Shown: one piece after another, positions 1 through 64,000 of the stretch
How the letters are laid out: the number at the start of each line of letters is the position of its first letter
How positions within the stretch are numbered: position 1 is the stretch's first letter
Source: Nonomuraea basaltis
Lineage (GTDB): Bacteria; Actinomycetota; Actinomycetes; Streptosporangiales; Streptosporangiaceae
Direction of reading: 5' to 3'
Assembly: GCF_005893125.1 (NCBI RefSeq)
Contig: NZ_VCJS01000015.1
Location: 1 to 64,000, forward strand
DNA length: 64,000 bases
Translations under genes and position numbers: made by a program
Notes under the pieces: generated by a model
What the model saw: the letters and a program-made list of their open reading frames with translations, nothing else
Database searches by the model: none
What the model was told of the DNA's origin: nothing

Positions 1-1
1 A

Positions 2-739
2 CAGACCTCACCCGCCCCCGCCACCACGTCGGCGAGCCCGGCGGGGCCCTCGCCGCTGCCGACGGAGGCGATCACGTTCGCGGGACCGGAGGGCACGACG
101 TTGCAGGCCGCGTGGGCGGCCGCCGCCGGGGACGCCAAGGGCGCGGTCCTGGTGATCCACGAGAACCGGGGACTCACCGACCACATCCGCTCGGTCACCG
201 GCAGGCTGGCTGCCAGCGGCTACTCCGCCCTGGCTCTCGACCTGCTGTCCCGCGAGGGCGGCACCGCGTCGTTCACCGACACCGCGCAGGCCACCGCCAA
301 GCTCGGGGAGATCACGCCGGAGCGGTTCGTGGCCGACATGAAGGCGGCGGTGGGCGAGCTGGGCAAGCGCGCCGAGGGGGCGAAGCTGGGCATGATGGGC
401 TTCTGCTTCGGCGGCGGGATGACGTGGCTGCTGCTGTCGTCGTCGGAGCCACGCCTGGCCGCCGCCGTCCCGTTCTACGGGCCGCTGCCGGACAACGCCG
501 ACATGACCGGCACCAAGGCCGCCGTCCTCGGGGTGTACGCCGAGCAGGACGACCGGGTCAACGCCACCAGGGACGCCGCCAAGGCCGCGCTGGAGAAGGC
601 GGGGCTGACGCACGAGCTGGCGACGTTCCCCGGGGTGGGTCACGCGTTCTTCAACGACACGGGCCAGCGGTACAACGCGGAGGCGGCGGCCCAGGCGTAC
701 GAACGCGTCCTGACCTGGTTCGGCCGCCACCTGTCCTGA
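2..739 (+). CDS. dienelactone hydrolase family protein (5' end cut by window)
   Basis: Alpha/beta hydrolase of the dienelactone hydrolase family, which opens lactones or cleaves esters with a Cys-Asp-His triad. The reading frame is open to the left edge, so the gene starts outside the window; the first visible residues are rich in Ala, Pro, Ser and Thr, as in a linker after a signal peptide. Counting from the TTG at 101, the nucleophile motif GFCFGG has Cys102, followed by EQDDRVN (candidate Asp) and GVGHAFFND (His). A Cys nucleophile instead of Ser is typical of the family. The gene is convergent with the M14 peptidase and they share a terminator. Substrate unknown. Confidence 0.9.
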   Translation, partial: QTSPAPATTSASPAGPSPLPTEAITFAGPEGTTLQAAWAAAAGDAKGAVLVIHENRGLTDHIRSVTGRLAASGYSALALDLLSREGGTASFTDTAQATAKLGEITPERFVADMKAAVGELGKRAEGAKLGMMGFCFGGGMTWLLLSSSEPRLAAAVPFYGPLPDNADMTGTKAAVLGVYAEQDDRVNATRDAAKAALEKAGLTHELATFPGVGHAFFNDTGQRYNAEAAAQAYERVLTWFGRHLS

Positions 740-824
740 CCCTCACCATGCCCATTGCCCCGACCGAACCGCCTGCCTGCCAGGCCCCCGGCCGGGCCTT
801 GACCTGACAGGACGGCCACGGCGC

Positions 825-861
825 AAAAGGACGGCCACCCGCGGAGGGGTGGCCGTCCTTT
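825..861. terminator. bidirectional terminator
   Basis: A perfect 11-bp stem (829-839 with 848-858) with an 8-nt loop, preceded by AAAA and followed by TTT, lies between the convergent dienelactone hydrolase and M14 peptidase genes. A-run and T-run on either side let it work in both directions. Confidence 0.85.
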
Positions 862-871
862 CATGCAGGGA

Positions 872-3800
872 TCAGTCGATCAGATACTTCATCACCTTCT
901 TCAAGGTCGCGTTCCGCTCGTTGTCGTTGGCCAGCTGCTCCAGCCCGAAGCCGAGCAGCACCGTGTCCTTGGTGGTCACGGCCGCCGTCTTGTCGGCCTG
1001 AGCCCTGGCGAAGTCGCCGCCGCCGGTCGGGCTGCCCGCCGGAGGCCCTGGGGTCGCCCACGGGCCGAGCCCGGACTCGAAGCCCTCGGCATCGAGCGTG
1101 CCACCGGTGGTGGTGACCCTGGTGTCGTCGACGAACGCGCCCACACCGCCGGTGCTGGGGTCGGTCACGTAACTGATCGACACCTCGACCTGCTGCCCCG
1201 CGTACGCGGACAGGTCGAAGGCCACCTGCTGCCAGCCGCCCGAGTTCCCGGTGAACCGGTTCCAGGAGCCGCTGGTGCCGGTCGGCGTGCACGGGTTGCC
1301 CGGGGTCAGGTAGCGCAGCAGCCAGGGGTGCTCATCCAGGTAGAACCCGGCCTCGCACTCCGTCGGGACCCCGGTGTCGGTGCCGCCGTTGAGGTCCGGC
1401 AGCGTCGTCCAGTTGTCCTGGCCGGCGGTGTGGGCCTCGACGATGACGTTGTCGTAGCCGGGCTCGGTGTTGAAGGACAGCTGGAACGCCAGCTGCGGCT
1501 GCTGCGCCGCCGTCACGGAGCCCAGGTCGATCGTCCTGGTCAGCCGCATGTAGGAGTCGTCGGCGTGCGCTCCCCTCATGAACCACTGGCCCTCGACCGG
1601 GTCGAACGGCCCGGGTGTGCCGAGCTGGTAGTCCGCCGCTGCCGTGCCGGTGAAGCGCGGGAAGTCTGTGCCCATGGGCTGCAGCACCCCGGCCTCGTCC
1701 ACCGGGTTGCCGGCCGTGGCCGGCCCACCGAACGTGCCGCTCACTCCCGCAACCGGACCTGTGCCGGTGAACCCGCTCGGGTTGTCGCGCGGGATGCGGC
1801 CGGCGAGGCCCAAGTAGTACTGGGTGAAGTCGTCGGCCAGCAGCAGGCACTCGTCGAACAGGCCCTGGATGGTGGTGACCACGCAGTCGCCGTCCGGGTT
1901 GCCGTCGATGCCGTAGTAGATGCCGCCGACGATCGTGTCGAGAATGCCGTAATACGCGGCCGTCTCGCCGGTGTAGAGAAGCTTGCCTCCCTCGTTGAGG
2001 TAGTCGCGAATGGCGATGGTCAGGTCCTGCTGCGACCGCTTGACATCGGCGTCCGGCAGGTTGCCGAGGGGGGTGACCGTGACCAGGTCCTGCTGGTCCA
2101 TGGACAGCCGGTTGTCGCCCAGCTCCCACACGATGCCCTTGAAGTGCGACAGCACGCCCAAGTGGTGCGGCACGCCCTGGGAGTCCACGTCCCACGTCTC
2201 CGACGCGTACCCGGCGGCCTTGAGGGCCTGCTGGTACTTGGTGGCGTACTTCGGCGCGGTCACCGCCGCCGGATAGTCCGGGTTGAAGCCCGTGTAGTCC
2301 TCGTTGGCCACCACCAGGACCTTGGCCCCGGAGTCCTTGGCCAGCGTGTAGGTGAAGTGCGGGCTGGAGACGACGCCGGCGCCCGGTTTGAGGCCTTGGA
2401 ACCAGACCTCGACCTTGTCACCCGGTTTCGCCCCGCTCACGTTCGCCCGGTATTCGGCGTAGTACAGGTCGTTCTCGCCGCCGTACCGCTCGCCGCCCTT
2501 CCACTCGCTCAGCAGCCTGGTCTGCGCCGGGCCGCCGTTGATGCGGAAGCGCAGCACCTTGGCCGGCAGCGACCGGCGGGCGGTGACGGCCACGGGCTGC
2601 GGGTCGCCGTACGAGACGCTGAAGGAGTCCGGCGCGAAGTCGGGCGCAGTGCGCCCGATCACCGAGACCGGCTTGTCCGGCGTGTGCACGGTCTTGGCCG
2701 CGGCCAGCGCCAGCGGGATGTTCATCTCGAACTCGGCCTGGATCAGTTCCTCGTCGTCGGGGAAGGTGAACCCCAGCCCGCCGGCGCAGTCCTCGAGCGT
2801 CCACTCGTCGTTGGGATTGCGCTCGGCCGCCGCCTCGCACGTGGTCATCTCGGGCGTGATCGACATGACGCCGCGCAGGTTGGTCATGTGGCCGTCGGTC
2901 TCGCCGTTGGTGGTGTACAACTCGGCGCCGATGTCCGGGTCGTACGTCGGCACGGCGGAGTTCGTGTCGTCGCCCAGCATGGCCTCGAAGATCTGGTCGT
3001 CGGGCGACGGGGTGGCCTGCTGCCAGCCGACGCCGTACAGCAGCAGCATGGCCGCGGAGTGGTAGTTCAGCAGGTACTTGAACGGGACGCGCTTGCTCAG
3101 GTTGTCCAGCGCCACGGTCTCCGGCTCGGACTGCGCCGCCTTGCCGCGGTAGGTCTGGCTGGTGAAGTTGCTCGACGAGCCCTCGTCGTCGTAGCCCCAC
3201 TTGTAGGCGAAGTTGCGGTTAGGGTCCACGCCGTCGGCGCTGGTGATCTGCCCGTCGCCGTCGTTGTCACGCAGGTTCTTGCGCCACAGCCGGTTGTCCG
3301 GGGTGAAGGTGTGGTCGTAGCCGTCGGGGTTGGCCACCGGCAGGAACCACAGCTCGGTGGTGTTCACGAGCTTGGTCAGCTCGGCGTTGGTCCCGTAGCC
3401 GTTGAGGAAGTGGTGCAGCAGCCGCCGCACCATCTCGGGCGTGATCCACTCACGGGCGTGCTGCGCACCCAGGTACAGCATGGCCGGGCGGGTGCCGTCG
3501 CGCAGCTTGCGCGCGTCCTTGGTCACCTTGATCGCCGTGATCGGCGTGCCGTTGAGGCTGTTGCCGATGTTGACGACCTTCGCGATCCCGGACTTGGCGT
3601 CGGCCGCGGCGATGATCTCCTCACGGATGCCTCCATCGCCGCCGTAGCGCTTGAAGACCCCGTCGCCCTTCTGCGCCAGCTTCGCGCTGTTCGCGACCTG
3701 TGCCGTCTTGAGGTTGACGCCCTGCTTGGCCAGCGTGTCCGCCAGCGCGGAGGCCAGGATCACCTCGATGGTGACCTTGCCGTCCGCCCGTTTGACGATC

Positions 3801-3985
3801 CTCATCTCCTCGCGGTCCACTCCTGCCGCGACGAGCCTGGCCATCTGGTCCGCGGTGAGCTCGCCGGTGTAGACGAAGACACCGTCGGGGCCCGCCGCCG
3901 GTTCCGGCGTCGCCGAGGCCGGGGGAGCGGTTATCGAGCCGATGAGCAGGAGCATGCCTGCAAGCATGGTGAACGTGCGCTTCAT
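872..3985 (-). CDS. secreted zinc carboxypeptidase, M14 family, with immune-inhibitor-A-like C-terminus
   Basis: Secreted metallocarboxypeptidase of 1037 residues that should remove C-terminal residues from extracellular peptides. A signal peptide covers about residues 1-26 (KR, hydrophobic stretch, ASA cleavage region). A propeptide-like segment follows, then the M14 domain at about 120-430: zinc ligands His176 and Glu179 (HARE motif) and His309 (NYHS), and catalytic Glu379 (ITPEM). A Ca-loop-like DGDGQ insert lies near 242. The region after about 450 is a beta-rich module, and about 730-980 resembles the immune inhibitor A / MAM-like domain. The start is supported by GGAGGCGCG just upstream. 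Monocistronic. Substrate is not predictable from sequence. Confidence 0.92.
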   Translation of the reverse strand: MKRTFTMLAGMLLLIGSITAPPASATPEPAAGPDGVFVYTGELTADQMARLVAAGVDREEMRIVKRADGKVTIEVILASALADTLAKQGVNLKTAQVANSAKLAQKGDGVFKRYGGDGGIREEIIAAADAKSGIAKVVNIGNSLNGTPITAIKVTKDARKLRDGTRPAMLYLGAQHAREWITPEMVRRLLHHFLNGYGTNAELTKLVNTTELWFLPVANPDGYDHTFTPDNRLWRKNLRDNDGDGQITSADGVDPNRNFAYKWGYDDEGSSSNFTSQTYRGKAAQSEPETVALDNLSKRVPFKYLLNYHSAAMLLLYGVGWQQATPSPDDQIFEAMLGDDTNSAVPTYDPDIGAELYTTNGETDGHMTNLRGVMSITPEMTTCEAAAERNPNDEWTLEDCAGGLGFTFPDDEELIQAEFEMNIPLALAAAKTVHTPDKPVSVIGRTAPDFAPDSFSVSYGDPQPVAVTARRSLPAKVLRFRINGGPAQTRLLSEWKGGERYGGENDLYYAEYRANVSGAKPGDKVEVWFQGLKPGAGVVSSPHFTYTLAKDSGAKVLVVANEDYTGFNPDYPAAVTAPKYATKYQQALKAAGYASETWDVDSQGVPHHLGVLSHFKGIVWELGDNRLSMDQQDLVTVTPLGNLPDADVKRSQQDLTIAIRDYLNEGGKLLYTGETAAYYGILDTIVGGIYYGIDGNPDGDCVVTTIQGLFDECLLLADDFTQYYLGLAGRIPRDNPSGFTGTGPVAGVSGTFGGPATAGNPVDEAGVLQPMGTDFPRFTGTAAADYQLGTPGPFDPVEGQWFMRGAHADDSYMRLTRTIDLGSVTAAQQPQLAFQLSFNTEPGYDNVIVEAHTAGQDNWTTLPDLNGGTDTGVPTECEAGFYLDEHPWLLRYLTPGNPCTPTGTSGSWNRFTGNSGGWQQVAFDLSAYAGQQVEVSISYVTDPSTGGVGAFVDDTRVTTTGGTLDAEGFESGLGPWATPGPPAGSPTGGGDFARAQADKTAAVTTKDTVLLGFGLEQLANDNERNATLKKVMKYLID

Positions 3986-4278
3986 CGCGCCTCCGAGAAA
4001 TTCAGCCCCCGAATGCCGCTAGGGATGCCCGCAATGTCGGTGTATGCCGGACGGTTGTCAATCACGACGGCCACATGTGGTCAAAACTGATCCGGGCGGC
4101 ATCCGGATCTGTATGACCCTGCGAATGGCCTCGTGTGAAACCACGGTGCCGGTGAAGCGGGCGCGCGTCACGGTGGCGCGCCGGTGAGGCGGAGGAGCGT
4201 CCCTTGGAGGGCCATCAGCCCGTTGCGACGGGAGGAGCCCAGTCGGCAGCGCCGTAAAACTGCTGGGTCTCAGCCCCC

Positions 4279-4391
4279 CACAGGCGGATGAAAGCAAATG
4301 GCCCCCGCCGGATAACGGCGAACGGCCATTCGCCCCGCACAGGCGGATGAACAGCGAAAAGCCGCCCGCCGAAGAACGGCGGACGGCCTTT
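4279..4391 (-). repeat. tandem duplication carrying two terminator hairpins
   Basis: Within the 420-bp gap between the peptidase and glyS, a segment of about 59 bp is present twice. Each copy starts with CACAGGCGGATGA (from 4279 and from 4338) and ends in a hairpin. The copy nearer glyS (4357-4391) is an excellent terminator for the minus strand: a GC stem flanked by AAAA and TTT. The second copy (4295-4331) keeps the stem shape but has diverged. I see nothing coding in the rest of 3986-4278. Confidence 0.7.
4357..4391 (-). terminator. glyS rho-independent terminator
   Basis: On the minus strand, directly after the glyS stop, a stem with arms ending CCGCCG/CGGCGG and a 5-nt loop is flanked by AAAG and CTTTT. 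The diverged second copy at 4295-4331 may be a backup. Confidence 0.8.
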
Positions 4392-4405
4392 CCTGACCAA
4401 AAAGA

Positions 4406-5791
<1,386 letters not shown>

Positions 5792-5890
5792 TTTGGTTGG
5801 TTCTCTTTCCGGCTGGAGGTCGGCGAGTGAAATCGAATTGATGAGATCCCAGCTTAGGGGACGCTCGCACGCTCTCGCGCGCGAGTATTG

Positions 5891-6178
5891 CTATGCCCCG
5901 TCCTGCGTGTAGACGTCCTCGTACGCGCTGGGTTCGTTGACCATGAGGATCATCAGCGGATACATCTCCATCCGGGCGGCGGAGAGCGCTCTGCGGTAGA
6001 AGCCGGCGCCCTCCCATTCCGTGACCAGCGCCCACAGATTGGGCTCATCGACCGATCGCGCCAGCCTGCCCCGCTGGTAGCCGGGCTGGGCGGCGAATGT
6101 GTCGAGGATGGTGTGGCCCTGCTTGATGAAGTCTTGAGACTGGGACTCTGGGACGGTGTATCGGATCACGGCGAGCAC
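5891..6178 (-). CDS. antibiotic biosynthesis monooxygenase (ABM) domain protein
   Basis: Single-domain protein of 95 residues with the ferredoxin-like fold expected of the ABM/Dabb superfamily: MLAVIRYTVP beta strand, a helix with QGHTILDTF, and the GRLARSVDEPNLWALVTEW strand pair. Such small proteins act as cofactor-free oxygenases or have unknown roles. It lies just upstream of glyS on the same strand, about 100 bp apart, so it may be co-transcribed. No catalytic residue can be assigned. Confidence 0.75.
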   Translation of the reverse strand: MLAVIRYTVPESQSQDFIKQGHTILDTFAAQPGYQRGRLARSVDEPNLWALVTEWEGAGFYRRALSAARMEMYPLMILMVNEPSAYEDVYTQDGA

Positions 6179-6236
6179 GCGACCAGCCTAGAGGCGCTTC
6201 GAGCACATGGTGCCCGGACTCCCGTAGGCTCTGGGC

Positions 6237-6581
6237 GTGGCCTCGAACAACAAGCGTCCGCTCCCCCAGGGTGAGCGGTTCTTCACGCCGGGTGCGACCG
6301 GCCTGCGCAAGGCCGTGGAGCAGCGCAGCGCGGTGCCGATGGCTTACCTGTTCACGCAGGTGCCCCGGTGGGTGCCGGCCGTGGTGCTGGTGATCCTGCT
6401 GCTGACCGGGTTCGCGGTGGCCAATCCGCTGGGCGGGGTGGCGGCGCTGGTCGTGCTGGCCTTCGTGGTGTGGCTGGCGTACCTGTCGTGGCCGTCGCTA
6501 CAGATCGGCGGGAAGCTGCTGCGGGTCGCCACGATGGTCTTCCTCGTGCTTCTCGTGGCGACCCGCTTCGGGGCCTTCTAG
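6237..6581 (+). CDS. small conserved membrane protein
   Basis: Predicted membrane protein of 114 residues. After a basic, Pro-rich start (SNNKRPLPQGERFF) there are hydrophobic segments at about 43-60, 63-82 and 90-108, giving two or three membrane helices. It starts at GTG. I think it belongs to a DUF6703-like actinobacterial family, but that is recollection, not a search. Its stop codon overlaps the stop region of the convergent aldehyde dehydrogenase gene by 4 bp. Function unknown. Confidence 0.75.
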   Translation: MASNNKRPLPQGERFFTPGATGLRKAVEQRSAVPMAYLFTQVPRWVPAVVLVILLLTGFAVANPLGGVAALVVLAFVVWLAYLSWPSLQIGGKLLRVATMVFLVLLVATRFGAF

Positions 6582-8107
6582 GGCAGCAGCGTGTAGTACG
6601 GGAAGTTGCCCGGGAGGCGTTCGCCGTCCGGGCCCGCCGTGGCGGCTCTGACCAGGAGCTCGCCGCCGACGAAGGCGCCGCGCCAGGAGGCGCCGAGGCC
6701 GCCGAACAGCTCCTCGCGGTCGCCGCGCGAGCGGGGCCGGTTGTGGCCGACCTTGAAGGCCCGCACCTCGGGTGCCAGCCGGTGGAAGGTGTCCTCCTCG
6801 TCGCAGGAGAGGGTGGCGACCAGGGCGCCGTTGCTGGCGTTCATGGCGGCCAGCAGCTCCGCCTCCGTGTCCACCAGCACGATCGTGTCGACCGGGCCGA
6901 AGGGCTCGGCGTGGTGGAGGGGTGAGGAGCGGGGCGGGCTGAGGAGAGCCGTCGGAGGAAAGTAGGCGGAAATATCTTGCCCTGGCAGGAAATGTCCGGC
7001 TTCGAGCGTCGCCCGGTGCACCGGTACGCCGCCGCGCGTGATCGCCTCGTCCACCTGGTCGGCCAGTTCCTTGGCCTTCGAGGCGTTGATCAGCGGGCCG
7101 AAGTCCAGCTCCGGCAGCGGGTCGCCGGGGTCGGCGACGGCGAGCGGATGGCCGTACCGCAGCGACTCCACCGCCGCCAGATAGGCCCTGAGGAACCGGT
7201 CGAACAGCGAGCGCTGCACCACGAACCGCGGGTAGGCCGTGCAGCGCTGCTTGCCGTAGTCGAACGACGCGCGGATCTGCCGGGTGAGCAGGTCCCAGTC
7301 GCCGTACTCCCACACGCCCCAGCAGTTGAGCCCTTCCTGCTCCAGCACGTGCCGCCGCCCGAGGTCGGCCAGCGACATGGCGACCTTCGCCCCGGCGCCC
7401 CGGCCGCCCACGAACGACACGCAGCCCAGCGCGCGGCCCGCGACCAGCACCGGCGACAGCTCCGCCCCTCCCCCGCTGACCAGTGTGAACGGCAGCCCTT
7501 CGCGTACGGCGAGCGCACTGGCGAGGGTGAGGCAGCACAGGCCGCCGTCCGTGGGGGTCTTGGCGATCACCGCGTTGCCGGCCAGCGCCTGCACGAGCAT
7601 GGCGTGCATGAGCACGCTCATCGGATAGTTCCAGCTCGCGATGTTGCTGACCGGGCCGGGCAGCGGCGTCCGTCCGGCCACCATGCGGTCGATCTCCGCC
7701 ACGTACCACCGGACCCCGTCCAGGCAGCGGTCGACGTCGGCGCGGGCCGCCTTCCACGGCTTGCCGATCTCCCAGACCAGCAGCAGGGCCAGCAGGTCGC
7801 GGTGGGCGGCCATGGACTCCACGGCCGCGGAGACCATGGTCTTGCGCTCGGCGAGCGAAAGGTGCCGCCAGCGCCGGTGCTCCTCGACGGCGCCCGCCAC
7901 CGCCCGGCCGGCGCCCGCCCGGTCGAGCCTGGGCGGCCCGGCGATGGCGGTGCCGTCCAGTGGCGAGAACCCGGGCACCGGACGCCCGTCGCGGTGCCAG
8001 ATGCCGCCCCAGTGGTTGAGCACCCGGTCGTCGTGGAAGGCCTCGGGCGCCGCCGAACAGCAGCGGTCGTAGGCGTCCTGCCAGGCCGTACCCGGCTTGA
8101 GCAGCAT
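6578..8107 (-). CDS. aldehyde dehydrogenase family protein
   Basis: NAD(P)-dependent aldehyde dehydrogenase of 509 residues, last gene of the sucC-sucD-hyi-glxR-gcl operon. The start (ATG 8107) has GAGGAGG 7 nt upstream and lies 11 bp after the gcl stop. Visible active-site residues: Asn160 (ASWNYP), Lys183 (AKTPTD), Glu256 (LEQEG) and the catalytic Cys289 (GKQRCT). The second glycine-rich motif is modified (FVGGRGAGA). It differs from common betaine or glycolaldehyde dehydrogenases, and the substrate is not clear. The context suggests a C2-C3 aldehyde of glyoxylate metabolism, such as glycolaldehyde or tartronate semialdehyde; that is inference. Confidence 0.85.
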   Translation of the reverse strand: MLLKPGTAWQDAYDRCCSAAPEAFHDDRVLNHWGGIWHRDGRPVPGFSPLDGTAIAGPPRLDRAGAGRAVAGAVEEHRRWRHLSLAERKTMVSAAVESMAAHRDLLALLLVWEIGKPWKAARADVDRCLDGVRWYVAEIDRMVAGRTPLPGPVSNIASWNYPMSVLMHAMLVQALAGNAVIAKTPTDGGLCCLTLASALAVREGLPFTLVSGGGAELSPVLVAGRALGCVSFVGGRGAGAKVAMSLADLGRRHVLEQEGLNCWGVWEYGDWDLLTRQIRASFDYGKQRCTAYPRFVVQRSLFDRFLRAYLAAVESLRYGHPLAVADPGDPLPELDFGPLINASKAKELADQVDEAITRGGVPVHRATLEAGHFLPGQDISAYFPPTALLSPPRSSPLHHAEPFGPVDTIVLVDTEAELLAAMNASNGALVATLSCDEEDTFHRLAPEVRAFKVGHNRPRSRGDREELFGGLGASWRGAFVGGELLVRAATAGPDGERLPGNFPYYTLLP

Positions 8108-8118
8108 GCGCGTCCTCC

Positions 8119-9840
8119 TCAGTCGGACCAGTCGGCGGTGATGAGCTCGGGCAGCGGCTCGAACTCCTTGATCGCTTCCAGCGATGGCCCCATGGCGGCG
8201 TTGGCCTCGCGCTCCACCATCACCTCCACCAGCACCGGCAGCCGCTCGCGCGCCGCCTCGGCCGACGCCCAGGACAGCGCGTCGCGGATGTCGCCGGGCA
8301 GCTCCACCCGGCGCGCCGGGCAGCCGAACGCCTCCATGGCCTTGACATGATCGATGCCGCCCTCCCCGTAGTGCAGGTCCACGGCGTAGTTCATGCCGTA
8401 CGGGATCTCGGCCTGCCTGATCAGCCCCAGGTACTCGTTGTTGATCATGACGATGACGAACGGGATCCGATATTGCGCCGCCACCGCGATCTCCTCCATC
8501 AGGAACTGGAAGGAGTAGTCCCCGACCACGGCCACGACCTGCCGCTCGGGATGGGCGCACTTGACGCCCATGGCGGCGGGCACCTCCCAGCCCAGCGGCC
8601 CGGCCTGTCCGCACACCAGGTAGCGGCGCGGCAGGTACGTCGTCTGGAACTGGCCCGACCAGATCTGGTAGAGCCCGATGGCGGTGACGAACGTGGTGTC
8701 CCGGTCGAAGAACTCGTTGATCTCCTTGAACACCCGCGGCGGCTTGATCGGCACGTCGTCGAAGTCGTCGCGACGGGCCATCGTGCGGCGCAGGTCGGCG
8801 ACCTTGCGCACCCATTTGCCGGGCTCCTGCGCCCCGGTACGGCCGCGCGCCTCCTCCAGCAGCTCCGCCAGCACCGGCCGGGCATGGCCGACGATCCCGA
8901 GCTCGGGCTCGAAGACCCGGCCGATCTGCGTCGGCTCGATGTCCACGTGAATGAACGTGCGGCCCCGGCGGTAGACGTCCAGGTCGCCGGTGTGCCGGTC
9001 GCCGAACCGCGCCCCCACGGCCAGCACCAGGTCGCTCTCCAGGAACGCGGCGTTGCCCCAGCGGGTCTGCGTCTGGATGCCGGCCATGCCGGCGAACAGC
9101 GGGTGGTCCTCGGGGAAGGCGCCCTTGCCCATGAGCGTCACCTGCACGGGCACCTGGAGGTACTCGGCGAGCGCGCGCAGCTCCTCGCAGGCGTCGGCGA
9201 TGATCACGCCGCCGCCGGCCAGGATGATCGGCCGCCGGGCCTCCGCCAGCAGGTCCACGGCCCTGCGCACGGCCCTGGGCAGCGGCCCCGGCGCCTCGAC
9301 GGGCAGCGGCGCGTCCAGGTCGCGGTCGTAGAGGCAGGTGCCGCGCTGCACGTCGATCGGCAGGTCGATGAGCACCGGCCCCGGCCGCCCCGAGCGGGCG
9401 ATCCGGAACGCCTCCCGGAACACCCACGGCGCCTGGGCGGGCTCCTTGAGCTGCACCGCCCACTTGGTCACCGGCCGGGCGATCTCCACGATGTCGACCG
9501 CCTGGAACGCCTCCTGGTGCAGCTTGGAGGTCATGGCCTGGCCGGTGACGCAGATCATCGGGATCGAGTCGGCCAGCGCGGTGTAGAGGCCGGTGATCAT
9601 ATTGGTGCCGGCCGGGCCCGACGTGCCGATGCAGACGCCGACGTTCCCGGTCACCCTGGCCCAGCCGTCGGCCGCGTGGGTGCCGCCCTCCTCGTGGCGT
9701 ACCGTGATGTGCCTGATCGAGCTGTGCTGAAGCGCGGCGTAGAGCGGCAGGATGGCCGCTCCGGGGATGCCGAAGACGGTGTCCACCCCCTCCGACTCCA
9801 GCACTGCGACCACGGCCTCCATGCAGGGGACGCGCTTCAT
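8119..9840 (-). CDS. gcl: glyoxylate carboligase-like ThDP enzyme
   Basis: ThDP-dependent enzyme of 573 residues, predicted to join two glyoxylates into tartronate semialdehyde plus CO2. It follows the glyoxylate carboligase pattern closely (GTSGPAGTNMITGLYTALAD, then EAFQAVDI and RPGPVLIDLPIDVQ) and has the ThDP-Mg motif GDYSFQFL...NNEYLGL. One key oddity: the position that is Val51 in E. coli Gcl is Glu50 here (RHEEGG), the canonical ThDP glutamate that classical Gcl lacks. ATG 9840 overlaps the glxR stop (ATGA). It lies between glxR and an aldehyde dehydrogenase, and hyi is upstream, the usual gcl neighbourhood. A related carboligase activity is the main alternative. Confidence 0.85.
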   Translation of the reverse strand: MKRVPCMEAVVAVLESEGVDTVFGIPGAAILPLYAALQHSSIRHITVRHEEGGTHAADGWARVTGNVGVCIGTSGPAGTNMITGLYTALADSIPMICVTGQAMTSKLHQEAFQAVDIVEIARPVTKWAVQLKEPAQAPWVFREAFRIARSGRPGPVLIDLPIDVQRGTCLYDRDLDAPLPVEAPGPLPRAVRRAVDLLAEARRPIILAGGGVIIADACEELRALAEYLQVPVQVTLMGKGAFPEDHPLFAGMAGIQTQTRWGNAAFLESDLVLAVGARFGDRHTGDLDVYRRGRTFIHVDIEPTQIGRVFEPELGIVGHARPVLAELLEEARGRTGAQEPGKWVRKVADLRRTMARRDDFDDVPIKPPRVFKEINEFFDRDTTFVTAIGLYQIWSGQFQTTYLPRRYLVCGQAGPLGWEVPAAMGVKCAHPERQVVAVVGDYSFQFLMEEIAVAAQYRIPFVIVMINNEYLGLIRQAEIPYGMNYAVDLHYGEGGIDHVKAMEAFGCPARRVELPGDIRDALSWASAEAARERLPVLVEVMVEREANAAMGPSLEAIKEFEPLPELITADWSD

Positions 9841-10697
9841 CCATTCAGCCTTTCGATGACCTTGAGCAGGGCGGAGTGGTCGAGCGAGCCGTGGCCCTGC
9901 GCCCTGGCCGCGGCCACGAGCTGGGCGACCTGCCCGGTGAGCGGCAGGCTGACCCCGGCCTCGCGGGCGGCGGCGACGGCGATGCCCATGTCCTTGTGGT
10001 GCAGGTCGATGCGGAACCCTGGGGCGAACTCCCGCTTGACCATGGTGTGCCGCTTGAGCTCGAGGATCCGGGAGCCCGCCAGTCCGCCCGCGAGCACGTC
10101 GAGCCCGGGCGCCGGGTCCACGCCGGACGCCTCGAGCAGCACGATCGCCTCCGACACCAGCCCGTAGATGCCGCCGACGACGAGCTGGTTGGCCGCCTTC
10201 ACCGTCTGCCCGGCGCCCGCGGGGCCGACGTGCACGACGGTGGTGCCGAGCACCCCCAGGATCGGCAGGGCCGCCTCGACGTCCTCGGCCGCGCCGCCCA
10301 CCATGATCGAGAGGGTGCCGTCGACGGCGCCGCGCTCGCCGCCGCTGACCGGGGCGTCCAGTGCCCGTACGCCGGCGGCCGCCGCCTCCCGCGCCACCCA
10401 CCGGGAGGTCTCCGGCTTGATCGTGCTCATGTCGATGTAGAGGAGGCTCGGCCGGCCGTACTCGACGACCAGCGGCGCGACCTCCTCCACCTGCGGCGAG
10501 TCGGGCAGCATGGTGACCACCGCGTCGGCGCCGCCGACCGCCTCGACCACGCTGGAGGCGCCCTTGCCGCCCAGGGCGACGAGCTGGTCCACCCGCTCGG
10601 CACTCATGTCATACCCGGTCACGACATATCCGGCTTTGAGGAGGTTGGCCGCCATCGGGCTGCCCATGATCCCCAAGCCGACGAACCCGATGTTCAT
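9837..10697 (-). CDS. glxR: 2-hydroxy-3-oxopropionate (tartronate semialdehyde) reductase
   Basis: Beta-hydroxyacid dehydrogenase of 286 residues that should reduce tartronate semialdehyde to glycerate with NAD(P)H. The N-terminal Rossmann motif is GFVGLGIMGSPMA; the substrate-binding signature DAPVSGGERGA and the catalytic-lysine region GAGQTVKAANQ follow at the expected spacing. It overlaps hyi upstream and gcl downstream by ATGA junctions, so the three are translationally coupled. Paralogous 3-hydroxyisobutyrate dehydrogenase is the alternative; the gcl-hyi neighbourhood favours GlxR. Confidence 0.92.
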   Translation of the reverse strand: MNIGFVGLGIMGSPMAANLLKAGYVVTGYDMSAERVDQLVALGGKGASSVVEAVGGADAVVTMLPDSPQVEEVAPLVVEYGRPSLLYIDMSTIKPETSRWVAREAAAAGVRALDAPVSGGERGAVDGTLSIMVGGAAEDVEAALPILGVLGTTVVHVGPAGAGQTVKAANQLVVGGIYGLVSEAIVLLEASGVDPAPGLDVLAGGLAGSRILELKRHTMVKREFAPGFRIDLHHKDMGIAVAAAREAGVSLPLTGQVAQLVAAARAQGHGSLDHSALLKVIERLNG

Positions 10698-11461
10698 CCG
10701 TGCCTCCAGTCGAACGCGCCCGGCCCCTGGTGCCGGTACTCCAGGCCGACGTGCCCTCGGTAGCCCGCGGCCTCCAGGCGAGGGAGGATCTCCGTGAGAT
10801 ACGGCATGCGCCCGCTCCCGGGCCGCCCTCTGCCGGGGTCGTCGGCGATCTGCACATGGCCGAATCGCGCGCAGTGCCGGTCGATGAGGGCCAGGAGGTC
10901 CTCGCCCATCCGGTTCAGGTGGTAGAGGTCGGCCAGGAAGGCCACGTTCTCCCGGTCCACCTCGTCGATCAGCTCGAACGCCGCCTCCGACGACGTGATC
11001 GGATATTTCGGGTTCTCGTGGGAGTTGAGGGCCTCGACGACCACGGTCGCGCCGATGCCGGCCGCCGCGTCCGCCGCCCTCCTCAGGTTCGCCACGGCCA
11101 GGTCCCGGTCGGTGTCCGGGCCGTTGCCGTACAGGGCGTTCAGCACCCCGCAGCCCAGCTCTCCGGCCAGCCGGACCGCGGCGTCGATGTTCGCCTGGAA
11201 CCGGGCAGAGCCGTCCGGCCTGGCCAGCAGGCCGCGCTCACCCGCCGCCATGTCGCCCGCGTCGAAGTTCAGCCCGGCCAGGCGCACCCCGGCGTCCTCG
11301 ATGGCCTGCCGCAGCGCCGCCAGCTCAGCGCCCGACGGGTCCGGCGTGCCGAACGGCCACCACAGCTCCACGGCGTCGAACCCGTGCTTGGCCGCCGCGG
11401 CCGGGCGCTCCAGCAGCGGCAGGTCGGTGAACAGGATGGAGAGGTTGACGTCGAACCTCAC
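10694..11461 (-). CDS. hyi: hydroxypyruvate isomerase
   Basis: TIM-barrel sugar isomerase/endonuclease-like protein of 255 residues, expected to interconvert hydroxypyruvate and tartronate semialdehyde. It begins at GTG 11461 ([19 protein letters not shown], the usual Hyi N-terminus), overlapping the sucD stop as GTGA. Family features include [11 protein letters not shown], the ALNSHENP metal-site segment, [14 protein letters not shown], and [12 protein letters not shown] near the end. The 3' end overlaps glxR. Part of the sucC-sucD-hyi-glxR-gcl-ALDH operon. Confidence 0.92.
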
Positions 11462-12345
11462 GACACACCCGCCGCGGCCAGCGCCGAGCGCATGAGGCGG
11501 GCCGTCTCGGACGGGGTCCGCCCGACCCTGACCCCGACCGCCTCCAGGGCCTCCTTCTTGGCCTGGGCGGTCCCGGACGAGCCGGACACGATGGCGCCCG
11601 CGTGCCCCATCGTCTTGCCCTCTGGGGCGGTGAACCCGGCCACGTAGGCCACGACCGGCTTGGTGACGTTCCCGGCGATGTAGGCGGCGGCCCGCTCCTC
11701 GGCGTCGCCGCCGATCTCGCCGATCATCACGATCGCGTCGGTGCCCGGGTCGTCCTGGAACGCCCGCAGGCAATCGATGTGGGTGGTCCCGACGACCGGG
11801 TCGCCGCCGATGCCGACGGCGGTGGAGAAGCCGAGGTCCCGCAGCTCGTACATGAGCTGGTACGTCAGCGTCCCCGACTTCGACACCAGCCCGATGCGCC
11901 CGGCCGAGGTGATGTCGGCGGGGATGATCCCGGCCGAGGACTGCCCGGGGCTGATCAGTCCGGGGCAGTTCGGCCCGATGATCCTGGTACGGCCGTTCGC
12001 GAGGGCGCGGAAGCGTACCGCGTCGTGGACGGGAACGCCCTCAGTGATCACCACGCACAGCGGCACGCCCGCCGCCACCGCCTCCTCCACGGCGCCGCCG
12101 GTGAACCGCGGCGGCACGAACACCACCGAGACGTCCGCCCCGGTCTCCGTCATCGCCTCGGCCACGGAGCCGAACACCGGCACCGTGCGCTCGCCGAAGT
12201 CCACCGACCGCCCGCCCTTGCCCGGGGTCACCCCGGCCACGACGTCGGTCCCCGCGGCCAGCATGCGGGCCGTGTGCCTGGTGCCTTCCGCGCCGGTCAT
12301 GCCCTGCACGAGCACCCGGCTGTCCTTGGTCAGAAAGATCGCCAT
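11458..12345 (-). CDS. sucD: succinate-CoA ligase (ADP-forming) alpha subunit
   Basis: CoA-binding alpha subunit of 295 residues. ATG 12345 gives the canonical N-terminus [18 protein letters not shown]; a GTG nine bases earlier is possible. The CoA-binding fold contains GVTPGKGG, the nucleotide site VFVPP and the phosphohistidine region GHAGAIVSG near residue 245. It pairs with sucC one base upstream. Because the pair heads an oxalate/glyoxylate operon, it may be a dedicated copy that recharges CoA esters for the CoA-transferase step, or act on malate or oxalate; the citric-acid-cycle copy would be elsewhere. Substrate specificity is inference. Confidence 0.88.
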
Positions 12346-12346
12346 C

Positions 12347-13495
12347 TCACGCACCTGCCGCGAGTCTGGCCGCCATCTCGGCGGCGCCGTCCATGGTGGA
12401 GACCTGGCGGACGGCCGGGTGCCGGGCGTCGCTGAGGATGCGCCGCCCCACCTCGGCGTTGTTGCCGTCCAGCCGTACGACGATGGGCCTGCCGTGGCCG
12501 CGCTCGCCGAGGAGTTCGAGCGCGGTGACGATGCCGTTCGCCACCGCGTCGCAGGCCGTGATGCCGCCGAAGACGTTGACCAGCACCGAGCGCACGTCGG
12601 GGTCGGCCAGGATGATCTCCAGCCCGTCAGCCATGATCTTGGCGGACGCGCCGCCGCCGATGTCCAGGAAATTGGCCGGGGCCGCGCCCGCGCCGGCGAC
12701 CACGTCGAGCGTGCTCATGACCAGGCCCGCGCCGTTGCCGATGACGCCGACCCGCTTGGCCGGCGAAGACGACCCGTCCAGCTTGACGTAGTTCAGTCCC
12801 TTGGCCCTGGCCCGGTCCTCCAAGCTGTCACCGGGCTCCGCGTACTCCCACGTGTGCCGGAAGCCGGCGTTGTCGTCGAGGGTGACCTTGCCGTCGAGCG
12901 CCACGATCCGCTGGTCGGTGGTGCAGATCAGCGGGTTGACCTCGACGAGCAGCGCGTCCTCTGCGACCAGCACCCGCCACAGCGTCTCCAGTACGCCGGC
13001 CGCCTGCTCGGGCAGGCCCGCCTTGGCCGCCAGCAGCCGCGCGGTGTCCGCGTCCACCCCCGCCACCGGGTCGATCGGCAGTTTCACGATGGCGTCTGGG
13101 TCGGTGGCCGCCAGCTCCTCGATCTCCACGCCGCCCTGGCCGGACACCATCGCCAGGAAACCGCCCTCGGCGCGGTCCACGAGGAAGGCCGCGTAGTACT
13201 CCTCGAACGGCACGGTCGCGGCCTCGACCAGCACGCGGCGCGCGAGGTGCCCCTTGATGTCCATCCCGAGCACACGGGCGGCCTCCTGCTCGGCCGAGAC
13301 CGGCCCCGCCGCCGGTCTGATCCCGCCTGCCTTGCCTCGTCCACCGGTCTTCACCTGGGCCTTGATGACAACGGGCGCCTTCAGCTCGGCCGCGATCTCG
13401 CGGGCCTCGGCCGGGGTGGCCGCGATCCTGCCTGCCGGGACCGGGATCCCGTGACGCCCGAAGAGCTCCTTCGCCTGGTACTCGTACAGGTCCAT
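12347..13495 (-). CDS. sucC: succinate-CoA ligase (ADP-forming) beta subunit
   Basis: ATP-grasp beta subunit of 382 residues starting [20 protein letters not shown], typical of SucC. The nucleotide-binding segment [18 protein letters not shown] and the C-terminal [16 protein letters not shown], which contacts the alpha subunit, are intact. First gene of a six-gene operon; the start has an ideal AAAGGAGG 6 nt upstream. An operator-like palindrome (13512-13525) lies 17 bp before the ATG. See sucD for the question of substrate. Confidence 0.9.
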
Positions 13496-13513
13496 TCGAG
13501 CCTCCTTTGTCTA

Positions 13514-13530
13514 CGGTATACCGTATGGAG
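13514..13530 (+). promoter_or_regulatory. operator site a (sucC operon)
   Basis: CGGTATACCGTATGGAG, one of six copies of a 17-bp motif in the oxalate/formate region (best consensus CGGTATACAGTATGGAG). It contains a perfect 14-bp palindrome at 13512-13525 and lies between the divergent sucC and transporter genes, just upstream of the sucC ribosome-binding site. Probable target of the neighbouring GntR/FCD regulator. Confidence 0.7.
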
Positions 13531-13573
13531 TATCCTCAGTCTAGGGTCTCGACAGAGGCCGGACTTCTGGATA

Positions 13574-13590
13574 TTCCATACAGTATGGAG
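13574..13590 (+). promoter_or_regulatory. operator site b (OxlT-like transporter)
   Basis: TTCCATACAGTATGGAG; the last 13 bases match the motif exactly, and 13575-13589 forms an odd-length palindrome around a central A. The likely ATG start of the transporter (13585) lies inside the site, so a bound repressor would sit on the translation start or transcription start. Confidence 0.65.
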
Positions 13591-15048
13591 AATGCAATCA
13601 GGGACTGGCGGGGGCGCGCGTACCTCCCAGGACCCGTCCCCGCCGACCGCACCCGCATGTTCTGGCTGGCCTGGGCCGCGATGGCGGCGATCAGCCCGCT
13701 CCAGTACGGCTACGCCGCGCTCCTCGCCCAGCAGGCCGCAGGGCTGACCCTCCTGGCCGTCTGGATCGCCTGCCAGGCCGCGGGCGCGCTTCCCGCCCTC
13801 CACCTGGTACGGCGTGGCCGCCTGAGCGTGCGCGCCGCGCTGGCCGCCGGGGCCGCGCTGAGCGGCCTGGGGCTGGCCACGGCCACGCTGACCGGCCCGG
13901 GCCTCACCGCCGAGGGCGCCGCGTCGTCCGCGTTGGGCGGTGCGTCGTCCGCGCTCGGCGGCGGCGAAGTGTCATCGCTGCTCGCGGGCGGCGGGCTCGG
14001 CCTGGTCGCCTTCGTGGGTTACGCGCTGCTCGGCGGGCTCGGCGCGGGCCTCGTCTACGGGGTGTGCGGCGAGGTCGTCTCCTCCTGGTATCCGGAGCGG
14101 CCCGCCGCCCAGGTCGGGCTGATCACCGGCGCCTTCGGCTACGGTGCCGTGCCCCTGCTGGTCTGGGCCGGGATCGCCCCGGACGCGACGCGTCATGGCG
14201 ATCTCATGCCGACTTCTGAGACCGTTATGGCCGCCTTCCTGGTCGCCGCGGTCGTCGCGGTGGCCGTCATCGGGGCCGCGGCCCGCTACCTGCGACTGCC
14301 CCCGGCGCTGTGGTGGCCCGACGACGTGGACCCGCGCTCGCACGCGCTCGACGCGGCGCGGCTGCGCATCACCCCGGAGGCCGCCAAGCAGTTCAGACTC
14401 CCCCAGGCGCTGCGCACGCGGACGCTGCCGGCGCTCGCCCTGATCCTGACGTGCGCGGGCGCGGTGTCGGTGTTCGACGTGATCGTGGTCGCGGGGGCGG
14501 GGTCATGGGGCGCGCTGGCGGTCCTGGTGGCGCTCAACGGCACGAGCCGGTCGGTGGCCATGCGGTGCTCGGAGCTGTTCGGCCGCAGACGGGTGCTCGC
14601 CGCCGTCCTGGGCGCGCTCGCGATAGGCCAGGTGCTGTTGGCGGCCGCCGTCTTGGAGGCCGCATCCGCCGGCGGGTCGCTGGTATCGGCGCCCGCACCG
14701 ATCGGCGGGGCGCCGCCACCGGACGGCGCGGTGCCGGCCGGCGGCATGGCGGGTGGCGGGGCGTTGCTGTGGCTCGGAGTCATCGCCGCCGGGCTGGGCG
14801 GCGGGGCCTTCTATCCCCTCCTCGCCAGCCTCGTTCGCGAGTTCTTCGGCAGCGAGCGGGCGGGGGAGATCCATGCGGTCGTCTACAGCGCGAAGGCCGT
14901 CGCCGGAGTCGTCGCCGTCACGCTGGCCCTGATCGCGCTCACCACCCCCGTGGCAGCCCTGCTGGCCGCCGCCGCGCTCGCGGCGCTCCCCGCTTTGGCC
15001 ACGCCGCGGCTGCGCCTCCCCGGCCTGCCCGCCACAATCCCCCTGTGA
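13585..15048 (+). CDS. MFS transporter, oxalate/formate antiporter-like
   Basis: Major facilitator with about 12 membrane segments (487 residues from ATG 13585). The first helix reads [22 protein letters not shown]; the SPLQYGY segment resembles the N-terminal helix of the OFA (oxalate:formate antiporter) family. A Gly/Ala-rich insert (about residues 110-130) and a Pro/Gly-rich periplasmic loop near 370-395 are lineage-specific. Start choice is uncertain: ATG 13525 is in frame too, and neither has a good ribosome-binding site. ATG 13585 lies in operator b, which suggests leaderless translation. The context of frc, oxc and formate dehydrogenase supports oxalate uptake or oxalate/formate exchange, but the substrate is inferred. 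Confidence 0.75.
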
Positions 15049-15065
15049 CGAGGTTCACCAGCCGA

Positions 15066-15080
15066 GTTCACCGAGTGAAC
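15066..15080. promoter_or_regulatory. inverted repeat before gntR
   Basis: GTTCAC-CGA-GTGAAC, a perfect 6-bp inverted repeat abutting operator site c. A third GTTCACC occurs at 15053 as a direct repeat. It may be a second regulator site or part of the gntR promoter. Confidence 0.4.
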
Positions 15081-15096
15081 GGTATGCTGTAGGCAG
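15080..15096 (+). promoter_or_regulatory. operator site c (gntR autoregulation)
   Basis: CGGTATGCTGTAGGCAG matches the 17-bp cluster motif at 13 of 17 positions and lies about 40 bp before the gntR start. Its position fits autoregulation by the encoded GntR/FCD protein. Confidence 0.55.
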
Positions 15097-15137
15097 TCGA
15101 CGAAAAACCGTTAAACGCAGTCCCTGGAGACGTGACC

Positions 15138-15881
15138 ATGTTGCTGTCGGATCAGGCCGGTCAGGCGGCGGCCACCAAGATTCCCCGCCCTGCCACGCTC
15201 CGGGAGAGCGTCATCGAGGCCATCCAGGAGCACATCGTCTCCGGCCAGCTCAAGCCCGGCCAGCACCTGGTCGAGAGCGAGCTGGCCGATCTGCTCGGTG
15301 TGTCGAGGCAGCCGGTTCGCGAGGCGCTGCAGCAGCTCAGCGGTGAGGGCTGGGTCGACCTGCACCCGGGCCAGGGCGCGTTCGTGCACGTACCCACCGT
15401 AGAGGAGGCCGACCAGCTGCTCGCCGTGCGCGCGCTGCTGGAGACCGAATCCGCCAGGCTCGCCGCCAAGCACGCGGGCGAGGACGGCGTGAAGCGGCTG
15501 CGCGCCTTGTGCGGGCGCGGCATCGCGGCGGTGGAGTCCGACGACGTCGAGGCCGCTGTGGCGATCAACTCCGACCTGCACGCCCTGGTGACGGCGCTAT
15601 CGGGCAACAAGGTGCTCGCCGAGCTGGCCAGCCAGGTGGCCAGGCGGGTGCGGTGGTACCACACGCCGGTGGCCCGCCAGCGCGGCATGGCCTCGTGGGA
15701 GGAGCACACGGCGCTGATCGACGCCATCGAGGCCGGCGACGAGCGCCGGGCGGCGAAGATCATGCGCGAGCACACCGAGCACACCCGCGCCTCCTACATG
15801 GAGCAGCGCGAGAACGAGCCCGTCCAGCCCGCCCCGAAGCTGGTGCGCCGGCGCCGCCCGCGCACGCCGCACGCGGGATGA
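15138..15881 (+). CDS. GntR family regulator, FadR/FCD type
   Basis: DNA-binding regulator of 247 residues. The winged helix-turn-helix is at about 15-85 (LRESVIEAIQEHIVSGQLKPGQ, then SELADLLGVSRQPVREALQQL). The C-terminal FCD ligand domain carries the expected metal-binding Asp/His set: SDLHALV, EEHTALID and REHTEHTRASY. ATG 15138 is preferred over GTG 15132 because GGAGA lies 7 nt upstream. FCD proteins bind small carboxylates, often with a metal ion; oxalate, glyoxylate or an oxalyl/formyl derivative would suit this neighbourhood. It is the best candidate to bind the six operators described here. Basic tail (RRRRPR) at the C-terminus. Confidence 0.9.
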   Translation: MLLSDQAGQAAATKIPRPATLRESVIEAIQEHIVSGQLKPGQHLVESELADLLGVSRQPVREALQQLSGEGWVDLHPGQGAFVHVPTVEEADQLLAVRALLETESARLAAKHAGEDGVKRLRALCGRGIAAVESDDVEAAVAINSDLHALVTALSGNKVLAELASQVARRVRWYHTPVARQRGMASWEEHTALIDAIEAGDERRAAKIMREHTEHTRASYMEQRENEPVQPAPKLVRRRRPRTPHAG

Positions 15882-15965
15882 CGACGGGTTGATCTAGCGT
15901 TCACAGAAGAGCACATGCTCCGAAACACCTCGGGTAGAGGCTGGAGCAGCACAGTGAGGAGGTGC

Positions 15966-16148
15966 ATGACCATGAAGGCGTTTTTCCGCTTTCTTCTTGG
16001 TGATCCCCTGGGCCAGGCAGGAGACGGCAGAGCCATCGGCGTCGGCCTGAGCGCGGCGCTCAAGAAGCACTACTCGGCCGACGACGCCGATCGCTACCTA
16101 CGGGAATGGGCCGCCGAGCACGACGTACGCAAGACTCCGCGGCACTGA
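15966..16148 (+). CDS. small hypothetical protein
   Basis: Protein of 60 residues starting MTMKAFFRFLLGDPLGQAG, with GAGGAGG just upstream and a terminator hairpin just downstream, so it looks like a real gene. The C-terminal half is an amphipathic charged helix (LKKHYSADDADRYLREWAAEHDV). No family recognised. It lies 85 bp after gntR on the same strand but is preceded by its own spacer. Confidence 0.6.
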   Translation: MTMKAFFRFLLGDPLGQAGDGRAIGVGLSAALKKHYSADDADRYLREWAAEHDVRKTPRH

Positions 16149-16153
16149 ACGAC

Positions 16154-16177
16154 CGCGCCGCACGCGACGGCGGCGCG
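16154..16177. terminator. hairpin terminator
   Basis: Perfect 8-bp GC stem (16154-16161 with 16170-16177) and 8-nt loop, 6 nt after the small ORF's stop. No T-run, as is common in actinobacteria. Convergent with the TerC operon. Confidence 0.5.
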
Positions 16178-16273
16178 AGCAGCCACACCCCCACGCGAGC
16201 ACCCGCGAGCGCGCAGCCGCACCCCCCGCACTGAGCCGCGGCAGGGATGTTCCAGCACCCCACCGCGGCATGG

Positions 16274-17251
16274 TCAGCGCTCCGCAGGCTCTGGTTCCTC
16301 CACCTTCGCCTTCTCGGCGTCGCGGGCCGATTTGAGCAGGCTCAGCACCGTGGTGACGGCGAGGGTGCCGACGATGACGCCGAGAGACACCAGGATCGGG
16401 ATCTCCGGCGCCCATGACACGCCGTCGTGGTGCAGCGCCTCCATGATCAGCTTCACCCCGATGAAGGCCAGCACCACCGACAGCCCCTTGCTCAGATAGA
16501 CGAGCCGGTCCAGCAGCCCGCCGATGAGGAAGAAGAGCTGCCGCAGCCCCATGAGGGCGAAGGCGTTCGCGGTGAACACCAGATAGGGCTCCTTGGTGAG
16601 CCCGAAAATGGCCGGGATGGAGTCGAGCGCGAACAGCAGGTCGGTGGTCCCGATGGCGACCATCACGATCAGCATCGGGGTGACCATCCTGCGCCCGAGA
16701 TGCACGGTGAGGCGGGCTCCGTGATAGGTGTCCGTGGTCGGGAGCACCCGGCGCACCGTGCGCAGGGCGATGTTCTCGGAGAACTCCGCCTCCTCGTCCT
16801 CGTGCCCGATCAGCTTCCACGCGGTGTAGACGAGGAACGCGCCGAACACGTAGAACAGCCAGTCGAACCTGGCGACCGCCTCCGCGCCCGCCGCGATGAA
16901 CGCACCCCGCATGAGCAGCGCCACGATGATGCCGACGAGCAGCACCTTCTGGCGATACTGCCGGGGCACCTGGAATCGGCTCATGATCAGCAGGAAGACG
17001 AAGAGGTTGTCCACGCTGAGCGAGTACTCGGTGATCCAGCCGGCGAAGAACTCCCCTCCGTACGCGGGGCCCGACACCAGGAGCAGGCCGGCGCCGAAGG
17101 CCACGGCCAGGCCGACGTAGAAGGCCACCCAGCCCACGCACTCCCTGAAGGAGGGCTCGCGCGGGTTGCGCGCCACCAGCCAGAAGTCGAACGCGAGGAC
17201 GACACCGAAGCCGCCTATCGTGGCCAGCCAGACCCAGACGGGCAGGTTCAA
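16274..17251 (-). CDS. TerC/Alx family membrane protein (putative manganese exporter)
   Basis: Integral membrane protein of 325 residues with about eight to nine helices. It has the TerC signature acidic motifs: ITEYSLSVDNLFVF near residue 72 and GTTDLLFALDSIPAIFGLTKEPYLVFTANAFALMGLRQLFF (in parts) near 203-240. TerC proteins are linked to manganese export and metal loading of secreted proteins. The start is TTG at 17251, overlapping the upstream stop as TTGA, which makes it the third gene of the Nramp-like operon. A cytosolic acidic tail (EEPEPAER) ends the protein. Confidence 0.88.
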   Translation of the reverse strand: MNLPVWVWLATIGGFGVVLAFDFWLVARNPREPSFRECVGWVAFYVGLAVAFGAGLLLVSGPAYGGEFFAGWITEYSLSVDNLFVFLLIMSRFQVPRQYRQKVLLVGIIVALLMRGAFIAAGAEAVARFDWLFYVFGAFLVYTAWKLIGHEDEEAEFSENIALRTVRRVLPTTDTYHGARLTVHLGRRMVTPMLIVMVAIGTTDLLFALDSIPAIFGLTKEPYLVFTANAFALMGLRQLFFLIGGLLDRLVYLSKGLSVVLAFIGVKLIMEALHHDGVSWAPEIPILVSLGVIVGTLAVTTVLSLLKSARDAEKAKVEEPEPAER

Positions 17252-17736
17252 CGTCGCGCTCCCTTCCTCACGCGCAGAGCCTCGGCGTGCTGAACGTAGA
17301 GGCCGAGCAGCGCCTCGGCGCGCGGGTTGGCGTCCGCGCGGCGCATCAGCCAGTACGGAATGAGCCGCTCGTGCAGCCAGATGAAGCCGATCGCGAATCC
17401 GAGAGCCACCATGGCCTGGTAGGCCAGGAAGCCGAACACGCCGTCGGCCAGGCCGATCCCGGTCAGGCTCTCCTGCACCAGCCGGGACACGGGGAAGGCC
17501 GCCATCCAGTACAGGCCCGCGGGCCCGAAGGTCCCCGGCCGGAACACGCCGTGGCCGAGCAGCACGCCGTAGAGCCCGCCGAACAGGGCGAGCGGCACGG
17601 TGAGCGTCAGGGCCGACAGCGCGGCCATACCGGTGGGCGCCCCCGCGATCAGGGTCAGCCCACCGGCCATGGCACCGGCGACGGCTCCGATGGACGCCCC
17701 TGGCAGGGCGATCTCGAGGCTGTGCCGTCCGTCCAT
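17248..17736 (-). CDS. hypothetical four- or five-helix membrane protein
   Basis: Membrane protein of 162 residues between the Nramp-like gene and terC, coupled to both (TGATG upstream, TTGA downstream). Hydrophobic, Gly/Ala-rich segments at about 10-35, 38-60, 72-90 and 100-125 suggest four or more helices, then a cytosolic C-terminal helix (NPRAEALLGLYVQHAEALRVRKG). I do not recognise the family. Conserved coupling to two transport proteins suggests an accessory subunit. Confidence 0.7.
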   Translation of the reverse strand: MDGRHSLEIALPGASIGAVAGAMAGGLTLIAGAPTGMAALSALTLTVPLALFGGLYGVLLGHGVFRPGTFGPAGLYWMAAFPVSRLVQESLTGIGLADGVFGFLAYQAMVALGFAIGFIWLHERLIPYWLMRRADANPRAEALLGLYVQHAEALRVRKGARR

Positions 17737-19235
17737 CAGCCCACGACCACGCCGAAGGCGAAGAGGCTGTAGAACAGCATCCCGAGATAGAACACCGCGC
17801 CGAACCCGATGATCAGGTTGGTCCACCACTTCGGCCTGATCGGTTTGGGCAGCATCCGGTTGTTCACCAGCAGCAGCGTCACGCAGTACGCGCCCATCGC
17901 GAACGTCGACAGGAACGCCAGCGTGTCCAGGATCCCGCTCGGTCCGTCGGCCGGGCCGAACAGCAGGATCAGGATGCCGAATATGATCACGCCCCAGAGG
18001 AAGAACGCGTACAGATGCGACATGCGCATCTTCTTCGCCCCTGGCACGAAGTTGTAGGTCATGTCAGCCTGGCCGCGCGAGAAGGAGTCGAACAGCCCCA
18101 GCGTCGCGTTCAGGCCGATCAGCGCGATGAACCCGAGGAAGACCACGCCGAGCACGGAGCTGCCTGCCGAGGAGACGGCGTCGGCCATGGCGCTGAGCGC
18201 GACCTCCCGGTCCTCGTTCCTGATGATGTCCTGCACGGCCGGGTTCTGCCGCACCGCCGCCTGCGCGATCACCGTGAAGGAGATCGTGACCAGCATGGTG
18301 ATGCCCCAGAACAGCAGCAGGGCGTCGAAGGTGACCCAGCGCCGCCAGCCCCGCCACTTGGCCATCTCGGCCGGGTCCTCGGTGTCGAACATGAAGCCGC
18401 GCGCGGGCATGGCCTCTTCCTCGCCCGCGTGCCGCAGCCCGCGGACCTTCGGGATGTGCGCGCCCATGCCTGCCCCGGAGTCACGCAGGTGCAGCGTGTA
18501 CCACATCTGCTGCATGCCCGAGGGACCGGCGAACGCGCACGCGCCCACGATCACCGGGAACCAGGCCGCCGACATGGCCTCGGCCGGCAGGTAGCCGATC
18601 GCGAACATGCCGGTGATCGTGGAGACCACGTCGCTCCAGGAGCCCACCATGGCCGCGATCACGGCCGTGCCGAGCACGAGCGCGCCGATGAGCAGCGACA
18701 GCACGTTCTCGAGCAGGTTGTAGATCACCTTGGCCAGGCTGAAGACCACGCCGACCAGGATCAGGCCGATGATGGCTGTCACCAACCAGGGGATCCCGGT
18801 TATCTCCTCGAACGCCGCCGCGCCCGCGGACAGGTGTCCCGGCCACATGTAGACGGCGATCGCGACGATGAAGAAGAACCACATGATCGGCTTGAACACC
18901 CGGGCCGCGCCGGAGAAGATGCTCTCCCCCGTCGCCATGGCGTACCTGGCCATCTCCAGCATGACCACGGCCTGCAGCGTCACGCCGATCAGGAACAGCC
19001 ACCTGATCTCCGGCCCGAACAGCAGCACCAGCCTGGGCCACATGTACGACTCGCCCATGCCCACGCCCAGTGCGACGAGGAAGACCGTCGGCCCGAGAAT
19101 GTGCACCGAAGGGGGCGCGTCGGGGAGCTTTCTGATGGGCATCGGCTCGAGCCGGCCCGCTTTCCATACTCGTTCGTCCTCGACCGGCGGCACGGCTGTC
19201 GCCGGTGTCACCGGTGGTGTTTTCGATGTGTCCAC
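17736..19235 (-). CDS. Nramp-like transporter lacking the metal-binding motifs
   Basis: Membrane protein of 499 residues with about 11-12 helices in the Nramp (LeuT-fold) layout and a long N-terminal tail. In Nramp metal importers helix 1 carries DPGN and helix 6 carries MPH, which bind the metal. Here the helix-1 position reads VGMGESYMWP (about 58-67) and helix 6 reads AFAGPSGMQQMWYT, so none of the four classical ligands is kept. It also has a large cytosolic loop between helices 6 and 7 (HIPKVRGLRHAGEEEAMPARG). GTG start with AGGAGG upstream. First gene of an operon with a small membrane protein and TerC. It may carry another cation or an organic acid; the oxalate context is suggestive only. 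Confidence 0.78.
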   Translation of the reverse strand: MDTSKTPPVTPATAVPPVEDERVWKAGRLEPMPIRKLPDAPPSVHILGPTVFLVALGVGMGESYMWPRLVLLFGPEIRWLFLIGVTLQAVVMLEMARYAMATGESIFSGAARVFKPIMWFFFIVAIAVYMWPGHLSAGAAAFEEITGIPWLVTAIIGLILVGVVFSLAKVIYNLLENVLSLLIGALVLGTAVIAAMVGSWSDVVSTITGMFAIGYLPAEAMSAAWFPVIVGACAFAGPSGMQQMWYTLHLRDSGAGMGAHIPKVRGLRHAGEEEAMPARGFMFDTEDPAEMAKWRGWRRWVTFDALLLFWGITMLVTISFTVIAQAAVRQNPAVQDIIRNEDREVALSAMADAVSSAGSSVLGVVFLGFIALIGLNATLGLFDSFSRGQADMTYNFVPGAKKMRMSHLYAFFLWGVIIFGILILLFGPADGPSGILDTLAFLSTFAMGAYCVTLLLVNNRMLPKPIRPKWWTNLIIGFGAVFYLGMLFYSLFAFGVVVG

Positions 19236-19350
19236 CTACGGACCTCCTGGGGGGTTGTTGCCTTCCTCGTAGGCGCAGAGAATCTGCTGCCTGCGATGGA
19301 CCGCTGGACGCGGCCCACCCTGCGCTGCCCCGAATAGCCCCCGTGACTGG

Positions 19351-19440
19351 CCAATAAGAAACCTGCTCGTTGGACTGCCGCCCTACTGTCGTGCCTGGTG
19401 GAGGCCGTAGCGGCAGTCCACTTTGCAGATTTCTTATTGG
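19351..19440. repeat. 90-bp element with 30-bp inverted repeats
   Basis: Two 30-bp arms (19351-19380 and 19411-19440) match as inverted repeats at 25 of 30 positions, with two perfectly conserved blocks: CCAATAAGAAA outside and TGGACTGCCG inside. The 30-bp loop begins and ends so that the stem could extend by a few bases. It lies between the acyl-CoA synthetase stop and the Nramp-like start. It could be a terminator/attenuator, a paired operator or a miniature element; no target duplication or T-run is evident. Confidence 0.65.
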
Positions 19441-19454
19441 TGCCGCGCCTGGCT

Positions 19455-21572
19455 CTAGCGCAACAGTCCGGCCGCCCTGGCCCAGCGGTACTTCGCACCG
19501 AGGACCGCCACGGGCTTCTCCGTCGTGTACGGGTACGCGACCACGCCGTGCTCGAACAGGTACTCGCAGGCCTCCTCAACCTCGGTGTCGCCGGCCAGCG
19601 ACGCCACGACCGGCTTGACGTTCCCCTTCTCCCGCTCCTCCGCCACCACGCGGGCGATCAGCTCGGCGAACACCATCGGCGGCGTCACGATCGTGTGCCA
19701 GTAGCCCAGGACGAGCGCGTGGATGCGCTCGTCGGCCAGGCCGAGGCGGACCGTGTTCCCGTACGTCGCCGGCGGTTCACCGCCGGTGATGTCGATCGGG
19801 TTGCCGGCCGCGCCGAACGGCGGGATGTAGGCGCGGAACGCGGCGTCCAGGTCGGGCGGGATGTCCATGAGCGTCAGGCCCGCGTCCACGCAGGCGTCGG
19901 AGAGCAGCACGCCCGAGCCGCCCGCCCCGGTGATGATGACGACGTTCTCGCCCTTCGGCGCGGGCATGAGCGGCAGCGCGCGGGCGTACTCCAGCATGTC
20001 GTTGAGCCCGGGCGCCCGCACGACGCCGGCCTGGCGGAGGATGTCGTCGTACACCTTGTCGTCGCCGGCCAGCGCCCCGGTGTGGGATCCGGCCGCCCGC
20101 GCGCCCATCGCGGTGCGCCCGGCCTTGAGCACGATGACCGGCTTCTCCTTGACGACCCGGCGGGCCGCCTCGACGAAGCCGCGCCCGTCCTTGAGGTCCT
20201 CCAGGTGCATGGCCACGGCCCTGGTGTTGTCGTCCTGCTCGAAGAACGTGAGCAGGTCGTCCTCGTCCACGTCGGCCTTGTTGCCGACGCCGACGATGGC
20301 CGAGACGCCCATCTTGGTGGTGCGGCTGAAGCCCAGGATGGCCATGCCGATGCCGCCGCTCTGCGAGGTCAGCGCCACGCTGCCCTTGACGTCGTACGGG
20401 GTGCAGAACGTCGCGCAGAGATTCTCCGGCGTGTAGTAGTAGCCGTAGATGTTCGGGCCGAGCATGCGCACGCCGTGCCTGCGCGCGATCTCGACGATCT
20501 CCTGCTGGCCCTCGACGTTGCCCGTCTCGGCGAACCCGGACGGGATCATGATGGCGCCGGCCACGCCCTTCTCCCCCACCTCCTCCAGCGCCGCCGCGAC
20601 GAACTTGGCGGGGATGGCGAAGACGGCCACGTCCACGTCGCCGGGGACGTCGGAGACGCTCTTGTACGCGGGCAGCCCCATGATCTCGTCGGCCTTCGGG
20701 TTGATCGGGAAGATCTGGCCCTTGTAGCCGCCGTTGATGAGGTTCCGCATGACCGAGTTGCCGATCTTGCCGCTCTCGGCGGAGGCGCCGATCACGGCGA
20801 CCGAGCGCGGCTTGAATATCCGCGTCATCTGCCGCAGGATCTCCTCGCGCGACAGCCTCTGGACCTCCGCGGGCTTGTCACCGATGAGGATGCGCACGTC
20901 GGCGGCCACCGCGCCGTTCGCGTCGGCGAAGACGGGGTTGAGGTCCACCTCGACGATCTCGGGGAAGTCGGTCACCAGCCTGCCGACGCGCTCGATCAGC
21001 CCCGCCAGTGCCGCCCGGTCGGCCGGCTTGGCGCCACGGGCACCACGGAGCACCTCTGCTGCCCTGATGTCGTCGAGCATCCCAAGCGCATCATCACCCA
21101 AAACCGGGGCAAGCCGGAAGGTCACATCCTTAAGTACTTCAACCAGGACGCCGCCCAGGCCGAAGGCGACGACCTTGCCGAAGGTCGGGTCGGTGACGGC
21201 GCCGACGATGACCTCGTGGCCGCCGCCGACGAGCTGCTGCACCTGGATGCCGTCGATCTTGGCGTCGGGATCGTAGGCGCGGGCGTTGGCGAGGATCGTG
21301 TCGTAGCCCTGGCGTACCTCGTCGGCGGTCTTCAGCCCGACGAGCACGCCGCCGGCGTCGGTCTTGTGCAGGATGTCGGGCGAGACGATCTTCAGCACGA
21401 CCGGGAGCCCGATCTTCTCGGCGATCTCCACCGCCTCGGCGGCCGAGGCGGCCAGCCCTTCGCCGGGGGTGGCGATCCCGTACGCCTCGCACAGCAGGCG
21501 CCCCTCAGGGGCGGTCAGGGCCGTACGGCCCTCGGCGAGCGCCTTGTCCAGTACTTCCCTGACTGTGCTCAT
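19455..21572 (-). CDS. acyl-CoA synthetase (ADP-forming), beta-alpha fused
   Basis: NDP-forming acyl-CoA synthetase of 705 residues. The order is ATP-grasp beta domain first (about 10-220: LPVVLKIVSPDILHKTDAGGV, VEVDLNPVFA) and CoA-binding alpha part after (from about 245: RSVAVIGASAESGKIGNSV). The phosphohistidine motif GSHTGALAG is intact. The alpha loop reads GPNIYGYYYT where acetate enzymes have GPNCLG, which may shape substrate choice. Third gene of the oxc-frc operon, 68 bp after frc. It may activate oxalate or formate, or harvest ATP from formyl-CoA; this is inference. Start ATG 21572 with GGGAG upstream. Confidence 0.88.
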   Translation of the reverse strand: MSTVREVLDKALAEGRTALTAPEGRLLCEAYGIATPGEGLAASAAEAVEIAEKIGLPVVLKIVSPDILHKTDAGGVLVGLKTADEVRQGYDTILANARAYDPDAKIDGIQVQQLVGGGHEVIVGAVTDPTFGKVVAFGLGGVLVEVLKDVTFRLAPVLGDDALGMLDDIRAAEVLRGARGAKPADRAALAGLIERVGRLVTDFPEIVEVDLNPVFADANGAVAADVRILIGDKPAEVQRLSREEILRQMTRIFKPRSVAVIGASAESGKIGNSVMRNLINGGYKGQIFPINPKADEIMGLPAYKSVSDVPGDVDVAVFAIPAKFVAAALEEVGEKGVAGAIMIPSGFAETGNVEGQQEIVEIARRHGVRMLGPNIYGYYYTPENLCATFCTPYDVKGSVALTSQSGGIGMAILGFSRTTKMGVSAIVGVGNKADVDEDDLLTFFEQDDNTRAVAMHLEDLKDGRGFVEAARRVVKEKPVIVLKAGRTAMGARAAGSHTGALAGDDKVYDDILRQAGVVRAPGLNDMLEYARALPLMPAPKGENVVIITGAGGSGVLLSDACVDAGLTLMDIPPDLDAAFRAYIPPFGAAGNPIDITGGEPPATYGNTVRLGLADERIHALVLGYWHTIVTPPMVFAELIARVVAEEREKGNVKPVVASLAGDTEVEEACEYLFEHGVVAYPYTTEKPVAVLGAKYRWARAAGLLR

Positions 21573-21640
21573 GGTCGCGCTCCCTACGGGCACTCCCTGG
21601 TTACGCAGGCTGCCGCTGCCGGGCCCTACTCGCCGCTCCA

Positions 21641-22864
21641 CTAGATGACTCCGTTCGACTTGAGTTCCGCGAGCTCGTCCGCGCTCACGCCGAACTCGCC
21701 GTAGATCTCCTGGTTGTGCTCGCCGAGCAGGGGCGGGGTGCGGACGTCGACCGGCGAGTCCGAGAGCTGCAACGGGCTGCCGACGGTCACGAACTCGCCG
21801 CGCTCCGGGTGGTCGACCGTGACGACGATGCCCTCGTCGCGCAGCGACTCGTCCTCGACCAGCTCCTTGGTCGACAGGATCGGCCCGCAGGGGATGTTCT
21901 CGGCGTTGAGCCGGTCCAGGACCGTCCACTTGTCGTGGCGGATCGTCCACTCCTCGATGAGCTGGAACATCTTGTCCAGCTTCGGCAGCCGCGCCTCCGG
22001 CGTCGCCCACTCGGGGTCCTCGGCCAGCTCGGGCCGGCCGATGATGTTCGAGATCGGCTTCCAGCCGGGCGGCTGGACGATCACGTAGATGTAGTCGTTC
22101 GGGCCGCCGGGAGCGCAGCGCACCGCCCAGCCGGGCTGGCCGCCGCCGCTGGCGTTGCCGGAGCGGGGCACCTCGTCGTTGAACGTCTTGTTCGGGTATT
22201 CGCGCAGCGGGCCGTGCGCCAGCCGCTGCTGGTCACGGAGCTTGACCCGGCACAGGTTCAGGACGGCGTGCTGCATGGCCACCTGCACCCGCTGGCCGCG
22301 CCCGGTCTGCTCGCGCTGGTAGAGGGCGGCCAGGATGCCGGCGACCGCGTGGATGCCGGTGCCCGAGTCGCCGATCTGCGCGCCGGTGGCCAGCGGCGGG
22401 CCCTCCTCGAAGCCGGTGGTGCTCATCGAGCCGCCCATCGCCTGCGCGATCACCTCGTACGCCTTGAACTTGGCGTACCGGCCGGCGCCGAAGCCCTTGA
22501 TCGAGGCGTAGATCAGGCGCGGGTTGAGTTCCTGCAGGCGCTCCCAAGAGAAGCCCATGCGATCGACGGCGCCCGGGCCGAAGTTCTCCACCATGATGTC
22601 GGCGCTCTTCACCAGCTCGGTGAAGATCTCCTTGCCGCGGTCGCTCTTCATGTTGAGCGTGATGCTGCGCTTGTTGCAGTTGAGCATCGTGAAGTAGAGG
22701 CTGTCGACGCCGGGCACGTCGCGCAGCTGCTGCCGGGTGATGTCCCCGTGCGGGGCCTCCAGCTTGACCACGTCGGCGCCCAGCCAGGCGAGCAGCTGGG
22801 TGGCGGACGGGCCGGACTGGACGTGGGTCATGTCGAGGACGCGGACACCTTCGAGTGCCTTCAT
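21641..22864 (-). CDS. frc: formyl-CoA:oxalate CoA-transferase
   Basis: Class III CoA-transferase of 407 residues that moves CoA from formyl-CoA to oxalate. It follows Oxalobacter/E. coli Frc closely: [51 protein letters not shown], the catalytic Asp166 ([10 protein letters not shown]) and the glycine loop [14 protein letters not shown]. The last is characteristic of oxalate-specific members rather than general CaiB-type transferases. Lies 12 bp after oxc. Acts in the cytosol and feeds oxalyl-CoA to the decarboxylase and, possibly, to the PanE2-type reductase. Confidence 0.95.
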
Positions 22865-22876
22865 GTCGAAATTCCC

Positions 22877-24550
22877 CTACTTGTACATGGTTTGGTTCAT
22901 GGTTCCGGGGGCGTAGACCTCTGGGTCGACCCAGACGTTGATCAGCGAGGGCTTGCCCGACTCCCTCGCCCGCTCCAGCGCGGGCCGGATCTCCGCCGGG
23001 TCGCGCACCTCCTCGCCGTGGCCGCCGAGGAGCTTGGCGAAGTCGCCGTAGCGGATGTCTCCGAGGGTGTTGCCGACGCGGGCGCGGTCCTCGCCGTACT
23101 TGGCGGCCTGGCCGTACCTGATCTGGTTCATGGACGAGTTGTTGCCGATGACGCCGATGAACGGCAGGTCGAAGCGGACCATGGTCTCGAAGTCCCAGCC
23201 GGTCAGGCTGAAGGCGCCGTCGCCGAACAGGCACAGCACCTCCTTGTCGCGCCGCGCCTGCTTGGCGGCCATCGCGAACGCCATGCCGACGCCGAGGGTG
23301 CCGAGCGGTCCGGGGTCCATCCAGTGGCCGGGCGATTTGGGCTGCACGACCTGGCCGGAGAAGGTGACGATGTCGCCGCCGTCGCCGATGTAGATGGTGT
23401 CCTCGGTCAGGAACTCGTTGATCTCGTGGACGAGGCGGTACGGGTCGATGGGCTGGGCACCGGAGTGCTGGCGGGGCAGCCGCTTCTCGTACGCCTGGGT
23501 CTCGACGGCGCGTAGCTCGTCCATCCATGCCTTGCGCTTGGCGGCGGCGTCCCCGATGCGGCCGCTGGCGGCCTGGGCCGCGGCGGCGAGGATGAGGCCG
23601 GCGTCGCCCACGATCCCCAGGTCGATGTCCCGGTTCTTGCCGACGGTGCGGTAGTCGAGGTCGATCTGGACCACGGTCGCGGCCGGGGAGAGCCGCTTGC
23701 CGTAGCCCATCCTGAAGTCGAACGGGGTGCCGACGATGATGATCAGGTCGGCCTCGGTGAAGGCGTATCTGCGGCTGAGCTGGAAGTGGTGCGGATCGCC
23801 GGGCGGGAGCGTGCCCCGGCCCGAGCCGTTCATGTACGCGGGCACGTTCAGGGAGCGGACGAAGTCGATGGCCGCGTCGGTCGCCCGGCACGTCCATACC
23901 TGGCTGCCGAGCAGGATGGCCGGCTTCTCGGCGTGCGCCAGCAGGTCCGCCAGCCGCTCGATCGCCTCGGGGTCGCCCTGCTGGCGGGTGGAGGCGCGGT
24001 AGTGCCCGGCCTTGGGGATGCGCGCCTTCTCCAAGGGGACCTTCGCGTCGAGCACGTCGCGCGGGATCTCCAGGAAGGACGGGCCTGGCGCGCCGTGGTA
24101 GCACTCGCGGAAGGCCATCGACACGAGGTCGGCCACCCGCTCCGTGCTGGGCACCGTGGCGGCGAACTTGGTGATCGGGGTCATCATGTCCACGTGGGGC
24201 AGGTCTTGAAGTGAGCCCATCTTGTGCTGGCTCAGCGCGCCCTGGCCGCCGATGAGCAGCATCGGGCTCTCCGCGCGGAACGCGTTGGCCACGCCGGTCA
24301 CCGCGTCCGTCGTGCCGGGTCCGGCGGTGACGACCGCGCAACCGGGCTTGCCGGTGATGCGGGCGTACCCGTCGGCGGCATGCGCGGCCACCTGTTCGTG
24401 GCGTACGTCGATGACCTCGATGCCCTCATCGACACAGCCGTCGTAGATATCGATGATGTGGCCGCCGCAGAGCGTGTAGATCACGTCCACGCCCTCGGCC
24501 TTGAGTGCCTTGGCTACGAGATGTCCGCCAGAGATCGTTTCCGACATCAT
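22877..24550 (-). CDS. oxc: oxalyl-CoA decarboxylase / 2-hydroxyacyl-CoA lyase family ThDP enzyme
   Basis: ThDP enzyme of 557 residues with the catalytic Glu (RHEQVAAHAADGYARITG), ThDP-Mg motif GDGAFSLTGWDFETM...NNSSMNQ and the central FAD/ADP-type domain. Position directly before frc, under its own operator, argues for oxalyl-CoA decarboxylase (oxalyl-CoA to formyl-CoA and CO2). However, the sequence departs from the Oxalobacter enzyme in several places: TAGPGTTDAVTGVANAF, and HWMDPGPLGTLGVGMAFA, which recalls actinobacterial 2-hydroxyacyl-CoA lyases. These are sister families. The oxc assignment therefore rests largely on context. Start ATG 24550 or 24547. Confidence 0.75.
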   Translation of the reverse strand: MMSETISGGHLVAKALKAEGVDVIYTLCGGHIIDIYDGCVDEGIEVIDVRHEQVAAHAADGYARITGKPGCAVVTAGPGTTDAVTGVANAFRAESPMLLIGGQGALSQHKMGSLQDLPHVDMMTPITKFAATVPSTERVADLVSMAFRECYHGAPGPSFLEIPRDVLDAKVPLEKARIPKAGHYRASTRQQGDPEAIERLADLLAHAEKPAILLGSQVWTCRATDAAIDFVRSLNVPAYMNGSGRGTLPPGDPHHFQLSRRYAFTEADLIIIVGTPFDFRMGYGKRLSPAATVVQIDLDYRTVGKNRDIDLGIVGDAGLILAAAAQAASGRIGDAAAKRKAWMDELRAVETQAYEKRLPRQHSGAQPIDPYRLVHEINEFLTEDTIYIGDGGDIVTFSGQVVQPKSPGHWMDPGPLGTLGVGMAFAMAAKQARRDKEVLCLFGDGAFSLTGWDFETMVRFDLPFIGVIGNNSSMNQIRYGQAAKYGEDRARVGNTLGDIRYGDFAKLLGGHGEEVRDPAEIRPALERARESGKPSLINVWVDPEVYAPGTMNQTMYK

Positions 24551-24575
24551 GCCACCCTTTCCCGGCGACTGTCTT

Positions 24576-24592
24576 CCGCATACTGCATACCG
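24576..24592 (-). promoter_or_regulatory. operator site d (oxc-frc operon)
   Basis: Read on the minus strand, CGGTATGCAGTATGCGG matches the cluster motif at 14 of 17 positions. It sits in the 79-bp gap between the moeA stop and the oxc start, 26 bp upstream of the oxc ATG. An overlapping palindrome CATACCGTATG lies at 24586-24596. Confidence 0.65.
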
Positions 24593-24629
24593 TATGAAGG
24601 CAATGGTTACTCCGTCGTGAACGGCCTGT

Positions 24630-25970
24630 CTAGACCCCCGGGGGCAACTCGATCAGCTCGACCTGCTCGCCGGCCCACCCCGGAGGGACCACGGCCAGGG
24701 CGTCCGCCAAGGCCGCTCCCCAGAGCGATCCGGGCCGGTCATGCCCCACGGGCACGGCTCCCCGGCCGGTTCTCCTGACCGGCACCAGCCGCGTGTCCCG
24801 CTCGTGCGCCCGCACGGCTCCGGCCAGCGCACTCGTCTCTTTGCCCGCCGGGGTTCCGGCCGGCTCGCGCAGCATCGGGACGAGCAGGGTGAGCGACGCG
24901 GCCAGGGCCGCGAACGGGTTCCCGGGCAGTCCGACGACCAGCGGCCCGCCGGGGAGGCGAGCGAGCAGCTGCGGGTGCCCGGGACGTACGGCGACGCCGT
25001 CGATGAGGACTTCGGCGTCGAGGTCGCCGAGCACGGCACGGAGGTGATCGGCGGGGCCTTTGGAGGAGGCACCGCACACCACGACCACGTCGACCACAGC
25101 GGCACGCCCACCGACACCGCCCGCCCCGGCGTGACAACCGACATCACCCGGCCCATCCCTGTCGACGGCACCACCACCGCCGTCGCTCGACACAGCGGCG
25201 GGCGGCGCGGCGATCAGTGAAGCGAGCCTGCAGCGGAGCGGGGCGGCACCGTCGGGGAGGCGGGCGGTGCCTGTGACGCGGCCTCCTGCCCACTCCACCA
25301 AGCCTGGCAGGAACGGGCCGATCGCGTCGCGCACCCGGCCCGGCGCAGGGACGCCCTCGTGCACCACCTCGTCGCCCGTGACCAGCACCGTCACGCGCGG
25401 CCTGGGCCGTACCAGCAGCTCGTCGTGGCCGAGGGCGGCGGCCAGGCCGAGCGCCACCGGCGTCACCACCGCGCCCGCGCCCAGGACCACCGTGCCCTCG
25501 GCGATGTCCTCGCCGCGCCGCCGGATGTGGCGCCCCGGCTCGGCGGGGCCCGCCACCCACACCGGCTCCACCGCACCGCGCCCCGCGTCGCCCCGCATCC
25601 GGGGCACCGGCACTACAGCCGCCTGCTCATAGGGCAGCACCGACTCCGCCCCCACCGGCACCGGAGCGCCGGTGGCGATCTCCACCGCCTCCCCCGCCCG
25701 CAACTCGCCCTCGTAAAAGGCACCTCCGGCCAGGACGTGCCCGGCCACGCGCCACGGGCCGGCGCCCGCGACCGCGTATCCGTCCATCGCCGCCACGTCG
25801 ACGCCCGGCACCGCCACCAGCGCCGTCAAAGGACCGGCCAGGCGACACCCGAGCGCCTCTGACAACGGCATCGGCAAAGGCCCTAGCGGGCGGGCCGCGC
25901 CCGCCGCCACGGCCCGCGCAGACCCCCATGACGTCGCTTCCACCACTGGTCCATGCCGCACAACGGTCAT
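24630..25970 (-). CDS. moeA: molybdopterin molybdotransferase (MoeA), divergent
   Basis: Inserts molybdate into adenylylated molybdopterin; 446 residues from ATG 25970, which has AAGGAG 8 nt upstream. Typical motifs: VAAMDGYAV, PVPVGAESVLPYEQ, VLVTGDEV and GLPGNPFAAL. Two departures: a Gly/Asp-rich insert of about 35 residues near 295-330, and SSKGPADHL where MoeA usually has GGVSVGDYD. Transcribed away from the PanE2-type and formate dehydrogenase genes under a shared operator (site e), so it is probably the dedicated cofactor-maturation protein for this formate dehydrogenase. Confidence 0.85.
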   Translation of the reverse strand: MTVVRHGPVVEATSWGSARAVAAGAARPLGPLPMPLSEALGCRLAGPLTALVAVPGVDVAAMDGYAVAGAGPWRVAGHVLAGGAFYEGELRAGEAVEIATGAPVPVGAESVLPYEQAAVVPVPRMRGDAGRGAVEPVWVAGPAEPGRHIRRRGEDIAEGTVVLGAGAVVTPVALGLAAALGHDELLVRPRPRVTVLVTGDEVVHEGVPAPGRVRDAIGPFLPGLVEWAGGRVTGTARLPDGAAPLRCRLASLIAAPPAAVSSDGGGGAVDRDGPGDVGCHAGAGGVGGRAAVVDVVVVCGASSKGPADHLRAVLGDLDAEVLIDGVAVRPGHPQLLARLPGGPLVVGLPGNPFAALAASLTLLVPMLREPAGTPAGKETSALAGAVRAHERDTRLVPVRRTGRGAVPVGHDRPGSLWGAALADALAVVPPGWAGEQVELIELPPGV

Positions 25971-25994
25971 CGGCGCGCTCCTTGACCCGTGTTT

Positions 25995-26011
25995 TTCCAT
26001 ACTGTATACCG
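25995..26011 (-). promoter_or_regulatory. operator site e (moeA / reductase divergent promoter)
   Basis: On the minus strand, CGGTATACAGTATGGAA matches the cluster motif at 16 of 17 positions, the best copy. It lies in the 171-bp region between divergent moeA and the reductase gene and could control both. Confidence 0.7.
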
Positions 26012-26141
26012 AATGCACGATGGCCCGCATCCAGCGGCCCATCGCGGGCAGCGGATTCCGCGCCTACGGTGGGCCGCGTTCAGCGGCTCACCGCATGTGA
26101 CGGGCTCGTCCATACGATCCGACGCGAGAACGGAGCGCAGC

Positions 26142-27119
26142 ATGAAGGTCGCTGTTCTTGGCGCCGGCGCCATCGGCGCATACGTGGGTGCCGCCCTCCA
26201 CCGGGCGGAAGTCGAGGTGCACCTCATCGCGAGAGGCGAGCATCTGCAGGCGATACGCCGCGCCGGTGTGCGGGTGCTCACCCCCAGGGGCGACTTCACC
26301 GCCCACCCCCATGCCACCGACGACCCCACCCAGGTCGGCCCGGTGGACCACGTCTTCCTGGGCCTCAAGGCGAACAGCTACGCTTCGGCGGGCCCCATGA
26401 TCGAGCCGCTCCTGCACGGGACCACGAGCATCATCGCCGCGCAGAACGGCATCCCGTGGTGGTACTTCCACGGGCTCAAGGGCCCCTACGAGGGCTACCG
26501 CATCGAGAGCGTCGACCCGGGCGGCGCGGTGACGACCGCGCTGCCGCTGCACCGGGCGATCGGCTGCGTCGTGTACGCCGCCACCGAGATCGAGCGTCCA
26601 GGCGTGATCCGCCACCTGGAGGGCACCCGCTTCTCCATCGGCGAGCCGAGCGGCGAGCTGAGCGAGCGGTGCCTGGCCTTCAGCCGGGCCGCGGTGGAGG
26701 GCGGCCTGAAGTGCCCGGTCGAGCGCGACCTGCGCCGCGACGTGTGGATCAAACTCATGGGAAACATCGCCTTCAACCCCATCAGCGCGCTGGCCAGGGC
26801 GACGATGGCCGGGATCTGCCGCCACGACGGCACCAGGGAGCTGGTCGTGGCCATGATGCGGGAGACGGTGGACGTGGCCAGCCGGGTGGGCTGCGATCCG
26901 GGGATCTCGATCGAGCGCCGGCTGAGGGGCGCGGAGAAGGCGGGCGAGCACAAGACGTCCACGCTCCAGGACCTGGAGAAGGGCAAGCCACTGGAGCTGG
27001 ACGTGCTGCTGGCGGCGGTGGTCGAGCTGGCCGACCTGACCGGCGCCGAGGTCCCGACCCTGCGGGCGATCCACGCGGTGAGCGACCTGCTCAACGAGAA
27101 CCTTGTCCGTGCGGTCTAG
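26142..27119 (+). CDS. ketopantoate reductase-family protein, candidate oxalyl-CoA reductase (PanE2-type)
   Basis: NADPH-dependent reductase of 325 residues. The Rossmann motif GAGAIGAYVG opens the protein; the catalytic lysine region DVWIKLMGNIAFNPISAL and the C-terminal PTLRAIHAV are typical of the PanE/ApbA family. In Methylobacterium extorquens a PanE paralogue (PanE2) is the oxalyl-CoA reductase that makes glyoxylate in oxalate assimilation. The gene here lies between oxc-frc and formate dehydrogenase, with operators on both sides and gcl-hyi-glxR in the same cluster, so the same role is likely. A housekeeping ketopantoate reductase is the alternative. Start ATG 26142 with GGAG upstream. 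Confidence 0.75.
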   Translation: MKVAVLGAGAIGAYVGAALHRAEVEVHLIARGEHLQAIRRAGVRVLTPRGDFTAHPHATDDPTQVGPVDHVFLGLKANSYASAGPMIEPLLHGTTSIIAAQNGIPWWYFHGLKGPYEGYRIESVDPGGAVTTALPLHRAIGCVVYAATEIERPGVIRHLEGTRFSIGEPSGELSERCLAFSRAAVEGGLKCPVERDLRRDVWIKLMGNIAFNPISALARATMAGICRHDGTRELVVAMMRETVDVASRVGCDPGISIERRLRGAEKAGEHKTSTLQDLEKGKPLELDVLLAAVVELADLTGAEVPTLRAIHAVSDLLNENLVRAV

Positions 27120-27135
27120 CTCGGAATACGGTAGA

Positions 27136-27152
27136 TGGTATACAGAATGGAG
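27136..27152 (+). promoter_or_regulatory. operator site f (formate dehydrogenase operon)
   Basis: TGGTATACAGAATGGAG matches the cluster motif at 15 of 17 positions. It lies 5 bp before the first formate dehydrogenase ATG and includes part of its GGAGGG ribosome-binding site. Confidence 0.65.
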
Positions 27153-27157
27153 GGATC

Positions 27158-29059
27158 ATGAGCTATGACCGCCTGACCCATCCACTGGTGCGCGAGAACG
27201 GCGTGCTGCGCGAAGCGACATGGGAAGAGGCGCTGGAGCGTGCGGCCGAAGGCTTCCGCCGCAACGTCACCAAGCACGGGCCCGACTGCTTCGCGATGCT
27301 GTCGTGCGCCCGCTCCACCAACGAGATGAACTACGTCGGGCAGAAGTTCACCCGCGTGGTGATCGGCACCAACAATGTGGACTCCTGCAACCGCACCTGC
27401 CACGCCCCCAGCGTCGCGGGGCTGTCAGCGGCGTTCGGCAGCGGCGGCGGCACCTCCTCCTACCAGGAGGTGGAGGACACCGACGTGATAGTGATGTGGG
27501 GCTCGGCGGCCCGCAACGCCCACCCCATCTTCTTCCAGCATGTGCTCAAGGGCATCCACAACGGCGCCCGGATGTTCGCCGTCGACCCGCGGCGCACCGG
27601 CACCGCCCAATGGGCCGACCTGTGGCTGGGGCTCAACGTGGGCACCGACATCCCGCTCGCCCACGCGATCGCCAGGGAGATCATCCACGCCGGGCTGCAC
27701 AACGAGGCGTTCATCGAGCGGGCCACGGTCGGGTTCGAGGAGTTCAAGGAGTCGGTCGAGCCGTGGACGCTCAGCGCCGCCGAGCAGGTCACCGGCGTGC
27801 CGGCCGACGCGATCAGGGAGCTGGCCCACACGTACGCCCGCGCCGACCGCGCCCAGCTGTGCTGGACGCTCGGCATCACCGAGCACCACAACGCGACGGA
27901 CAACGTACGGGCGCTGATCAACCTGGCCCTGCTGACCGGCCACGTCGGCCGCTACGGCTCGGGCCTGTCGCCGCTGCGCGGCCAGAACAACGTGCAGGGC
28001 GGCGGCGACATGGGCGCCATCCCCAACCGCCTGCCGGGCTTCCAGGACATCCTGGACCCGAAGACCAGAGCGCGCTTCGAGAGCGCCTGGGGGCGGGACA
28101 TCCAGCCCCGCTACGGCCTCAACCTCACCCAGATGCTGGAGGCGATGGCCGACGGCGAGGTGACCACCTGCTACCTGATCGGTGAGAACCCGGTGCAGTC
28201 CGAGGCCGACTCGCTGGCCTGCATCAAGCGCCTGTCCATGCTCGACCACCTGGTCGTGCAGGACATCTTCCTCACCAAGACCGCCCAGATGGCCGACGTC
28301 GTGCTGCCGGCCAGCGCCGCCTGGTGCGAGGCGGACGGCACGTTCACCAACAGCGAGCGGCGGGTGCAGCGGGTGCGCAAGGCCCTCGACCCACCGGGCG
28401 AGGCCCGCGACGACATCTGGATCATCTGCGAGATCGCCCGCAGGCTGGGCCACGACTGGCACTACGACGGCGCCGAGGAGGTGTGGAACGAGCTGCGCGC
28501 GATGTCGCCGCAGCACGCGGGCATGTCCTACCAGCGGCTGGCGGAGCTGCAGGGCATCCAGTGGCCGTGCCCGTCGGAGGACTCGCTGGAGCCGCCGTAC
28601 CTGCACGGGCGGCTGTGGGAAAGCGACCCGGTCAGGCGGGGCATGCCGGCGCCGTTCGCGGTGCTGCGCCACTCGCCGCCGGTGGACCTGCTGGACGAGG
28701 AGTACCCGCTGCGGCTGACCACGGGGCGCCGCCTCGACTCCTACAACACCGGGGTGCAGTCGTCCGGGTACGCCTCTCCGCTGCGCCGGGGCGAGACGAT
28801 CGAGCTGTGCCCGGAGGACGCCGAGCGGCTCGGCGTGATCGCGGGCGAGGAGGTGCGGATCAGCTCGCGGCGCGGCTCGGTGGTCGCGCCGGTGTACATC
28901 GATCCCGCGCTGCGGCCCGGGCTGGTGTTCATGACCATGCACTTCCCGGACGAGGTGGACACCAACGCGCTGACCATCGAAGCCACCTGCCCGGTCGCGG
29001 GGACGGCCGAGTTCAAGGCGGCCGCCGTACGCATCGAGAAGCTCGTCAAGGCCGGGTGA
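27158..29059 (+). CDS. formate dehydrogenase, molybdopterin catalytic subunit without N-terminal Fe-S domain
   Basis: Catalytic part of an NAD-dependent molybdenum formate dehydrogenase, 633 residues. It opens with DRLTHPLVRENGVLREATWEEAL, which in ordinary FdhA/FdsA follows directly after the [4Fe-4S] subdomain. The Mo ligand is Cys81 (CNRTCHAPSV), so the enzyme is of the cysteine, not selenocysteine, type. Bis-MGD binding segments (GENPVQSEAD, LPASAAWCEADGTFTNSERRVQ) and the C-terminal molydopterin-binding barrel (RLTTGRRLDSYNTGVQ, FPDEVDTNALT) are complete. The missing N-terminal Fe-S part is encoded two genes downstream (30890-31732). First gene of the operon, controlled by site f. Confidence 0.9.
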   Translation: MSYDRLTHPLVRENGVLREATWEEALERAAEGFRRNVTKHGPDCFAMLSCARSTNEMNYVGQKFTRVVIGTNNVDSCNRTCHAPSVAGLSAAFGSGGGTSSYQEVEDTDVIVMWGSAARNAHPIFFQHVLKGIHNGARMFAVDPRRTGTAQWADLWLGLNVGTDIPLAHAIAREIIHAGLHNEAFIERATVGFEEFKESVEPWTLSAAEQVTGVPADAIRELAHTYARADRAQLCWTLGITEHHNATDNVRALINLALLTGHVGRYGSGLSPLRGQNNVQGGGDMGAIPNRLPGFQDILDPKTRARFESAWGRDIQPRYGLNLTQMLEAMADGEVTTCYLIGENPVQSEADSLACIKRLSMLDHLVVQDIFLTKTAQMADVVLPASAAWCEADGTFTNSERRVQRVRKALDPPGEARDDIWIICEIARRLGHDWHYDGAEEVWNELRAMSPQHAGMSYQRLAELQGIQWPCPSEDSLEPPYLHGRLWESDPVRRGMPAPFAVLRHSPPVDLLDEEYPLRLTTGRRLDSYNTGVQSSGYASPLRRGETIELCPEDAERLGVIAGEEVRISSRRGSVVAPVYIDPALRPGLVFMTMHFPDEVDTNALTIEATCPVAGTAEFKAAAVRIEKLVKAG

Positions 29060-29063
29060 TCAG

Positions 29064-30893
29064 ATGGATCTGAGATTCCGCGGCGCCGAGCCGTCCGAGG
29101 AGGAGCGCGCGGCCGTCGACGCCCTGCTCGGGCCGCCCGCCACCGCCTGGGAGGGCGGCGCGAGGAGCGAGGCCGACCTGCGCTTCGCCACCCGCGCCGA
29201 GCCCCGGCGCGACCTGCTGCTGCCGGCGTTGCACGCAGTCAACGACCGGGTGGGGTGGATCAGCGAGGGCGCGCTCGAGTACGTCTGCCGCCGGCTCACC
29301 GTGCCGCCGGCCGAGGCGTACGGGGTGGCGACGTTCTACTCGCTGTTCTCGATGAAGGAGCGGCCCAAGCGGGCGCTGCACGTCTGCACCGACCTGGCCT
29401 GCCAGGCCAAGGGCGCGGAGGACGTGCGCAAGCGGGCGCTGGAGCGGCTCGGCCCGCCGGGGACGTCATGGCACGAGAGCCCCTGCCTGGGCATGTGCGA
29501 GCGGGCCCCGGCCGCGCTCGCCCTGGAGGCCGGACAGCCGCCTTGCGCCCAGGTGTACGCCCCGGCGACCCCCGACACGATCACCGTCGTCACCGAGGCC
29601 CCGCCGAGCTCCAACGGCAGCGCGCCGAGCGTCACCGTCACCGGCGAGACCCCGGTGAAGGCGGCCGTGCCCCAGTCCGGGGACCCGGACCTGCTCCTGC
29701 TCAAGCGGGTCGGCCTGGTCGATCCCGCCAGCCTGGACGACTACCGGGCGACCGGCGGGTACACCGCGCTCAGGAGGGCGTTCGAGCTGGGCCCGGCCGG
29801 GGTGATCCGCGAGGTGCTGGAGTCCGGCCTGGTCGGCAGGGGCGGCGCGGCCTTCCCGACCGGCCGCAAGTGGGACGCCGCCGCCCGCCAGCCCGACCAC
29901 CCGCACTACCTGGTGTGCAACGCCGACGAGAGCGAGCCGGGCACGTTCAAGGACCGGGTCGTCATGGAGGGCGACCCGTACGCACTGGTGGAGGCCATGA
30001 CGATCGCCGCCTACGCGACCGGCTGCGCCAAGGGATACCTGTACATCAGGGGCGAATATCCCAGGGCGACCGCACGCCTCCAGCACGCGATCGCGACCGC
30101 CCGCGCCCGTGGGCTGCTCGGCGACGACATCCTCGGCAAGGGCCTGTCCTTCGACATCGAGCTGCGCAGGGGCGCGGGCGCGTACATCTGCGGCGAGGAG
30201 ACCGCGATCTTCAACTCGATCGAGGGACAGCGCGGCGAGCCGCGCAGCAAGCCGCCGTTCCCGGTCGAGAAGGGCCTGTTCGGCAAGCCGACCGTGGTCA
30301 ACAACGTCGAGACGCTGGTCAACGTGCTGCCGATCCTGGAGCGCGGGGCGCAGGCGTACGCGGCGGCCGAGCCCAAGCTGTTCTGCGTCTCGGGCGCGGT
30401 CGAGCGGCCCGGCGTGTACGAGCTCACCTTCGGGGCGACCTTGAGGGAACTGCTGGAGCTGGCCGGGACGACCGGCACGACCAGGGCGGTGCTGCTCGGT
30501 GGCGCGGCCGGGGCGTTCGTCACCGAGCTTGACATCCCGCTCACCTTCGAGGGCACCAGGAACGCGGGCGCGACGCTCGGCTCCGGCGTGGTGCTCGTCA
30601 TCGACGACACCGTGGACCTGAAACGGCTCCTGCTGCGCATCGCGGAGTTCTTCCGCGACGAGTCCTGCGGGCAGTGCGTGCCCTGCCGGGTGGGCACCGT
30701 ACGCCAGGAGGAGGCCCTGCACCGGCTGTCGCGCCGGGTCGACCCCAGCCTTTCGCGCCGGGACGACGACCCCGATCTCGTGCTGCTGCGCGAGGTCGGC
30801 CAGACCATGCGCGACGCCTCGATCTGCGGCCTGGGACAGACCGCCTGGAACGCCGTCGAATCGGCCATCGACCGCCTGGGAGTGTTCAGATGA
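29064..30893 (+). CDS. formate dehydrogenase diaphorase subunit, NuoE-NuoF fusion
   Basis: NAD-reducing subunit of 609 residues. The N-terminal third is NuoE-like, with a [2Fe-2S] thioredoxin-fold site (CTDLACQAKG and CLGMCERAP). After a Ser/Pro/Thr linker (about 175-205) comes the NuoF-like part: FMN site GRGGAAFPTGRKW, NADH-binding GAGAYICGEETA and a C-terminal [4Fe-4S] site ESCGQCVPCRVGT with SICGLGQ. It passes electrons from formate oxidation to NAD+. In Rhodobacter-type enzymes these are two proteins (FdsG, FdsB). Lies 4 bp after the catalytic gene and overlaps the next gene (ATGA). Confidence 0.92.
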   Translation: MDLRFRGAEPSEEERAAVDALLGPPATAWEGGARSEADLRFATRAEPRRDLLLPALHAVNDRVGWISEGALEYVCRRLTVPPAEAYGVATFYSLFSMKERPKRALHVCTDLACQAKGAEDVRKRALERLGPPGTSWHESPCLGMCERAPAALALEAGQPPCAQVYAPATPDTITVVTEAPPSSNGSAPSVTVTGETPVKAAVPQSGDPDLLLLKRVGLVDPASLDDYRATGGYTALRRAFELGPAGVIREVLESGLVGRGGAAFPTGRKWDAAARQPDHPHYLVCNADESEPGTFKDRVVMEGDPYALVEAMTIAAYATGCAKGYLYIRGEYPRATARLQHAIATARARGLLGDDILGKGLSFDIELRRGAGAYICGEETAIFNSIEGQRGEPRSKPPFPVEKGLFGKPTVVNNVETLVNVLPILERGAQAYAAAEPKLFCVSGAVERPGVYELTFGATLRELLELAGTTGTTRAVLLGGAAGAFVTELDIPLTFEGTRNAGATLGSGVVLVIDDTVDLKRLLLRIAEFFRDESCGQCVPCRVGTVRQEEALHRLSRRVDPSLSRRDDDPDLVLLREVGQTMRDASICGLGQTAWNAVESAIDRLGVFR

Positions 30894-31732
30894 TCCCGCT
30901 CCAGCCGCCCCGGCGGCTCATCGACGTCGAGATCGACGGCGAGGACGTACGGGTGCCGGAGGGCTCGACGATCCTCGACGCGTGCGCCGCGGCGGGCAAG
31001 GACATCCCGACCCTCTGCTACGGCGACACGCTCACCCCGAAGAACGCCTGCCGCGTCTGCGTCGTGGAGGTGGAGGGCGCCAGGACGCTGGCGCCGGCCT
31101 GCTCCAGGAAGGCGGAGAAAGGCATGAAGGTCGGCACCGACACCGAGCGGGCCCGGCAGAGCCGGAAGGTCGTGCTGGAGCTGCTCGGCTCGTCGGTCGA
31201 CATGTCGACCACCCCGCGGGCGGCCGAGTGGGCCGAGGAGTACGGCGCCGACCCCGCCAGGTTCGGCTCGGACGCGGCCACGGTCGAGCAGCCCGCCAAG
31301 GTGGACAACGATCTCTACGTCCGCGACTACAACAAGTGCATCCTGTGCTACAAGTGCGTGGACGCCTGCGGCGACCAGTGGCAGAACACCTTCGCCATCG
31401 GCGTCGCGGGCCGGGGCTTCGACGCGACGATCTCCACGGAGTTCGACGCCCCGCTCACCGACTCGGCCTGCGTCTACTGCGGCAACTGCGTCGAGGTGTG
31501 CCCCACCGGCGCGCTGTCGTTCAAGACCGAGTTCGACATGCGGGCCGAGGGCACCTGGGACGAGTCGAAGCAGACCGAGACCACGACGATCTGCAGCTAC
31601 TGCGGTGTGGGCTGCAACCTGACCCTGCACGTGCAGGACAACAAGATCGTCAAGGTGACCTCGCCGCACGACAACCCGGTCACGAAGGGCAACCTGTGCG
31701 TCAAGGGCCGCTTCGGGTACGGCTATGTCTAG
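30890..31732 (+). CDS. formate dehydrogenase Fe-S subunit (N-terminal part of the alpha subunit as a separate protein)
   Basis: Protein of 280 residues with, in order, a [2Fe-2S] ferredoxin domain ([21 protein letters not shown]... PAC), a His/Cys cluster region, two [4Fe-4S] ferredoxin motifs ([27 protein letters not shown]) and the molybdopterin-oxidoreductase [4Fe-4S] subdomain (CSYCGVGC ... [14 protein letters not shown]). It stops exactly there. This is the usual N-terminus of an FdsA-type alpha subunit, so the alpha subunit is split and its two halves are in reversed gene order. The [4Fe-4S] cluster next to the Mo cofactor would be supplied in trans. Overlaps fdhD by 8 bp. Confidence 0.9.
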
Positions 31733-32591
31733 AGTCGCCGTCAAGCGCCGCATCCTGCGGGTCAAGGACACCGTCCGGACGCGCAGGATCGACTCGCTGG
31801 CCGCCGAGGAGCCGCTGGAGATCCGGCTCGGCGGGACCCCGCTGACCGTCACCATGCGGACCCCGGGCGACGACTTCGACCTGGCCGCCGGTTTCCTGGT
31901 CAGCGAGGGGGCCGTGGGCTCGGCGGACGACATCGCCACGATCCGCTACTGCGCGGGCGCGACCGTGGACGGCGGGAACACGTACAACGTGCTCGACGTG
32001 CGCCTCGCGCCCGGCGTGGCGGCGCCGGCGCCGCGCAACTTCTACACCACCTCCTCCTGCGGCGTCTGCGGCAAGGCGTCGCTGGAGGCGGTGCGCACCG
32101 TGGCACGCTGGAGCGCCGCCGACGACCCCGTGACGCTCCGGCAGCCCACGGTGGCCACCCTGCCGGACCGGCTGCGTGCGGCCCAGCGGGTGTTCGACAG
32201 GACCGGCGGCCTGCACGCCGCCGGTCTGTTCACCGCCGACGGCGAGCCGCTGTGCGTGCGTGAGGACGTGGGCCGGCACAACGCCGTGGACAAGCTGCTC
32301 GGCTGGGCGCTCAGGAACGGGCGGCTGCCGCTGCGCGGCACCGTGCTGATGGTGTCCGGGCGGGCGTCGTTCGAGCTGGTGCAGAAGGCGGTCATGGGCG
32401 GGGTGCCGGTGCTCGCCGCCGTCTCCGCGCCGTCCTCGCTGGCGGCCGAGCTGGCCGCCGAGGAAGGGCTGACGCTGATCGGATTCCTGCGCGGGAATTC
32501 GATGAACGTATACGCGGGCGAGCGGCGGCTGCTGCTAAGCGTCACCCCTGGCGCCGGCAATGGCTCTGCCGGCGCGCGTCCATCGGGGTGA
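31725..32591 (+). CDS. fdhD: formate dehydrogenase accessory sulfurtransferase
   Basis: FdhD of 288 residues, which transfers sulfur from a cysteine desulfurase to the Mo cofactor of formate dehydrogenase. It has the reactive Cys motif SSCGVCGK, the substrate-binding stretch [27 protein letters not shown] and the C-terminal [13 protein letters not shown]. Last gene of the formate dehydrogenase operon, overlapping the Fe-S subunit gene. A two-tier hairpin spans its stop codon. Confidence 0.95.
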
Positions 32592-32593
32592 CG
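32540..32593. terminator. two-tier hairpin across the fdhD stop codon
   Basis: Outer perfect 9-bp stem (32540-32548 with 32585-32593) encloses an inner perfect 9-bp stem (32551-32559 with 32567-32575). It starts inside fdhD and ends 2 nt after its stop. Probably terminates the operon; no T-run. Confidence 0.5.
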
Positions 32594-32720
32594 GCGGGAT
32601 GCCGTACGACGTCGCCTAGCCCCCGTGCGTCGTCCGGCATCCCACTGCACACTGCGCTCATGGCCTCACTCCGTTCGGCGGCTCGGTCGCCATACGCCGC
32701 TGGCACTCCCTCGCGGGATT

Positions 32721-32750
32721 TTGACAACCGTTTTCATTTTGGCGCATACT
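32721..32750 (+). promoter_or_regulatory. znuA promoter with Zur box
   Basis: TTGACA (32721-32726) and CATACT (32745-32750) are spaced 18 bp, a good housekeeping promoter. TGACAACCGTTTTCA (32722-32736), a 15-bp near-palindrome of the actinobacterial Zur type, overlaps the -35. The distance from -10 to the ATG at 32758 leaves no room for a leader. Confidence 0.75.
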
Positions 32751-32757
32751 GACTCAC

Positions 32758-33711
32758 ATGATGTCAGGATTTTCCCGGTCGTGTGCTGCCGGTTTGCTGG
32801 CCGGAGCCACGCTGCTCACCACCGCCGCGTGCGGCGCCGACTCCGCGGGGACCGCCGCGAGCGGCACCGATTCGGCGCAGACCACCGCAAGTGCCAAGCC
32901 CAACGTGGTCGCCGCCTTCTACCCACTGCAGTGGCTGACAGAGCAGGTCGGGGGATCCGACGTGCAGCTGACCGTGCTCACCGCGCCCGGCGTCGAGCCA
33001 CATGACCTGGAGCTCGGCATCAAGCAGGTGACCGACCTCCAGAACGCCGCGCTCACCGTCTACATCAAGGGCGTCCAGCCGGCCGTGGACGACGCGGTGA
33101 CCCCGGACAAGAGCTTCGACGCGGCCACCGCCGTCACGACGCTCCCTGCCGGTGAGCACTCCGAGGAGGAGGAAGAGGGGCACGCGCACGAGGAAGAGAT
33201 CTCGTACGACCCGCACATCTGGCTCGACCCCTCCCGCCTGGCCACCGTCGCCACCAAGCTCGGCGACCGCCTCGCCACCGCCGACGCCGCGCACGCGCAG
33301 GCGTACAAGGACCGCGCCGCCAAGGCGGCCGCCGCGCTCGGCGCCCTCGACCAGGAGTTCACCCAGGGCCTGACCTCGTGCAAGACCAAGACGCTGGTCA
33401 CCGCGCACGAGGCGTTCGGCTACCTGGCCGATCGCTACAAGCTCAAGCAGGTCGGCATCACGCTCGACCCGGAGACCGAGCCGTCGCCCGCGCGCATCTC
33501 CGAGGTCGCCAAGCTCGCCAAGGCCGAGGGCGTGACCACGATCTTCACCGAGTCCCTGGTCAGCCCGAAGGTGGCCGAGGTGCTCGCGAGCCAGGTCGGC
33601 GCCAAGACGGCCGTGCTCGACCCGCTGGAGAGCAAGCCCTCCGGGGATTACCTGTCCGCCATGCGCGATAATCTCAAAACCCTACAAACAGCACTGGGGT
33701 GTATGGCATGA
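32758..33711 (+). CDS. znuA: zinc ABC transporter, substrate-binding lipoprotein
   Basis: Extracytoplasmic zinc-binding lipoprotein of 317 residues. The signal peptide ends in a lipobox-like TTAAC with Cys near residue 25. Family features are PGVEPHDLE, the flexible His/Glu-rich loop (EHSEEEEEGHAHEEE), DPHIWLDPSRLA and TAHEAFGYLADRY, which supply the zinc-binding histidines. No ribosome-binding site precedes the ATG (ATGATG), and the promoter position indicates a leaderless mRNA. Overlaps znuC by ATGA. Zur control is expected. Confidence 0.95.
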   Translation: MMSGFSRSCAAGLLAGATLLTTAACGADSAGTAASGTDSAQTTASAKPNVVAAFYPLQWLTEQVGGSDVQLTVLTAPGVEPHDLELGIKQVTDLQNAALTVYIKGVQPAVDDAVTPDKSFDAATAVTTLPAGEHSEEEEEGHAHEEEISYDPHIWLDPSRLATVATKLGDRLATADAAHAQAYKDRAAKAAAALGALDQEFTQGLTSCKTKTLVTAHEAFGYLADRYKLKQVGITLDPETEPSPARISEVAKLAKAEGVTTIFTESLVSPKVAEVLASQVGAKTAVLDPLESKPSGDYLSAMRDNLKTLQTALGCMA

Positions 33712-34487
33712 GTGAAACGGCCTTCGCGATGACCGGCGGCCGGGTCTCCTTCGATGGCAAGCCCGTCCTTCGGGGGATCGACCTGACCGTCTGTTCCGGG
33801 GAGGTCGTCGCCCTTCTGGGCGCCAACGGCTCGGGCAAGTCGACGCTGGTCCGCGCGCTGCTCGGCCTCACGCCGCTGACCGGCGGCACGACTCTGGTGT
33901 ACGGCACGCCGCCCGGCAGGTTCCGTGACTGGTGGCGCATCGGCTACGTGCCGCAGCGGCTCCACGTCGGCGGCGGCGTGCCCGCCACCGTGCGGGAGGT
34001 CGTGGCCTCAGGCCGCGTCGCCAGGCAGCGCAGGCTCCGCAGGACCAGTGCGGCCGACAAAGTGGCCGTGGCAGAGGCGCTGGAGGCCGTCAGACTGACC
34101 GGCCGCGCGAACGACCCCGTCCAGTCGCTGTCCGGCGGCCAGCAGCAGCGGGTGCTCATCGCCCGCGCCCTGGCCGGGGAGCCGGACACGTACGTGATGG
34201 ACGAGCCGACCGCCGGCGTGGACGCCGACACCCAGCAACTGCTCGCCGGCACGCTGTCCGGGCTGGTGCTCGGCGGCAAGACGGTGGTGCTGGTCGCGCA
34301 CGAGCTCGGCCCGCTGGAGCCGCTCATCACGCGCGGCGTGGTGATCCGCGAGGGCCTCGTGGCGCACGACGGCCGGCCGCCGCGCCCCGAGGGCGAGTGC
34401 GCCCGGCCCGGGCACGACCACCAGCACCGGCACGCGCCGCAGGCCGTGGTGGGGCCGCTCACCGGGTGGCAGGGGGAACCAAGGTGA
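33708..34487 (+). CDS. znuC: zinc ABC transporter, ATP-binding protein
   Basis: ABC ATPase of 259 residues. Walker A GANGSGKST, signature LSGGQQQR, Walker B VMDEPTAGVD and switch His (VAHE) are intact. The tail after about 225 is His-rich (GHDHQHRH), suited to zinc handling. ATG 33708 overlaps the znuA stop; a GTG at 33699 is less likely. Its end overlaps znuB as GTGA. Confidence 0.95.
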   Translation: MSETAFAMTGGRVSFDGKPVLRGIDLTVCSGEVVALLGANGSGKSTLVRALLGLTPLTGGTTLVYGTPPGRFRDWWRIGYVPQRLHVGGGVPATVREVVASGRVARQRRLRRTSAADKVAVAEALEAVRLTGRANDPVQSLSGGQQQRVLIARALAGEPDTYVMDEPTAGVDADTQQLLAGTLSGLVLGGKTVVLVAHELGPLEPLITRGVVIREGLVAHDGRPPRPEGECARPGHDHQHRHAPQAVVGPLTGWQGEPR

Positions 34488-35359
34488 TCATCGAACTTCT
34501 GCAGGAGCAGCTCTTCCAGCTCGCGCTCGTCGCGGCGCTGCTGGTGGGGCTGTGCGCGCCGGCCGTGGGCACGTTCATCGTGCAGCGCCGGCTGGCGCTG
34601 CTCGGCGACGGCATCGGGCACGTGGCGCTGACCGGCGTGGCCCTGGGCTTCCTGACCGGCTCCGCGCCGGTCCTCACCGCCGTGATCGTGGCCGTCGCGG
34701 GGGCCGTGGCCATCGAGCTGGTCAGGGCGCGCGGGCGGACCAGCGGCGACGTGGCCCTGGCGCTGCTGTTCTACGGGGGGATCGCGGGCGGCGTCATGCT
34801 CATGGCCATCGCGCCCGGCGGCAGCAACGCCAAGCTCAACTCCTACCTGTTCGGCGCCATCGCCAGCGTCACGCCCCTGGACATCTGGGTCATCGGCGCG
34901 CTGGCCGCCGCCGTGATCGGGGTGGTCGTGATCTTCGGCAGGGAGCTGTTCGTGCTCTGCCAGGACGAGGAGATGGCCAGAGCCAGCGGCCTGCCGGTGC
35001 GCTTCCTCAGCCTGCTGATCGCCGTCACCGCCGCGCTCACCGTCGTCATCGCCATGCGCGTGGTCGGCCTGCTGCTGGTCAGCGCGCTGATGGTGATCCC
35101 GGTGGCCACCAGCCAGCAGCTCACGCGTGGGTTCCGTACGACGATGGGGCTGGCCATGCTGTTCGGCGTGCTCGCCTCGGTGGGCGGGCTGCTGGCCTCG
35201 ACCGTGTCGGCTAAGGTGCCGCCGGGGGCCGCGATCGTGCTTCTTGCCCTCGCCGGCTTCGTCCTGGCCCTCGGTGTCGGTAAATTCGTACGGCGAGGCC
35301 GTACCGAGGAGTCCATAGTGAGCGAGCGACCGGAAATGCGCGTCAAGGGGGTCGCATGA
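34484..35359 (+). CDS. znuB: zinc ABC transporter, permease
   Basis: ABC-3 family permease of 291 residues with about eight helices, starting at GTG 34484 in the GTGA overlap with znuC. Characteristic segments: FIVQRRLALLGDGIGHVALTG, GSNAKLNSYLFG, VVGLLLVSALMVIP. Completes the ZnuACB importer. It ends in an overlap (ATGA) with zur. Confidence 0.95.
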   Translation: MIIELLQEQLFQLALVAALLVGLCAPAVGTFIVQRRLALLGDGIGHVALTGVALGFLTGSAPVLTAVIVAVAGAVAIELVRARGRTSGDVALALLFYGGIAGGVMLMAIAPGGSNAKLNSYLFGAIASVTPLDIWVIGALAAAVIGVVVIFGRELFVLCQDEEMARASGLPVRFLSLLIAVTAALTVVIAMRVVGLLLVSALMVIPVATSQQLTRGFRTTMGLAMLFGVLASVGGLLASTVSAKVPPGAAIVLLALAGFVLALGVGKFVRRGRTEESIVSERPEMRVKGVA

Positions 35360-35748
35360 CGACGAGACGCGATGCCGTGCACGACACCCTCCGCAAGAGC
35401 GCGGGGTTCCGTAGCGCGCAGGACGTCTATGCCGAGATGCGCCTGCACGGCGCCAAGATCGGCTTGACCACCGTCTACCGTGCCCTGCAGGCGCTCGCCG
35501 ACCAGGGCGAGGTCGACGTGCTGCGGACCGACGACGGCGAGTCGGTCTACCGGGCGTGCGCCAGTGAGGCCCATCATCATCACCTGGTGTGCCGCCGCTG
35601 CGGACGTACCGTCGAGGTGGCCGGGCCCGCGGTCGAGCGCTGGGCCGAGGCGGTCGGCAGCGAGCACGGGTTCACCGAGATCACTCACACGGTGGAGGTC
35701 TTCGGCACCTGCTCCTCCTGCTCGTCGGCGTCGGCCAAGACGGGCTGA
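35356..35748 (+). CDS. zur: zinc uptake regulator, Fur family
   Basis: Fur-family repressor of 130 residues. The helix-turn-helix is KIGLTTVYRALQALADQGEVD; metal sites include the HHHH stretch followed by CRRC, and the C-terminal CSSC. Located as the last gene of the znuACB operon, so it represses its own synthesis through the Zur box before znuA when zinc is sufficient. Its last 64 bp overlap the 3' end of the convergent EamA gene. Confidence 0.93.
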   Translation: MTTRRDAVHDTLRKSAGFRSAQDVYAEMRLHGAKIGLTTVYRALQALADQGEVDVLRTDDGESVYRACASEAHHHHLVCRRCGRTVEVAGPAVERWAEAVGSEHGFTEITHTVEVFGTCSSCSSASAKTG

Positions 35749-36605
35749 GGGCGGCGGGAGCCGTACAGGACTCCGAGGACGATCACCGCGCATCCGGCGA
35801 GCTGCAACGGAGAGGGCCGCTCGCCGAGCGCCACCGCGGAGAGCGCCACGGTCGTCATGGGCTGGATGAGCAGCAGCAACGCGGTGAGCGCGGCCGGCTG
35901 CCTGGGCAGCGAGAACGAGATCAGCGACCATCCGAGCACCTGCGGGCCCAGCGCGAGCACCACCAGCCACCCGTGCGCCGGCCAGCTCGGCACGAAGTCG
36001 GCGCCCCCGAACAGGGGGCTGAGCACCGCGATCGTCACGGTGGCGACGACGGTCGCGTGCGCAAGCGGTCCGGCGGCCCTGCTGGACCCGCCCTTCATCA
36101 GCAGCAGGAACGCCGCGTAGGAGACGGACGTGGCCATCCCGGCGAGCACCCCCATGACCGGATCGCTCCCGTAGGCGGCGCTGTCGAACACCCCGGAGAT
36201 CAGCACCACCCCGCCGAACACCACGGGCGCCGCCACCATCAGCCGCGTGGCCGGCCGCTCCCTGAACAGCGCCCAGGCGGCGAGCGCCACGATGAACACC
36301 TGCAGGTTCCCCAGCACGGTCGCCAGCCCCGCGCCCACATAGTCGATGGCGTGATGCCAGAACAGCAGGTTGAACGCGAACACCACGCCCGCGGGCCAGG
36401 CGAGAAGCAGCGCCTTGTGCGGCAGCGGGCCGAGCCTGCGCCGCTCCAGCCAGGCCAGCACGAGCAGCGGCGGCACGGCGTACGCGCAGCGGAACAACGC
36501 GGACGTGGCCGGCGCTACATCAGAGAGCCGGACCAGGGGCGCGGAGGTGGAGATGATGAGCGCACCGACGATCGCGATGAGCACGATACGGCGATGTGCA
36601 CTCAC
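35685..36605 (-). CDS. EamA/DMT family exporter
   Basis: Ten-helix drug/metabolite transporter with two EamA repeats; about 306 residues from GTG 36605 (VSAHRRIVLIAIVGALIISTS). A GTG at 36647 would add 14 residues; the shorter start has a G-rich Shine-Dalgarno and better fits the family N-terminus. Typical segments: LGNLQVFIVALAAWALFRERP in repeat 1 and LLIQPMTTVALSAVALGERPS in repeat 2. Divergent from the CGNR regulator, which may control it. Substrate unknown. Convergent overlap with zur. Confidence 0.88.
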   Translation of the reverse strand: MSAHRRIVLIAIVGALIISTSAPLVRLSDVAPATSALFRCAYAVPPLLVLAWLERRRLGPLPHKALLLAWPAGVVFAFNLLFWHHAIDYVGAGLATVLGNLQVFIVALAAWALFRERPATRLMVAAPVVFGGVVLISGVFDSAAYGSDPVMGVLAGMATSVSYAAFLLLMKGGSSRAAGPLAHATVVATVTIAVLSPLFGGADFVPSWPAHGWLVVLALGPQVLGWSLISFSLPRQPAALTALLLLIQPMTTVALSAVALGERPSPLQLAGCAVIVLGVLYGSRRPQPVLADADEQEEQVPKTSTV

Positions 36606-36676
36606 AGAAACCCCCGCAGGCCCACGTAGGAGATACAGTTCCACCACGCTAGAACCCGGCGCGTACAGGAGTCAAC

Positions 36677-37225
36677 ATGCCGTTTGGCCATGACATGGTG
36701 CATTCACTGGCCACCGTTGTCGAGCTGGTCAACACCTCGCCCTCCGCAGGCGGTGACGAGGGCCTGGCCGGCCTGGCCGAACTGCAGGTGTTCGTGCAGT
36801 CCCGCCAGATCAGCGGCGTGGGCAAACTCACGCCCCGCGACCTCGGCCAGGTGCGGATGGTGCGGGAGGCGTTCCACCGCGTCTTCACCGCCCCCGACCA
36901 GCCGACGGCCGTACGCACCCTGAACGCGCTGCTGTCGGAGACCCGGATCACGCCCCGGCTCACCGAACACGACGGCCACCCGCTGCACGTCCACTACTTC
37001 GCCACGGACGCGTCGCTCGCCGAGCACGTGGCGGCCGACTGCGGGGTGGCGCTGGCGCACCTGCTGGTGGAGGGCGAGGCCGAACGCCTGCGCACTTGCT
37101 CGGCCCCCGACTGCGACCGCGTCTTCGTCGACGAGTCCCGCAACCGGTCCCGCGTCTACTGCGACAGCCGGACCTGCGGGAACCGCATGCACGTCGCCGC
37201 CTACCGCGCCAGGCGCCGCGCCTAG
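36677..37225 (+). CDS. ABATE/CGNR zinc finger protein
   Basis: Protein of 182 residues with an N-terminal ABATE-type domain and a C-terminal CGNR zinc finger (CSAPDCDRVFVDES..., then SRVYCDSRTCGNRMHVAAYR). This family is thought to be stress-responsive DNA-binding regulators. AGGAG lies 6 nt before the ATG. The divergent pairing with EamA is common in actinobacteria, so it probably regulates that exporter. Confidence 0.9.
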   Translation: MPFGHDMVHSLATVVELVNTSPSAGGDEGLAGLAELQVFVQSRQISGVGKLTPRDLGQVRMVREAFHRVFTAPDQPTAVRTLNALLSETRITPRLTEHDGHPLHVHYFATDASLAEHVAADCGVALAHLLVEGEAERLRTCSAPDCDRVFVDESRNRSRVYCDSRTCGNRMHVAAYRARRRA

Positions 37226-37244
37226 CAGGTTCACAGGCGGCCGT

Positions 37245-38504
37245 TCAGCCCGCCATCTGCTTGTGCAGTTCTGCTGCGCCGGCTGCGCGGCGTCGCCAGG
37301 CGGAAAGGCCGAGTCCGAGGGCGACGACTGACGTGGCGAGTGCGAGCAGGCCGACGGCGTTGACCCGGCCCCCGGCGGCGGACGCGAGCGCGAGCACCAC
37401 GAGCGGGCAGATGAACTGACCGATGAAGAAGGTCCCCGTCCACAATCCGGTGCCGCGACCGCGGTCGGCGTACTCGAGCTTGGACATGGCGAGGGTGAGC
37501 AGGCTCGGCAGCATGACGCCGGCGCCAAAGCTGTTGATCACGGCGCCGACGATCAGCACGGCGGGGCTGGAGGCGAACCAGATCACCGCGAAGCCGATGG
37601 CGCACACGGCGAGAACGGCGGGCATCCAGACGTCCGGGCTGCGACCGAGCTTGATGAAGGTGACGGCGCCGGCCACAGTCGCAGCGCTGGCGACGGCGAT
37701 GGCCAGCCCGATCATGCCGGAGCCGGTCACGCCCATGTCATCCAGGAGATAGGACATATGCACCTGGACGGTGTAGAAGACGACGCTGCCGAAGACGGTC
37801 AGAGCACACGTCGCGGCCAGCGGCCGCCAGGGGAAGGGACGCTTGGCCGGCTCCGGGCCGGTGTCAGCAGCGGCAGCGGCCTGTCGAGGCTGGGGCAGGA
37901 AGGCGGCCATGGCTGGGGCGAGCAGCAGGCTCACGGCATAGGCCCAGAACGGTGCGCGCCAGCCGGCCGCCCCGGCCGCGCCGCCCAGGGCGAAGAAGGC
38001 CGTCGCTGAGATCGCGGCACACATGGTCTGGAGGGCGAGGTAGCGGTCGCGTTGCCGGCCGGTGTAGTAGTCGCCGATCAGCGTGGTGCAGCAGGTCATG
38101 ATGGCGGCCTCGACGACGCCGACGAGCGCGCGGCTGGCCACGATCGCGCCGAGGGAGTCCAACCACAGCGGGGCGGTGCCAACGAGCGCGTACAGCACGG
38201 TGGCGGTGACGAGCAGGCGTTTGCGGCCGAGCCGGTCGACGATGACACCGGCGAAGGGAGCCAGCAGTGCCAGGAACAGCGCGGGGATCGTCAGGGCCAT
38301 GGGGACCAGCGCCGCGGCGCCCGGCACGGCGGCGAAGTGGTCCTGCATCTGCGGCAGGACGGGGGCGATAAGCACGGCGCCCAGGATGGGCAGGCAACTG
38401 CCGGCCATCAGCAGCGTGATCCGAAGCCGGTGCCCGGGGCCGGACACGATCTGCTCCGGCGGGTCTTCGGCGGCGGGCGGGGACGGAGGCACGGACGGAG
38501 GCAT
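37245..38504 (-). CDS. MFS transporter
   Basis: Major facilitator of 419 residues with 12 predicted helices; the first is LLMAGSCLPILGAVLIAPVLP and the loop 2-3 motif is DRLGRKRLL. ATG 38504 has GGGAG upstream; ATG 38525 is also in frame. Lies downstream of, and on the same strand as, the LysR regulator of the neighbouring catabolic operon, so it probably takes up or exports an aromatic acid or a pathway intermediate. The 256-bp gap to LysR contains nothing else I can support. Confidence 0.88.
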   Translation of the reverse strand: MPPSVPPSPPAAEDPPEQIVSGPGHRLRITLLMAGSCLPILGAVLIAPVLPQMQDHFAAVPGAAALVPMALTIPALFLALLAPFAGVIVDRLGRKRLLVTATVLYALVGTAPLWLDSLGAIVASRALVGVVEAAIMTCCTTLIGDYYTGRQRDRYLALQTMCAAISATAFFALGGAAGAAGWRAPFWAYAVSLLLAPAMAAFLPQPRQAAAAADTGPEPAKRPFPWRPLAATCALTVFGSVVFYTVQVHMSYLLDDMGVTGSGMIGLAIAVASAATVAGAVTFIKLGRSPDVWMPAVLAVCAIGFAVIWFASSPAVLIVGAVINSFGAGVMLPSLLTLAMSKLEYADRGRGTGLWTGTFFIGQFICPLVVLALASAAGGRVNAVGLLALATSVVALGLGLSAWRRRAAGAAELHKQMAG

Positions 38505-38760
38505 GCGGGAACTCCCACGTGGCATGTCGAGCGGAGGACAGGCGAGGACAGGGGTGGCACGGCACCGCGTGCGAGACCGTGCGAAACACGAGCCGGTGTC
38601 GGAGCAGGGGCCCCGACGGCGGCCGTGGCTCCGCGGTGGGTGGTGTGCCGGACACCTACGCCGACCAGGAGTGGGACGGCTCCGGCACCGGGTTGACATG
38701 ACTATGGACCACCTGCCACGTCCTGCCTAGACCCCGCACCATCGAGAAAAGCGATCGTGA

Positions 38761-39684
38761 TCATCCTTGTCCTGGATGCCGCGGCGACAGTTCCGCGCCG
38801 ACGCGGGCGGCGGTCTCGCGCAGCCAGATGTGGGCCGCGTCGTGGGTGTGGCCCGGGTGCCACCACAGCGCCATCTGCACAGGGACCGCCTCGTAGGGGG
38901 CCTCCATGACGCGTACGGCGGCCACACCGCTCAGCCGTTCGGCCAGGCGCTGCTGTATCAGGGCGATCCGGCGGGTGCCCGCGACCAGGTAGGGCAGAAC
39001 CTGGAAGCTGTCGACGGAGATCTCCACGTGGGGGTCGATGCCGAGCATGCTCAGCTGCCGGGCGGCCGGAGCGTCGTAGGTGCGCTGGTAGATGACCCAT
39101 GGCAGCCGGGCCAGGTCGTCCATGGTCAGCCGGTCGCCGACCTCGTCATTGGCCTCGGCGACCAGCACGACCCAGCGGTCGGTGAACAGCTCGACGGCGG
39201 GGAAGCCGGTGATGACGCCGTGCGGCATCAGCAGCCCGTCCGCCGTGCTGAGCACCGTCGCGGTGTCCTCCGTGACGTCGGCCGGGAGCCGCCGGAAATG
39301 CAGTCGTACCCGCGGGGCTTCGGCGTGCGCGATGCGGACGAGCCCGGCGCCGAACACGGCGGCGGCGTAGTCGGAGGCGAGCAGGGTGAATTCGTGCTCC
39401 TCCCGGCCCGCGGTGAAGTCGGCCCGGCTGCTGAAGACCCGTTCCAGCAGGTCGCAGGCGGTGGCGGTGCGGTCCAGCAGGGCGCGGCCGAGGGCGGTCA
39501 GCTCGTACTGGCCGCCGACGCGGGAGAGCAGCTCGTCATCGAAGTGGCGGCGCAGGCGGGCCAAGGCCGCGCTCATCGCGGGCTGGCTCAGCCCGATGCG
39601 CTGGCCGGCGCGGGTGACGTTGCGCTCCTCCAGCAGGGCGCGCAGGGACAGAACGAGGTTGAGGTCGAGGCCGGACAGGTTCAA
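38761..39684 (-). CDS. LysR family regulator
   Basis: LysR-type regulator of 307 residues, divergent from the catabolic operon. The helix-turn-helix is NVTRAGQRIGLSQPAMSAALARLRRHF; the effector domain follows and resembles the NodD/aromatic-catabolic type. Both possible starts are TTG (39684 and 39696); 39684 gives NLSGLDLNLVLSLRALLEE, the usual N-terminus, with a G-run before it. It likely activates the operon from the intergenic dyad at 39740-39774 in response to a pathway compound. Confidence 0.9.
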   Translation of the reverse strand: MNLSGLDLNLVLSLRALLEERNVTRAGQRIGLSQPAMSAALARLRRHFDDELLSRVGGQYELTALGRALLDRTATACDLLERVFSSRADFTAGREEHEFTLLASDYAAAVFGAGLVRIAHAEAPRVRLHFRRLPADVTEDTATVLSTADGLLMPHGVITGFPAVELFTDRWVVLVAEANDEVGDRLTMDDLARLPWVIYQRTYDAPAARQLSMLGIDPHVEISVDSFQVLPYLVAGTRRIALIQQRLAERLSGVAAVRVMEAPYEAVPVQMALWWHPGHTHDAAHIWLRETAARVGAELSPRHPGQG

Positions 39685-39739
39685 GACGCCCCCCAATCAG
39701 GAGACCGCCCCGGGACTGGGGCATTTACCGCATGGATGA

Positions 39740-39774
39740 ATCGCATTAAAAGAATCGATTTCCGTGATTGCGAT
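39740..39774. promoter_or_regulatory. candidate LysR-binding dyad
   Basis: ATCGCA (39740-39745) and TGCGAT (39769-39774) form an inverted repeat nearly concentric with the palindrome AATCGATT (39753-39760). It lies between the divergent LysR gene and the catabolic operon in unusually AT-rich sequence, where a LysR site is expected. Confidence 0.5.
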
Positions 39775-39818
39775 CCGGTCAGTCAGATTAGTGCCACCGC
39801 AACCCGGAGGAAACACCC

Positions 39819-40811
39819 GTGAAACCCTCAGCCTCGCCGTTCTTCTCCGCACCCTTCGGTCTTGGCACCTTCTCCGCCGCTGATCCCGCCTCCGCCTTCC
39901 CCGGCCTGGTGACCCCGGACGGACAGGTGCTCGACCTGCGCGCCGCCCTGGGTGATCCGAGCCTGACCGTACGCACGCTGCTGGAGGCATGCGGCGGGCG
40001 GCTGTCGTTCCTGCGCCGGTACGCCGAAGACCGCGGCCACGGCCGGCGGCCGCTGGACGACCTGCGGGTGCACGCCCCGGTCGAGCCCCGGCAGCTGCTC
40101 CAGTCGGGCGCCAACTACCGGCAGCACGTGATCGACCTGGAGGCCGCACACCGTGGGCCGGACGACCCGCGCAGCGAGGCCGAGGCCAGGGCCGAGATCG
40201 CGGCGGTCATGGACCGGCGGGCGGCGGAGGACCTGCCGTACGTCTTCACCGGGCTGCCATCCGCGATCACCGGCCCGTACGACGACGTGGTGCTGCCGTC
40301 CTGGGCGGAGAAGCCGGACTGGGAGCTGGAGCTGGCCGCGGTGATCGGCCGGCCCGCCTACCGGGTGACGCGGGCGCAGGCTCTCGACCACGTCGCCGGC
40401 TACACCATCGCCAACGATCTGACCGACCGGTCCACCGTCTTCCGGCGGGACATGCCGGCCATCGGCACCGACTGGCTGCGCTGCAAGAACGCCCCCGGCT
40501 TCACCCCGCTGGGCCCGTACATCGTCCCGGCCGAGTTCGTCGCCGACCCCGGCGATCTGCAGGTGACGCTGAAGCTCAACGGCGAGGTCATGCAGGACGA
40601 GTCCACCAAGGACATGATCTTCGGCGTGGCGCGGTTGGTGTCGTACATCTCCCAGAGCGCCCGGCTCCTGCCCGGCGACGTGGTCCTGACCGGCAGCCCG
40701 GCCGGCAACGGTCTGCACTGGGGGCGGCTGCTGCGCGACGGCGACGTCATGGAGGGATCGATCACCGGGCTCGGTGCCCAGCGCACCCGCTGTGTCGCGG
40801 AGCGGTCATGA
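39819..40811 (+). CDS. fumarylacetoacetate hydrolase family protein 1
   Basis: FAH-family enzyme of 330 residues; these cleave C-C bonds in diketo acids or decarboxylate/hydrate ring-fission products. The C-terminal core (from about 90) contains LLQSGANYRQH, PSAITGPYDDVVLP, WELELAAVIG with metal-binding Glu pair, and GDVVLTGSPAGNG. GTG start with GGAGG 8 nt upstream. First gene of the operon, overlapping the cyclase gene (ATGA). A second FAH-family gene is downstream, so the two probably act on different intermediates. Confidence 0.9.
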   Translation: MKPSASPFFSAPFGLGTFSAADPASAFPGLVTPDGQVLDLRAALGDPSLTVRTLLEACGGRLSFLRRYAEDRGHGRRPLDDLRVHAPVEPRQLLQSGANYRQHVIDLEAAHRGPDDPRSEAEARAEIAAVMDRRAAEDLPYVFTGLPSAITGPYDDVVLPSWAEKPDWELELAAVIGRPAYRVTRAQALDHVAGYTIANDLTDRSTVFRRDMPAIGTDWLRCKNAPGFTPLGPYIVPAEFVADPGDLQVTLKLNGEVMQDESTKDMIFGVARLVSYISQSARLLPGDVVLTGSPAGNGLHWGRLLRDGDVMEGSITGLGAQRTRCVAERS

Positions 40812-41770
40812 GCCTGAACCGCCGCGACCCCGAGGGCGCGATCGCCGAGGCCGCCAAGGCGTACTCCAACTGGGGCCGCTGGGGCGAGGACGACGTCCTC
40901 GGCACCCTGAACTTCCTGGACGAGGCCAAGCGCCGGGAGGGAGCCGCGCTCGTCCGGCGGGGGGTGAGCTTCTCGCTGTCCCAGCGGTTCGACATGAACG
41001 GTCCGCAGAAGGGCTGGCGGCGCCGCACCAACCCCGTCCACACCATGCTGGACACGGGCACGGACGCAGCTCTCGGCAACCAGGGCTTCCCGCACGGCAT
41101 CGGCGGCGCCGACGACGTGATCGCGATGCCGCTGCAGTGCTCCACCCAGTGGGACGGGCTGGGCCACATCTTCGACCACGGCAAGGCGTGGAACGGCCGA
41201 CCGGCCGAGCGGGTCGTCACCTCGGACGGCGACCTGGTCACCGGCGTCGAGCACATGGCCTCGCATGTCGCCGGGCGCGGTGTGCTGCTCGACGTCGGCC
41301 GGATCATCGGGAACGACGGCGAACTGCCGGATGGCTTCCCGATCATCGAGGAGCACCTGGCGGCCACTGCCGACGCGCACGGCGTGGCGGTCGGCCGGGG
41401 CGACATCGTCGTCGTACGGACCGGCCAGCTCACCCGGACCCGGCGCGAAGGGTGGGGCGACTACGCCGGCGGCCCCGCGCCCGGGCTGTCCTTCACCGCC
41501 GCCGGCTGGCTCCATCGCACCGAGATCGCCGCGATCGCCACCGACACCTGGGGTTTCGAGGTGCGGCCCAACGAGTTCGACGGCGCCTTCCAGCCGTTGC
41601 ACCAGGTCGTCATCCCCAACATGGGCCTGCTCATCGGGGAGATGTGGGACCTGGACGCCCTCGCCGCCGACTGCGCCGCCGACGGCGTGTACGAGTTCTG
41701 GCTCACCGCCGCTCCCCTGCCCATCACCGGAGCAGTCGGCTCCCCCGTCAACCCGCTCGCCGTCAAGTGA
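40808..41770 (+). CDS. cyclase family protein (putative hydrolase)
   Basis: Protein of 320 residues in the cyclase/kynurenine formamidase superfamily. Instead of the classical HxGTHxDxPxH motif it has CSTQWDGLGHIFDHGKAWNG, seen in a large actinobacterial subfamily; WDGLGH and the later HQVVIPNMGLLIGEMWDLDALAADC fit the family. It would hydrolyse an amide, lactone or similar bond in a ring-derived intermediate. Overlaps the gene before; the monooxygenase starts 23 bp later. Confidence 0.85.
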   Translation: MSLNRRDPEGAIAEAAKAYSNWGRWGEDDVLGTLNFLDEAKRREGAALVRRGVSFSLSQRFDMNGPQKGWRRRTNPVHTMLDTGTDAALGNQGFPHGIGGADDVIAMPLQCSTQWDGLGHIFDHGKAWNGRPAERVVTSDGDLVTGVEHMASHVAGRGVLLDVGRIIGNDGELPDGFPIIEEHLAATADAHGVAVGRGDIVVVRTGQLTRTRREGWGDYAGGPAPGLSFTAAGWLHRTEIAAIATDTWGFEVRPNEFDGAFQPLHQVVIPNMGLLIGEMWDLDALAADCAADGVYEFWLTAAPLPITGAVGSPVNPLAVK

Positions 41771-41793
41771 ACACGTCAACGAAGGGGTCGGCC

Positions 41794-42918
41794 ATGGCCA
41801 GGCAACCCACTGTCCTCATTGTCGGAGGAGGCACCTCCGGCAACGCCATGACCGTCCTGCTGCGGCAGTCGGGCATCGCGGTGGATCTCGTCGAGATCAA
41901 GCCGGACTGGAACGTCCGCGGCTCCGGCATCACCCTGCAGGGCAACGCCCTGCGCGTGCTGCGCGAGGTCGGCGTGTGGGACGAGATCCACGCGCACGGC
42001 TACGCCTTCGACGCGCTGGGGCTTACCTCGCCAGACGGCACCGTGCTCCACGTTCACGAGGACCTGCGCACCGGCGGGGACGACCTGCCGGCCACCTTGG
42101 GCATGCGACGCCCGATGCTGCAGCAGATCCTCACCGACGCGGTCCAGGCGTCCGGCGCGCACATCCGGCTCGGCACCACCGCAGGCACCTTCACCCAGGA
42201 CGGCACCGGGGTCGTCGTCGGCTTCAGCGACGGCACGCAGGGCCGCTACGACCTCGTGGTGGCCGCCGACGGGGTGAACTCCGCGACCCGCGCCGCCCTC
42301 GGCATCGGCGGCAAGCCCGAGCCGACCGGCATGTCCATCTGGCGGATCCCCGCGCCCCGCCCGGCCGGCGTGGAGCGCAGCGACCTCGCCTACGGCGGCT
42401 CCTGCTTCATCGCCGGCTACACGCCGACCAGCAAGGACACGTTGTACGCCTACCTGGTCGAGCCCGACCGCGACCGCGCCGGCATCCCGCCCGACCGCTA
42501 CGCCAAGGAGATGCGGACCCTCGCCGAGGGCTACGGCGGCGCCTGGAACGAGATCCGGGAGTCGATCGACGACCCGGCTCAGGTGAACTACACCCGGTTC
42601 ACCCGGATGCTGGTCGAGGGACCCTGGCATCGGGGCCGGGTCGTGCTCGTCGGGGACGCCGCGCACTGCTGCCCGCCCACCCTCGCCCAGGGCGCGGCGA
42701 TGTCCCTGGAGGACGCGTGGGTGCTGGCCCAGTTGCTGAGCAGCGGGACCGCCTGGGACGAGGAGCTGTTCCTGAGCTACCACGCGCGGCGGATCGACCG
42801 GGTCCGGATGGTGGTCGACGCCTCCGTCCAACTCGGGCAGTGGCTGCTCGACGGGGTACGCGGTGACGTGCCCGGGCTCATGGGCGCCACCATGGCCGCG
42901 CTCAAGGAGTTGCCGTGA
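41794..42918 (+). CDS. FAD-dependent aromatic monooxygenase
   Basis: Group A flavoprotein monooxygenase of 374 residues. FAD-binding GGGTSGNAM at the N-terminus, the DG motif VVAADGVNSATR near 160, and GDAAHCCPPTLAQGAAMSLEDA near 285-305 are intact. Such enzymes hydroxylate activated aromatic acids with NAD(P)H and O2. GAAGGGG precedes ATG 41794; a GTG at 41767 is possible. It probably makes the catechol- or hydroquinone-type substrate for the dioxygenase two genes on. Confidence 0.92.
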   Translation: MARQPTVLIVGGGTSGNAMTVLLRQSGIAVDLVEIKPDWNVRGSGITLQGNALRVLREVGVWDEIHAHGYAFDALGLTSPDGTVLHVHEDLRTGGDDLPATLGMRRPMLQQILTDAVQASGAHIRLGTTAGTFTQDGTGVVVGFSDGTQGRYDLVVAADGVNSATRAALGIGGKPEPTGMSIWRIPAPRPAGVERSDLAYGGSCFIAGYTPTSKDTLYAYLVEPDRDRAGIPPDRYAKEMRTLAEGYGGAWNEIRESIDDPAQVNYTRFTRMLVEGPWHRGRVVLVGDAAHCCPPTLAQGAAMSLEDAWVLAQLLSSGTAWDEELFLSYHARRIDRVRMVVDASVQLGQWLLDGVRGDVPGLMGATMAALKELP

Positions 42919-43919
42919 CCCTGGACGCCCCCACGGTCGACGTGCACGCACATGTCCTGCTGCCCGAGGTCGACCAGGCGGTCGCCGACCGGCCGGGACT
43001 GGCCGCCGCCCGCGCGCTGGACGCGCGCCGCAACGGACCCGACGCGCTGGCGGTCAACGCCGTGATGATCCGCGAGCGCATCCCGCGGCTCATCGACGCG
43101 CAAGCCCGGCTCGCCGCGATGGACGCGGCCGGGGTGGACGTCCAGCTGATCTCCCCCTCGCCGTCGCACTACCACTACTGGGCCGACGAGGACCTGGCCC
43201 GCTCGATTTGGGAACTGGCCAACGCCGGGACCGCCGCGCACACCGCCGAAGCCCCCGACCGGCTGCTCGGCCTCGGCCTGGTTCCTCTCCAGCATCCGGG
43301 ACTCGCGGTCAAGGCCTTGGACCACGCCCTCGGCCTCGGACTGCGGGGTGTCGAGATCTCCAGCCACGCGCCCGGCAGGGAGCTGTCCGACCCGGCGTAC
43401 GAACCCTTCTGGACGCACGCCGAGGAGACCGGTGCGATCGTCTTCCTGCACCCCTTCGGCTGCACCCTCGACGAACGGCTCGACCGCTGGTACCTGTCCA
43501 ACACGGTCGGCCAGCCGGCTGAGAACGCGGTGGCACTCTCCCAGCTGATCTTCTCCGGAGTGCTGGACCGCCACCCGGGGCTGAGGATCGTCGCCGCGCA
43601 CGGCGGCGGCTATCTGCCCACCCACATCGGCCGCTCCGACCACGCCTGGCGGTCGCGCACCGACGCCCGCGCCGGCTGCGCGCACCTGCCCAGCAGCTAC
43701 CTGACGCGCCTGTGGTTCGACTCGCTCGTCCACGACCCGCACGTCCTGCGCGAGCTGCTGCGCGTCGCGGGCCCCCAGCGGGTGCTACTGGGCTCCGACT
43801 TCCCCTTCGACATGGGCACCGACGACCCGCTGGGCGCGCTGCGCGCCGCGGGCCTGTCCGATGCCGACTTCCACGCCGTACGCGGCGGCAACGCGACGAC
43901 GTTGCTGCGCCTCACCTGA
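42915..43919 (+). CDS. amidohydrolase family protein, ACMSD-like
   Basis: Metal-dependent amidohydrolase-2 family protein of 334 residues starting at a GTG in GTGA overlap with the monooxygenase gene. Metal ligand motifs are DVHAHV, FLHPFG, AAHGGG and GSDFPFDMG. The closest well-known relatives are decarboxylases (ACMSD, gamma-resorcylate and 5-carboxyvanillate decarboxylase), so it may remove CO2 from an aromatic or ring-fission acid. Hydrolysis is possible. Followed by the dioxygenase after 15 bp. Confidence 0.9.
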   Translation: MTLDAPTVDVHAHVLLPEVDQAVADRPGLAAARALDARRNGPDALAVNAVMIRERIPRLIDAQARLAAMDAAGVDVQLISPSPSHYHYWADEDLARSIWELANAGTAAHTAEAPDRLLGLGLVPLQHPGLAVKALDHALGLGLRGVEISSHAPGRELSDPAYEPFWTHAEETGAIVFLHPFGCTLDERLDRWYLSNTVGQPAENAVALSQLIFSGVLDRHPGLRIVAAHGGGYLPTHIGRSDHAWRSRTDARAGCAHLPSSYLTRLWFDSLVHDPHVLRELLRVAGPQRVLLGSDFPFDMGTDDPLGALRAAGLSDADFHAVRGGNATTLLRLT

Positions 43920-43934
43920 CAAGGATCTCCCACC

Positions 43935-44873
43935 ATGTCCGAACGCCTGCTCACCCATCTCCGCCACGTGGACCTCGCCGTGCCCGACTACGACAAGCAG
44001 CTCGGCTTCTACGGCGGCGTCTGGGGCCTGACGAAGGTCGCCGAGGACTCCGGCATCGCGTTCCTGGCCGCCGAGGGCTCACCGGAGCAGTACGTCGTGC
44101 GGCTGCGCAGGGCGGACGAGAAGCGCCTCGACCTGGTGTCGTACGGGGCCGCGAGCCCGGCCGACGTGGACACCCTCGCCGATCGGCTCCTCTCGGACGG
44201 CGTCCAGCTGATCTCGCGACCGGGCAAGATGGACACCCCAGGCGGCGGCTACGGCTTCCGCTTCTTCGACGTCGACGGCCGCACCATCGAGGTCTCCGCG
44301 GACGTCGAGGTCCGGCGGCACCGCAAGATCGAGGAGAAGGAGTCGATCCCGGTCAAGCTTTCGCACGTCGTGCTCAACTCCCCCGATCTCAACCGCACCC
44401 GGGAGTGGTACGAGCGTCACCTCGGCTTCCGCCTCTCCGACACCCTCATGCATCCCAGGATGGGCGAGGCGATGCACTTCATGCGCATCAGCGACCAGCA
44501 TCACTCGATGGCGATCGCCAAGGGACCGCACACCGCCCTGCACCACGTCTCGTTCGAGATGCGCGGCATCGACGAGTACATGCGCGGCTCCGGCCGCGTC
44601 ATCCGCGCCGGTTACCGCAAGATCTGGGGCCCCGGCCGTCATCTGGCGGGCGACAACACCTTCACGTACTTCCTCGACCCGCACGGCAACACCGTCGAGT
44701 ACACGACGGAGCTGGAAGTGCTCGACGAGGACACCTGGCACCCGCACGTCTACGACTTCTCCCAGCCCGAGGTCACCGACCAGTGGGGCACCGCCAACCC
44801 GATGAACGAACTGGTCGCCAAGGAGTCCTTCAACGACGTCGACCGCGGTGTGTTCGTCGCTCCGCCGGTCTGA
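43935..44873 (+). CDS. extradiol-type ring-cleavage dioxygenase (VOC superfamily)
   Basis: Two-module vicinal-oxygen-chelate protein of 312 residues, resembling type I extradiol dioxygenases such as catechol 2,3-dioxygenase. The C-terminal module holds likely Fe ligands: His in LSHVVLNSPD, His in ALHHVSFEM and Glu in GNTVEYTTE. It should open a catechol ring at the meta position. AAGGA precedes the start. The C-terminus (VFVAPPV) extends past the module. Confidence 0.88.
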   Translation: MSERLLTHLRHVDLAVPDYDKQLGFYGGVWGLTKVAEDSGIAFLAAEGSPEQYVVRLRRADEKRLDLVSYGAASPADVDTLADRLLSDGVQLISRPGKMDTPGGGYGFRFFDVDGRTIEVSADVEVRRHRKIEEKESIPVKLSHVVLNSPDLNRTREWYERHLGFRLSDTLMHPRMGEAMHFMRISDQHHSMAIAKGPHTALHHVSFEMRGIDEYMRGSGRVIRAGYRKIWGPGRHLAGDNTFTYFLDPHGNTVEYTTELEVLDEDTWHPHVYDFSQPEVTDQWGTANPMNELVAKESFNDVDRGVFVAPPV

Positions 44874-44899
44874 TTCCCTCGGCAACCTGGAGCCCCGCC

Positions 44900-45859
44900 A
44901 TGCGCATCGCCCGTTACACACACCACGGACGCCGGCAGGTCGCCGTCGTCGCGGACGACGGACACCTGTACCCGATCCCGGGCGAGGACTCGCTCGTCGA
45001 CCTGCTCCACACCGGCCACCTGCACGAGGCCGCCACCGGCGCGCTCGACGCGCCCCGCGGTCCTGCCGTCGCCGGCGTGCGGCTGCTGCCGCCGCTGGAC
45101 CCGCCGACGATCCGGGACTTCGTCACCTTCGAGGAGCACGTCGAGGGCGTTCGCCGCTCGATCGACAAGTCCGCCGAGGTGCCCGAGGCCTGGTACGACG
45201 CCCCGACCTACTACTTCACCAACCCGTACGCGGTCATAGGCCCGTACGACGACGTGCCCGTCCCGCCGGGCAGCCAGGTCCTCGACTTCGAGCTCGAAGT
45301 CGCCGCCGTCATCGGCCGCGAGGGTCGCGACCTCACCCCCGGGCAGGCCCGCGACTACATCGCCGGCTACACGATCTTCAACGACTGGTCCGCGCGCGAC
45401 CTGCAGTCCCGCGAGATGCGGGTCAACCTCGGCCCGTGCAAGGGCAAGGACACCGCGACCACCCTCGGCCCGTACTTCGTCACCGCCGACGAGCTGGAGC
45501 CGTACCGCGACGCCGACGGCTTCCTGCGGCTGGCGCTCACCGCCTCGATCAACGGCGAGGTGGTCGGCGAGGACCTGCTGTCCAACATGAGCTGGACATT
45601 CGAGGAGATGACCGCGTACGCCTCACGGGGCACCTGGGTGCGTCCCGGTGACGTGCTCGGTTCTGGCACGTGCGGCAACGGCGGGTGCCTGGCGGAGCTG
45701 TGGGGCGTACGCGGGCGCGAAGGCCTCCCGCCGCTGAAACCCGGCGACACGGTCACCCTCACCGTCGAGGGCATCGGCACCACGTCCAACACCGTGGTCC
45801 CGGGTGCCGCCCCGGTTCCGATCCCACCGGCCCGCCGCCGGACCCGGGAGCGGCCATGA
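44900..45859 (+). CDS. fumarylacetoacetate hydrolase family protein 2
   Basis: Second FAH-family enzyme, 319 residues, only loosely similar to the first gene of the operon. Core motifs: DFVTFEEHVEGV (replacing the usual CVGLNY...H segment), LDFELEVAAVIG, FNDWSARDLQSREMR and GTCGNGGCLAELWG. Start ATG 44900 with GGAG upstream; it overlaps the SDR gene (ATGA). Likely hydrolyses or decarboxylates the meta-cleavage product or a later diketo acid. Confidence 0.9.
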   Translation: MRIARYTHHGRRQVAVVADDGHLYPIPGEDSLVDLLHTGHLHEAATGALDAPRGPAVAGVRLLPPLDPPTIRDFVTFEEHVEGVRRSIDKSAEVPEAWYDAPTYYFTNPYAVIGPYDDVPVPPGSQVLDFELEVAAVIGREGRDLTPGQARDYIAGYTIFNDWSARDLQSREMRVNLGPCKGKDTATTLGPYFVTADELEPYRDADGFLRLALTASINGEVVGEDLLSNMSWTFEEMTAYASRGTWVRPGDVLGSGTCGNGGCLAELWGVRGREGLPPLKPGDTVTLTVEGIGTTSNTVVPGAAPVPIPPARRRTRERP

Positions 45860-46602
45860 GCGCCCCGAAGAGGCTGCTCGGCAAGGTCGTGGTCGTCACC
45901 GGTGCGGCCCGCGGTCAGGGTGCCGCCGAGGCCGCGGCCCTGATCCGCGAGGGGGCGCACGTGATCGCCACCGACGTGGAACCGCAGGGCGCCTGCCGCC
46001 GACTGGACGTCACCAGAGAGGAGGACTGGGCCGGGCTGGCCGCCGAACTGCGGGAGTCGTACGGCCAGGTTCACGGCCTGGTCAACAACGCGGGCATCAC
46101 CTGGCGCGCCCGTCTCGGCGACGTACGGGCGGAGGACTTCGACCGCGTCCATGCCGTGAACGTCACCGGCCCCCTCCTCGGCATCCAGCACCTCGTCCCG
46201 CTGATGCCGCCCGGCTCGTCCATCGTGAACGTCGGCTCGTCCGCCGCGCTCACCGGCCACTACCCGGTGGCGTACACGGCCAGCAAATGGGCGCTGCGCG
46301 GCCTGTCCAAGAGCGCGGCCACGGAGCTGGGCCGGCGCGGCATCCGCGTGAACACGATTCATCCCGGCTTCATCGAGACCGAGATGACCGCTTCCGCCCA
46401 CCCCGCCTTCCGCGCGGCGAACGTCCGCGAGACCCCGCTCAGCCGCACGGGCACGGTGGACGAGGTCGTCCCGCTCGTCGTCTTCCTTCTCTCCGACGAG
46501 GCGTCCTTCATCACCGGAGCCGAGATCCCGGTGGACGGCGGCCTCACCGCGCACGGCGGCGTCAAGTCCGTCTCCGACGCGCTGCGTCCGGAGCCCTCAT
46601 AA
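45856..46602 (+). CDS. short-chain dehydrogenase/reductase
   Basis: Classical SDR of 248 residues: cofactor motif TGAARGQG, NNAG, catalytic Ser in VGSSAAL and YTASK, and the C-terminal ITGAEIPVDGG. Last gene of the catabolic operon and followed by a hairpin. It probably oxidises an alcohol or reduces a keto group in the pathway. Confidence 0.93.
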   Translation: MSAPKRLLGKVVVVTGAARGQGAAEAAALIREGAHVIATDVEPQGACRRLDVTREEDWAGLAAELRESYGQVHGLVNNAGITWRARLGDVRAEDFDRVHAVNVTGPLLGIQHLVPLMPPGSSIVNVGSSAALTGHYPVAYTASKWALRGLSKSAATELGRRGIRVNTIHPGFIETEMTASAHPAFRAANVRETPLSRTGTVDEVVPLVVFLLSDEASFITGAEIPVDGGLTAHGGVKSVSDALRPEPS

Positions 46603-46604
46603 GA

Positions 46605-46642
46605 CGGCTCGCGGCCGCGCCGCCGTGAGGTCGGCGGAGCCG
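46605..46642. terminator. operon terminator hairpin
   Basis: Two nested stems, CGGCT/AGCCG outside and CCGCCG/CGGCGG inside, starting 3 nt after the SDR stop. The remaining sequence to 46875 is AT-richer than its surroundings and holds no convincing gene. Confidence 0.45.
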
Positions 46643-46875
46643 CATGGCATCGTCACGATGAAGACTCCGCCGCACCACGGAACTCATCGCCCTGTCATCA
46701 CTTCGGGGCGTACGTGAGTCCCAGGACGGTGACGGCCGTCACCCCTGGCACCGCCTGATCGACCGTCCAGTGACGTTCTTCTGATCCGAGGGTCACGCGT
46801 TGGGGATCCGGCGCCATGGAAGCGGAGAGCGGTCAAGAACCCTAACTATCAATACAGCAATAAAGGCTGAAAACC

Positions 46876-48627
46876 ATGACATCGCGCGTGGCCTCGTGCC
46901 CGGGCTTCTTCGGTGGCCTGGGGGGCTCGTGGAAGACCACCGCCAAGTTCTCGCCGCACCTGAAGCGCGGTCTGCACGGCCGCAGCGGGCAGGGCAGGCT
47001 TCGCGCTTTCGCGCTGGGAGAGCAGGTTCGCTGGATCACGGTCGCTGAGGCGATCGACGAGCGGGCCGAGCGCACGGTCATCAGCGGAGCGGTGGACCGG
47101 CCCGCTGATTTTGACATCTCCGATCCCGAGTACGTGACCGAGCCGAGCGGCACTCGGGTCGAGGCATCGGTACCGGCTGATTTCGTCGGCCGCCTCGTCC
47201 ATGACGACACCGCCCAACAACTCGCCTCGATATTCGCGCCATTCCTGGCGGCCAATCCCGATGTGCAGATCGTTTATCAGGGGATAGCCCTCGACCCAGC
47301 CACCGTATGGACGGACATGGCCGAATACATCGTGCGCTGGCCGGACCCGACAGGGCTCGCAGAGCCACTGCTGCGTGTCATCGAATGGCCCAAGAACGTT
47401 GGCCGCGTGCTGGCTCTCTGCGATGCGAACGGTGTGGTCCTGGACGAAGCGTCCCCTGGCATACAGGCACCTGGTTACCACTTCACCGCGTACCTGCTGT
47501 GGGACGGGTTCGTTGAGCAGCGGGGCAACCTGCCGTTGGTGGAAATGGACGAGACCGCGGAGCTCCTGGAGTCAGCACGGGAAGCGCTGCGCGGGCATTT
47601 CAAGAGACGTGACCAAGAACGCCGAGCCAGGCTGATCCAGGAATGGAAGAGCGAAGGCGTCTATCCCTATCCCGGCGAACCTATCCTGCCTGCGCACGCC
47701 GTAGAACGTCAGATGTTCGACGAGGTAGCCACGACCATCGCCCGGCGGCTTCCCGGCGTGCCGCAAAGTAAGAAGACGACCCTGCGGCTGCTCCGGGAGA
47801 TCATCTCGCACGATCCGAGCGGGCTGTACCCGGTGCTGGACGAGTTGTTCCGGCTGCCTCAATCGGAGCAGGAGGAGCTGAAACGCATCCTTCAGCGAAC
47901 CAGCCTTTCCGAGGGGATCAAAGCTACGGGGCAGGTCAGCGATCGACTCGATTTCCTCGCCGCACTGAAGAAGCTCGTCTTCGAACCGGAGATCAGCCAG
48001 ACGGTGAAGGAGCGGAGCGAACTGCACAAGATTCTTGAGCAGGAGACGTGGATCTTCGGCGACGCTTACGCGCTGATGGTCAGCGATCAGAGCCTGGATA
48101 CGGTGCTAATCCGTCATCTCGAAGAGCTGGGCCGTGTGCCGGACAACGGTCGGCTCAATCCAGTACGCCGCGAGGACGGCCGGAAGGGAATCGTCGATTT
48201 GCTGATGGGACGCGCTCACCGAGGAAACTCCGGCCGGGAGCATCTGGTGGTCGAGCTCAAGGCTCCCAAGGTAAGGATCGGTCAAACAGAGGTCGCCCAG
48301 ATCAAGAGCTACGCAGAAGCGATTGTCAGCGATCCCCAGTTTCGGGATGCTCGCGTTTCCTGGGACTTCTGGGTCGTCTCCACGGAGATGGACGAAATCG
48401 TCAGGCGTGACGCCAAGGCGCCCAACCGCCCGCCCGGGTGCATCGCGGAATGGGAAGGCGGCGTCCGCATTTGGGCACGCACTTGGTGCGAGATCATCGA
48501 CGACTGCGAGGACCGTCTGCACTTCTACCGGGATCGGGTGAACCACGACCCCGCCACGGAACACGCCGTGGAATACCTCCGGCGAGTGCACGGAACTGTC
48601 GCCCCGGCAGCCGCGGTGGTGGTCTGA
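46876..48627 (+). CDS. GHKL-ATPase/PD-(D/E)XK-type protein, apparently truncated at the N-terminus
   Basis: Protein of 583 residues. Residues about 12-60 (LGGSWKTTAKFS..., then HGRSGQGRLRAFALGEQVRW) match the second half of a GHKL-type ATPase, but the N-box and first ATP-binding motif that should precede them are absent; an in-frame TAA lies 15 bp before the ATG. The C-terminal third contains a PD-(D/E)XK nuclease-like core: GRKGIVDLLMGR (Asp) and HLVVELKAP (Glu-x-Lys), as in Shedu/DUF4263 proteins. A helical middle region links them. Codon use has visibly more A/T at third positions than its neighbours, suggesting transfer. Possibly a decayed defence gene; weak ribosome-binding site. Confidence 0.65.
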   Translation: MTSRVASCPGFFGGLGGSWKTTAKFSPHLKRGLHGRSGQGRLRAFALGEQVRWITVAEAIDERAERTVISGAVDRPADFDISDPEYVTEPSGTRVEASVPADFVGRLVHDDTAQQLASIFAPFLAANPDVQIVYQGIALDPATVWTDMAEYIVRWPDPTGLAEPLLRVIEWPKNVGRVLALCDANGVVLDEASPGIQAPGYHFTAYLLWDGFVEQRGNLPLVEMDETAELLESAREALRGHFKRRDQERRARLIQEWKSEGVYPYPGEPILPAHAVERQMFDEVATTIARRLPGVPQSKKTTLRLLREIISHDPSGLYPVLDELFRLPQSEQEELKRILQRTSLSEGIKATGQVSDRLDFLAALKKLVFEPEISQTVKERSELHKILEQETWIFGDAYALMVSDQSLDTVLIRHLEELGRVPDNGRLNPVRREDGRKGIVDLLMGRAHRGNSGREHLVVELKAPKVRIGQTEVAQIKSYAEAIVSDPQFRDARVSWDFWVVSTEMDEIVRRDAKAPNRPPGCIAEWEGGVRIWARTWCEIIDDCEDRLHFYRDRVNHDPATEHAVEYLRRVHGTVAPAAAVVV

Positions 48628-48736
48628 ACTAGCCGGGGTCCACGGCCACCCAAGCGAACTTCTCCCCCACTCCTTTGACCGTGAAATGCCAGGCCGGCAA
48701 CTGGATCGTCCCCGGCTGGTGAGCAGCGGTGGGCGG

Positions 48737-49510
48737 CTATACCTTGTTCGGGATCGCCCCGCCGTAGCGCCTGTCGCGCTTGGCGTAGATCTCGCACGCC
48801 TCCCACAGGTCCCTGCGGTCGAAGTCCGGCCACAGCCGGTCCAGGAACACCATCTCCGCGTAGGCCGACTGCCACAGCAGGAAGTTCGAGAACCGCTGCT
48901 CCCCCGACGACCGCACGAACAGGTCGACCTCAGGGATCTCCGGCTCGTCCAGGTAGCGGGCGAACACCTTCTCGTTGACCTTGGACGGCTTGACCCGGCC
49001 GGCCGCGATGTCCTCGGCCAGCCTGACCGCCGCCTGGACGATCTCGGCCTGCCCGCCGTAGTTGACGCAGAACTGCAGCGTCAGCTTGCGGTTGGAGACG
49101 GTCATCTCCTCGGCGGTCTGCAGCTCCGAGATGACGCTCTTCCACAGCCGCCCCGGCTTGCCCGCCCAGCGCACCCGCACGCCCATGGCGTTGAGCTCGT
49201 CGCGCCGCCGCCTGATCACGTCGCGGTTGAACCCCATGAGAAAGCGCACCTCGTCGGGCGAGCGCTTCCAGTTCTCCGTCGAGAACGCGTACGCGCTCAG
49301 ATAGGGGACGCCCAGTTCCAGCGCCCCTTCGATGACGTCGAACAGCGACGACTCGCCTGCCTTGTGCCCCTCGGTGCGCGGCAGGCCGCGGGCCTTGGCC
49401 CAGCGGCCGTTGCCGTCCATGATGACGGCCACGTGCCGGGGCACCAGATCGCGCGGGATCGGCGGCGGCGTCGCGCCGGACGGATGCGGGGACGGAGGTC
49501 GTACGTTCAC
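48737..49510 (-). CDS. uppS: isoprenyl transferase (undecaprenyl diphosphate synthase family)
   Basis: Cis-prenyltransferase of 257 residues making the polyprenyl diphosphate carrier for cell-wall synthesis. Signature segments: [27 protein letters not shown] and [19 protein letters not shown]. Start GTG 49510 overlaps the recO stop (GTGA), as in other actinobacteria. The Pro-rich N-terminus ([15 protein letters not shown]) is usual in the group. Confidence 0.95.
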
Positions 49511-50241
49511 ACGGGCTCCCTTTCGACGTGTCGGAGAGAGCGTATTCCGTGTTCGAGGTGCCATTGGAGATACGCCGCGACGAGCCCGCTGCACTCGTTG
49601 CGATGGCGCGGCTCCGAGGCGTCGGCGACGGCCCAGTCGCCGCGCAGCAGCGCCGTCATGAGCCCGATCGTCTCCCCCGCCGGCACCGCCGAGCCCGCCG
49701 GCTTGCACGCCCCGCACACCACGCCTCCGGCGACGATGGCGAACGCCCTGATCGCCGGCGCCTGGCACTTGGCGCACGTGTCCAGCGCGGGCGCGTAGCC
49801 GGCCACGGCCAGCGAGCGCAGGAAGTAGGCGTCCAGCACCAGCCTGGCCTCGTGACCCCGGTCGGCGAGCGTGCGCAACCCGCCCACCAGCAGCAGGAAC
49901 TGCCGCAGCGCCGGCTCCTTCTCCCCGTGCGTCAGCCGGTCGGCCGTCTCCAGCATCGCACTGCCCGCCGTGTAGCGGGGATAGTCGGCGGCCAGCGCCT
50001 CGCCGTAGGGCCTGATCGTCTCCGCCTGCGTGACGACGTCGAGCGTGCGGCCGGCGTGGAACTGCAGGTCGACGTGCGTGAACGGCTCCAGCCTGGCCCC
50101 GAAGCGCGACGTGGTCCTGCGCACGCCCTTCGCGACGGCCCGCACCTTGCCGGTGCGCTTGGCCAGGACGGTGACGATGCGGTCGGCCTCGCCGAGCTTC
50201 TGCGTACGCAGAACTACGCCTTCGTCACGGTAGAGACTCAC
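49507..50241 (-). CDS. recO: DNA repair protein RecO
   Basis: RecO mediator of RecFOR recombination, 244 residues. N-terminal OB fold ([21 protein letters not shown]), helical middle, and a zinc site CAKC...CGAC at about 158-180. Overlaps uppS. Divergent from the phosphatidyltransferase gene. Confidence 0.95.
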
Positions 50242-50392
50242 TAGGACATCTTACGGCCACGTTGTATACCAGCGGGATCGGCGTTACGGGCATGCTCTGT
50301 TGACGCGACTTTGCGTGATCCTCACTAGACTTTGCGGTCTGTCCCCGCATTACCCGTTGTTCAACCCCCCGCTACCGCCTCGAAAGGGAGTC

Positions 50393-51904
50393 ATGACCCG
50401 CGTGGTCCTGCTGGGCGCGTCGCCCGGCCCCGACACCTCTCCGACCGGCCTGAAGCTGGCCGCGCTACCCGGCGAGCCCTCCGTGGCCGAGCGGCTGCGC
50501 AGCCAGCTCACTTCCCTGGATCCACGGCCCGCCACGATCGCGTCAGGCGACGTGGCCACCGCTCTACGATCCCTGGCCGACGTCGCAGATTCCGCAACGG
50601 AGAGCCTGCTCATCATCCCGGAGAACTCGGTCGTTCACGACGAGCTGATCTACCAGATCACCAAGACCAAGCGCGGTGCGCTGGGGCTCATCGCGAAGGA
50701 GCCGCGTCCGGAGACGACGACCGAGGAGGCTCAGGAGGACAGCGTCCCGATCGACGAGGCCGATCCCGAGATCGGCGGCAACCGGCTAGAGGGACTGCCC
50801 GTACGCGCCCGCGCCGGCAAGTCGCGTGTGGTGTCGGTGGGCACCGCGCGGCACGCCGTGACCAAGCCCAACGCGGTGCTGCTCGGCCCGCTGCACCTCA
50901 GCGCGCGCAACGCGCCCGTGCTGGCGCAGACCTGCCGCGAGCTGGCCGCCATGGCCGACACGTTCGGCGAGGACGACGACCTCGTTCAGCTCATCGTGTT
51001 CGGCCTGGTGCGGGGCGGCGTGTCGGTCGGCATCCGGGGCCGCCGCGACCTGTTCTACCGCCGGGTCACCACCCAGGAGGAGGCCAACGAGGCGGGCGCC
51101 GAGATGGCCGGCATGGACGAGGACCGCGCCCGGCTCAACAACGCGGTCAAGGGCGCCGACGGCTTCTTCACCACATACTTCGTCTCCACCTACTCCCGCT
51201 TCATCGCCCGCTGGGCGGCCCGGCGCGGGCTGACGCCCAACCAGGTGACGCTGATCTCGATCGCGCTGGGCGTGGCCGCCGCCGCCTGCTTCGCCACCGG
51301 CGACCGTCCGTGGATGGTGCTGGGCGGCGTGCTGATCTACTTCGCCTTCGTCTTCGACTGCGTCGACGGGCAGGTCGCCCGCTATGCCCGCAAGTTCGGA
51401 GTGCTGGGCGCCTGGCTGGACGCCACGTTCGACCGGTTCAAGGAATACGTGGTCTTCGCCGGCCTGGCCGTCGGCTGGGTGGTCTCCGGCAACGGCGACG
51501 ACATCTGGATCCTGGCGCTCGCGGCGCTCGGCCTGCAGTCGGTGCGTCACCTGCTCGACTTCTCCTTCGGCGTCGCCAACCGCCGCAAGCCGCCGGCGCA
51601 GCTGCCCACGCTGCCACTGGACGCGCCCGACGACCGCGATCTGCGCCAGGCGCTCGTCCGCCGCAAGGTGGAGCGCAGCCAGGGCGTTCGCGGCCTGCTC
51701 AAGATGTGGACCAGGGCGGGCAGGTTCCGTGCCGTCCACTGGGCGCGCAAGATGATCGTCTTCCCCATCGGCGAGCGGTTCGCGGCCATCGCGATCACCG
51801 CCGCCCTCTTCGACGCCCGGATCACCTTCCTCACGCTGGTGATCTGGGGCTCCGTCGCCGCCGCCTACACCCTCACCGGACGCCTCATGAGGTCGCTCGT
51901 ATGA
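50393..51904 (+). CDS. CDP-alcohol phosphatidyltransferase family protein with N-terminal domain
   Basis: Membrane protein of 503 residues. The CDP-alcohol phosphotransferase motif is complete: DCVDGQVARYARKFGVLGAW and LDATFDR, within a six-helix region (about 260-430). The N-terminal 200 residues form a soluble domain resembling a nucleotidyltransferase-like fold, so the protein may both activate and transfer a polar head group. AAAGGGAG precedes ATG 50393. Coupled by ATGA to the next gene. The product (a phospholipid or phosphodiester polymer) is unknown. Confidence 0.88.
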   Translation: MTRVVLLGASPGPDTSPTGLKLAALPGEPSVAERLRSQLTSLDPRPATIASGDVATALRSLADVADSATESLLIIPENSVVHDELIYQITKTKRGALGLIAKEPRPETTTEEAQEDSVPIDEADPEIGGNRLEGLPVRARAGKSRVVSVGTARHAVTKPNAVLLGPLHLSARNAPVLAQTCRELAAMADTFGEDDDLVQLIVFGLVRGGVSVGIRGRRDLFYRRVTTQEEANEAGAEMAGMDEDRARLNNAVKGADGFFTTYFVSTYSRFIARWAARRGLTPNQVTLISIALGVAAAACFATGDRPWMVLGGVLIYFAFVFDCVDGQVARYARKFGVLGAWLDATFDRFKEYVVFAGLAVGWVVSGNGDDIWILALAALGLQSVRHLLDFSFGVANRRKPPAQLPTLPLDAPDDRDLRQALVRRKVERSQGVRGLLKMWTRAGRFRAVHWARKMIVFPIGERFAAIAITAALFDARITFLTLVIWGSVAAAYTLTGRLMRSLV

Positions 51905-52620
51905 TCACGCAACCGCAGGCCATGGCCACCCCCACGCCGGACCCCGACGAGGAACGCCGCCGCATCCAGACCGCCCGCCTGCTCGCCTACCGCGACGACG
52001 GCCCACTCGCCCACGTGCTGGCCGGCCGGCTGGGCCCGGGCCTGCCGCCCATGCCCGCCACGCTCGCCGCCCTCCTGGGCGTCATCGCCGTCACGGCCAT
52101 CGGGCTACCCGATCGCGGTCTGCTCCTGCTCCTGCCCGTGGCGATCGCGGTGCTGCTCATCCTGCCCACAGGGCCCCGCAATCACCTCGGCCGCTTCGAC
52201 TGGCTGACTCCGCCGCTGCTGCGCGCCACCGAGTTCCTCACCATGATCGCGATCGGCCTCGCGGCCGGCGCGCCGAAGTGGCTGCTGTTCGTGCTGGTGT
52301 ACGTCGTGGGCTACCACACCTACGACACCGTTTACCGGACGCGGCAGAGCGTCTGGCCGCCCGCCTGGGTGTTCCAGGCGGGGCTCGGCTGGGAGTTGCG
52401 ACTGCTGATCATCGGCGTCGGCGCGGCGCTCGGCATCGTGACACCCGTGCTGGCGGTGCTGACGGCGTACCTGTTCGTGCTGTTCGCGGTGGAGAGCGTG
52501 ACCAGCTGGGTCCGCCTCGACAAGGCCTCCGCCCAGGCGGGCGCCGACGCCGAGCAGGACCTCGAGGCATCCCCCGAGGACGCGCTCGAACAAGCCACGG
52601 GCGAGGCGGAAAAGGGCTGA
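51901..52620 (+). CDS. membrane protein, DUF5941-like
   Basis: Protein of 239 residues with about five helices and acidic C-terminal tail, translationally coupled to the phosphatidyltransferase gene. Recognisable segments: RLLAYRDDGPLAHVLAGRLG, GYHTYDTVYRTRQ and ELRLLIIGVGAALG. I recall this family as DUF5941, found fused to or beside CDP-alcohol phosphatidyltransferases; it is likely its partner. Confidence 0.8.
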   Translation: MITQPQAMATPTPDPDEERRRIQTARLLAYRDDGPLAHVLAGRLGPGLPPMPATLAALLGVIAVTAIGLPDRGLLLLLPVAIAVLLILPTGPRNHLGRFDWLTPPLLRATEFLTMIAIGLAAGAPKWLLFVLVYVVGYHTYDTVYRTRQSVWPPAWVFQAGLGWELRLLIIGVGAALGIVTPVLAVLTAYLFVLFAVESVTSWVRLDKASAQAGADAEQDLEASPEDALEQATGEAEKG

Positions 52621-52642
52621 CCCTTCTTTTCTCATTGCATTG

Positions 52643-52671
52643 TGCGGCGCCGCCTTTCGTGCGGCGCCGCA
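52643..52671. terminator. terminator hairpin
   Basis: Near-identical GC arms (52643-52653 with 52661-52671) form a strong hairpin 22 nt after the stop. A second, bulged hairpin lies at 52681-52730. Apart from these the 321-bp gap to the next gene holds no feature I can support. Confidence 0.6.
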
Positions 52672-52941
52672 CGTGTTTCCAGCCCATCCTGTACGGCTCC
52701 GCCGGCGAACCGCCACCCGCCGTACGGGCTGACGGCCCTCCAGGGAGACGCTGTCTGACCCTTCACCGGTGGGCCGCCGTCACGGCGCCCCGTGGGCCGG
52801 CGACGTGGTCGGACGGGCGGCCCTGACAGCCCGGGTCATCCTGACCCGGCATGACCGCCACAAGCGGAAGAGGCCGATTAGTCTGGGGTTCAGGGAGACT
52901 CGGGCCGGGTTCCGGTCCGGCCGGAGCCAGGAGACACGCGG

Positions 52942-53883
52942 ATGGCGTTCTTGTCGCGGCTGTTCAAGCGGGGCGATCCGCTGGCCGAGCGGGAGGAGGC
53001 GCGCCGGCAGGGAATGCGGGACGCCCGCCAGCACCCCCTGGGCGAGTTCACGGATCCGGAGTTTCAGCCCGCGTACGTGACGGAGATCCGTGCCCGGGCC
53101 CGCGAGCAGATCACCGAGGTCGACCGGCGGCTCGCGGTCACCCGTACGGCGCTGCTGGAGCAGGCCGCGGGGGCGCGGGAGCTGATCCTGCGGGAATTAG
53201 GCAGGATCGACACCCGGCCGGAGTCGGCCGCCCAGGCGAACGGGCACGTCCCCCCCGGGGAGGACGGCCGGTCACCGGACGCGTTCATCTCGATCGCGGA
53301 GTCCAGGGCGCGCCGGGCGGAGGCGCGGCGGCGGGGCGTGGTCGAGGAGGCCAACACCAACGTGCAGCGGGCCAGGGCCCGCATCGAGCACCTCACCCAG
53401 GAGTGGGAGAGCGCGCTGATCGAGCGCGATCACGAGGTGGAGGCGGTGCACGCCAGGGCCGAGCAGCTCATCGCCGCGTACAAGGGCGGCGTGCTGCAGG
53501 CCCATCCGCGCAAGGAGGAGATCCCGTCCCTGTGGAAGGGCGAGGTCATCGCGATTACGGCCACCGGCGACACGTCCACGGCGATCTCGGGACGGGAAGA
53601 GATCGGGCGGATCCTGCGCGAGGTGGAGGATCGCATTGAGGTGTGGCGCGCGGAGGTCATGCCGCGCCAGCTGACGAGCGAGTCCCGCCGCCAGCTCTCC
53701 CCCGCCCCCGACGACGCATCGGACGACCATGCGCCCGATGATGCGCAGAACGACCCTCCCTCCTCACACGACGCCCCCGGCCTGAACGACACGCCTGGCA
53801 CCGCGCCGGACGGTGAGCCTGGCCCCGCGAACGGTCATGGCTCGGACGGTCCCAGCTCGGGCCGCGGACAGGAGGACGCGTGA
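52942..53883 (+). CDS. hypothetical coiled-coil protein
   Basis: Soluble, highly charged protein of 313 residues. A basic N-terminus (MAFLSRLFKRGDPLAEREEARRQ) is followed by long helical segments with heptad character (about 45-90 and 115-175), a short globular part (SLWKGEVIAITATGDTSTAISG) and a disordered Asp/Pro/Ser-rich tail. AGGAG lies upstream. Overlaps the following lipoprotein gene. No family recognised; may work with that lipoprotein at the membrane. Confidence 0.75.
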   Translation: MAFLSRLFKRGDPLAEREEARRQGMRDARQHPLGEFTDPEFQPAYVTEIRARAREQITEVDRRLAVTRTALLEQAAGARELILRELGRIDTRPESAAQANGHVPPGEDGRSPDAFISIAESRARRAEARRRGVVEEANTNVQRARARIEHLTQEWESALIERDHEVEAVHARAEQLIAAYKGGVLQAHPRKEEIPSLWKGEVIAITATGDTSTAISGREEIGRILREVEDRIEVWRAEVMPRQLTSESRRQLSPAPDDASDDHAPDDAQNDPPSSHDAPGLNDTPGTAPDGEPGPANGHGSDGPSSGRGQEDA

Positions 53884-54713
53884 TGACAGAGGACGGTGGC
53901 GGCGAGGGCGCTCATGGGCGGCGCGCGGCCTCGGGCGCGCGGAGTCGGCAGGCCTTGGGCGCACGAAGGCGGGAGACCTCAGGCGCATGGAGGCGGCCGG
54001 GGATGGCCCGCCGGGCATTGGCCGTCGTGGCGGCGCTCCTCCTGGTCATCGCCGGTGTGACGGCGTGTGGCACGGAGGCCAGGGGCGTCTGCGGCGTGAT
54101 CGTGGACTCGACCAGCTACGCCGACCCCGCCACCTCCAGGAACGACGTCACCTCCAAGCTGCCCGCCTTCGCCCAGGGCTGTGACTGGATCGGTTTCGCG
54201 GCCGTCACGGGCAGCTCGGAGAGCAGCGCGTGCCGCCAGGACCCGGTGTCCATCGCCGCCACCCAGGCCGAGAACCCCAACGACAACCCCGTCGTCGAGG
54301 ACCGCGTCAGGGCCCACCGCATCACGGAGGTGCTGCCGCGAGCGCTCCAGCTGTTCGACTGCCCGGCGGAAGGCGAGGGCTCGGACGTGCTGGGCGCCCT
54401 GCGCTACCTGGTCAAGCAGCTCAGCGCGCAGCGGCAGCCGGACAAGGCGCACCAGATCATCGTGTTCAGCGACCTGATCAACAACCGGGGCGACCTGAAC
54501 ATCAACAAGCTGGACCTGAGCGAGGGCGCCCGCAAGCAGAAGATCAAGGAGCTGCGGGACGCACGGCTCCTGCCCGACATGACCGGGTACTCGGTGGTCG
54601 TCCATGGCTTCCTGCGGGAGAAGACGTCGAGCCCCGACCGGTTCCCCCTGCTCGAAGGCTTCTGGCGGGAGGCCTTCGAGTCAGCGGGTGCGGCCACGGT
54701 TGACCTGCTGTAG
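53883..54713 (+). CDS. hypothetical lipoprotein or membrane-anchored protein, von Willebrand A-like
   Basis: Protein of 276 residues with an Arg/Gly-rich cytosolic start, one hydrophobic segment (about 42-61) ending in a lipobox-like VTAC, and an exported domain. The pattern VIVDSTSYAD ... HQIIVFSDLINNRGDLN ... YSVVVHGFL resembles a von Willebrand factor A or related Rossmann-like fold. ATG 53883 is preferred to GTG 53880 by spacing from AGGAGG. Coupled to the coiled-coil gene. Confidence 0.75.
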   Translation: MTEDGGGEGAHGRRAASGARSRQALGARRRETSGAWRRPGMARRALAVVAALLLVIAGVTACGTEARGVCGVIVDSTSYADPATSRNDVTSKLPAFAQGCDWIGFAAVTGSSESSACRQDPVSIAATQAENPNDNPVVEDRVRAHRITEVLPRALQLFDCPAEGEGSDVLGALRYLVKQLSAQRQPDKAHQIIVFSDLINNRGDLNINKLDLSEGARKQKIKELRDARLLPDMTGYSVVVHGFLREKTSSPDRFPLLEGFWREAFESAGAATVDLL

Positions 54714-54778
54714 GAAGCGGGCACGGCGGCGGCCACGTCGCGCGGCGCCACCACGGTCATGCCGCCGCAGCCCAGTTC

Positions 54779-54790
54779 GAGAGCGCTCTC
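54779..54790. promoter_or_regulatory. LacI-type operator 1 (glucanase)
   Basis: GAGAGCGCTCTC, a perfect 12-bp palindrome of the kind bound by LacI-family repressors of actinobacterial glycoside hydrolase genes (compare CebR boxes). About 140 bp before the glucanase start. Confidence 0.75.
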
Positions 54791-54878
54791 TCACTCCGCC
54801 TACCGGCGGCCTCACTGCCGCGTCAAGCGCGTCGTGCGCAATATTGACAGGAAGTAAGCGCCGTGTTCACATCACGTG

Positions 54879-54892
54879 AGAGAGCGCTCTCT
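54879..54892. promoter_or_regulatory. LacI-type operator 2 (glucanase)
   Basis: AGAGAGCGCTCTCT, a perfect 14-bp palindrome, 37 bp before the glucanase start and 101 bp from operator 1. A TTGACA-like box (54844) lies between them. Spacing near ten helical turns would suit looping. Confidence 0.8.
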
Positions 54893-54929
54893 TCAAAACG
54901 ACGCCTCCCGCACCCCCCTGGAGCGACGA

Positions 54930-56303
54930 ATGACGACAACGATCCGGCACCGGCGCCGCCTGGCGGCAGTGGCCGTGGTGCTCATGGCACTCACGGGCCT
55001 GCTGGTCAAGGCGGCCGTCAGCGCCTCGGCCGCCGTCCCGCCCACCCCGTCCGGATGGTCGCTGGTCTGGTCCGACGACTTCAACGGCGGCGCGGGCGCC
55101 CTTCCTTCGTCGGCCAACTGGATCATCGACACGGGGCACTCGTACCCGGGCGGCCCGGCCAACTGGGGCACCGGCGAGGTCCAGAACTACACCTCCAGCA
55201 CCTCCAACCTCAGCCTCGACGGCTCGGGCAACCTGCGCATCACGCCCCTGCGCAGCGGCTCGGGAGAGTGGACCTCGGCCCGCATCGAGACCAGGCGCGC
55301 CGACTTCAAGCCCGCCGACGGGCGCATCCTGCGCATCGAGGGCCGCATCCAGATGCCGAACGTGACCGGCAACGCGGCGCTGGGCTACTGGCCGGCGTTC
55401 TGGGCGCTCGGCTCGCCGTACCGGGGGAACTACTGGAACTGGCCGGGCATCGGCGAGTTCGACATCATGGAGAACGTCAACGGCATCAACTCCGTCTGGG
55501 GCGTGCTGCACTGCGGCGTCAACCCGGGTGGGCCGTGCAACGAGACGACCGGCCTCGGCGCCAGCCGCGCCTGCCCCGGCTCCACCTGCCAGTCGGCCTA
55601 CCACACGTACCGCTTCGAGTGGGACCGCAGCGTGAGCCCCAACCAGTTGCGGTGGTACGTGGACGGCCAGCAGTTCCACGGCGTGAACCAGTCCCAGTTC
55701 GACGCCACCACCTGGAACAACATGACCGGCCACGCCGGCTACTTCCTGCTGCTGAACGTGGCGATGGGCGGCGCGTTCCCCGACGCCCTGGCCGGCCCGA
55801 CGCCGACGGCGGCGACCGTGCCCGGACGACCCATGATGGTGGACTACGTGGCGGTGTGGCAGAGCGGCACCGGCCCCACCAATCCCCCTGGTGGCGTCGA
55901 CGCCCGCTCCACCATCCAGGCCGAGCGCCACCAGGCCCAGTCGGGCACCATCGTCGAGACGACCACCGACACGGGCGGCGGGCAGAACGTCGGCGCCATC
56001 TCCAACGGCGACTGGCTCCGCTACGACGGGGTGAACTTCGGCACGGCGGCGGCCACGCAGTTCAGGGCCAGGGTGGCCTCCGGGGCGGCGGCCGGCGTGA
56101 GCGGTCTGGTGCAGGTCAGGCTGGACAGCCCCACTGCCGCGCCCATCGGCGACTTCGCCGTCGCCAACACGGGCGGGTGGCAGAGCTGGCGCACGGTGCC
56201 CGCCAACATCTTGGGGGTGACCGGCACGCACACGGTGTACCTGACCTTCAGCAGCGGCCAGCCCGCCGACTTCGTCAACGTCAACTGGTTCTCCTTCTCC
56301 TGA
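54930..56303 (+). CDS. secreted GH16 endo-1,3-beta-glucanase with CBM6
   Basis: Secreted laminarinase-type enzyme of 457 residues. A signal peptide ends near residue 34 (VSASAAV). The GH16 domain (about 37-310) holds the catalytic motif GIGEFDIMEN (ExDxxE) and WPAFWALGSPYRGNYWNWP. A short Gly/Pro linker leads to a C-terminal CBM6-type carbohydrate-binding module (about 325-457: IQAERHQAQSGTIVE, ISNGDWLRYDGVNFG, VNVNWFSFS). Degrades beta-1,3-glucan of fungi or plants outside the cell. Two LacI-type operators precede it, and GGAG lies before ATG 54930. Confidence 0.94.
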   Translation: MTTTIRHRRRLAAVAVVLMALTGLLVKAAVSASAAVPPTPSGWSLVWSDDFNGGAGALPSSANWIIDTGHSYPGGPANWGTGEVQNYTSSTSNLSLDGSGNLRITPLRSGSGEWTSARIETRRADFKPADGRILRIEGRIQMPNVTGNAALGYWPAFWALGSPYRGNYWNWPGIGEFDIMENVNGINSVWGVLHCGVNPGGPCNETTGLGASRACPGSTCQSAYHTYRFEWDRSVSPNQLRWYVDGQQFHGVNQSQFDATTWNNMTGHAGYFLLLNVAMGGAFPDALAGPTPTAATVPGRPMMVDYVAVWQSGTGPTNPPGGVDARSTIQAERHQAQSGTIVETTTDTGGGQNVGAISNGDWLRYDGVNFGTAAATQFRARVASGAAAGVSGLVQVRLDSPTAAPIGDFAVANTGGWQSWRTVPANILGVTGTHTVYLTFSSGQPADFVNVNWFSFS

Positions 56304-56323
56304 GGCTCGACCTCCTGAGCCCG

Positions 56324-56357
56324 CCGGAGTCCCGTCCCGCACCGAGCGGGACTCCGG
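56324..56357. terminator. glucanase terminator
   Basis: Perfect 11-bp stem (56324-56334 with 56347-56357) and 12-nt loop, 20 nt after the glucanase stop. Confidence 0.75.
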
Positions 56358-56475
56358 TCAGAGGGTCTCGAAGAGGCTCGGGGAACCTCGACCGGGAACA
56401 GGTTGGGGCCGTGCAGCGGGCCGTCGGAGCATCCAGGCGTTTAGCATCGAAGGCAGGACCCTCGTTGGAGGCCGG

Positions 56476-57648
56476 ATGCGCTTCATTCGCCGGAAGCAGG
56501 ACGAACCTCTCGAGCCTGGCCAGGTCACCCGCATCACGCCTGCCGTCGCGTACGACGGCGACCTCTACCACCTGCCCGACTGGCCGCGTCGGCGCCGTGA
56601 GGAGCGCGAGCTGGGCCGCGCGCACGCGGCCGACGGGCAGATCGACACGCTGACGCTCCAGACCGGCAGCGTGCCGCGCTTCCACGAGCTGGAGGACGAG
56701 CGGCTGGCCGAGTTAGCCGAGCTGGACGAGCGTACCGAGCAGGAGATCCAGCAGGCGCGGGCCGAGTTCGAGGCCCAGAAGATCAGGCTCGCGGAGTCGC
56801 AGCGCGCGTTCGGGGAGGCGCGCAAGGCCCTCGATGACAGCCAGCGCCGCGTCACGGAGCTGGAGCAGCCGAGCAAGCGGCCCGGCGACGGCCGGCCCAG
56901 CTCGATCGCGATCTCCGGCAGCCACTGGCCGCTCATCCGCCGCTGGCTGCCCGCCGCGCTCCTCCTGCTGCTCCTGCTGATCGTCGAGGTCCCGATCCTC
57001 TACCAGGTGATCCTGAGCTGGGGCGACAGCGTCGCGATGACCGCGCTGCTGGCCGCGGGCGCCGCCTTGATCATGCTGGTCGCGCCCCACATGTACGGGA
57101 GGACGTTTCGGTCCTGGCAGGAGCACGGCAGCTCGGCCAAGGGCCGCTGGCTGCTGATCGGCGTGGCGGTCGTCTGGCTCGGCCTCATCGTCGCGGTGGC
57201 CGTGCTGCGCCGGGACGCCCTGGTCAAGCCGCTGATCGTGGACGGCCAGGAGATCGGACCCACGTCGGAGGGCGTGGGCACGCTGCCCACCATGATCCTG
57301 CTCCTCGCCCTCCTCGTCGCGACCGCGCTCATCGCCGCCGATCTGGGGCGTCGGATGCACAATCCCAACGACCGCCGGCTGCGGGAGCTGCGGGCCAAGC
57401 GCGACGCCGAGGCCGCCGTCTCCGCCGCCGCCCAGGCCGCCTACCAGCGCGACGCCGGCTACGCGGAGAGCATCGCCCAGTACCTCCAGGCGGTGGACCG
57501 CCGCAAGGCCAGCCGTCTGCGCCAGCTGGACAGCGGCTTCGACAGTCTGGCCACCGCGTACCTCGGGGGCGTGGTCGAGGGACTCAAGGATCCGGAAGCG
57601 GCCAGCTGGGCCGAGCGCATCGTGCTGCGCCGCCGCACCCGCTCCTGA
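56476..57648 (+). CDS. hypothetical membrane protein with two coiled-coil regions
   Basis: Protein of 390 residues. The N-terminal cytosolic part has a coiled coil (about 70-130: ELDERTEQEIQQARAEFEAQK...), then four or five membrane helices (about 155-285), then a second coiled coil (about 295-340) and a basic tail. GGAGG precedes ATG 56476. Domain style matches the coiled-coil gene at 52942. No family recognised. Confidence 0.75.
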   Translation: MRFIRRKQDEPLEPGQVTRITPAVAYDGDLYHLPDWPRRRREERELGRAHAADGQIDTLTLQTGSVPRFHELEDERLAELAELDERTEQEIQQARAEFEAQKIRLAESQRAFGEARKALDDSQRRVTELEQPSKRPGDGRPSSIAISGSHWPLIRRWLPAALLLLLLLIVEVPILYQVILSWGDSVAMTALLAAGAALIMLVAPHMYGRTFRSWQEHGSSAKGRWLLIGVAVVWLGLIVAVAVLRRDALVKPLIVDGQEIGPTSEGVGTLPTMILLLALLVATALIAADLGRRMHNPNDRRLRELRAKRDAEAAVSAAAQAAYQRDAGYAESIAQYLQAVDRRKASRLRQLDSGFDSLATAYLGGVVEGLKDPEAASWAERIVLRRRTRS

Positions 57649-57674
57649 CCGCCGCATCCGGTTGCCGAGCCCAT

Positions 57675-57700
57675 CGTGCCGCGGTTGAGCCTGCGGCACG
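57675..57700. terminator. terminator between convergent genes
   Basis: Perfect 8-bp stem (57675-57682 with 57693-57700), between the hypothetical membrane protein gene and the end of the GH1-LacI gene. Confidence 0.55.
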
Positions 57701-57754
57701 TGTCTCACATCGCGATCTTCCGAAATCTTTCTACGCCGGATTCTCCGGGGGCGG

Positions 57755-60115
57755 TCAGGTGGAATCCCGGACCACGACGCGGGCGGGCAGGACGACGGAC
57801 TCGGTGTGCCGGCCCTCCAGCCGCGACAGCAGCAGCCGCGCGACCGCCAGCGCCTGGTCCGCGACCGGGACGCGGACGGTGGTGAGCCCCGGCGTGGTGG
57901 CCGAGGCGGCGTCGATGTCGTCGAAGCCGACGATCGCCAGGTCCTCCGGCACCCGCCGCCCGGCCTCCCGCGCCGCCTGCAGCGCCCCGATGGCGAGCTG
58001 GTCGCTGGCGGCGAAGACGGCGTCGAGGGCGGGCTCGTCGCCGAGGAGCCGCCGGGTCGCCACCGCGCCCGACGACCGGGTGAGGTCCGCGAGCGCCAGC
58101 AGCGGCTGCAGGCCGGCGCGCCCCAGCGCGGTCCGGTGGCCGGCCATGCGGTCCTGCATGGCGACCAGGTCCAAGGGGCCGCAGATCATGCCGATCCGGC
58201 GGCGCCCGCGGGACAAGAGGTGCTGGGTCGCGGCCTGCGCGCCGCCGGCGTTGTCGACGTCCGCGTACGGCACCATCGAGGCGATCGCGGGCTTGCCCAG
58301 CAGCACGATCGGCACGCCGGTGCGGGAGAGCCGCTCGGCCAGCGTGTCGCCCCGGTCGGGCGGCAGCAGCACGACGCCGTCCACCAGGCGCGCCTCCACG
58401 TGCTGGACGATGCGCCGGTGGCTCTCGGCCGTGTCCGCGAGCATGAGTGTGATCTGCTTGCCCGCGCCCTCCAAGAGGCTGGTGACGTACTGGGCGACGG
58501 CGGCCGTGAGCTGGTCGCCGCCCTGCCTGGGGACGGACAGGACCAGCGCGATCGCGTTGGTGCGGCGCGTGACCAGGCTGCGGGCGGCCGCGTTGGGCAC
58601 GTACCCCAGCTCCCTGACCACCCGCAGCACCGCCTCGCGGGCCACGGGGCTCACCGACGCCTCGCCGTTGACCACGCGCGAGACCGTGGCCCGGGAGACG
58701 CCGGCGCGGGCGGCCACGGTCTCCAGGGTGGGGCGCTTGGGGCCGGTCTCGGTCAGGCCGTTGCGCTTGATGACGTCGCGGTACCACAGCGCGCTGTCCT
58801 TGAGCCGCCGCCGCTGAGTGGCGAAGTCGACGTGGACGAGGCCGAACTTGCGCTGGTAGCCGTCGACCCATTCGAGGTTGTCGAGCAGCGTCCAGACGAG
58901 GTATCCGCGGACCTTGACGCCCTCCTCGACGGCCGAGCGCACGGCGCGCAGGTGCTCCTCGATGAAGCTGATGCGCTCCACGTCGTGGATGCCGTCGGCG
59001 GTCACCACGTCGACGAAGTCCGCGCCGTTCTCTGTGATCATCAGCTCGGTCTCGGGGAACTCCGAGGCCAGGCGGCGCAGCAGCAGGGACAGGCACCCGG
59101 GGACGATGGGCCAGCCCATGGCGGTGACCGCCGTGGGCACCGTGCAGAAGAGCACGCCCTCGCTTCCGGGGAAGGCCGCGTCGGCGGGCTCGCTGGGCTG
59201 CGCCTGCACGACCAGCGGGGTGTAGTAATTGACGCCGAGCAGGTCGACGGGCTGGGCGATGAGCTCCAGGTCGCCGTCGCGCACGTGGCCGAGGCCCGCG
59301 GTGCGCTCGATGATCGGCAGCAGGTCGGCCGGGTACGCGCCGCGCAGCATCGGGTCCAGGAACTGCCGGTTGGCCAGGGCGTCGATCCTGGCCACGGCCT
59401 CGGCGTCCTCGGCCGGCAGCGGCCTGCCGAGGTCGCTCACCTGGGCGGGCGTCACGACGGGCGAGATGTTGAGCACGGCGCCCACCTTCGACGCCCCGGC
59501 CGCGCGCAGCGCCTGGGCGCCGAGCCCGTGCGCGAGCAGCAAATGGTGGGCGCTCAGGAACGCCTCTGCGGCCGATTTCCGCCCCGGCGCGTGAATGCCG
59601 GAGCCGTGGCCGAGAAAGGCCGCGACCCACGGCTCGTTGACCGTGAACCAGGTGTCGACCCGATCTCCCAGCCGCTCGTAAACAGCTCTGGCGTAATCGG
59701 CGAAATGGTGGGCGGTATCCCGGGCCGGCCAGCCGCCGGCGTCCTCCAGAGCCTGCGGCAAATCCCAATGATAAAGCGTCGCATAAGGCGTGATGCCCGC
59801 GTGGAGCAGCTCGTCGAGCAGCCTGTCGTAAAAGTCGAGCCCCGCCGGGTTCACCTTGCCGGCCCCGTCGGGAAACACTCGGGGCCAGCTCACCGAGAAC
59901 CGGTAGGCGGCCATTCCCAGGTCTTTCATCAGCCGCACGTCTTCGGGATATCGGTGGTAATGGTCGCACGCCTCGGCGCGGTCTGCGGAAAAGGTGTCCC
60001 AAATGGACAGCCCGCGGCCGTCGGCGGACGTCGCCCCCTCGATCTGGAACGCTGACGTCGACACTCCCCAGACGAAACCCTCAGGGAAACGTGCGGTGCT
60101 CGTTGTTGAGCTCAT
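57755..60115 (-). CDS. GH1 beta-glucosidase fused to LacI family repressor
   Basis: One open frame of 786 residues. Residues 1-452 are a complete GH1 beta-glucosidase: acid/base Glu161 (FTVNEPW), nucleophile Glu362 (ITENGAD), and the usual ending WYRDVIKRNG. Residues 455-786 are a complete LacI repressor: helix-turn-helix TLETVAARAGVSRATVSRVVNG (463-484), hinge, and sugar-binding domain ending in VLPARVVVRDST. The junction codon 454 is CTG (58756-58754) in the context CCTGACC. One base change would give a normal ATG/GTG start, and TGA is present in the next frame, so a stop-start overlap seems to have been joined by an indel. A sequencing error could also produce this. No strong ribosome-binding site at 60115. 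Confidence 0.88.
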   Translation of the reverse strand: MSSTTSTARFPEGFVWGVSTSAFQIEGATSADGRGLSIWDTFSADRAEACDHYHRYPEDVRLMKDLGMAAYRFSVSWPRVFPDGAGKVNPAGLDFYDRLLDELLHAGITPYATLYHWDLPQALEDAGGWPARDTAHHFADYARAVYERLGDRVDTWFTVNEPWVAAFLGHGSGIHAPGRKSAAEAFLSAHHLLLAHGLGAQALRAAGASKVGAVLNISPVVTPAQVSDLGRPLPAEDAEAVARIDALANRQFLDPMLRGAYPADLLPIIERTAGLGHVRDGDLELIAQPVDLLGVNYYTPLVVQAQPSEPADAAFPGSEGVLFCTVPTAVTAMGWPIVPGCLSLLLRRLASEFPETELMITENGADFVDVVTADGIHDVERISFIEEHLRAVRSAVEEGVKVRGYLVWTLLDNLEWVDGYQRKFGLVHVDFATQRRRLKDSALWYRDVIKRNGLTETGPKRPTLETVAARAGVSRATVSRVVNGEASVSPVAREAVLRVVRELGYVPNAAARSLVTRRTNAIALVLSVPRQGGDQLTAAVAQYVTSLLEGAGKQITLMLADTAESHRRIVQHVEARLVDGVVLLPPDRGDTLAERLSRTGVPIVLLGKPAIASMVPYADVDNAGGAQAATQHLLSRGRRRIGMICGPLDLVAMQDRMAGHRTALGRAGLQPLLALADLTRSSGAVATRRLLGDEPALDAVFAASDQLAIGALQAAREAGRRVPEDLAIVGFDDIDAASATTPGLTTVRVPVADQALAVARLLLSRLEGRHTESVVLPARVVVRDST

Positions 60116-60150
60116 TCTGGCGAAGACCCTCCGGTGAAGCTTCAGAGCGT

Positions 60151-60188
60151 CCAGTCTCTCGCGCGCCGCTCATCGCGCGCCAGACTGG
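60151..60188. promoter_or_regulatory. long dyad between GH1-LacI and Lrp genes
   Basis: CCAGTCT (60151-60157) and AGACTGG (60182-60188) enclose two CGCGCG blocks that can also pair, giving a 38-bp symmetric hairpin with an 8-nt loop. Lies between divergent genes, 20 bp before the Lrp start. Operator or leader hairpin. Confidence 0.5.
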
Positions 60189-60208
60189 CCAGGCTGTATA
60201 CAGAGCGC

Positions 60209-60694
60209 GTGGAACTGGACCGGCTCGATCGTGACATCATCGCGGCGCTCGTCGACGACGCCCGCGCGACCTATGCGGAGATCGGCCATCAGGTGGGGCT
60301 GAGCGCGTCGGCGGTCAAGCGGCGGGTGGACCGGCTGCGCGAGAGCGGGGCGATCACCGGGTTCAGCGCTCGGGTGTCGCCGCAGGCGCTCGGCTGGACG
60401 ACCGAGGCTTACGTGGAGCTGTTCTGCCAGGGCAAGACCAAGCCGTCGGACATCGCGCTGGCCGTGGCCAAGTTCCCGGAGGTGGTGGCGGCGGCCACGA
60501 TCACCGGCGAGGCGGACGCGCTGCTGCACATCAGGGCGACGGACGTACGGCATGTGGAGCGGGTGATCGAGCGCATCGCGGCGCAGTCGTTCGTGGTGCG
60601 GACCAAGAGCTCCATCGTGCTGTCGCGGCTGATTGACACCCCTCCCGGGACGGTCGTGCCGGAGCCGCGCAACGGATCATCGCCTCCCGGCTGA
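60209..60694 (+). CDS. Lrp/AsnC family regulator
   Basis: Regulator of 161 residues from GTG 60209 (ELDRLDRDIIAALVDDARATYAEIG). The helix-turn-helix is GLSASAVKRRVDRLRESGAI; the RAM-type ligand domain (about 65-140) is typical. CTGTATACAG, a perfect 10-bp palindrome, ends 5 bp before the start. Upstream of the arginine/ornithine catabolic genes ddaH-rocD, which it probably controls. An upstream ATG at 60134 would add 25 residues. Confidence 0.9.
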   Translation: MELDRLDRDIIAALVDDARATYAEIGHQVGLSASAVKRRVDRLRESGAITGFSARVSPQALGWTTEAYVELFCQGKTKPSDIALAVAKFPEVVAAATITGEADALLHIRATDVRHVERVIERIAAQSFVVRTKSSIVLSRLIDTPPGTVVPEPRNGSSPPG

Positions 60695-60794
60695 TATAAG
60701 CAACAGACCCGCGCCAACACGCAATGCCGACCGCTGGCCTGCACAAACATGCGTTCTTAGGCTGTCTCCGTCCCCTCAGAACGGGATATCCGCC

Positions 60795-60801
60795 TATAAA
60801 T
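60795..60801 (+). promoter_or_regulatory. -10 element of ddaH-rocD
   Basis: TATAAAT, 17 bp before the ddaH ATG and close to its GGAGAA. It stands out in GC-rich DNA; no clear -35 box is visible, which suits an activated promoter. Confidence 0.4.
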
Positions 60802-60817
60802 TTCGACGGAGAACTGC

Positions 60818-61615
60818 ATGCCCAAACACTTCCTCATGTGCCGTCCGGACTACTTCACGGTCGAGTACGCGATCAACCCGTGGATGCATCCCGAGGCCGG
60901 CGCGGACCGCGACGTGGCGGTCCGGCAGTGGGAGGGCCTGAAAGCGGCGTACGAGGAGCTCGGCCACCAGGTCAGCCTGATCGACCCGATCGAGGGGCTG
61001 CCCGACATGGTGTTCGCCGCCAACGGCGCGCTGGTCGTGGGCGGGCGCGTCTACGGCGCCAGGTTCGCCTACCCGCAGCGCGGCCCCGAGGGACCGGCCT
61101 ACCTGCGCTGGTTCACCGAGCGCGGCTACCCGGCGCTGGAGGCGGAGCACGTCAACGAGGGCGAGGGCGATTTCCTCACGCTCGACGAGGTCGTCCTCGC
61201 CGGCACCGGTTTCCGCACGGACGTGGCGGCCCACCAGGAGGCGCAGGAGTACCTGGGCCGCCCGGTGATCTCCCTCACGCTGGTGGATCCCCGCTTCTAC
61301 CACCTCGACACGGCGCTGTTCCCGCTCGACGGCCGCAACGTCGCCTACTACCCGGAGGCGTTCTCCGCGGGCAGCCAGGCGGTGCTGCGCCGGATGTTCC
61401 CCGACGCGGTGCTCGCGACCGCCGAGGACGCCGAGGTGCTGGGCCTTAACGCGGTCAGCGACGGCACGAACGTGGTCATCAACGCCGAGGCCTCCAACCT
61501 CCAGCTGGAGCTCAAGCGCCGCGGCTACGAGGTGATCCCGATCCAGCTGTCGGAGCTGCGCAAAGCGGGCGGGGGCCCCAAGTGCTGCACACTGGAGATC
61601 AGGGGGGAGAACTGA
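60818..61615 (+). CDS. ddaH: dimethylarginine dimethylaminohydrolase
   Basis: Amidinotransferase-superfamily enzyme of 265 residues that hydrolyses N-omega-methylated arginine to citrulline and a methylamine. Visible residues: DMVFAANGALV, GEGDFL, His162 (RFYHLDTALFPL) and the catalytic Cys near 256-257 (GGPKCCTLE). Arginine deiminase-like or related hydrolases are alternatives. Coupled to rocD with 1 bp between. Together they suggest arginine-derived nitrogen catabolism under Lrp control. Confidence 0.9.
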   Translation: MPKHFLMCRPDYFTVEYAINPWMHPEAGADRDVAVRQWEGLKAAYEELGHQVSLIDPIEGLPDMVFAANGALVVGGRVYGARFAYPQRGPEGPAYLRWFTERGYPALEAEHVNEGEGDFLTLDEVVLAGTGFRTDVAAHQEAQEYLGRPVISLTLVDPRFYHLDTALFPLDGRNVAYYPEAFSAGSQAVLRRMFPDAVLATAEDAEVLGLNAVSDGTNVVINAEASNLQLELKRRGYEVIPIQLSELRKAGGGPKCCTLEIRGEN

Positions 61616-61616
61616 C

Positions 61617-62837
61617 ATGACCAGCAGCGCAGAACTGATCGAGTTGAGCGAGCGCCGCAGCGCACACAACTACCATCCGCTGCCCGTCGTGATCCACGAG
61701 GCGCACGGCGCCTGGGTCACCGACGTGGACGGCAGACGATACCTGGACTGCCTGTCCGGCTACTCGTCGCTCAACTTCGGCCACGGCAACCCGAAGATCA
61801 TCGAGGCCGCTCAGGAGCAGTTGCAGAGGCTGACCCTGACCAGCCGGGCCTTCTACCACGACCAGTTCGCGCGGTTCTGCGCCGGGCTCGGCGACCTCAC
61901 GGGCAAGGACATGATCCTGCCCATGAACACCGGCGCCGAGGCCGTCGAGACCGCCATCAAGGTGGCGCGCAAGTGGGGCTACGAGGTCAAGGGCGTGGAG
62001 CCGGACCAGGCCAACATCATCGTGATGGAGAACAACTTCCACGGCCGCACCACCACGATCGTCAGCTTCTCCACCGACCCGGAGGCGCACGACAACTTCG
62101 GCCCGTACACGCCGGGCTTCCGGCTCGTCCCCTACGGCTCCATCGACCCGATCAGGGAGGCCGTCGACGCCAACACCGTCGCCGTGCTGGTCGAGCCGAT
62201 CCAGGGCGAGGCCGGGGTGCTGGTGCCGCCGGACGGGTACCTGAGCGACATCCGCGCGCTCTGCTCGGCCGAGGGCATCCTGATGGTCGCCGACGAGATC
62301 CAGTCGGGGCTGGGGCGTACCGGGCAGACGTTCGCGTGCGACTACGAAGGGGTCGTGCCCGACATCTACGTCCTGGGCAAGGCGCTCGGCGGCGGCGTCG
62401 TGCCGGTGTCGGCCATCGCGGCGAACCGGGACGTGCTCGGGGTCATCCACCCGGGGCAGCACGGGTCCACGTTCGGCGGGAACCCGCTGGCGTGCGCGGT
62501 CGGCAACGCGGTCATCGAGATCCTCGCCACAGGCGAGTTCCAGGCCAGGGCCGCCAAGCTGGGCGAGGTGCTGCACACCCGGCTGCGCGAGCTGATCGGC
62601 AAGGGCGTGGTGGAGGTGCGCGGGCGCGGGCTGTGGGCCGGCGTGGACATCGATCCGTCGCTGGCCACGGGGCGGGAGCTGTCGAAGGCGCTCATGAAGC
62701 GCGGCGTGCTCGCCAAGGACACGCACGGGTCCACGATCCGGCTCGCGCCGCCGATCGTCGTCTCCGAGGACGATCTGCTCTGGGGCATCGATCAGCTCGC
62801 CGATGCCCTCTACGAGATGAAGGACAACAAGCTCTAG
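61617..62837 (+). CDS. rocD: ornithine aminotransferase
   Basis: PLP-dependent class III aminotransferase of 406 residues converting ornithine to glutamate semialdehyde. Motifs: NTGAEAVETAIKVARKWGY, NNFHGRTTTIVSFS, ADEIQSGLGRTG, and the PLP lysine in VLGKALGGG; THGSTIRLAPPIVV near the end. Length and motif set match RocD rather than acetylornithine aminotransferase. Follows ddaH directly. Confidence 0.94.
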   Translation: MTSSAELIELSERRSAHNYHPLPVVIHEAHGAWVTDVDGRRYLDCLSGYSSLNFGHGNPKIIEAAQEQLQRLTLTSRAFYHDQFARFCAGLGDLTGKDMILPMNTGAEAVETAIKVARKWGYEVKGVEPDQANIIVMENNFHGRTTTIVSFSTDPEAHDNFGPYTPGFRLVPYGSIDPIREAVDANTVAVLVEPIQGEAGVLVPPDGYLSDIRALCSAEGILMVADEIQSGLGRTGQTFACDYEGVVPDIYVLGKALGGGVVPVSAIAANRDVLGVIHPGQHGSTFGGNPLACAVGNAVIEILATGEFQARAAKLGEVLHTRLRELIGKGVVEVRGRGLWAGVDIDPSLATGRELSKALMKRGVLAKDTHGSTIRLAPPIVVSEDDLLWGIDQLADALYEMKDNKL

Positions 62838-62859
62838 ATCCTTTACGGTGGAGCCGAGC

Positions 62860-62890
62860 AGGGCCCAGCCACCATGCGTGGCTGGGCCCT
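62860..62890. terminator. rocD terminator hairpin
   Basis: Perfect 12-bp stem (62860-62871 with 62879-62890) and 7-nt loop, 22 nt after the rocD stop. No T-run. The remaining 190 bp up to the next gene shows no other supported feature. Confidence 0.7.
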
Positions 62891-63084
62891 GTCCAGGGAG
62901 ACGCTCCTCCGGTTCACGGGGACCGGCAGCGACAGCCGGTGCGCGATCGTCCCGGCGGCGGTCATCCCCGGCAATGGGGACAGAAGGCCCAAGATCGGCG
63001 AGCGATTGACAATCGTGATGACATCTTGCCAAGATCAGCATCTCCTGGCGGGGGTGGTTCTCGCCTATCCATAGAAGAGGGCAG

Positions 63085-63450
63085 ATGAAGAAACTCGCGG
63101 TTGCGGGGCTCGCGCTCGTCGCGTCGTTCTCCGTGCTCACCGTCACCCCGGCCGAAGCGAGCTTGGCCAGGAACCTCATCACGTTCTGGGAACACGACGA
63201 CTATCAGGGCACACGTAAGGATTTCACGTGTGCCACCCAGGAGAGCGAATACCTGGGCGCTCTCGAGAACCAGGCGAGCTCGATGGCGAACGCGTCCTAC
63301 TCAGGCGTCGACCTCTACAGCGGTGACAACCAGACCGGCGTCAGGTACTACGCGGCGCCGCGCAGCAACGACAGCGACTTCACCAACAACGGTTTCGACA
63401 ACACCGTCGAATCCCTCCGGTTCAGGAAAGTCCCCTGCGACGTACCGTGA
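63085..63450 (+). CDS. secreted beta/gamma-crystallin or peptidase inhibitor I36-like protein
   Basis: Small secreted protein of 121 residues. Signal peptide about 1-26 (MKKLAVAGLALVASFSVLTV, ending AEA). The mature part has the crystallin-like pattern ITFWEHDDYQGTRKDF ... SSMANAS ... LYSGDNQTGVRYYA and two cysteines (CATQ, PCDVP) that may pair. The family includes protease inhibitors of actinomycetes. GAGG precedes the ATG. Coupled to the next gene by GTGA. Confidence 0.8.
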   Translation: MKKLAVAGLALVASFSVLTVTPAEASLARNLITFWEHDDYQGTRKDFTCATQESEYLGALENQASSMANASYSGVDLYSGDNQTGVRYYAAPRSNDSDFTNNGFDNTVESLRFRKVPCDVP

Positions 63451-64000
63451 TCGCTGGACGATGGGCGTGGGGCTGCGTGACGCTGGCGCTGATATCCAGC
63501 GCCGCATGCGCGGCTCCCGCCCCCCGGACCGCCTCGAAAGCAAACGAGCTGCCCGTCATTGACCCGTCCGCCGAAGCACGGGCGCTTCACCTGCCGTTCG
63601 ACGCCTACAAGCGAACCGAGACGGATATCGAACGCATAGAGCGGGCAGCGGACGTCCTCACCAGCCAGTGCCTCCAGGAGAAGGGGTACAGCCGGCCGGC
63701 CCTCCCCGGGGTCACCATGATCGAAGCACCCAACCGCCGCCGCTACGGCGTCATAGAACCCCTGGTCGCCAAGCGGACGGGCTATCGCGCCCCGCTCACC
63801 TCGGCCGAGAAGGAACGAGACCGGGCGGACCGGGCACGCGGTGGCTACCGCGACGCGGCGGAGAGAGCGGCGGCACACAACTGCCTCCAGGAGAGCCTGG
63901 GCCGCGTCTACGTCGACGGCGCCGATTCGCCCCTTCTGGCGCGCCTGGAGCGGGAGATCTTCGAAAAGACCCGGATGAACGACCTCCAAGTCCGATCAGC
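63447..64000 (+). CDS. secreted protein, possibly lipoprotein (3' end cut by window)
   Basis: Open frame from GTG 63447, overlapping the preceding stop (GTGA), to the window edge; at least 184 residues. A signal peptide (AGRWAWGCVTLALISSAACAAP) has a weak lipobox at AAC. The mature part is charged and helical, with two similar Cys motifs (SQCLQEKGY and HNCLQESLG) in a repeat-like arrangement about 75 residues apart. No family recognised. Coupling suggests it acts with the crystallin-like protein. Confidence 0.7.
   Translation, partial: MIAGRWAWGCVTLALISSAACAAPAPRTASKANELPVIDPSAEARALHLPFDAYKRTETDIERIERAADVLTSQCLQEKGYSRPALPGVTMIEAPNRRRYGVIEPLVAKRTGYRAPLTSAEKERDRADRARGGYRDAAERAAAHNCLQESLGRVYVDGADSPLLARLEREIFEKTRMNDLQVRS

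Follow-up and report, generated by a model that had tools for sequence, protein, structure and literature searches.

A reading frame that joins a GH1 beta-glucosidase to a LacI-type regulator in Nonomuraea basaltis and related Streptosporangiaceae

The window, which is the whole stretch of 64,000 nucleotides of Nonomuraea basaltis DNA that was analysed, encodes a complete GH1 beta-glucosidase and a complete LacI-type regulator in a single open reading frame (ORF) of 786 codons that runs without interruption on the minus strand (57755-60115). The original prediction that both proteins share one frame is borne out, and the fusion is found as one coding unit in 83 genomes from 11 genera. Its residues for catalysis and DNA contact are intact and its sugar pocket is changed. 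The reading that we favour, and that we consider about equally likely to hold or to fail, is that the fusion is genuinely bifunctional, a protein of the trigger-enzyme type (GH1 plus a CelR-like LacI half) that would have originated by a single stop loss and whose LacI half would act on GAGAGCGCTCTC operators of a beta-1,3-glucan regulon. The features of the window are shown in Table 1.

Table 1. Positions of the fused gene, its parts and the neighbouring features in the window.
Feature	Position	Strand	Remarks
Fused GH1 beta-glucosidase - LacI-type regulator gene	57755..60115	-	786 aa; ATG at 60115, TGA at 57757-57755
GH1 domain, residues 8-453	58757..60094	-	Pfam Glyco_hydro_1 PF00232, TIGR03356
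Predicted acid/base Glu161	59633-59635	-	Invariant in 83/83
Predicted nucleophile Glu362	59030-59032	-	Invariant in 83/83
Linker, residues 454-462 (LTETGPKRP)	58730..58756	-	CTG of Leu454 at 58754-58756
LacI helix-turn-helix, residues 463-508	58592..58729	-	Pfam PF00356; recognition segment SRATVSRVVNG
LacI effector-binding/dimerisation core, residues 509-786	57758..58591	-	Pfam PF13377; sugar pocket altered (L678 replaces F)
GAGAGCGCTCTC palindrome 1, putative operator	54779..54790	.	Upstream of GH16-like gene
GAGAGCGCTCTC palindrome 2, putative operator	54880..54891	.	38 nt before likely ATG of GH16-like gene
GH16-like / CBM6 protein, signal-peptide-like start	54930..56303	+	Predicted endo-beta-1,3-glucanase; convergent neighbour, putative target
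Intergenic region to divergent Lrp/AsnC gene	60116..60208	.	No GAGAGCGCTCTC-type site
AGACT element	60153-60157	-	About 40 nt before fused ATG

Domain architecture and distribution

The length of the frame is weak evidence, because long ORFs of 765 aa (minus strand) and 749 aa (plus strand) overlap it in other frames of the same GC-rich stretch. The signal above chance is conservation, where the two domains lie in one frame without a stop at 84 fetched loci. Glyco_hydro_1 (residues 8-453), the LacI helix-turn-helix or HTH (463-508), and Peripla_BP_3 (631-786) all exceed their Pfam gathering scores, with 54.1 bits for PF00356 (cut-off 27) and 114.9 bits for PF13377 (cut-off 26.5). The NCBIfam equivalog of GH1 beta-glucosidases, TIGR03356, scores 550.9 bits against a cut-off of 478.5. 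The LacI/GalR architecture of an HTH and a periplasmic-binding-like core is present, with the HTH placed internally, after GH1. The AlphaFold model (32 sequences) has a mean pLDDT of 82.3 and a pTM of 0.60, at which the placement of domains is unreliable. The last GH1 helix of the model ends at residue 451 and helix 1 of the HTH spans 464-471; confidence is low at residues 457-460 (pLDDT below 50) and 504-518.

The GH1 half is similar to the Streptomyces GH1 beta-glucosidase 1GNX (51% identity, TM-score 0.92 by target length), which differs in having no DNA-binding domain, and the fold search returned GH1 enzymes only among the best 50 matches listed. No match spans both halves among the 60 listed by another search. 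The closest solved structure to the LacI half is 5YSZ (E 1e-72), which we take to be CelR of Thermobifida fusca. Trigger enzymes and enzyme-regulator fusions are known from PutA, BirA, and NadR. The fusion resembles them at the domain level, with catalytic and DNA-binding parts in one chain, and a coupling of metabolism to transcription would be possible. To our knowledge, none of the trigger enzymes of this kind pairs a glycoside hydrolase with a LacI-family repressor. No published GH-LacI fusion was found by title in the open-access PMC literature.

The genus Nonomuraea has a match at E <= 1e-150 in 53 of 54 genomes and the fusion in 49 of the 54 (all except G001, G026, G034, G037, and G038). 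Within the family, which we take to be Streptosporangiaceae as defined by GTDB, the fusion occurs in at least 83 of 341 genomes from 11 genera (genera were read from sequence names), and a match at E <= 1e-200 occurs in at least 122 of the 341. The script found 84 fused loci among the fetched loci, or 83 without the duplicate (L059 equals L169), and the fusion counts are lower bounds, since a gene interrupted by a contig end may go unnoticed. The order-wide search added four more genomes and no further match. Beyond the family, the class-wide sample of 394 genomes gave five matches at E <= 1e-170, each of which spans both parts and contains a stop. A candidate second GH1-LacI fusion in the genome of the window (C663; open frame of 788) was rejected, as it consists of two ORFs with a stop between them. 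The fused protein of L176 has a Ser/Gly/Ala-rich insertion after the HTH.

Junction and origin of the fusion

The spacing from WYRD of GH1 to RPTL of the HTH is 13 residues in 82 of 84 fused rows and 11 in the other two. The original prediction had named a one-base sequencing error at the junction as what would undo it. A sequencing or assembly error that joins two separate genes could be suspected in a draft genome of 670 contigs with a contamination estimate of 8%. However, the same frame is present in 83 genomes, several of which are on a single contig, the linker keeps one length in nearly all rows, and it varies synonymously among the orthologues. The recurrence of the frame excludes the error for practical purposes, and the probability left to such an artefact is negligible.

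Unfused relatives from the family were chosen for both parts matching in one frame (28 loci), and two others match in different frames. Seven of the 28 have the GH1 stop and the LacI ATG side by side with nothing between them, sharing the frame and the spacing of the fusions; an example junction reads VIKRNGLMGE*MKRPTLE. The abutting stop and Met align with codons 458-459 of the fused gene (58739-58744), and residue 458 is Arg in 74 of 84 fused rows and Gly in the window. The nearest unfused GH1/LacI pair of the same genome (C84) consists of genes that overlap in different frames. The heptamer CCTGACC is present at the junction as predicted, but the proposal that it is the relic of an overlapping stop-start pair does not stand. 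It covers codons Gly453-Leu454-Thr455, the Leu belongs to the NGL of the GH1 C-terminus that is also found in most unfused relatives, and the abutting stop-start lies four codons downstream.

Internal initiation at the CTG of this Leu had also been proposed, and a start near the junction would yield a separate LacI repressor in addition to the fused protein. In-frame GTG, ATG, or TTG codons do occur at residue 467 (34 of 84 rows) and at residue 448 (20 of 84). Nevertheless, no ATG, GTG, or TTG is conserved between residues 450 and 465 in the 84 fused rows, the Leu454 codon is CTG in 54 rows, CTC in 27, CCG in two, and GTG in one, and initiation at 467 would cut into helix 1 of the HTH. The production of two proteins from one frame is considered very improbable, and the gene would be translated as one chain.

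A single old stop loss is most likely the best and simplest account of the fusion, because the GH1 stop already abuts the LacI ATG in frame in the seven relatives. A beta-glucoside ABC operon ending in bgl and lacI would have lost the stop codon that separates these two genes, once and within the family, and the fused gene would then have persisted on its own alongside the unfused operon. Drawings made with a heuristic gene picker show that an operon of SBP, permease, permease, GH1, and LacI genes ends with the pair in three of four drawn unfused loci of the SR[AS]T group (L177, L181, and L190, not L188). The same ending is found in L286, and in L284 as far as its sequence reaches. No such ABC operon was found before the fused gene in the 11 fused loci drawn; at one of them, L165, a different kind of ABC transporter is encoded on the opposite strand, about 2 kb downstream. 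The beta-glucosidase, LacI regulator, and ABC transporter genes of T. fusca CelR are reported in one operon (PMC3377646, excerpt). The unfused relatives have the same layout of ABC transporter, GH1, and LacI, whereas the fusion is one polypeptide encoded by a solo gene without an ABC operon, with a changed sugar pocket.

The quick GH1 tree exhibits one clade for the fused rows (SH-aLRT 96.5) with one change of state, and the LacI data do not reject a fused clade (p-AU 0.968). A history with two changes, suggested by the first LacI tree, was discarded; that search had missed a tree with the fused rows together that is 55 log units better. The fused gene of L156 has beside it two ORFs of equal length with identical first 70 residues (L156:6394-7053 and 9058-9717), probably a duplicated mobile-element fragment.

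Catalytic, DNA-contact and sugar-pocket residues

Nine GH1 active-site residues, including E161 and E362, are invariant in all 83 fused proteins; they comprise acid/base, nucleophile, and glycone-site residues by the roles described in the GH1 literature. The GH1 half would hydrolyse incoming beta-glucosides. R475, S479, R512, and L514 are identical in all 82 fused rows with letters there and residue 476 is A or S, and these five are presumably DNA-contact positions. The recognition and hinge residues of the fusions match those of the stand-alone LacI paralogues.

The sugar pocket exhibits a different pattern. The pocket aromatic after GD (L678 in the window), which aligns with W of a LacI ancestor and with F of PurR and RbsR, is F in 31 of 31 unfused sequences, and among the 83 fused sequences it is L in 56, F in five, and Y in three. 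Residue 704 is N or S in unfused sequences and S, T, G, D, or N in fused ones, and D732 is replaced by G in 33 of the 83. All 82 fused rows with letters at these positions retain Arg656, Asp705, and Asp733. The fusions do not keep the pocket residues of their nearest unfused relatives, and, as far as residues can tell, the effector pocket is remodelled or lost while the residues for catalysis and DNA contact are kept. The original prediction offered, as one option, that the DNA-bound protein would hydrolyse its own inducer. The GH1 active site is intact, but the pocket is changed at residues that are constant in unfused relatives, so ordinary LacI-type induction by a beta-glucoside may have been lost. 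For this reason simple binding of a disaccharide to the LacI core is probably not what controls the fusion. One version of the bifunctional protein, which we regard as a long shot, is that the signal is now read at the GH1 active site instead of in the LacI pocket; GH1 and the HTH are 12 residues apart. The repressor would then leave the beta-1,3-glucan operators, or stay on them, in response to a substrate bound at GH1, its turnover, or its product, and the LacI core would only dimerise. If true, the inducer site of this repressor would be a working enzyme, and the repressor would reset by destroying its own signal.

Both fused halves are under purifying selection, which is strongest on the HTH, and the LacI half is looser than in the stand-alone paralogue. 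The pN/pS values of 81 fused loci (500 random pairs) are 0.44 for GH1, 0.30 for the HTH, and 0.55 for the LacI core, against 0.40, 0.20, and 0.34 in 23 stand-alone pairs; the rates are comparative only, since pS is near saturation and GC-biased. L059 (duplicate), L175 (cut by a contig end), and L176 (insertion) were left out. The looser LacI half and the altered pocket would suit an ordinary beta-glucosidase whose LacI tail is now structural (oligomerisation) or vestigial and has ceased to bind DNA, as would the lack of an operator before the fused gene and the 0 and 1 sites of genomes G004 and G048 described below. We consider this distinctly unlikely, as the HTH is the most conserved part of the protein and its contact residues, with those of the hinge, are the same in the 82 rows.

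Putative operators, neighbouring genes and the stand-alone paralogue

The recognition helix and the operator vary together in unfused loci. The exact GAGAGCGCTCTC is present upstream in 20 of 23 unfused loci with SR[AS]T-group helices (of these 23, one has SKSS) and in none of seven loci with GVGRGT helices, and the exact TGGGAGCGCTCCCA is present upstream in all seven GVGRGT loci and in none of the 23 others. The fusions have SRAT or SRST helices. T. fusca CelR combines GVGRGT with TGGGAGCGCTCCCA and the fusion combines GVSRAT with, putatively, GAGAGCGCTCTC, so the operator and the helix of the CelR/CebR type are both missing from the fusion. The regulators of the Sros_7169/Tbis_0838 type share the operator core: the Sros_7173 and Tbis_0842 operons are preceded by GGAGAGCGCTCTCC and AGAGAGCGCTCTCT, and two GH16 genes of Catenulispora by a related palindrome (PMC3377646, excerpt). 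Judging from operon make-up and operator, these regulators appear to be of the same group as our unfused relatives. They differ from the fusion in that GH1 and LacI are separate genes, and the unfused relatives in this work keep the pocket residues.

In the 14.3 Mb genome of the window, GAGAGCGCTCTC occurs only twice, 101 bp apart, and both copies are before the GH16-like/CBM6 gene (CBM_6 6.8e-40; Glyco_hydro_16 21.2 bits, just below the cut-off of 22). The placement of the copies is what counts, because about 1.6 chance copies per genome are expected by an estimate from base composition. The Nonomuraea GH16 genes with at least 250 nt upstream (29 genes in 40 loci, the rest being without GH16 or without upstream sequence) all have one or two GAGAGCGCTCTC-type sites upstream. 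Two of these genes come from genomes that lack the fusion, and G037, which lacks it too, has a further GH16 copy with one site. The site counts are 0-12 in 53 genomes of the genus against 0-2 for the reversed control. In other genera, all 20 fusion-bearing genomes counted (of 34 known) have 2-12 sites against 0-1 for the reversed controls. The fused gene is not adjacent to the sites in these other genera. The sites have 33 ORFs near them (20 stretches, nine genomes), of which ten were scanned: two GH81, two GH3, one GH64, one GH16, one GH16-like with CBM6, one F5/8 type C alone, one dehydrogenase, and one with no hit, that is, a carbohydrate-active family or module in eight of ten. The remaining 23, judged by eye, include SBP genes, LacI regulators, and possibly spurious ORFs. 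The sites look like the mark of a regulon that is centred on beta-1,3-glucan, though impure.

In Nonomuraea an Lrp/AsnC gene is transcribed divergently from the fused gene, and the GH16-like gene is usually close by. Autoregulation through a CelR-type site was considered and rejected, as none was found upstream of the fused gene; the fused upstream regions match TGGGAGCGCTCCCA no better than shuffled sequence does, except for one case with one mismatch (L162). AGACT lies about 40 nt upstream in 50 of 83 fused loci from several genera (shuffle mean 3.8; kinship is uncorrected) and may be a promoter element or part of one. The loci of group g30 have AGACT followed by TGAGCGCTCA, which has the operator core in common. 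Many fused loci of Nonomuraea have a CAGCCTGGCCAGGCTG-like palindrome some 80 nt upstream. Its exact core is absent from all eight lrp upstream regions compared, including that of the window, and the palindrome may belong to lrp, because a near variant is present in G026, a genome without the fusion. The motif GTATAC lies 13-15 nt before the lrp start in eight of eight loci compared.

A stand-alone LacI paralogue that is 77-93% identical to the query was found in 17 of 20 genomes searched (all except G004, G048, and G026). The paralogue in the genome of the window (contig C6, 93%, L227:10747-11733) is an intact orphan just downstream of a fragment that matches an SBP gene, and no GH1 or cognate permease gene was found beside it. 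G038, which has neither the fusion nor a GH16 match, has two tandem paralogues (C36:685762-688069; 85% and 83% to the query). The GH16-like gene tracks the paralogue and not the fusion, where G001, G034, and G037 have the gene, the operator, and the paralogue without the fusion. G004 and G048, which are of one lineage, keep the fusion without the paralogue, without a GH16 match at E <= 1e-40, and with 0 and 1 sites, so the fusion is kept there without the GH16 regulon.

The GAGAGCGCTCTC operator would be common to the fusion and the stand-alone paralogue; the fusion need not be its regulator, and the paralogue could alone explain the operators. The fusion might be bifunctional but serve a different operator or respond to a different ligand, and GH16 control would be left to the paralogue. 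The tracking of the GH16-like gene, the persistence of the fusion where both paralogue and gene are gone, and the pocket residues in which fusion and paralogue differ are consistent with this. On the other hand, the HTH specificity residues of the fusion are those of the paralogue, and the fused gene of Nonomuraea usually lies beside the operator-bearing gene. This alternative is possible but unlikely in our estimate. The assignment of the operator to the fusion in the favoured reading of a bifunctional enzyme-regulator draws on the shared specificity residues, the Nonomuraea gene neighbourhood, and descent. In this reading, the LacI half would still recognise the GAGAGCGCTCTC sites as operators in a beta-1,3-glucan regulon, with the GH16-like/CBM6 gene next door as its member in the window.

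Glycoside hydrolases and LacI repressors are textbook partners in the lac, ceb, and cel operons but as separate proteins. In 11 genera the fusion is one coding unit, its enzyme site and DNA contacts preserved and its sensor pocket altered. It would be a natural case of an enzyme-regulator made by the loss of a stop codon in an operon, and it bears on whether an active site can replace an allosteric pocket as the sensor. The fusion may be a switch with a new way of sensing sugar, and the putative beta-1,3-glucan regulon bears on the use of fungal and plant glucans by soil actinomycetes.
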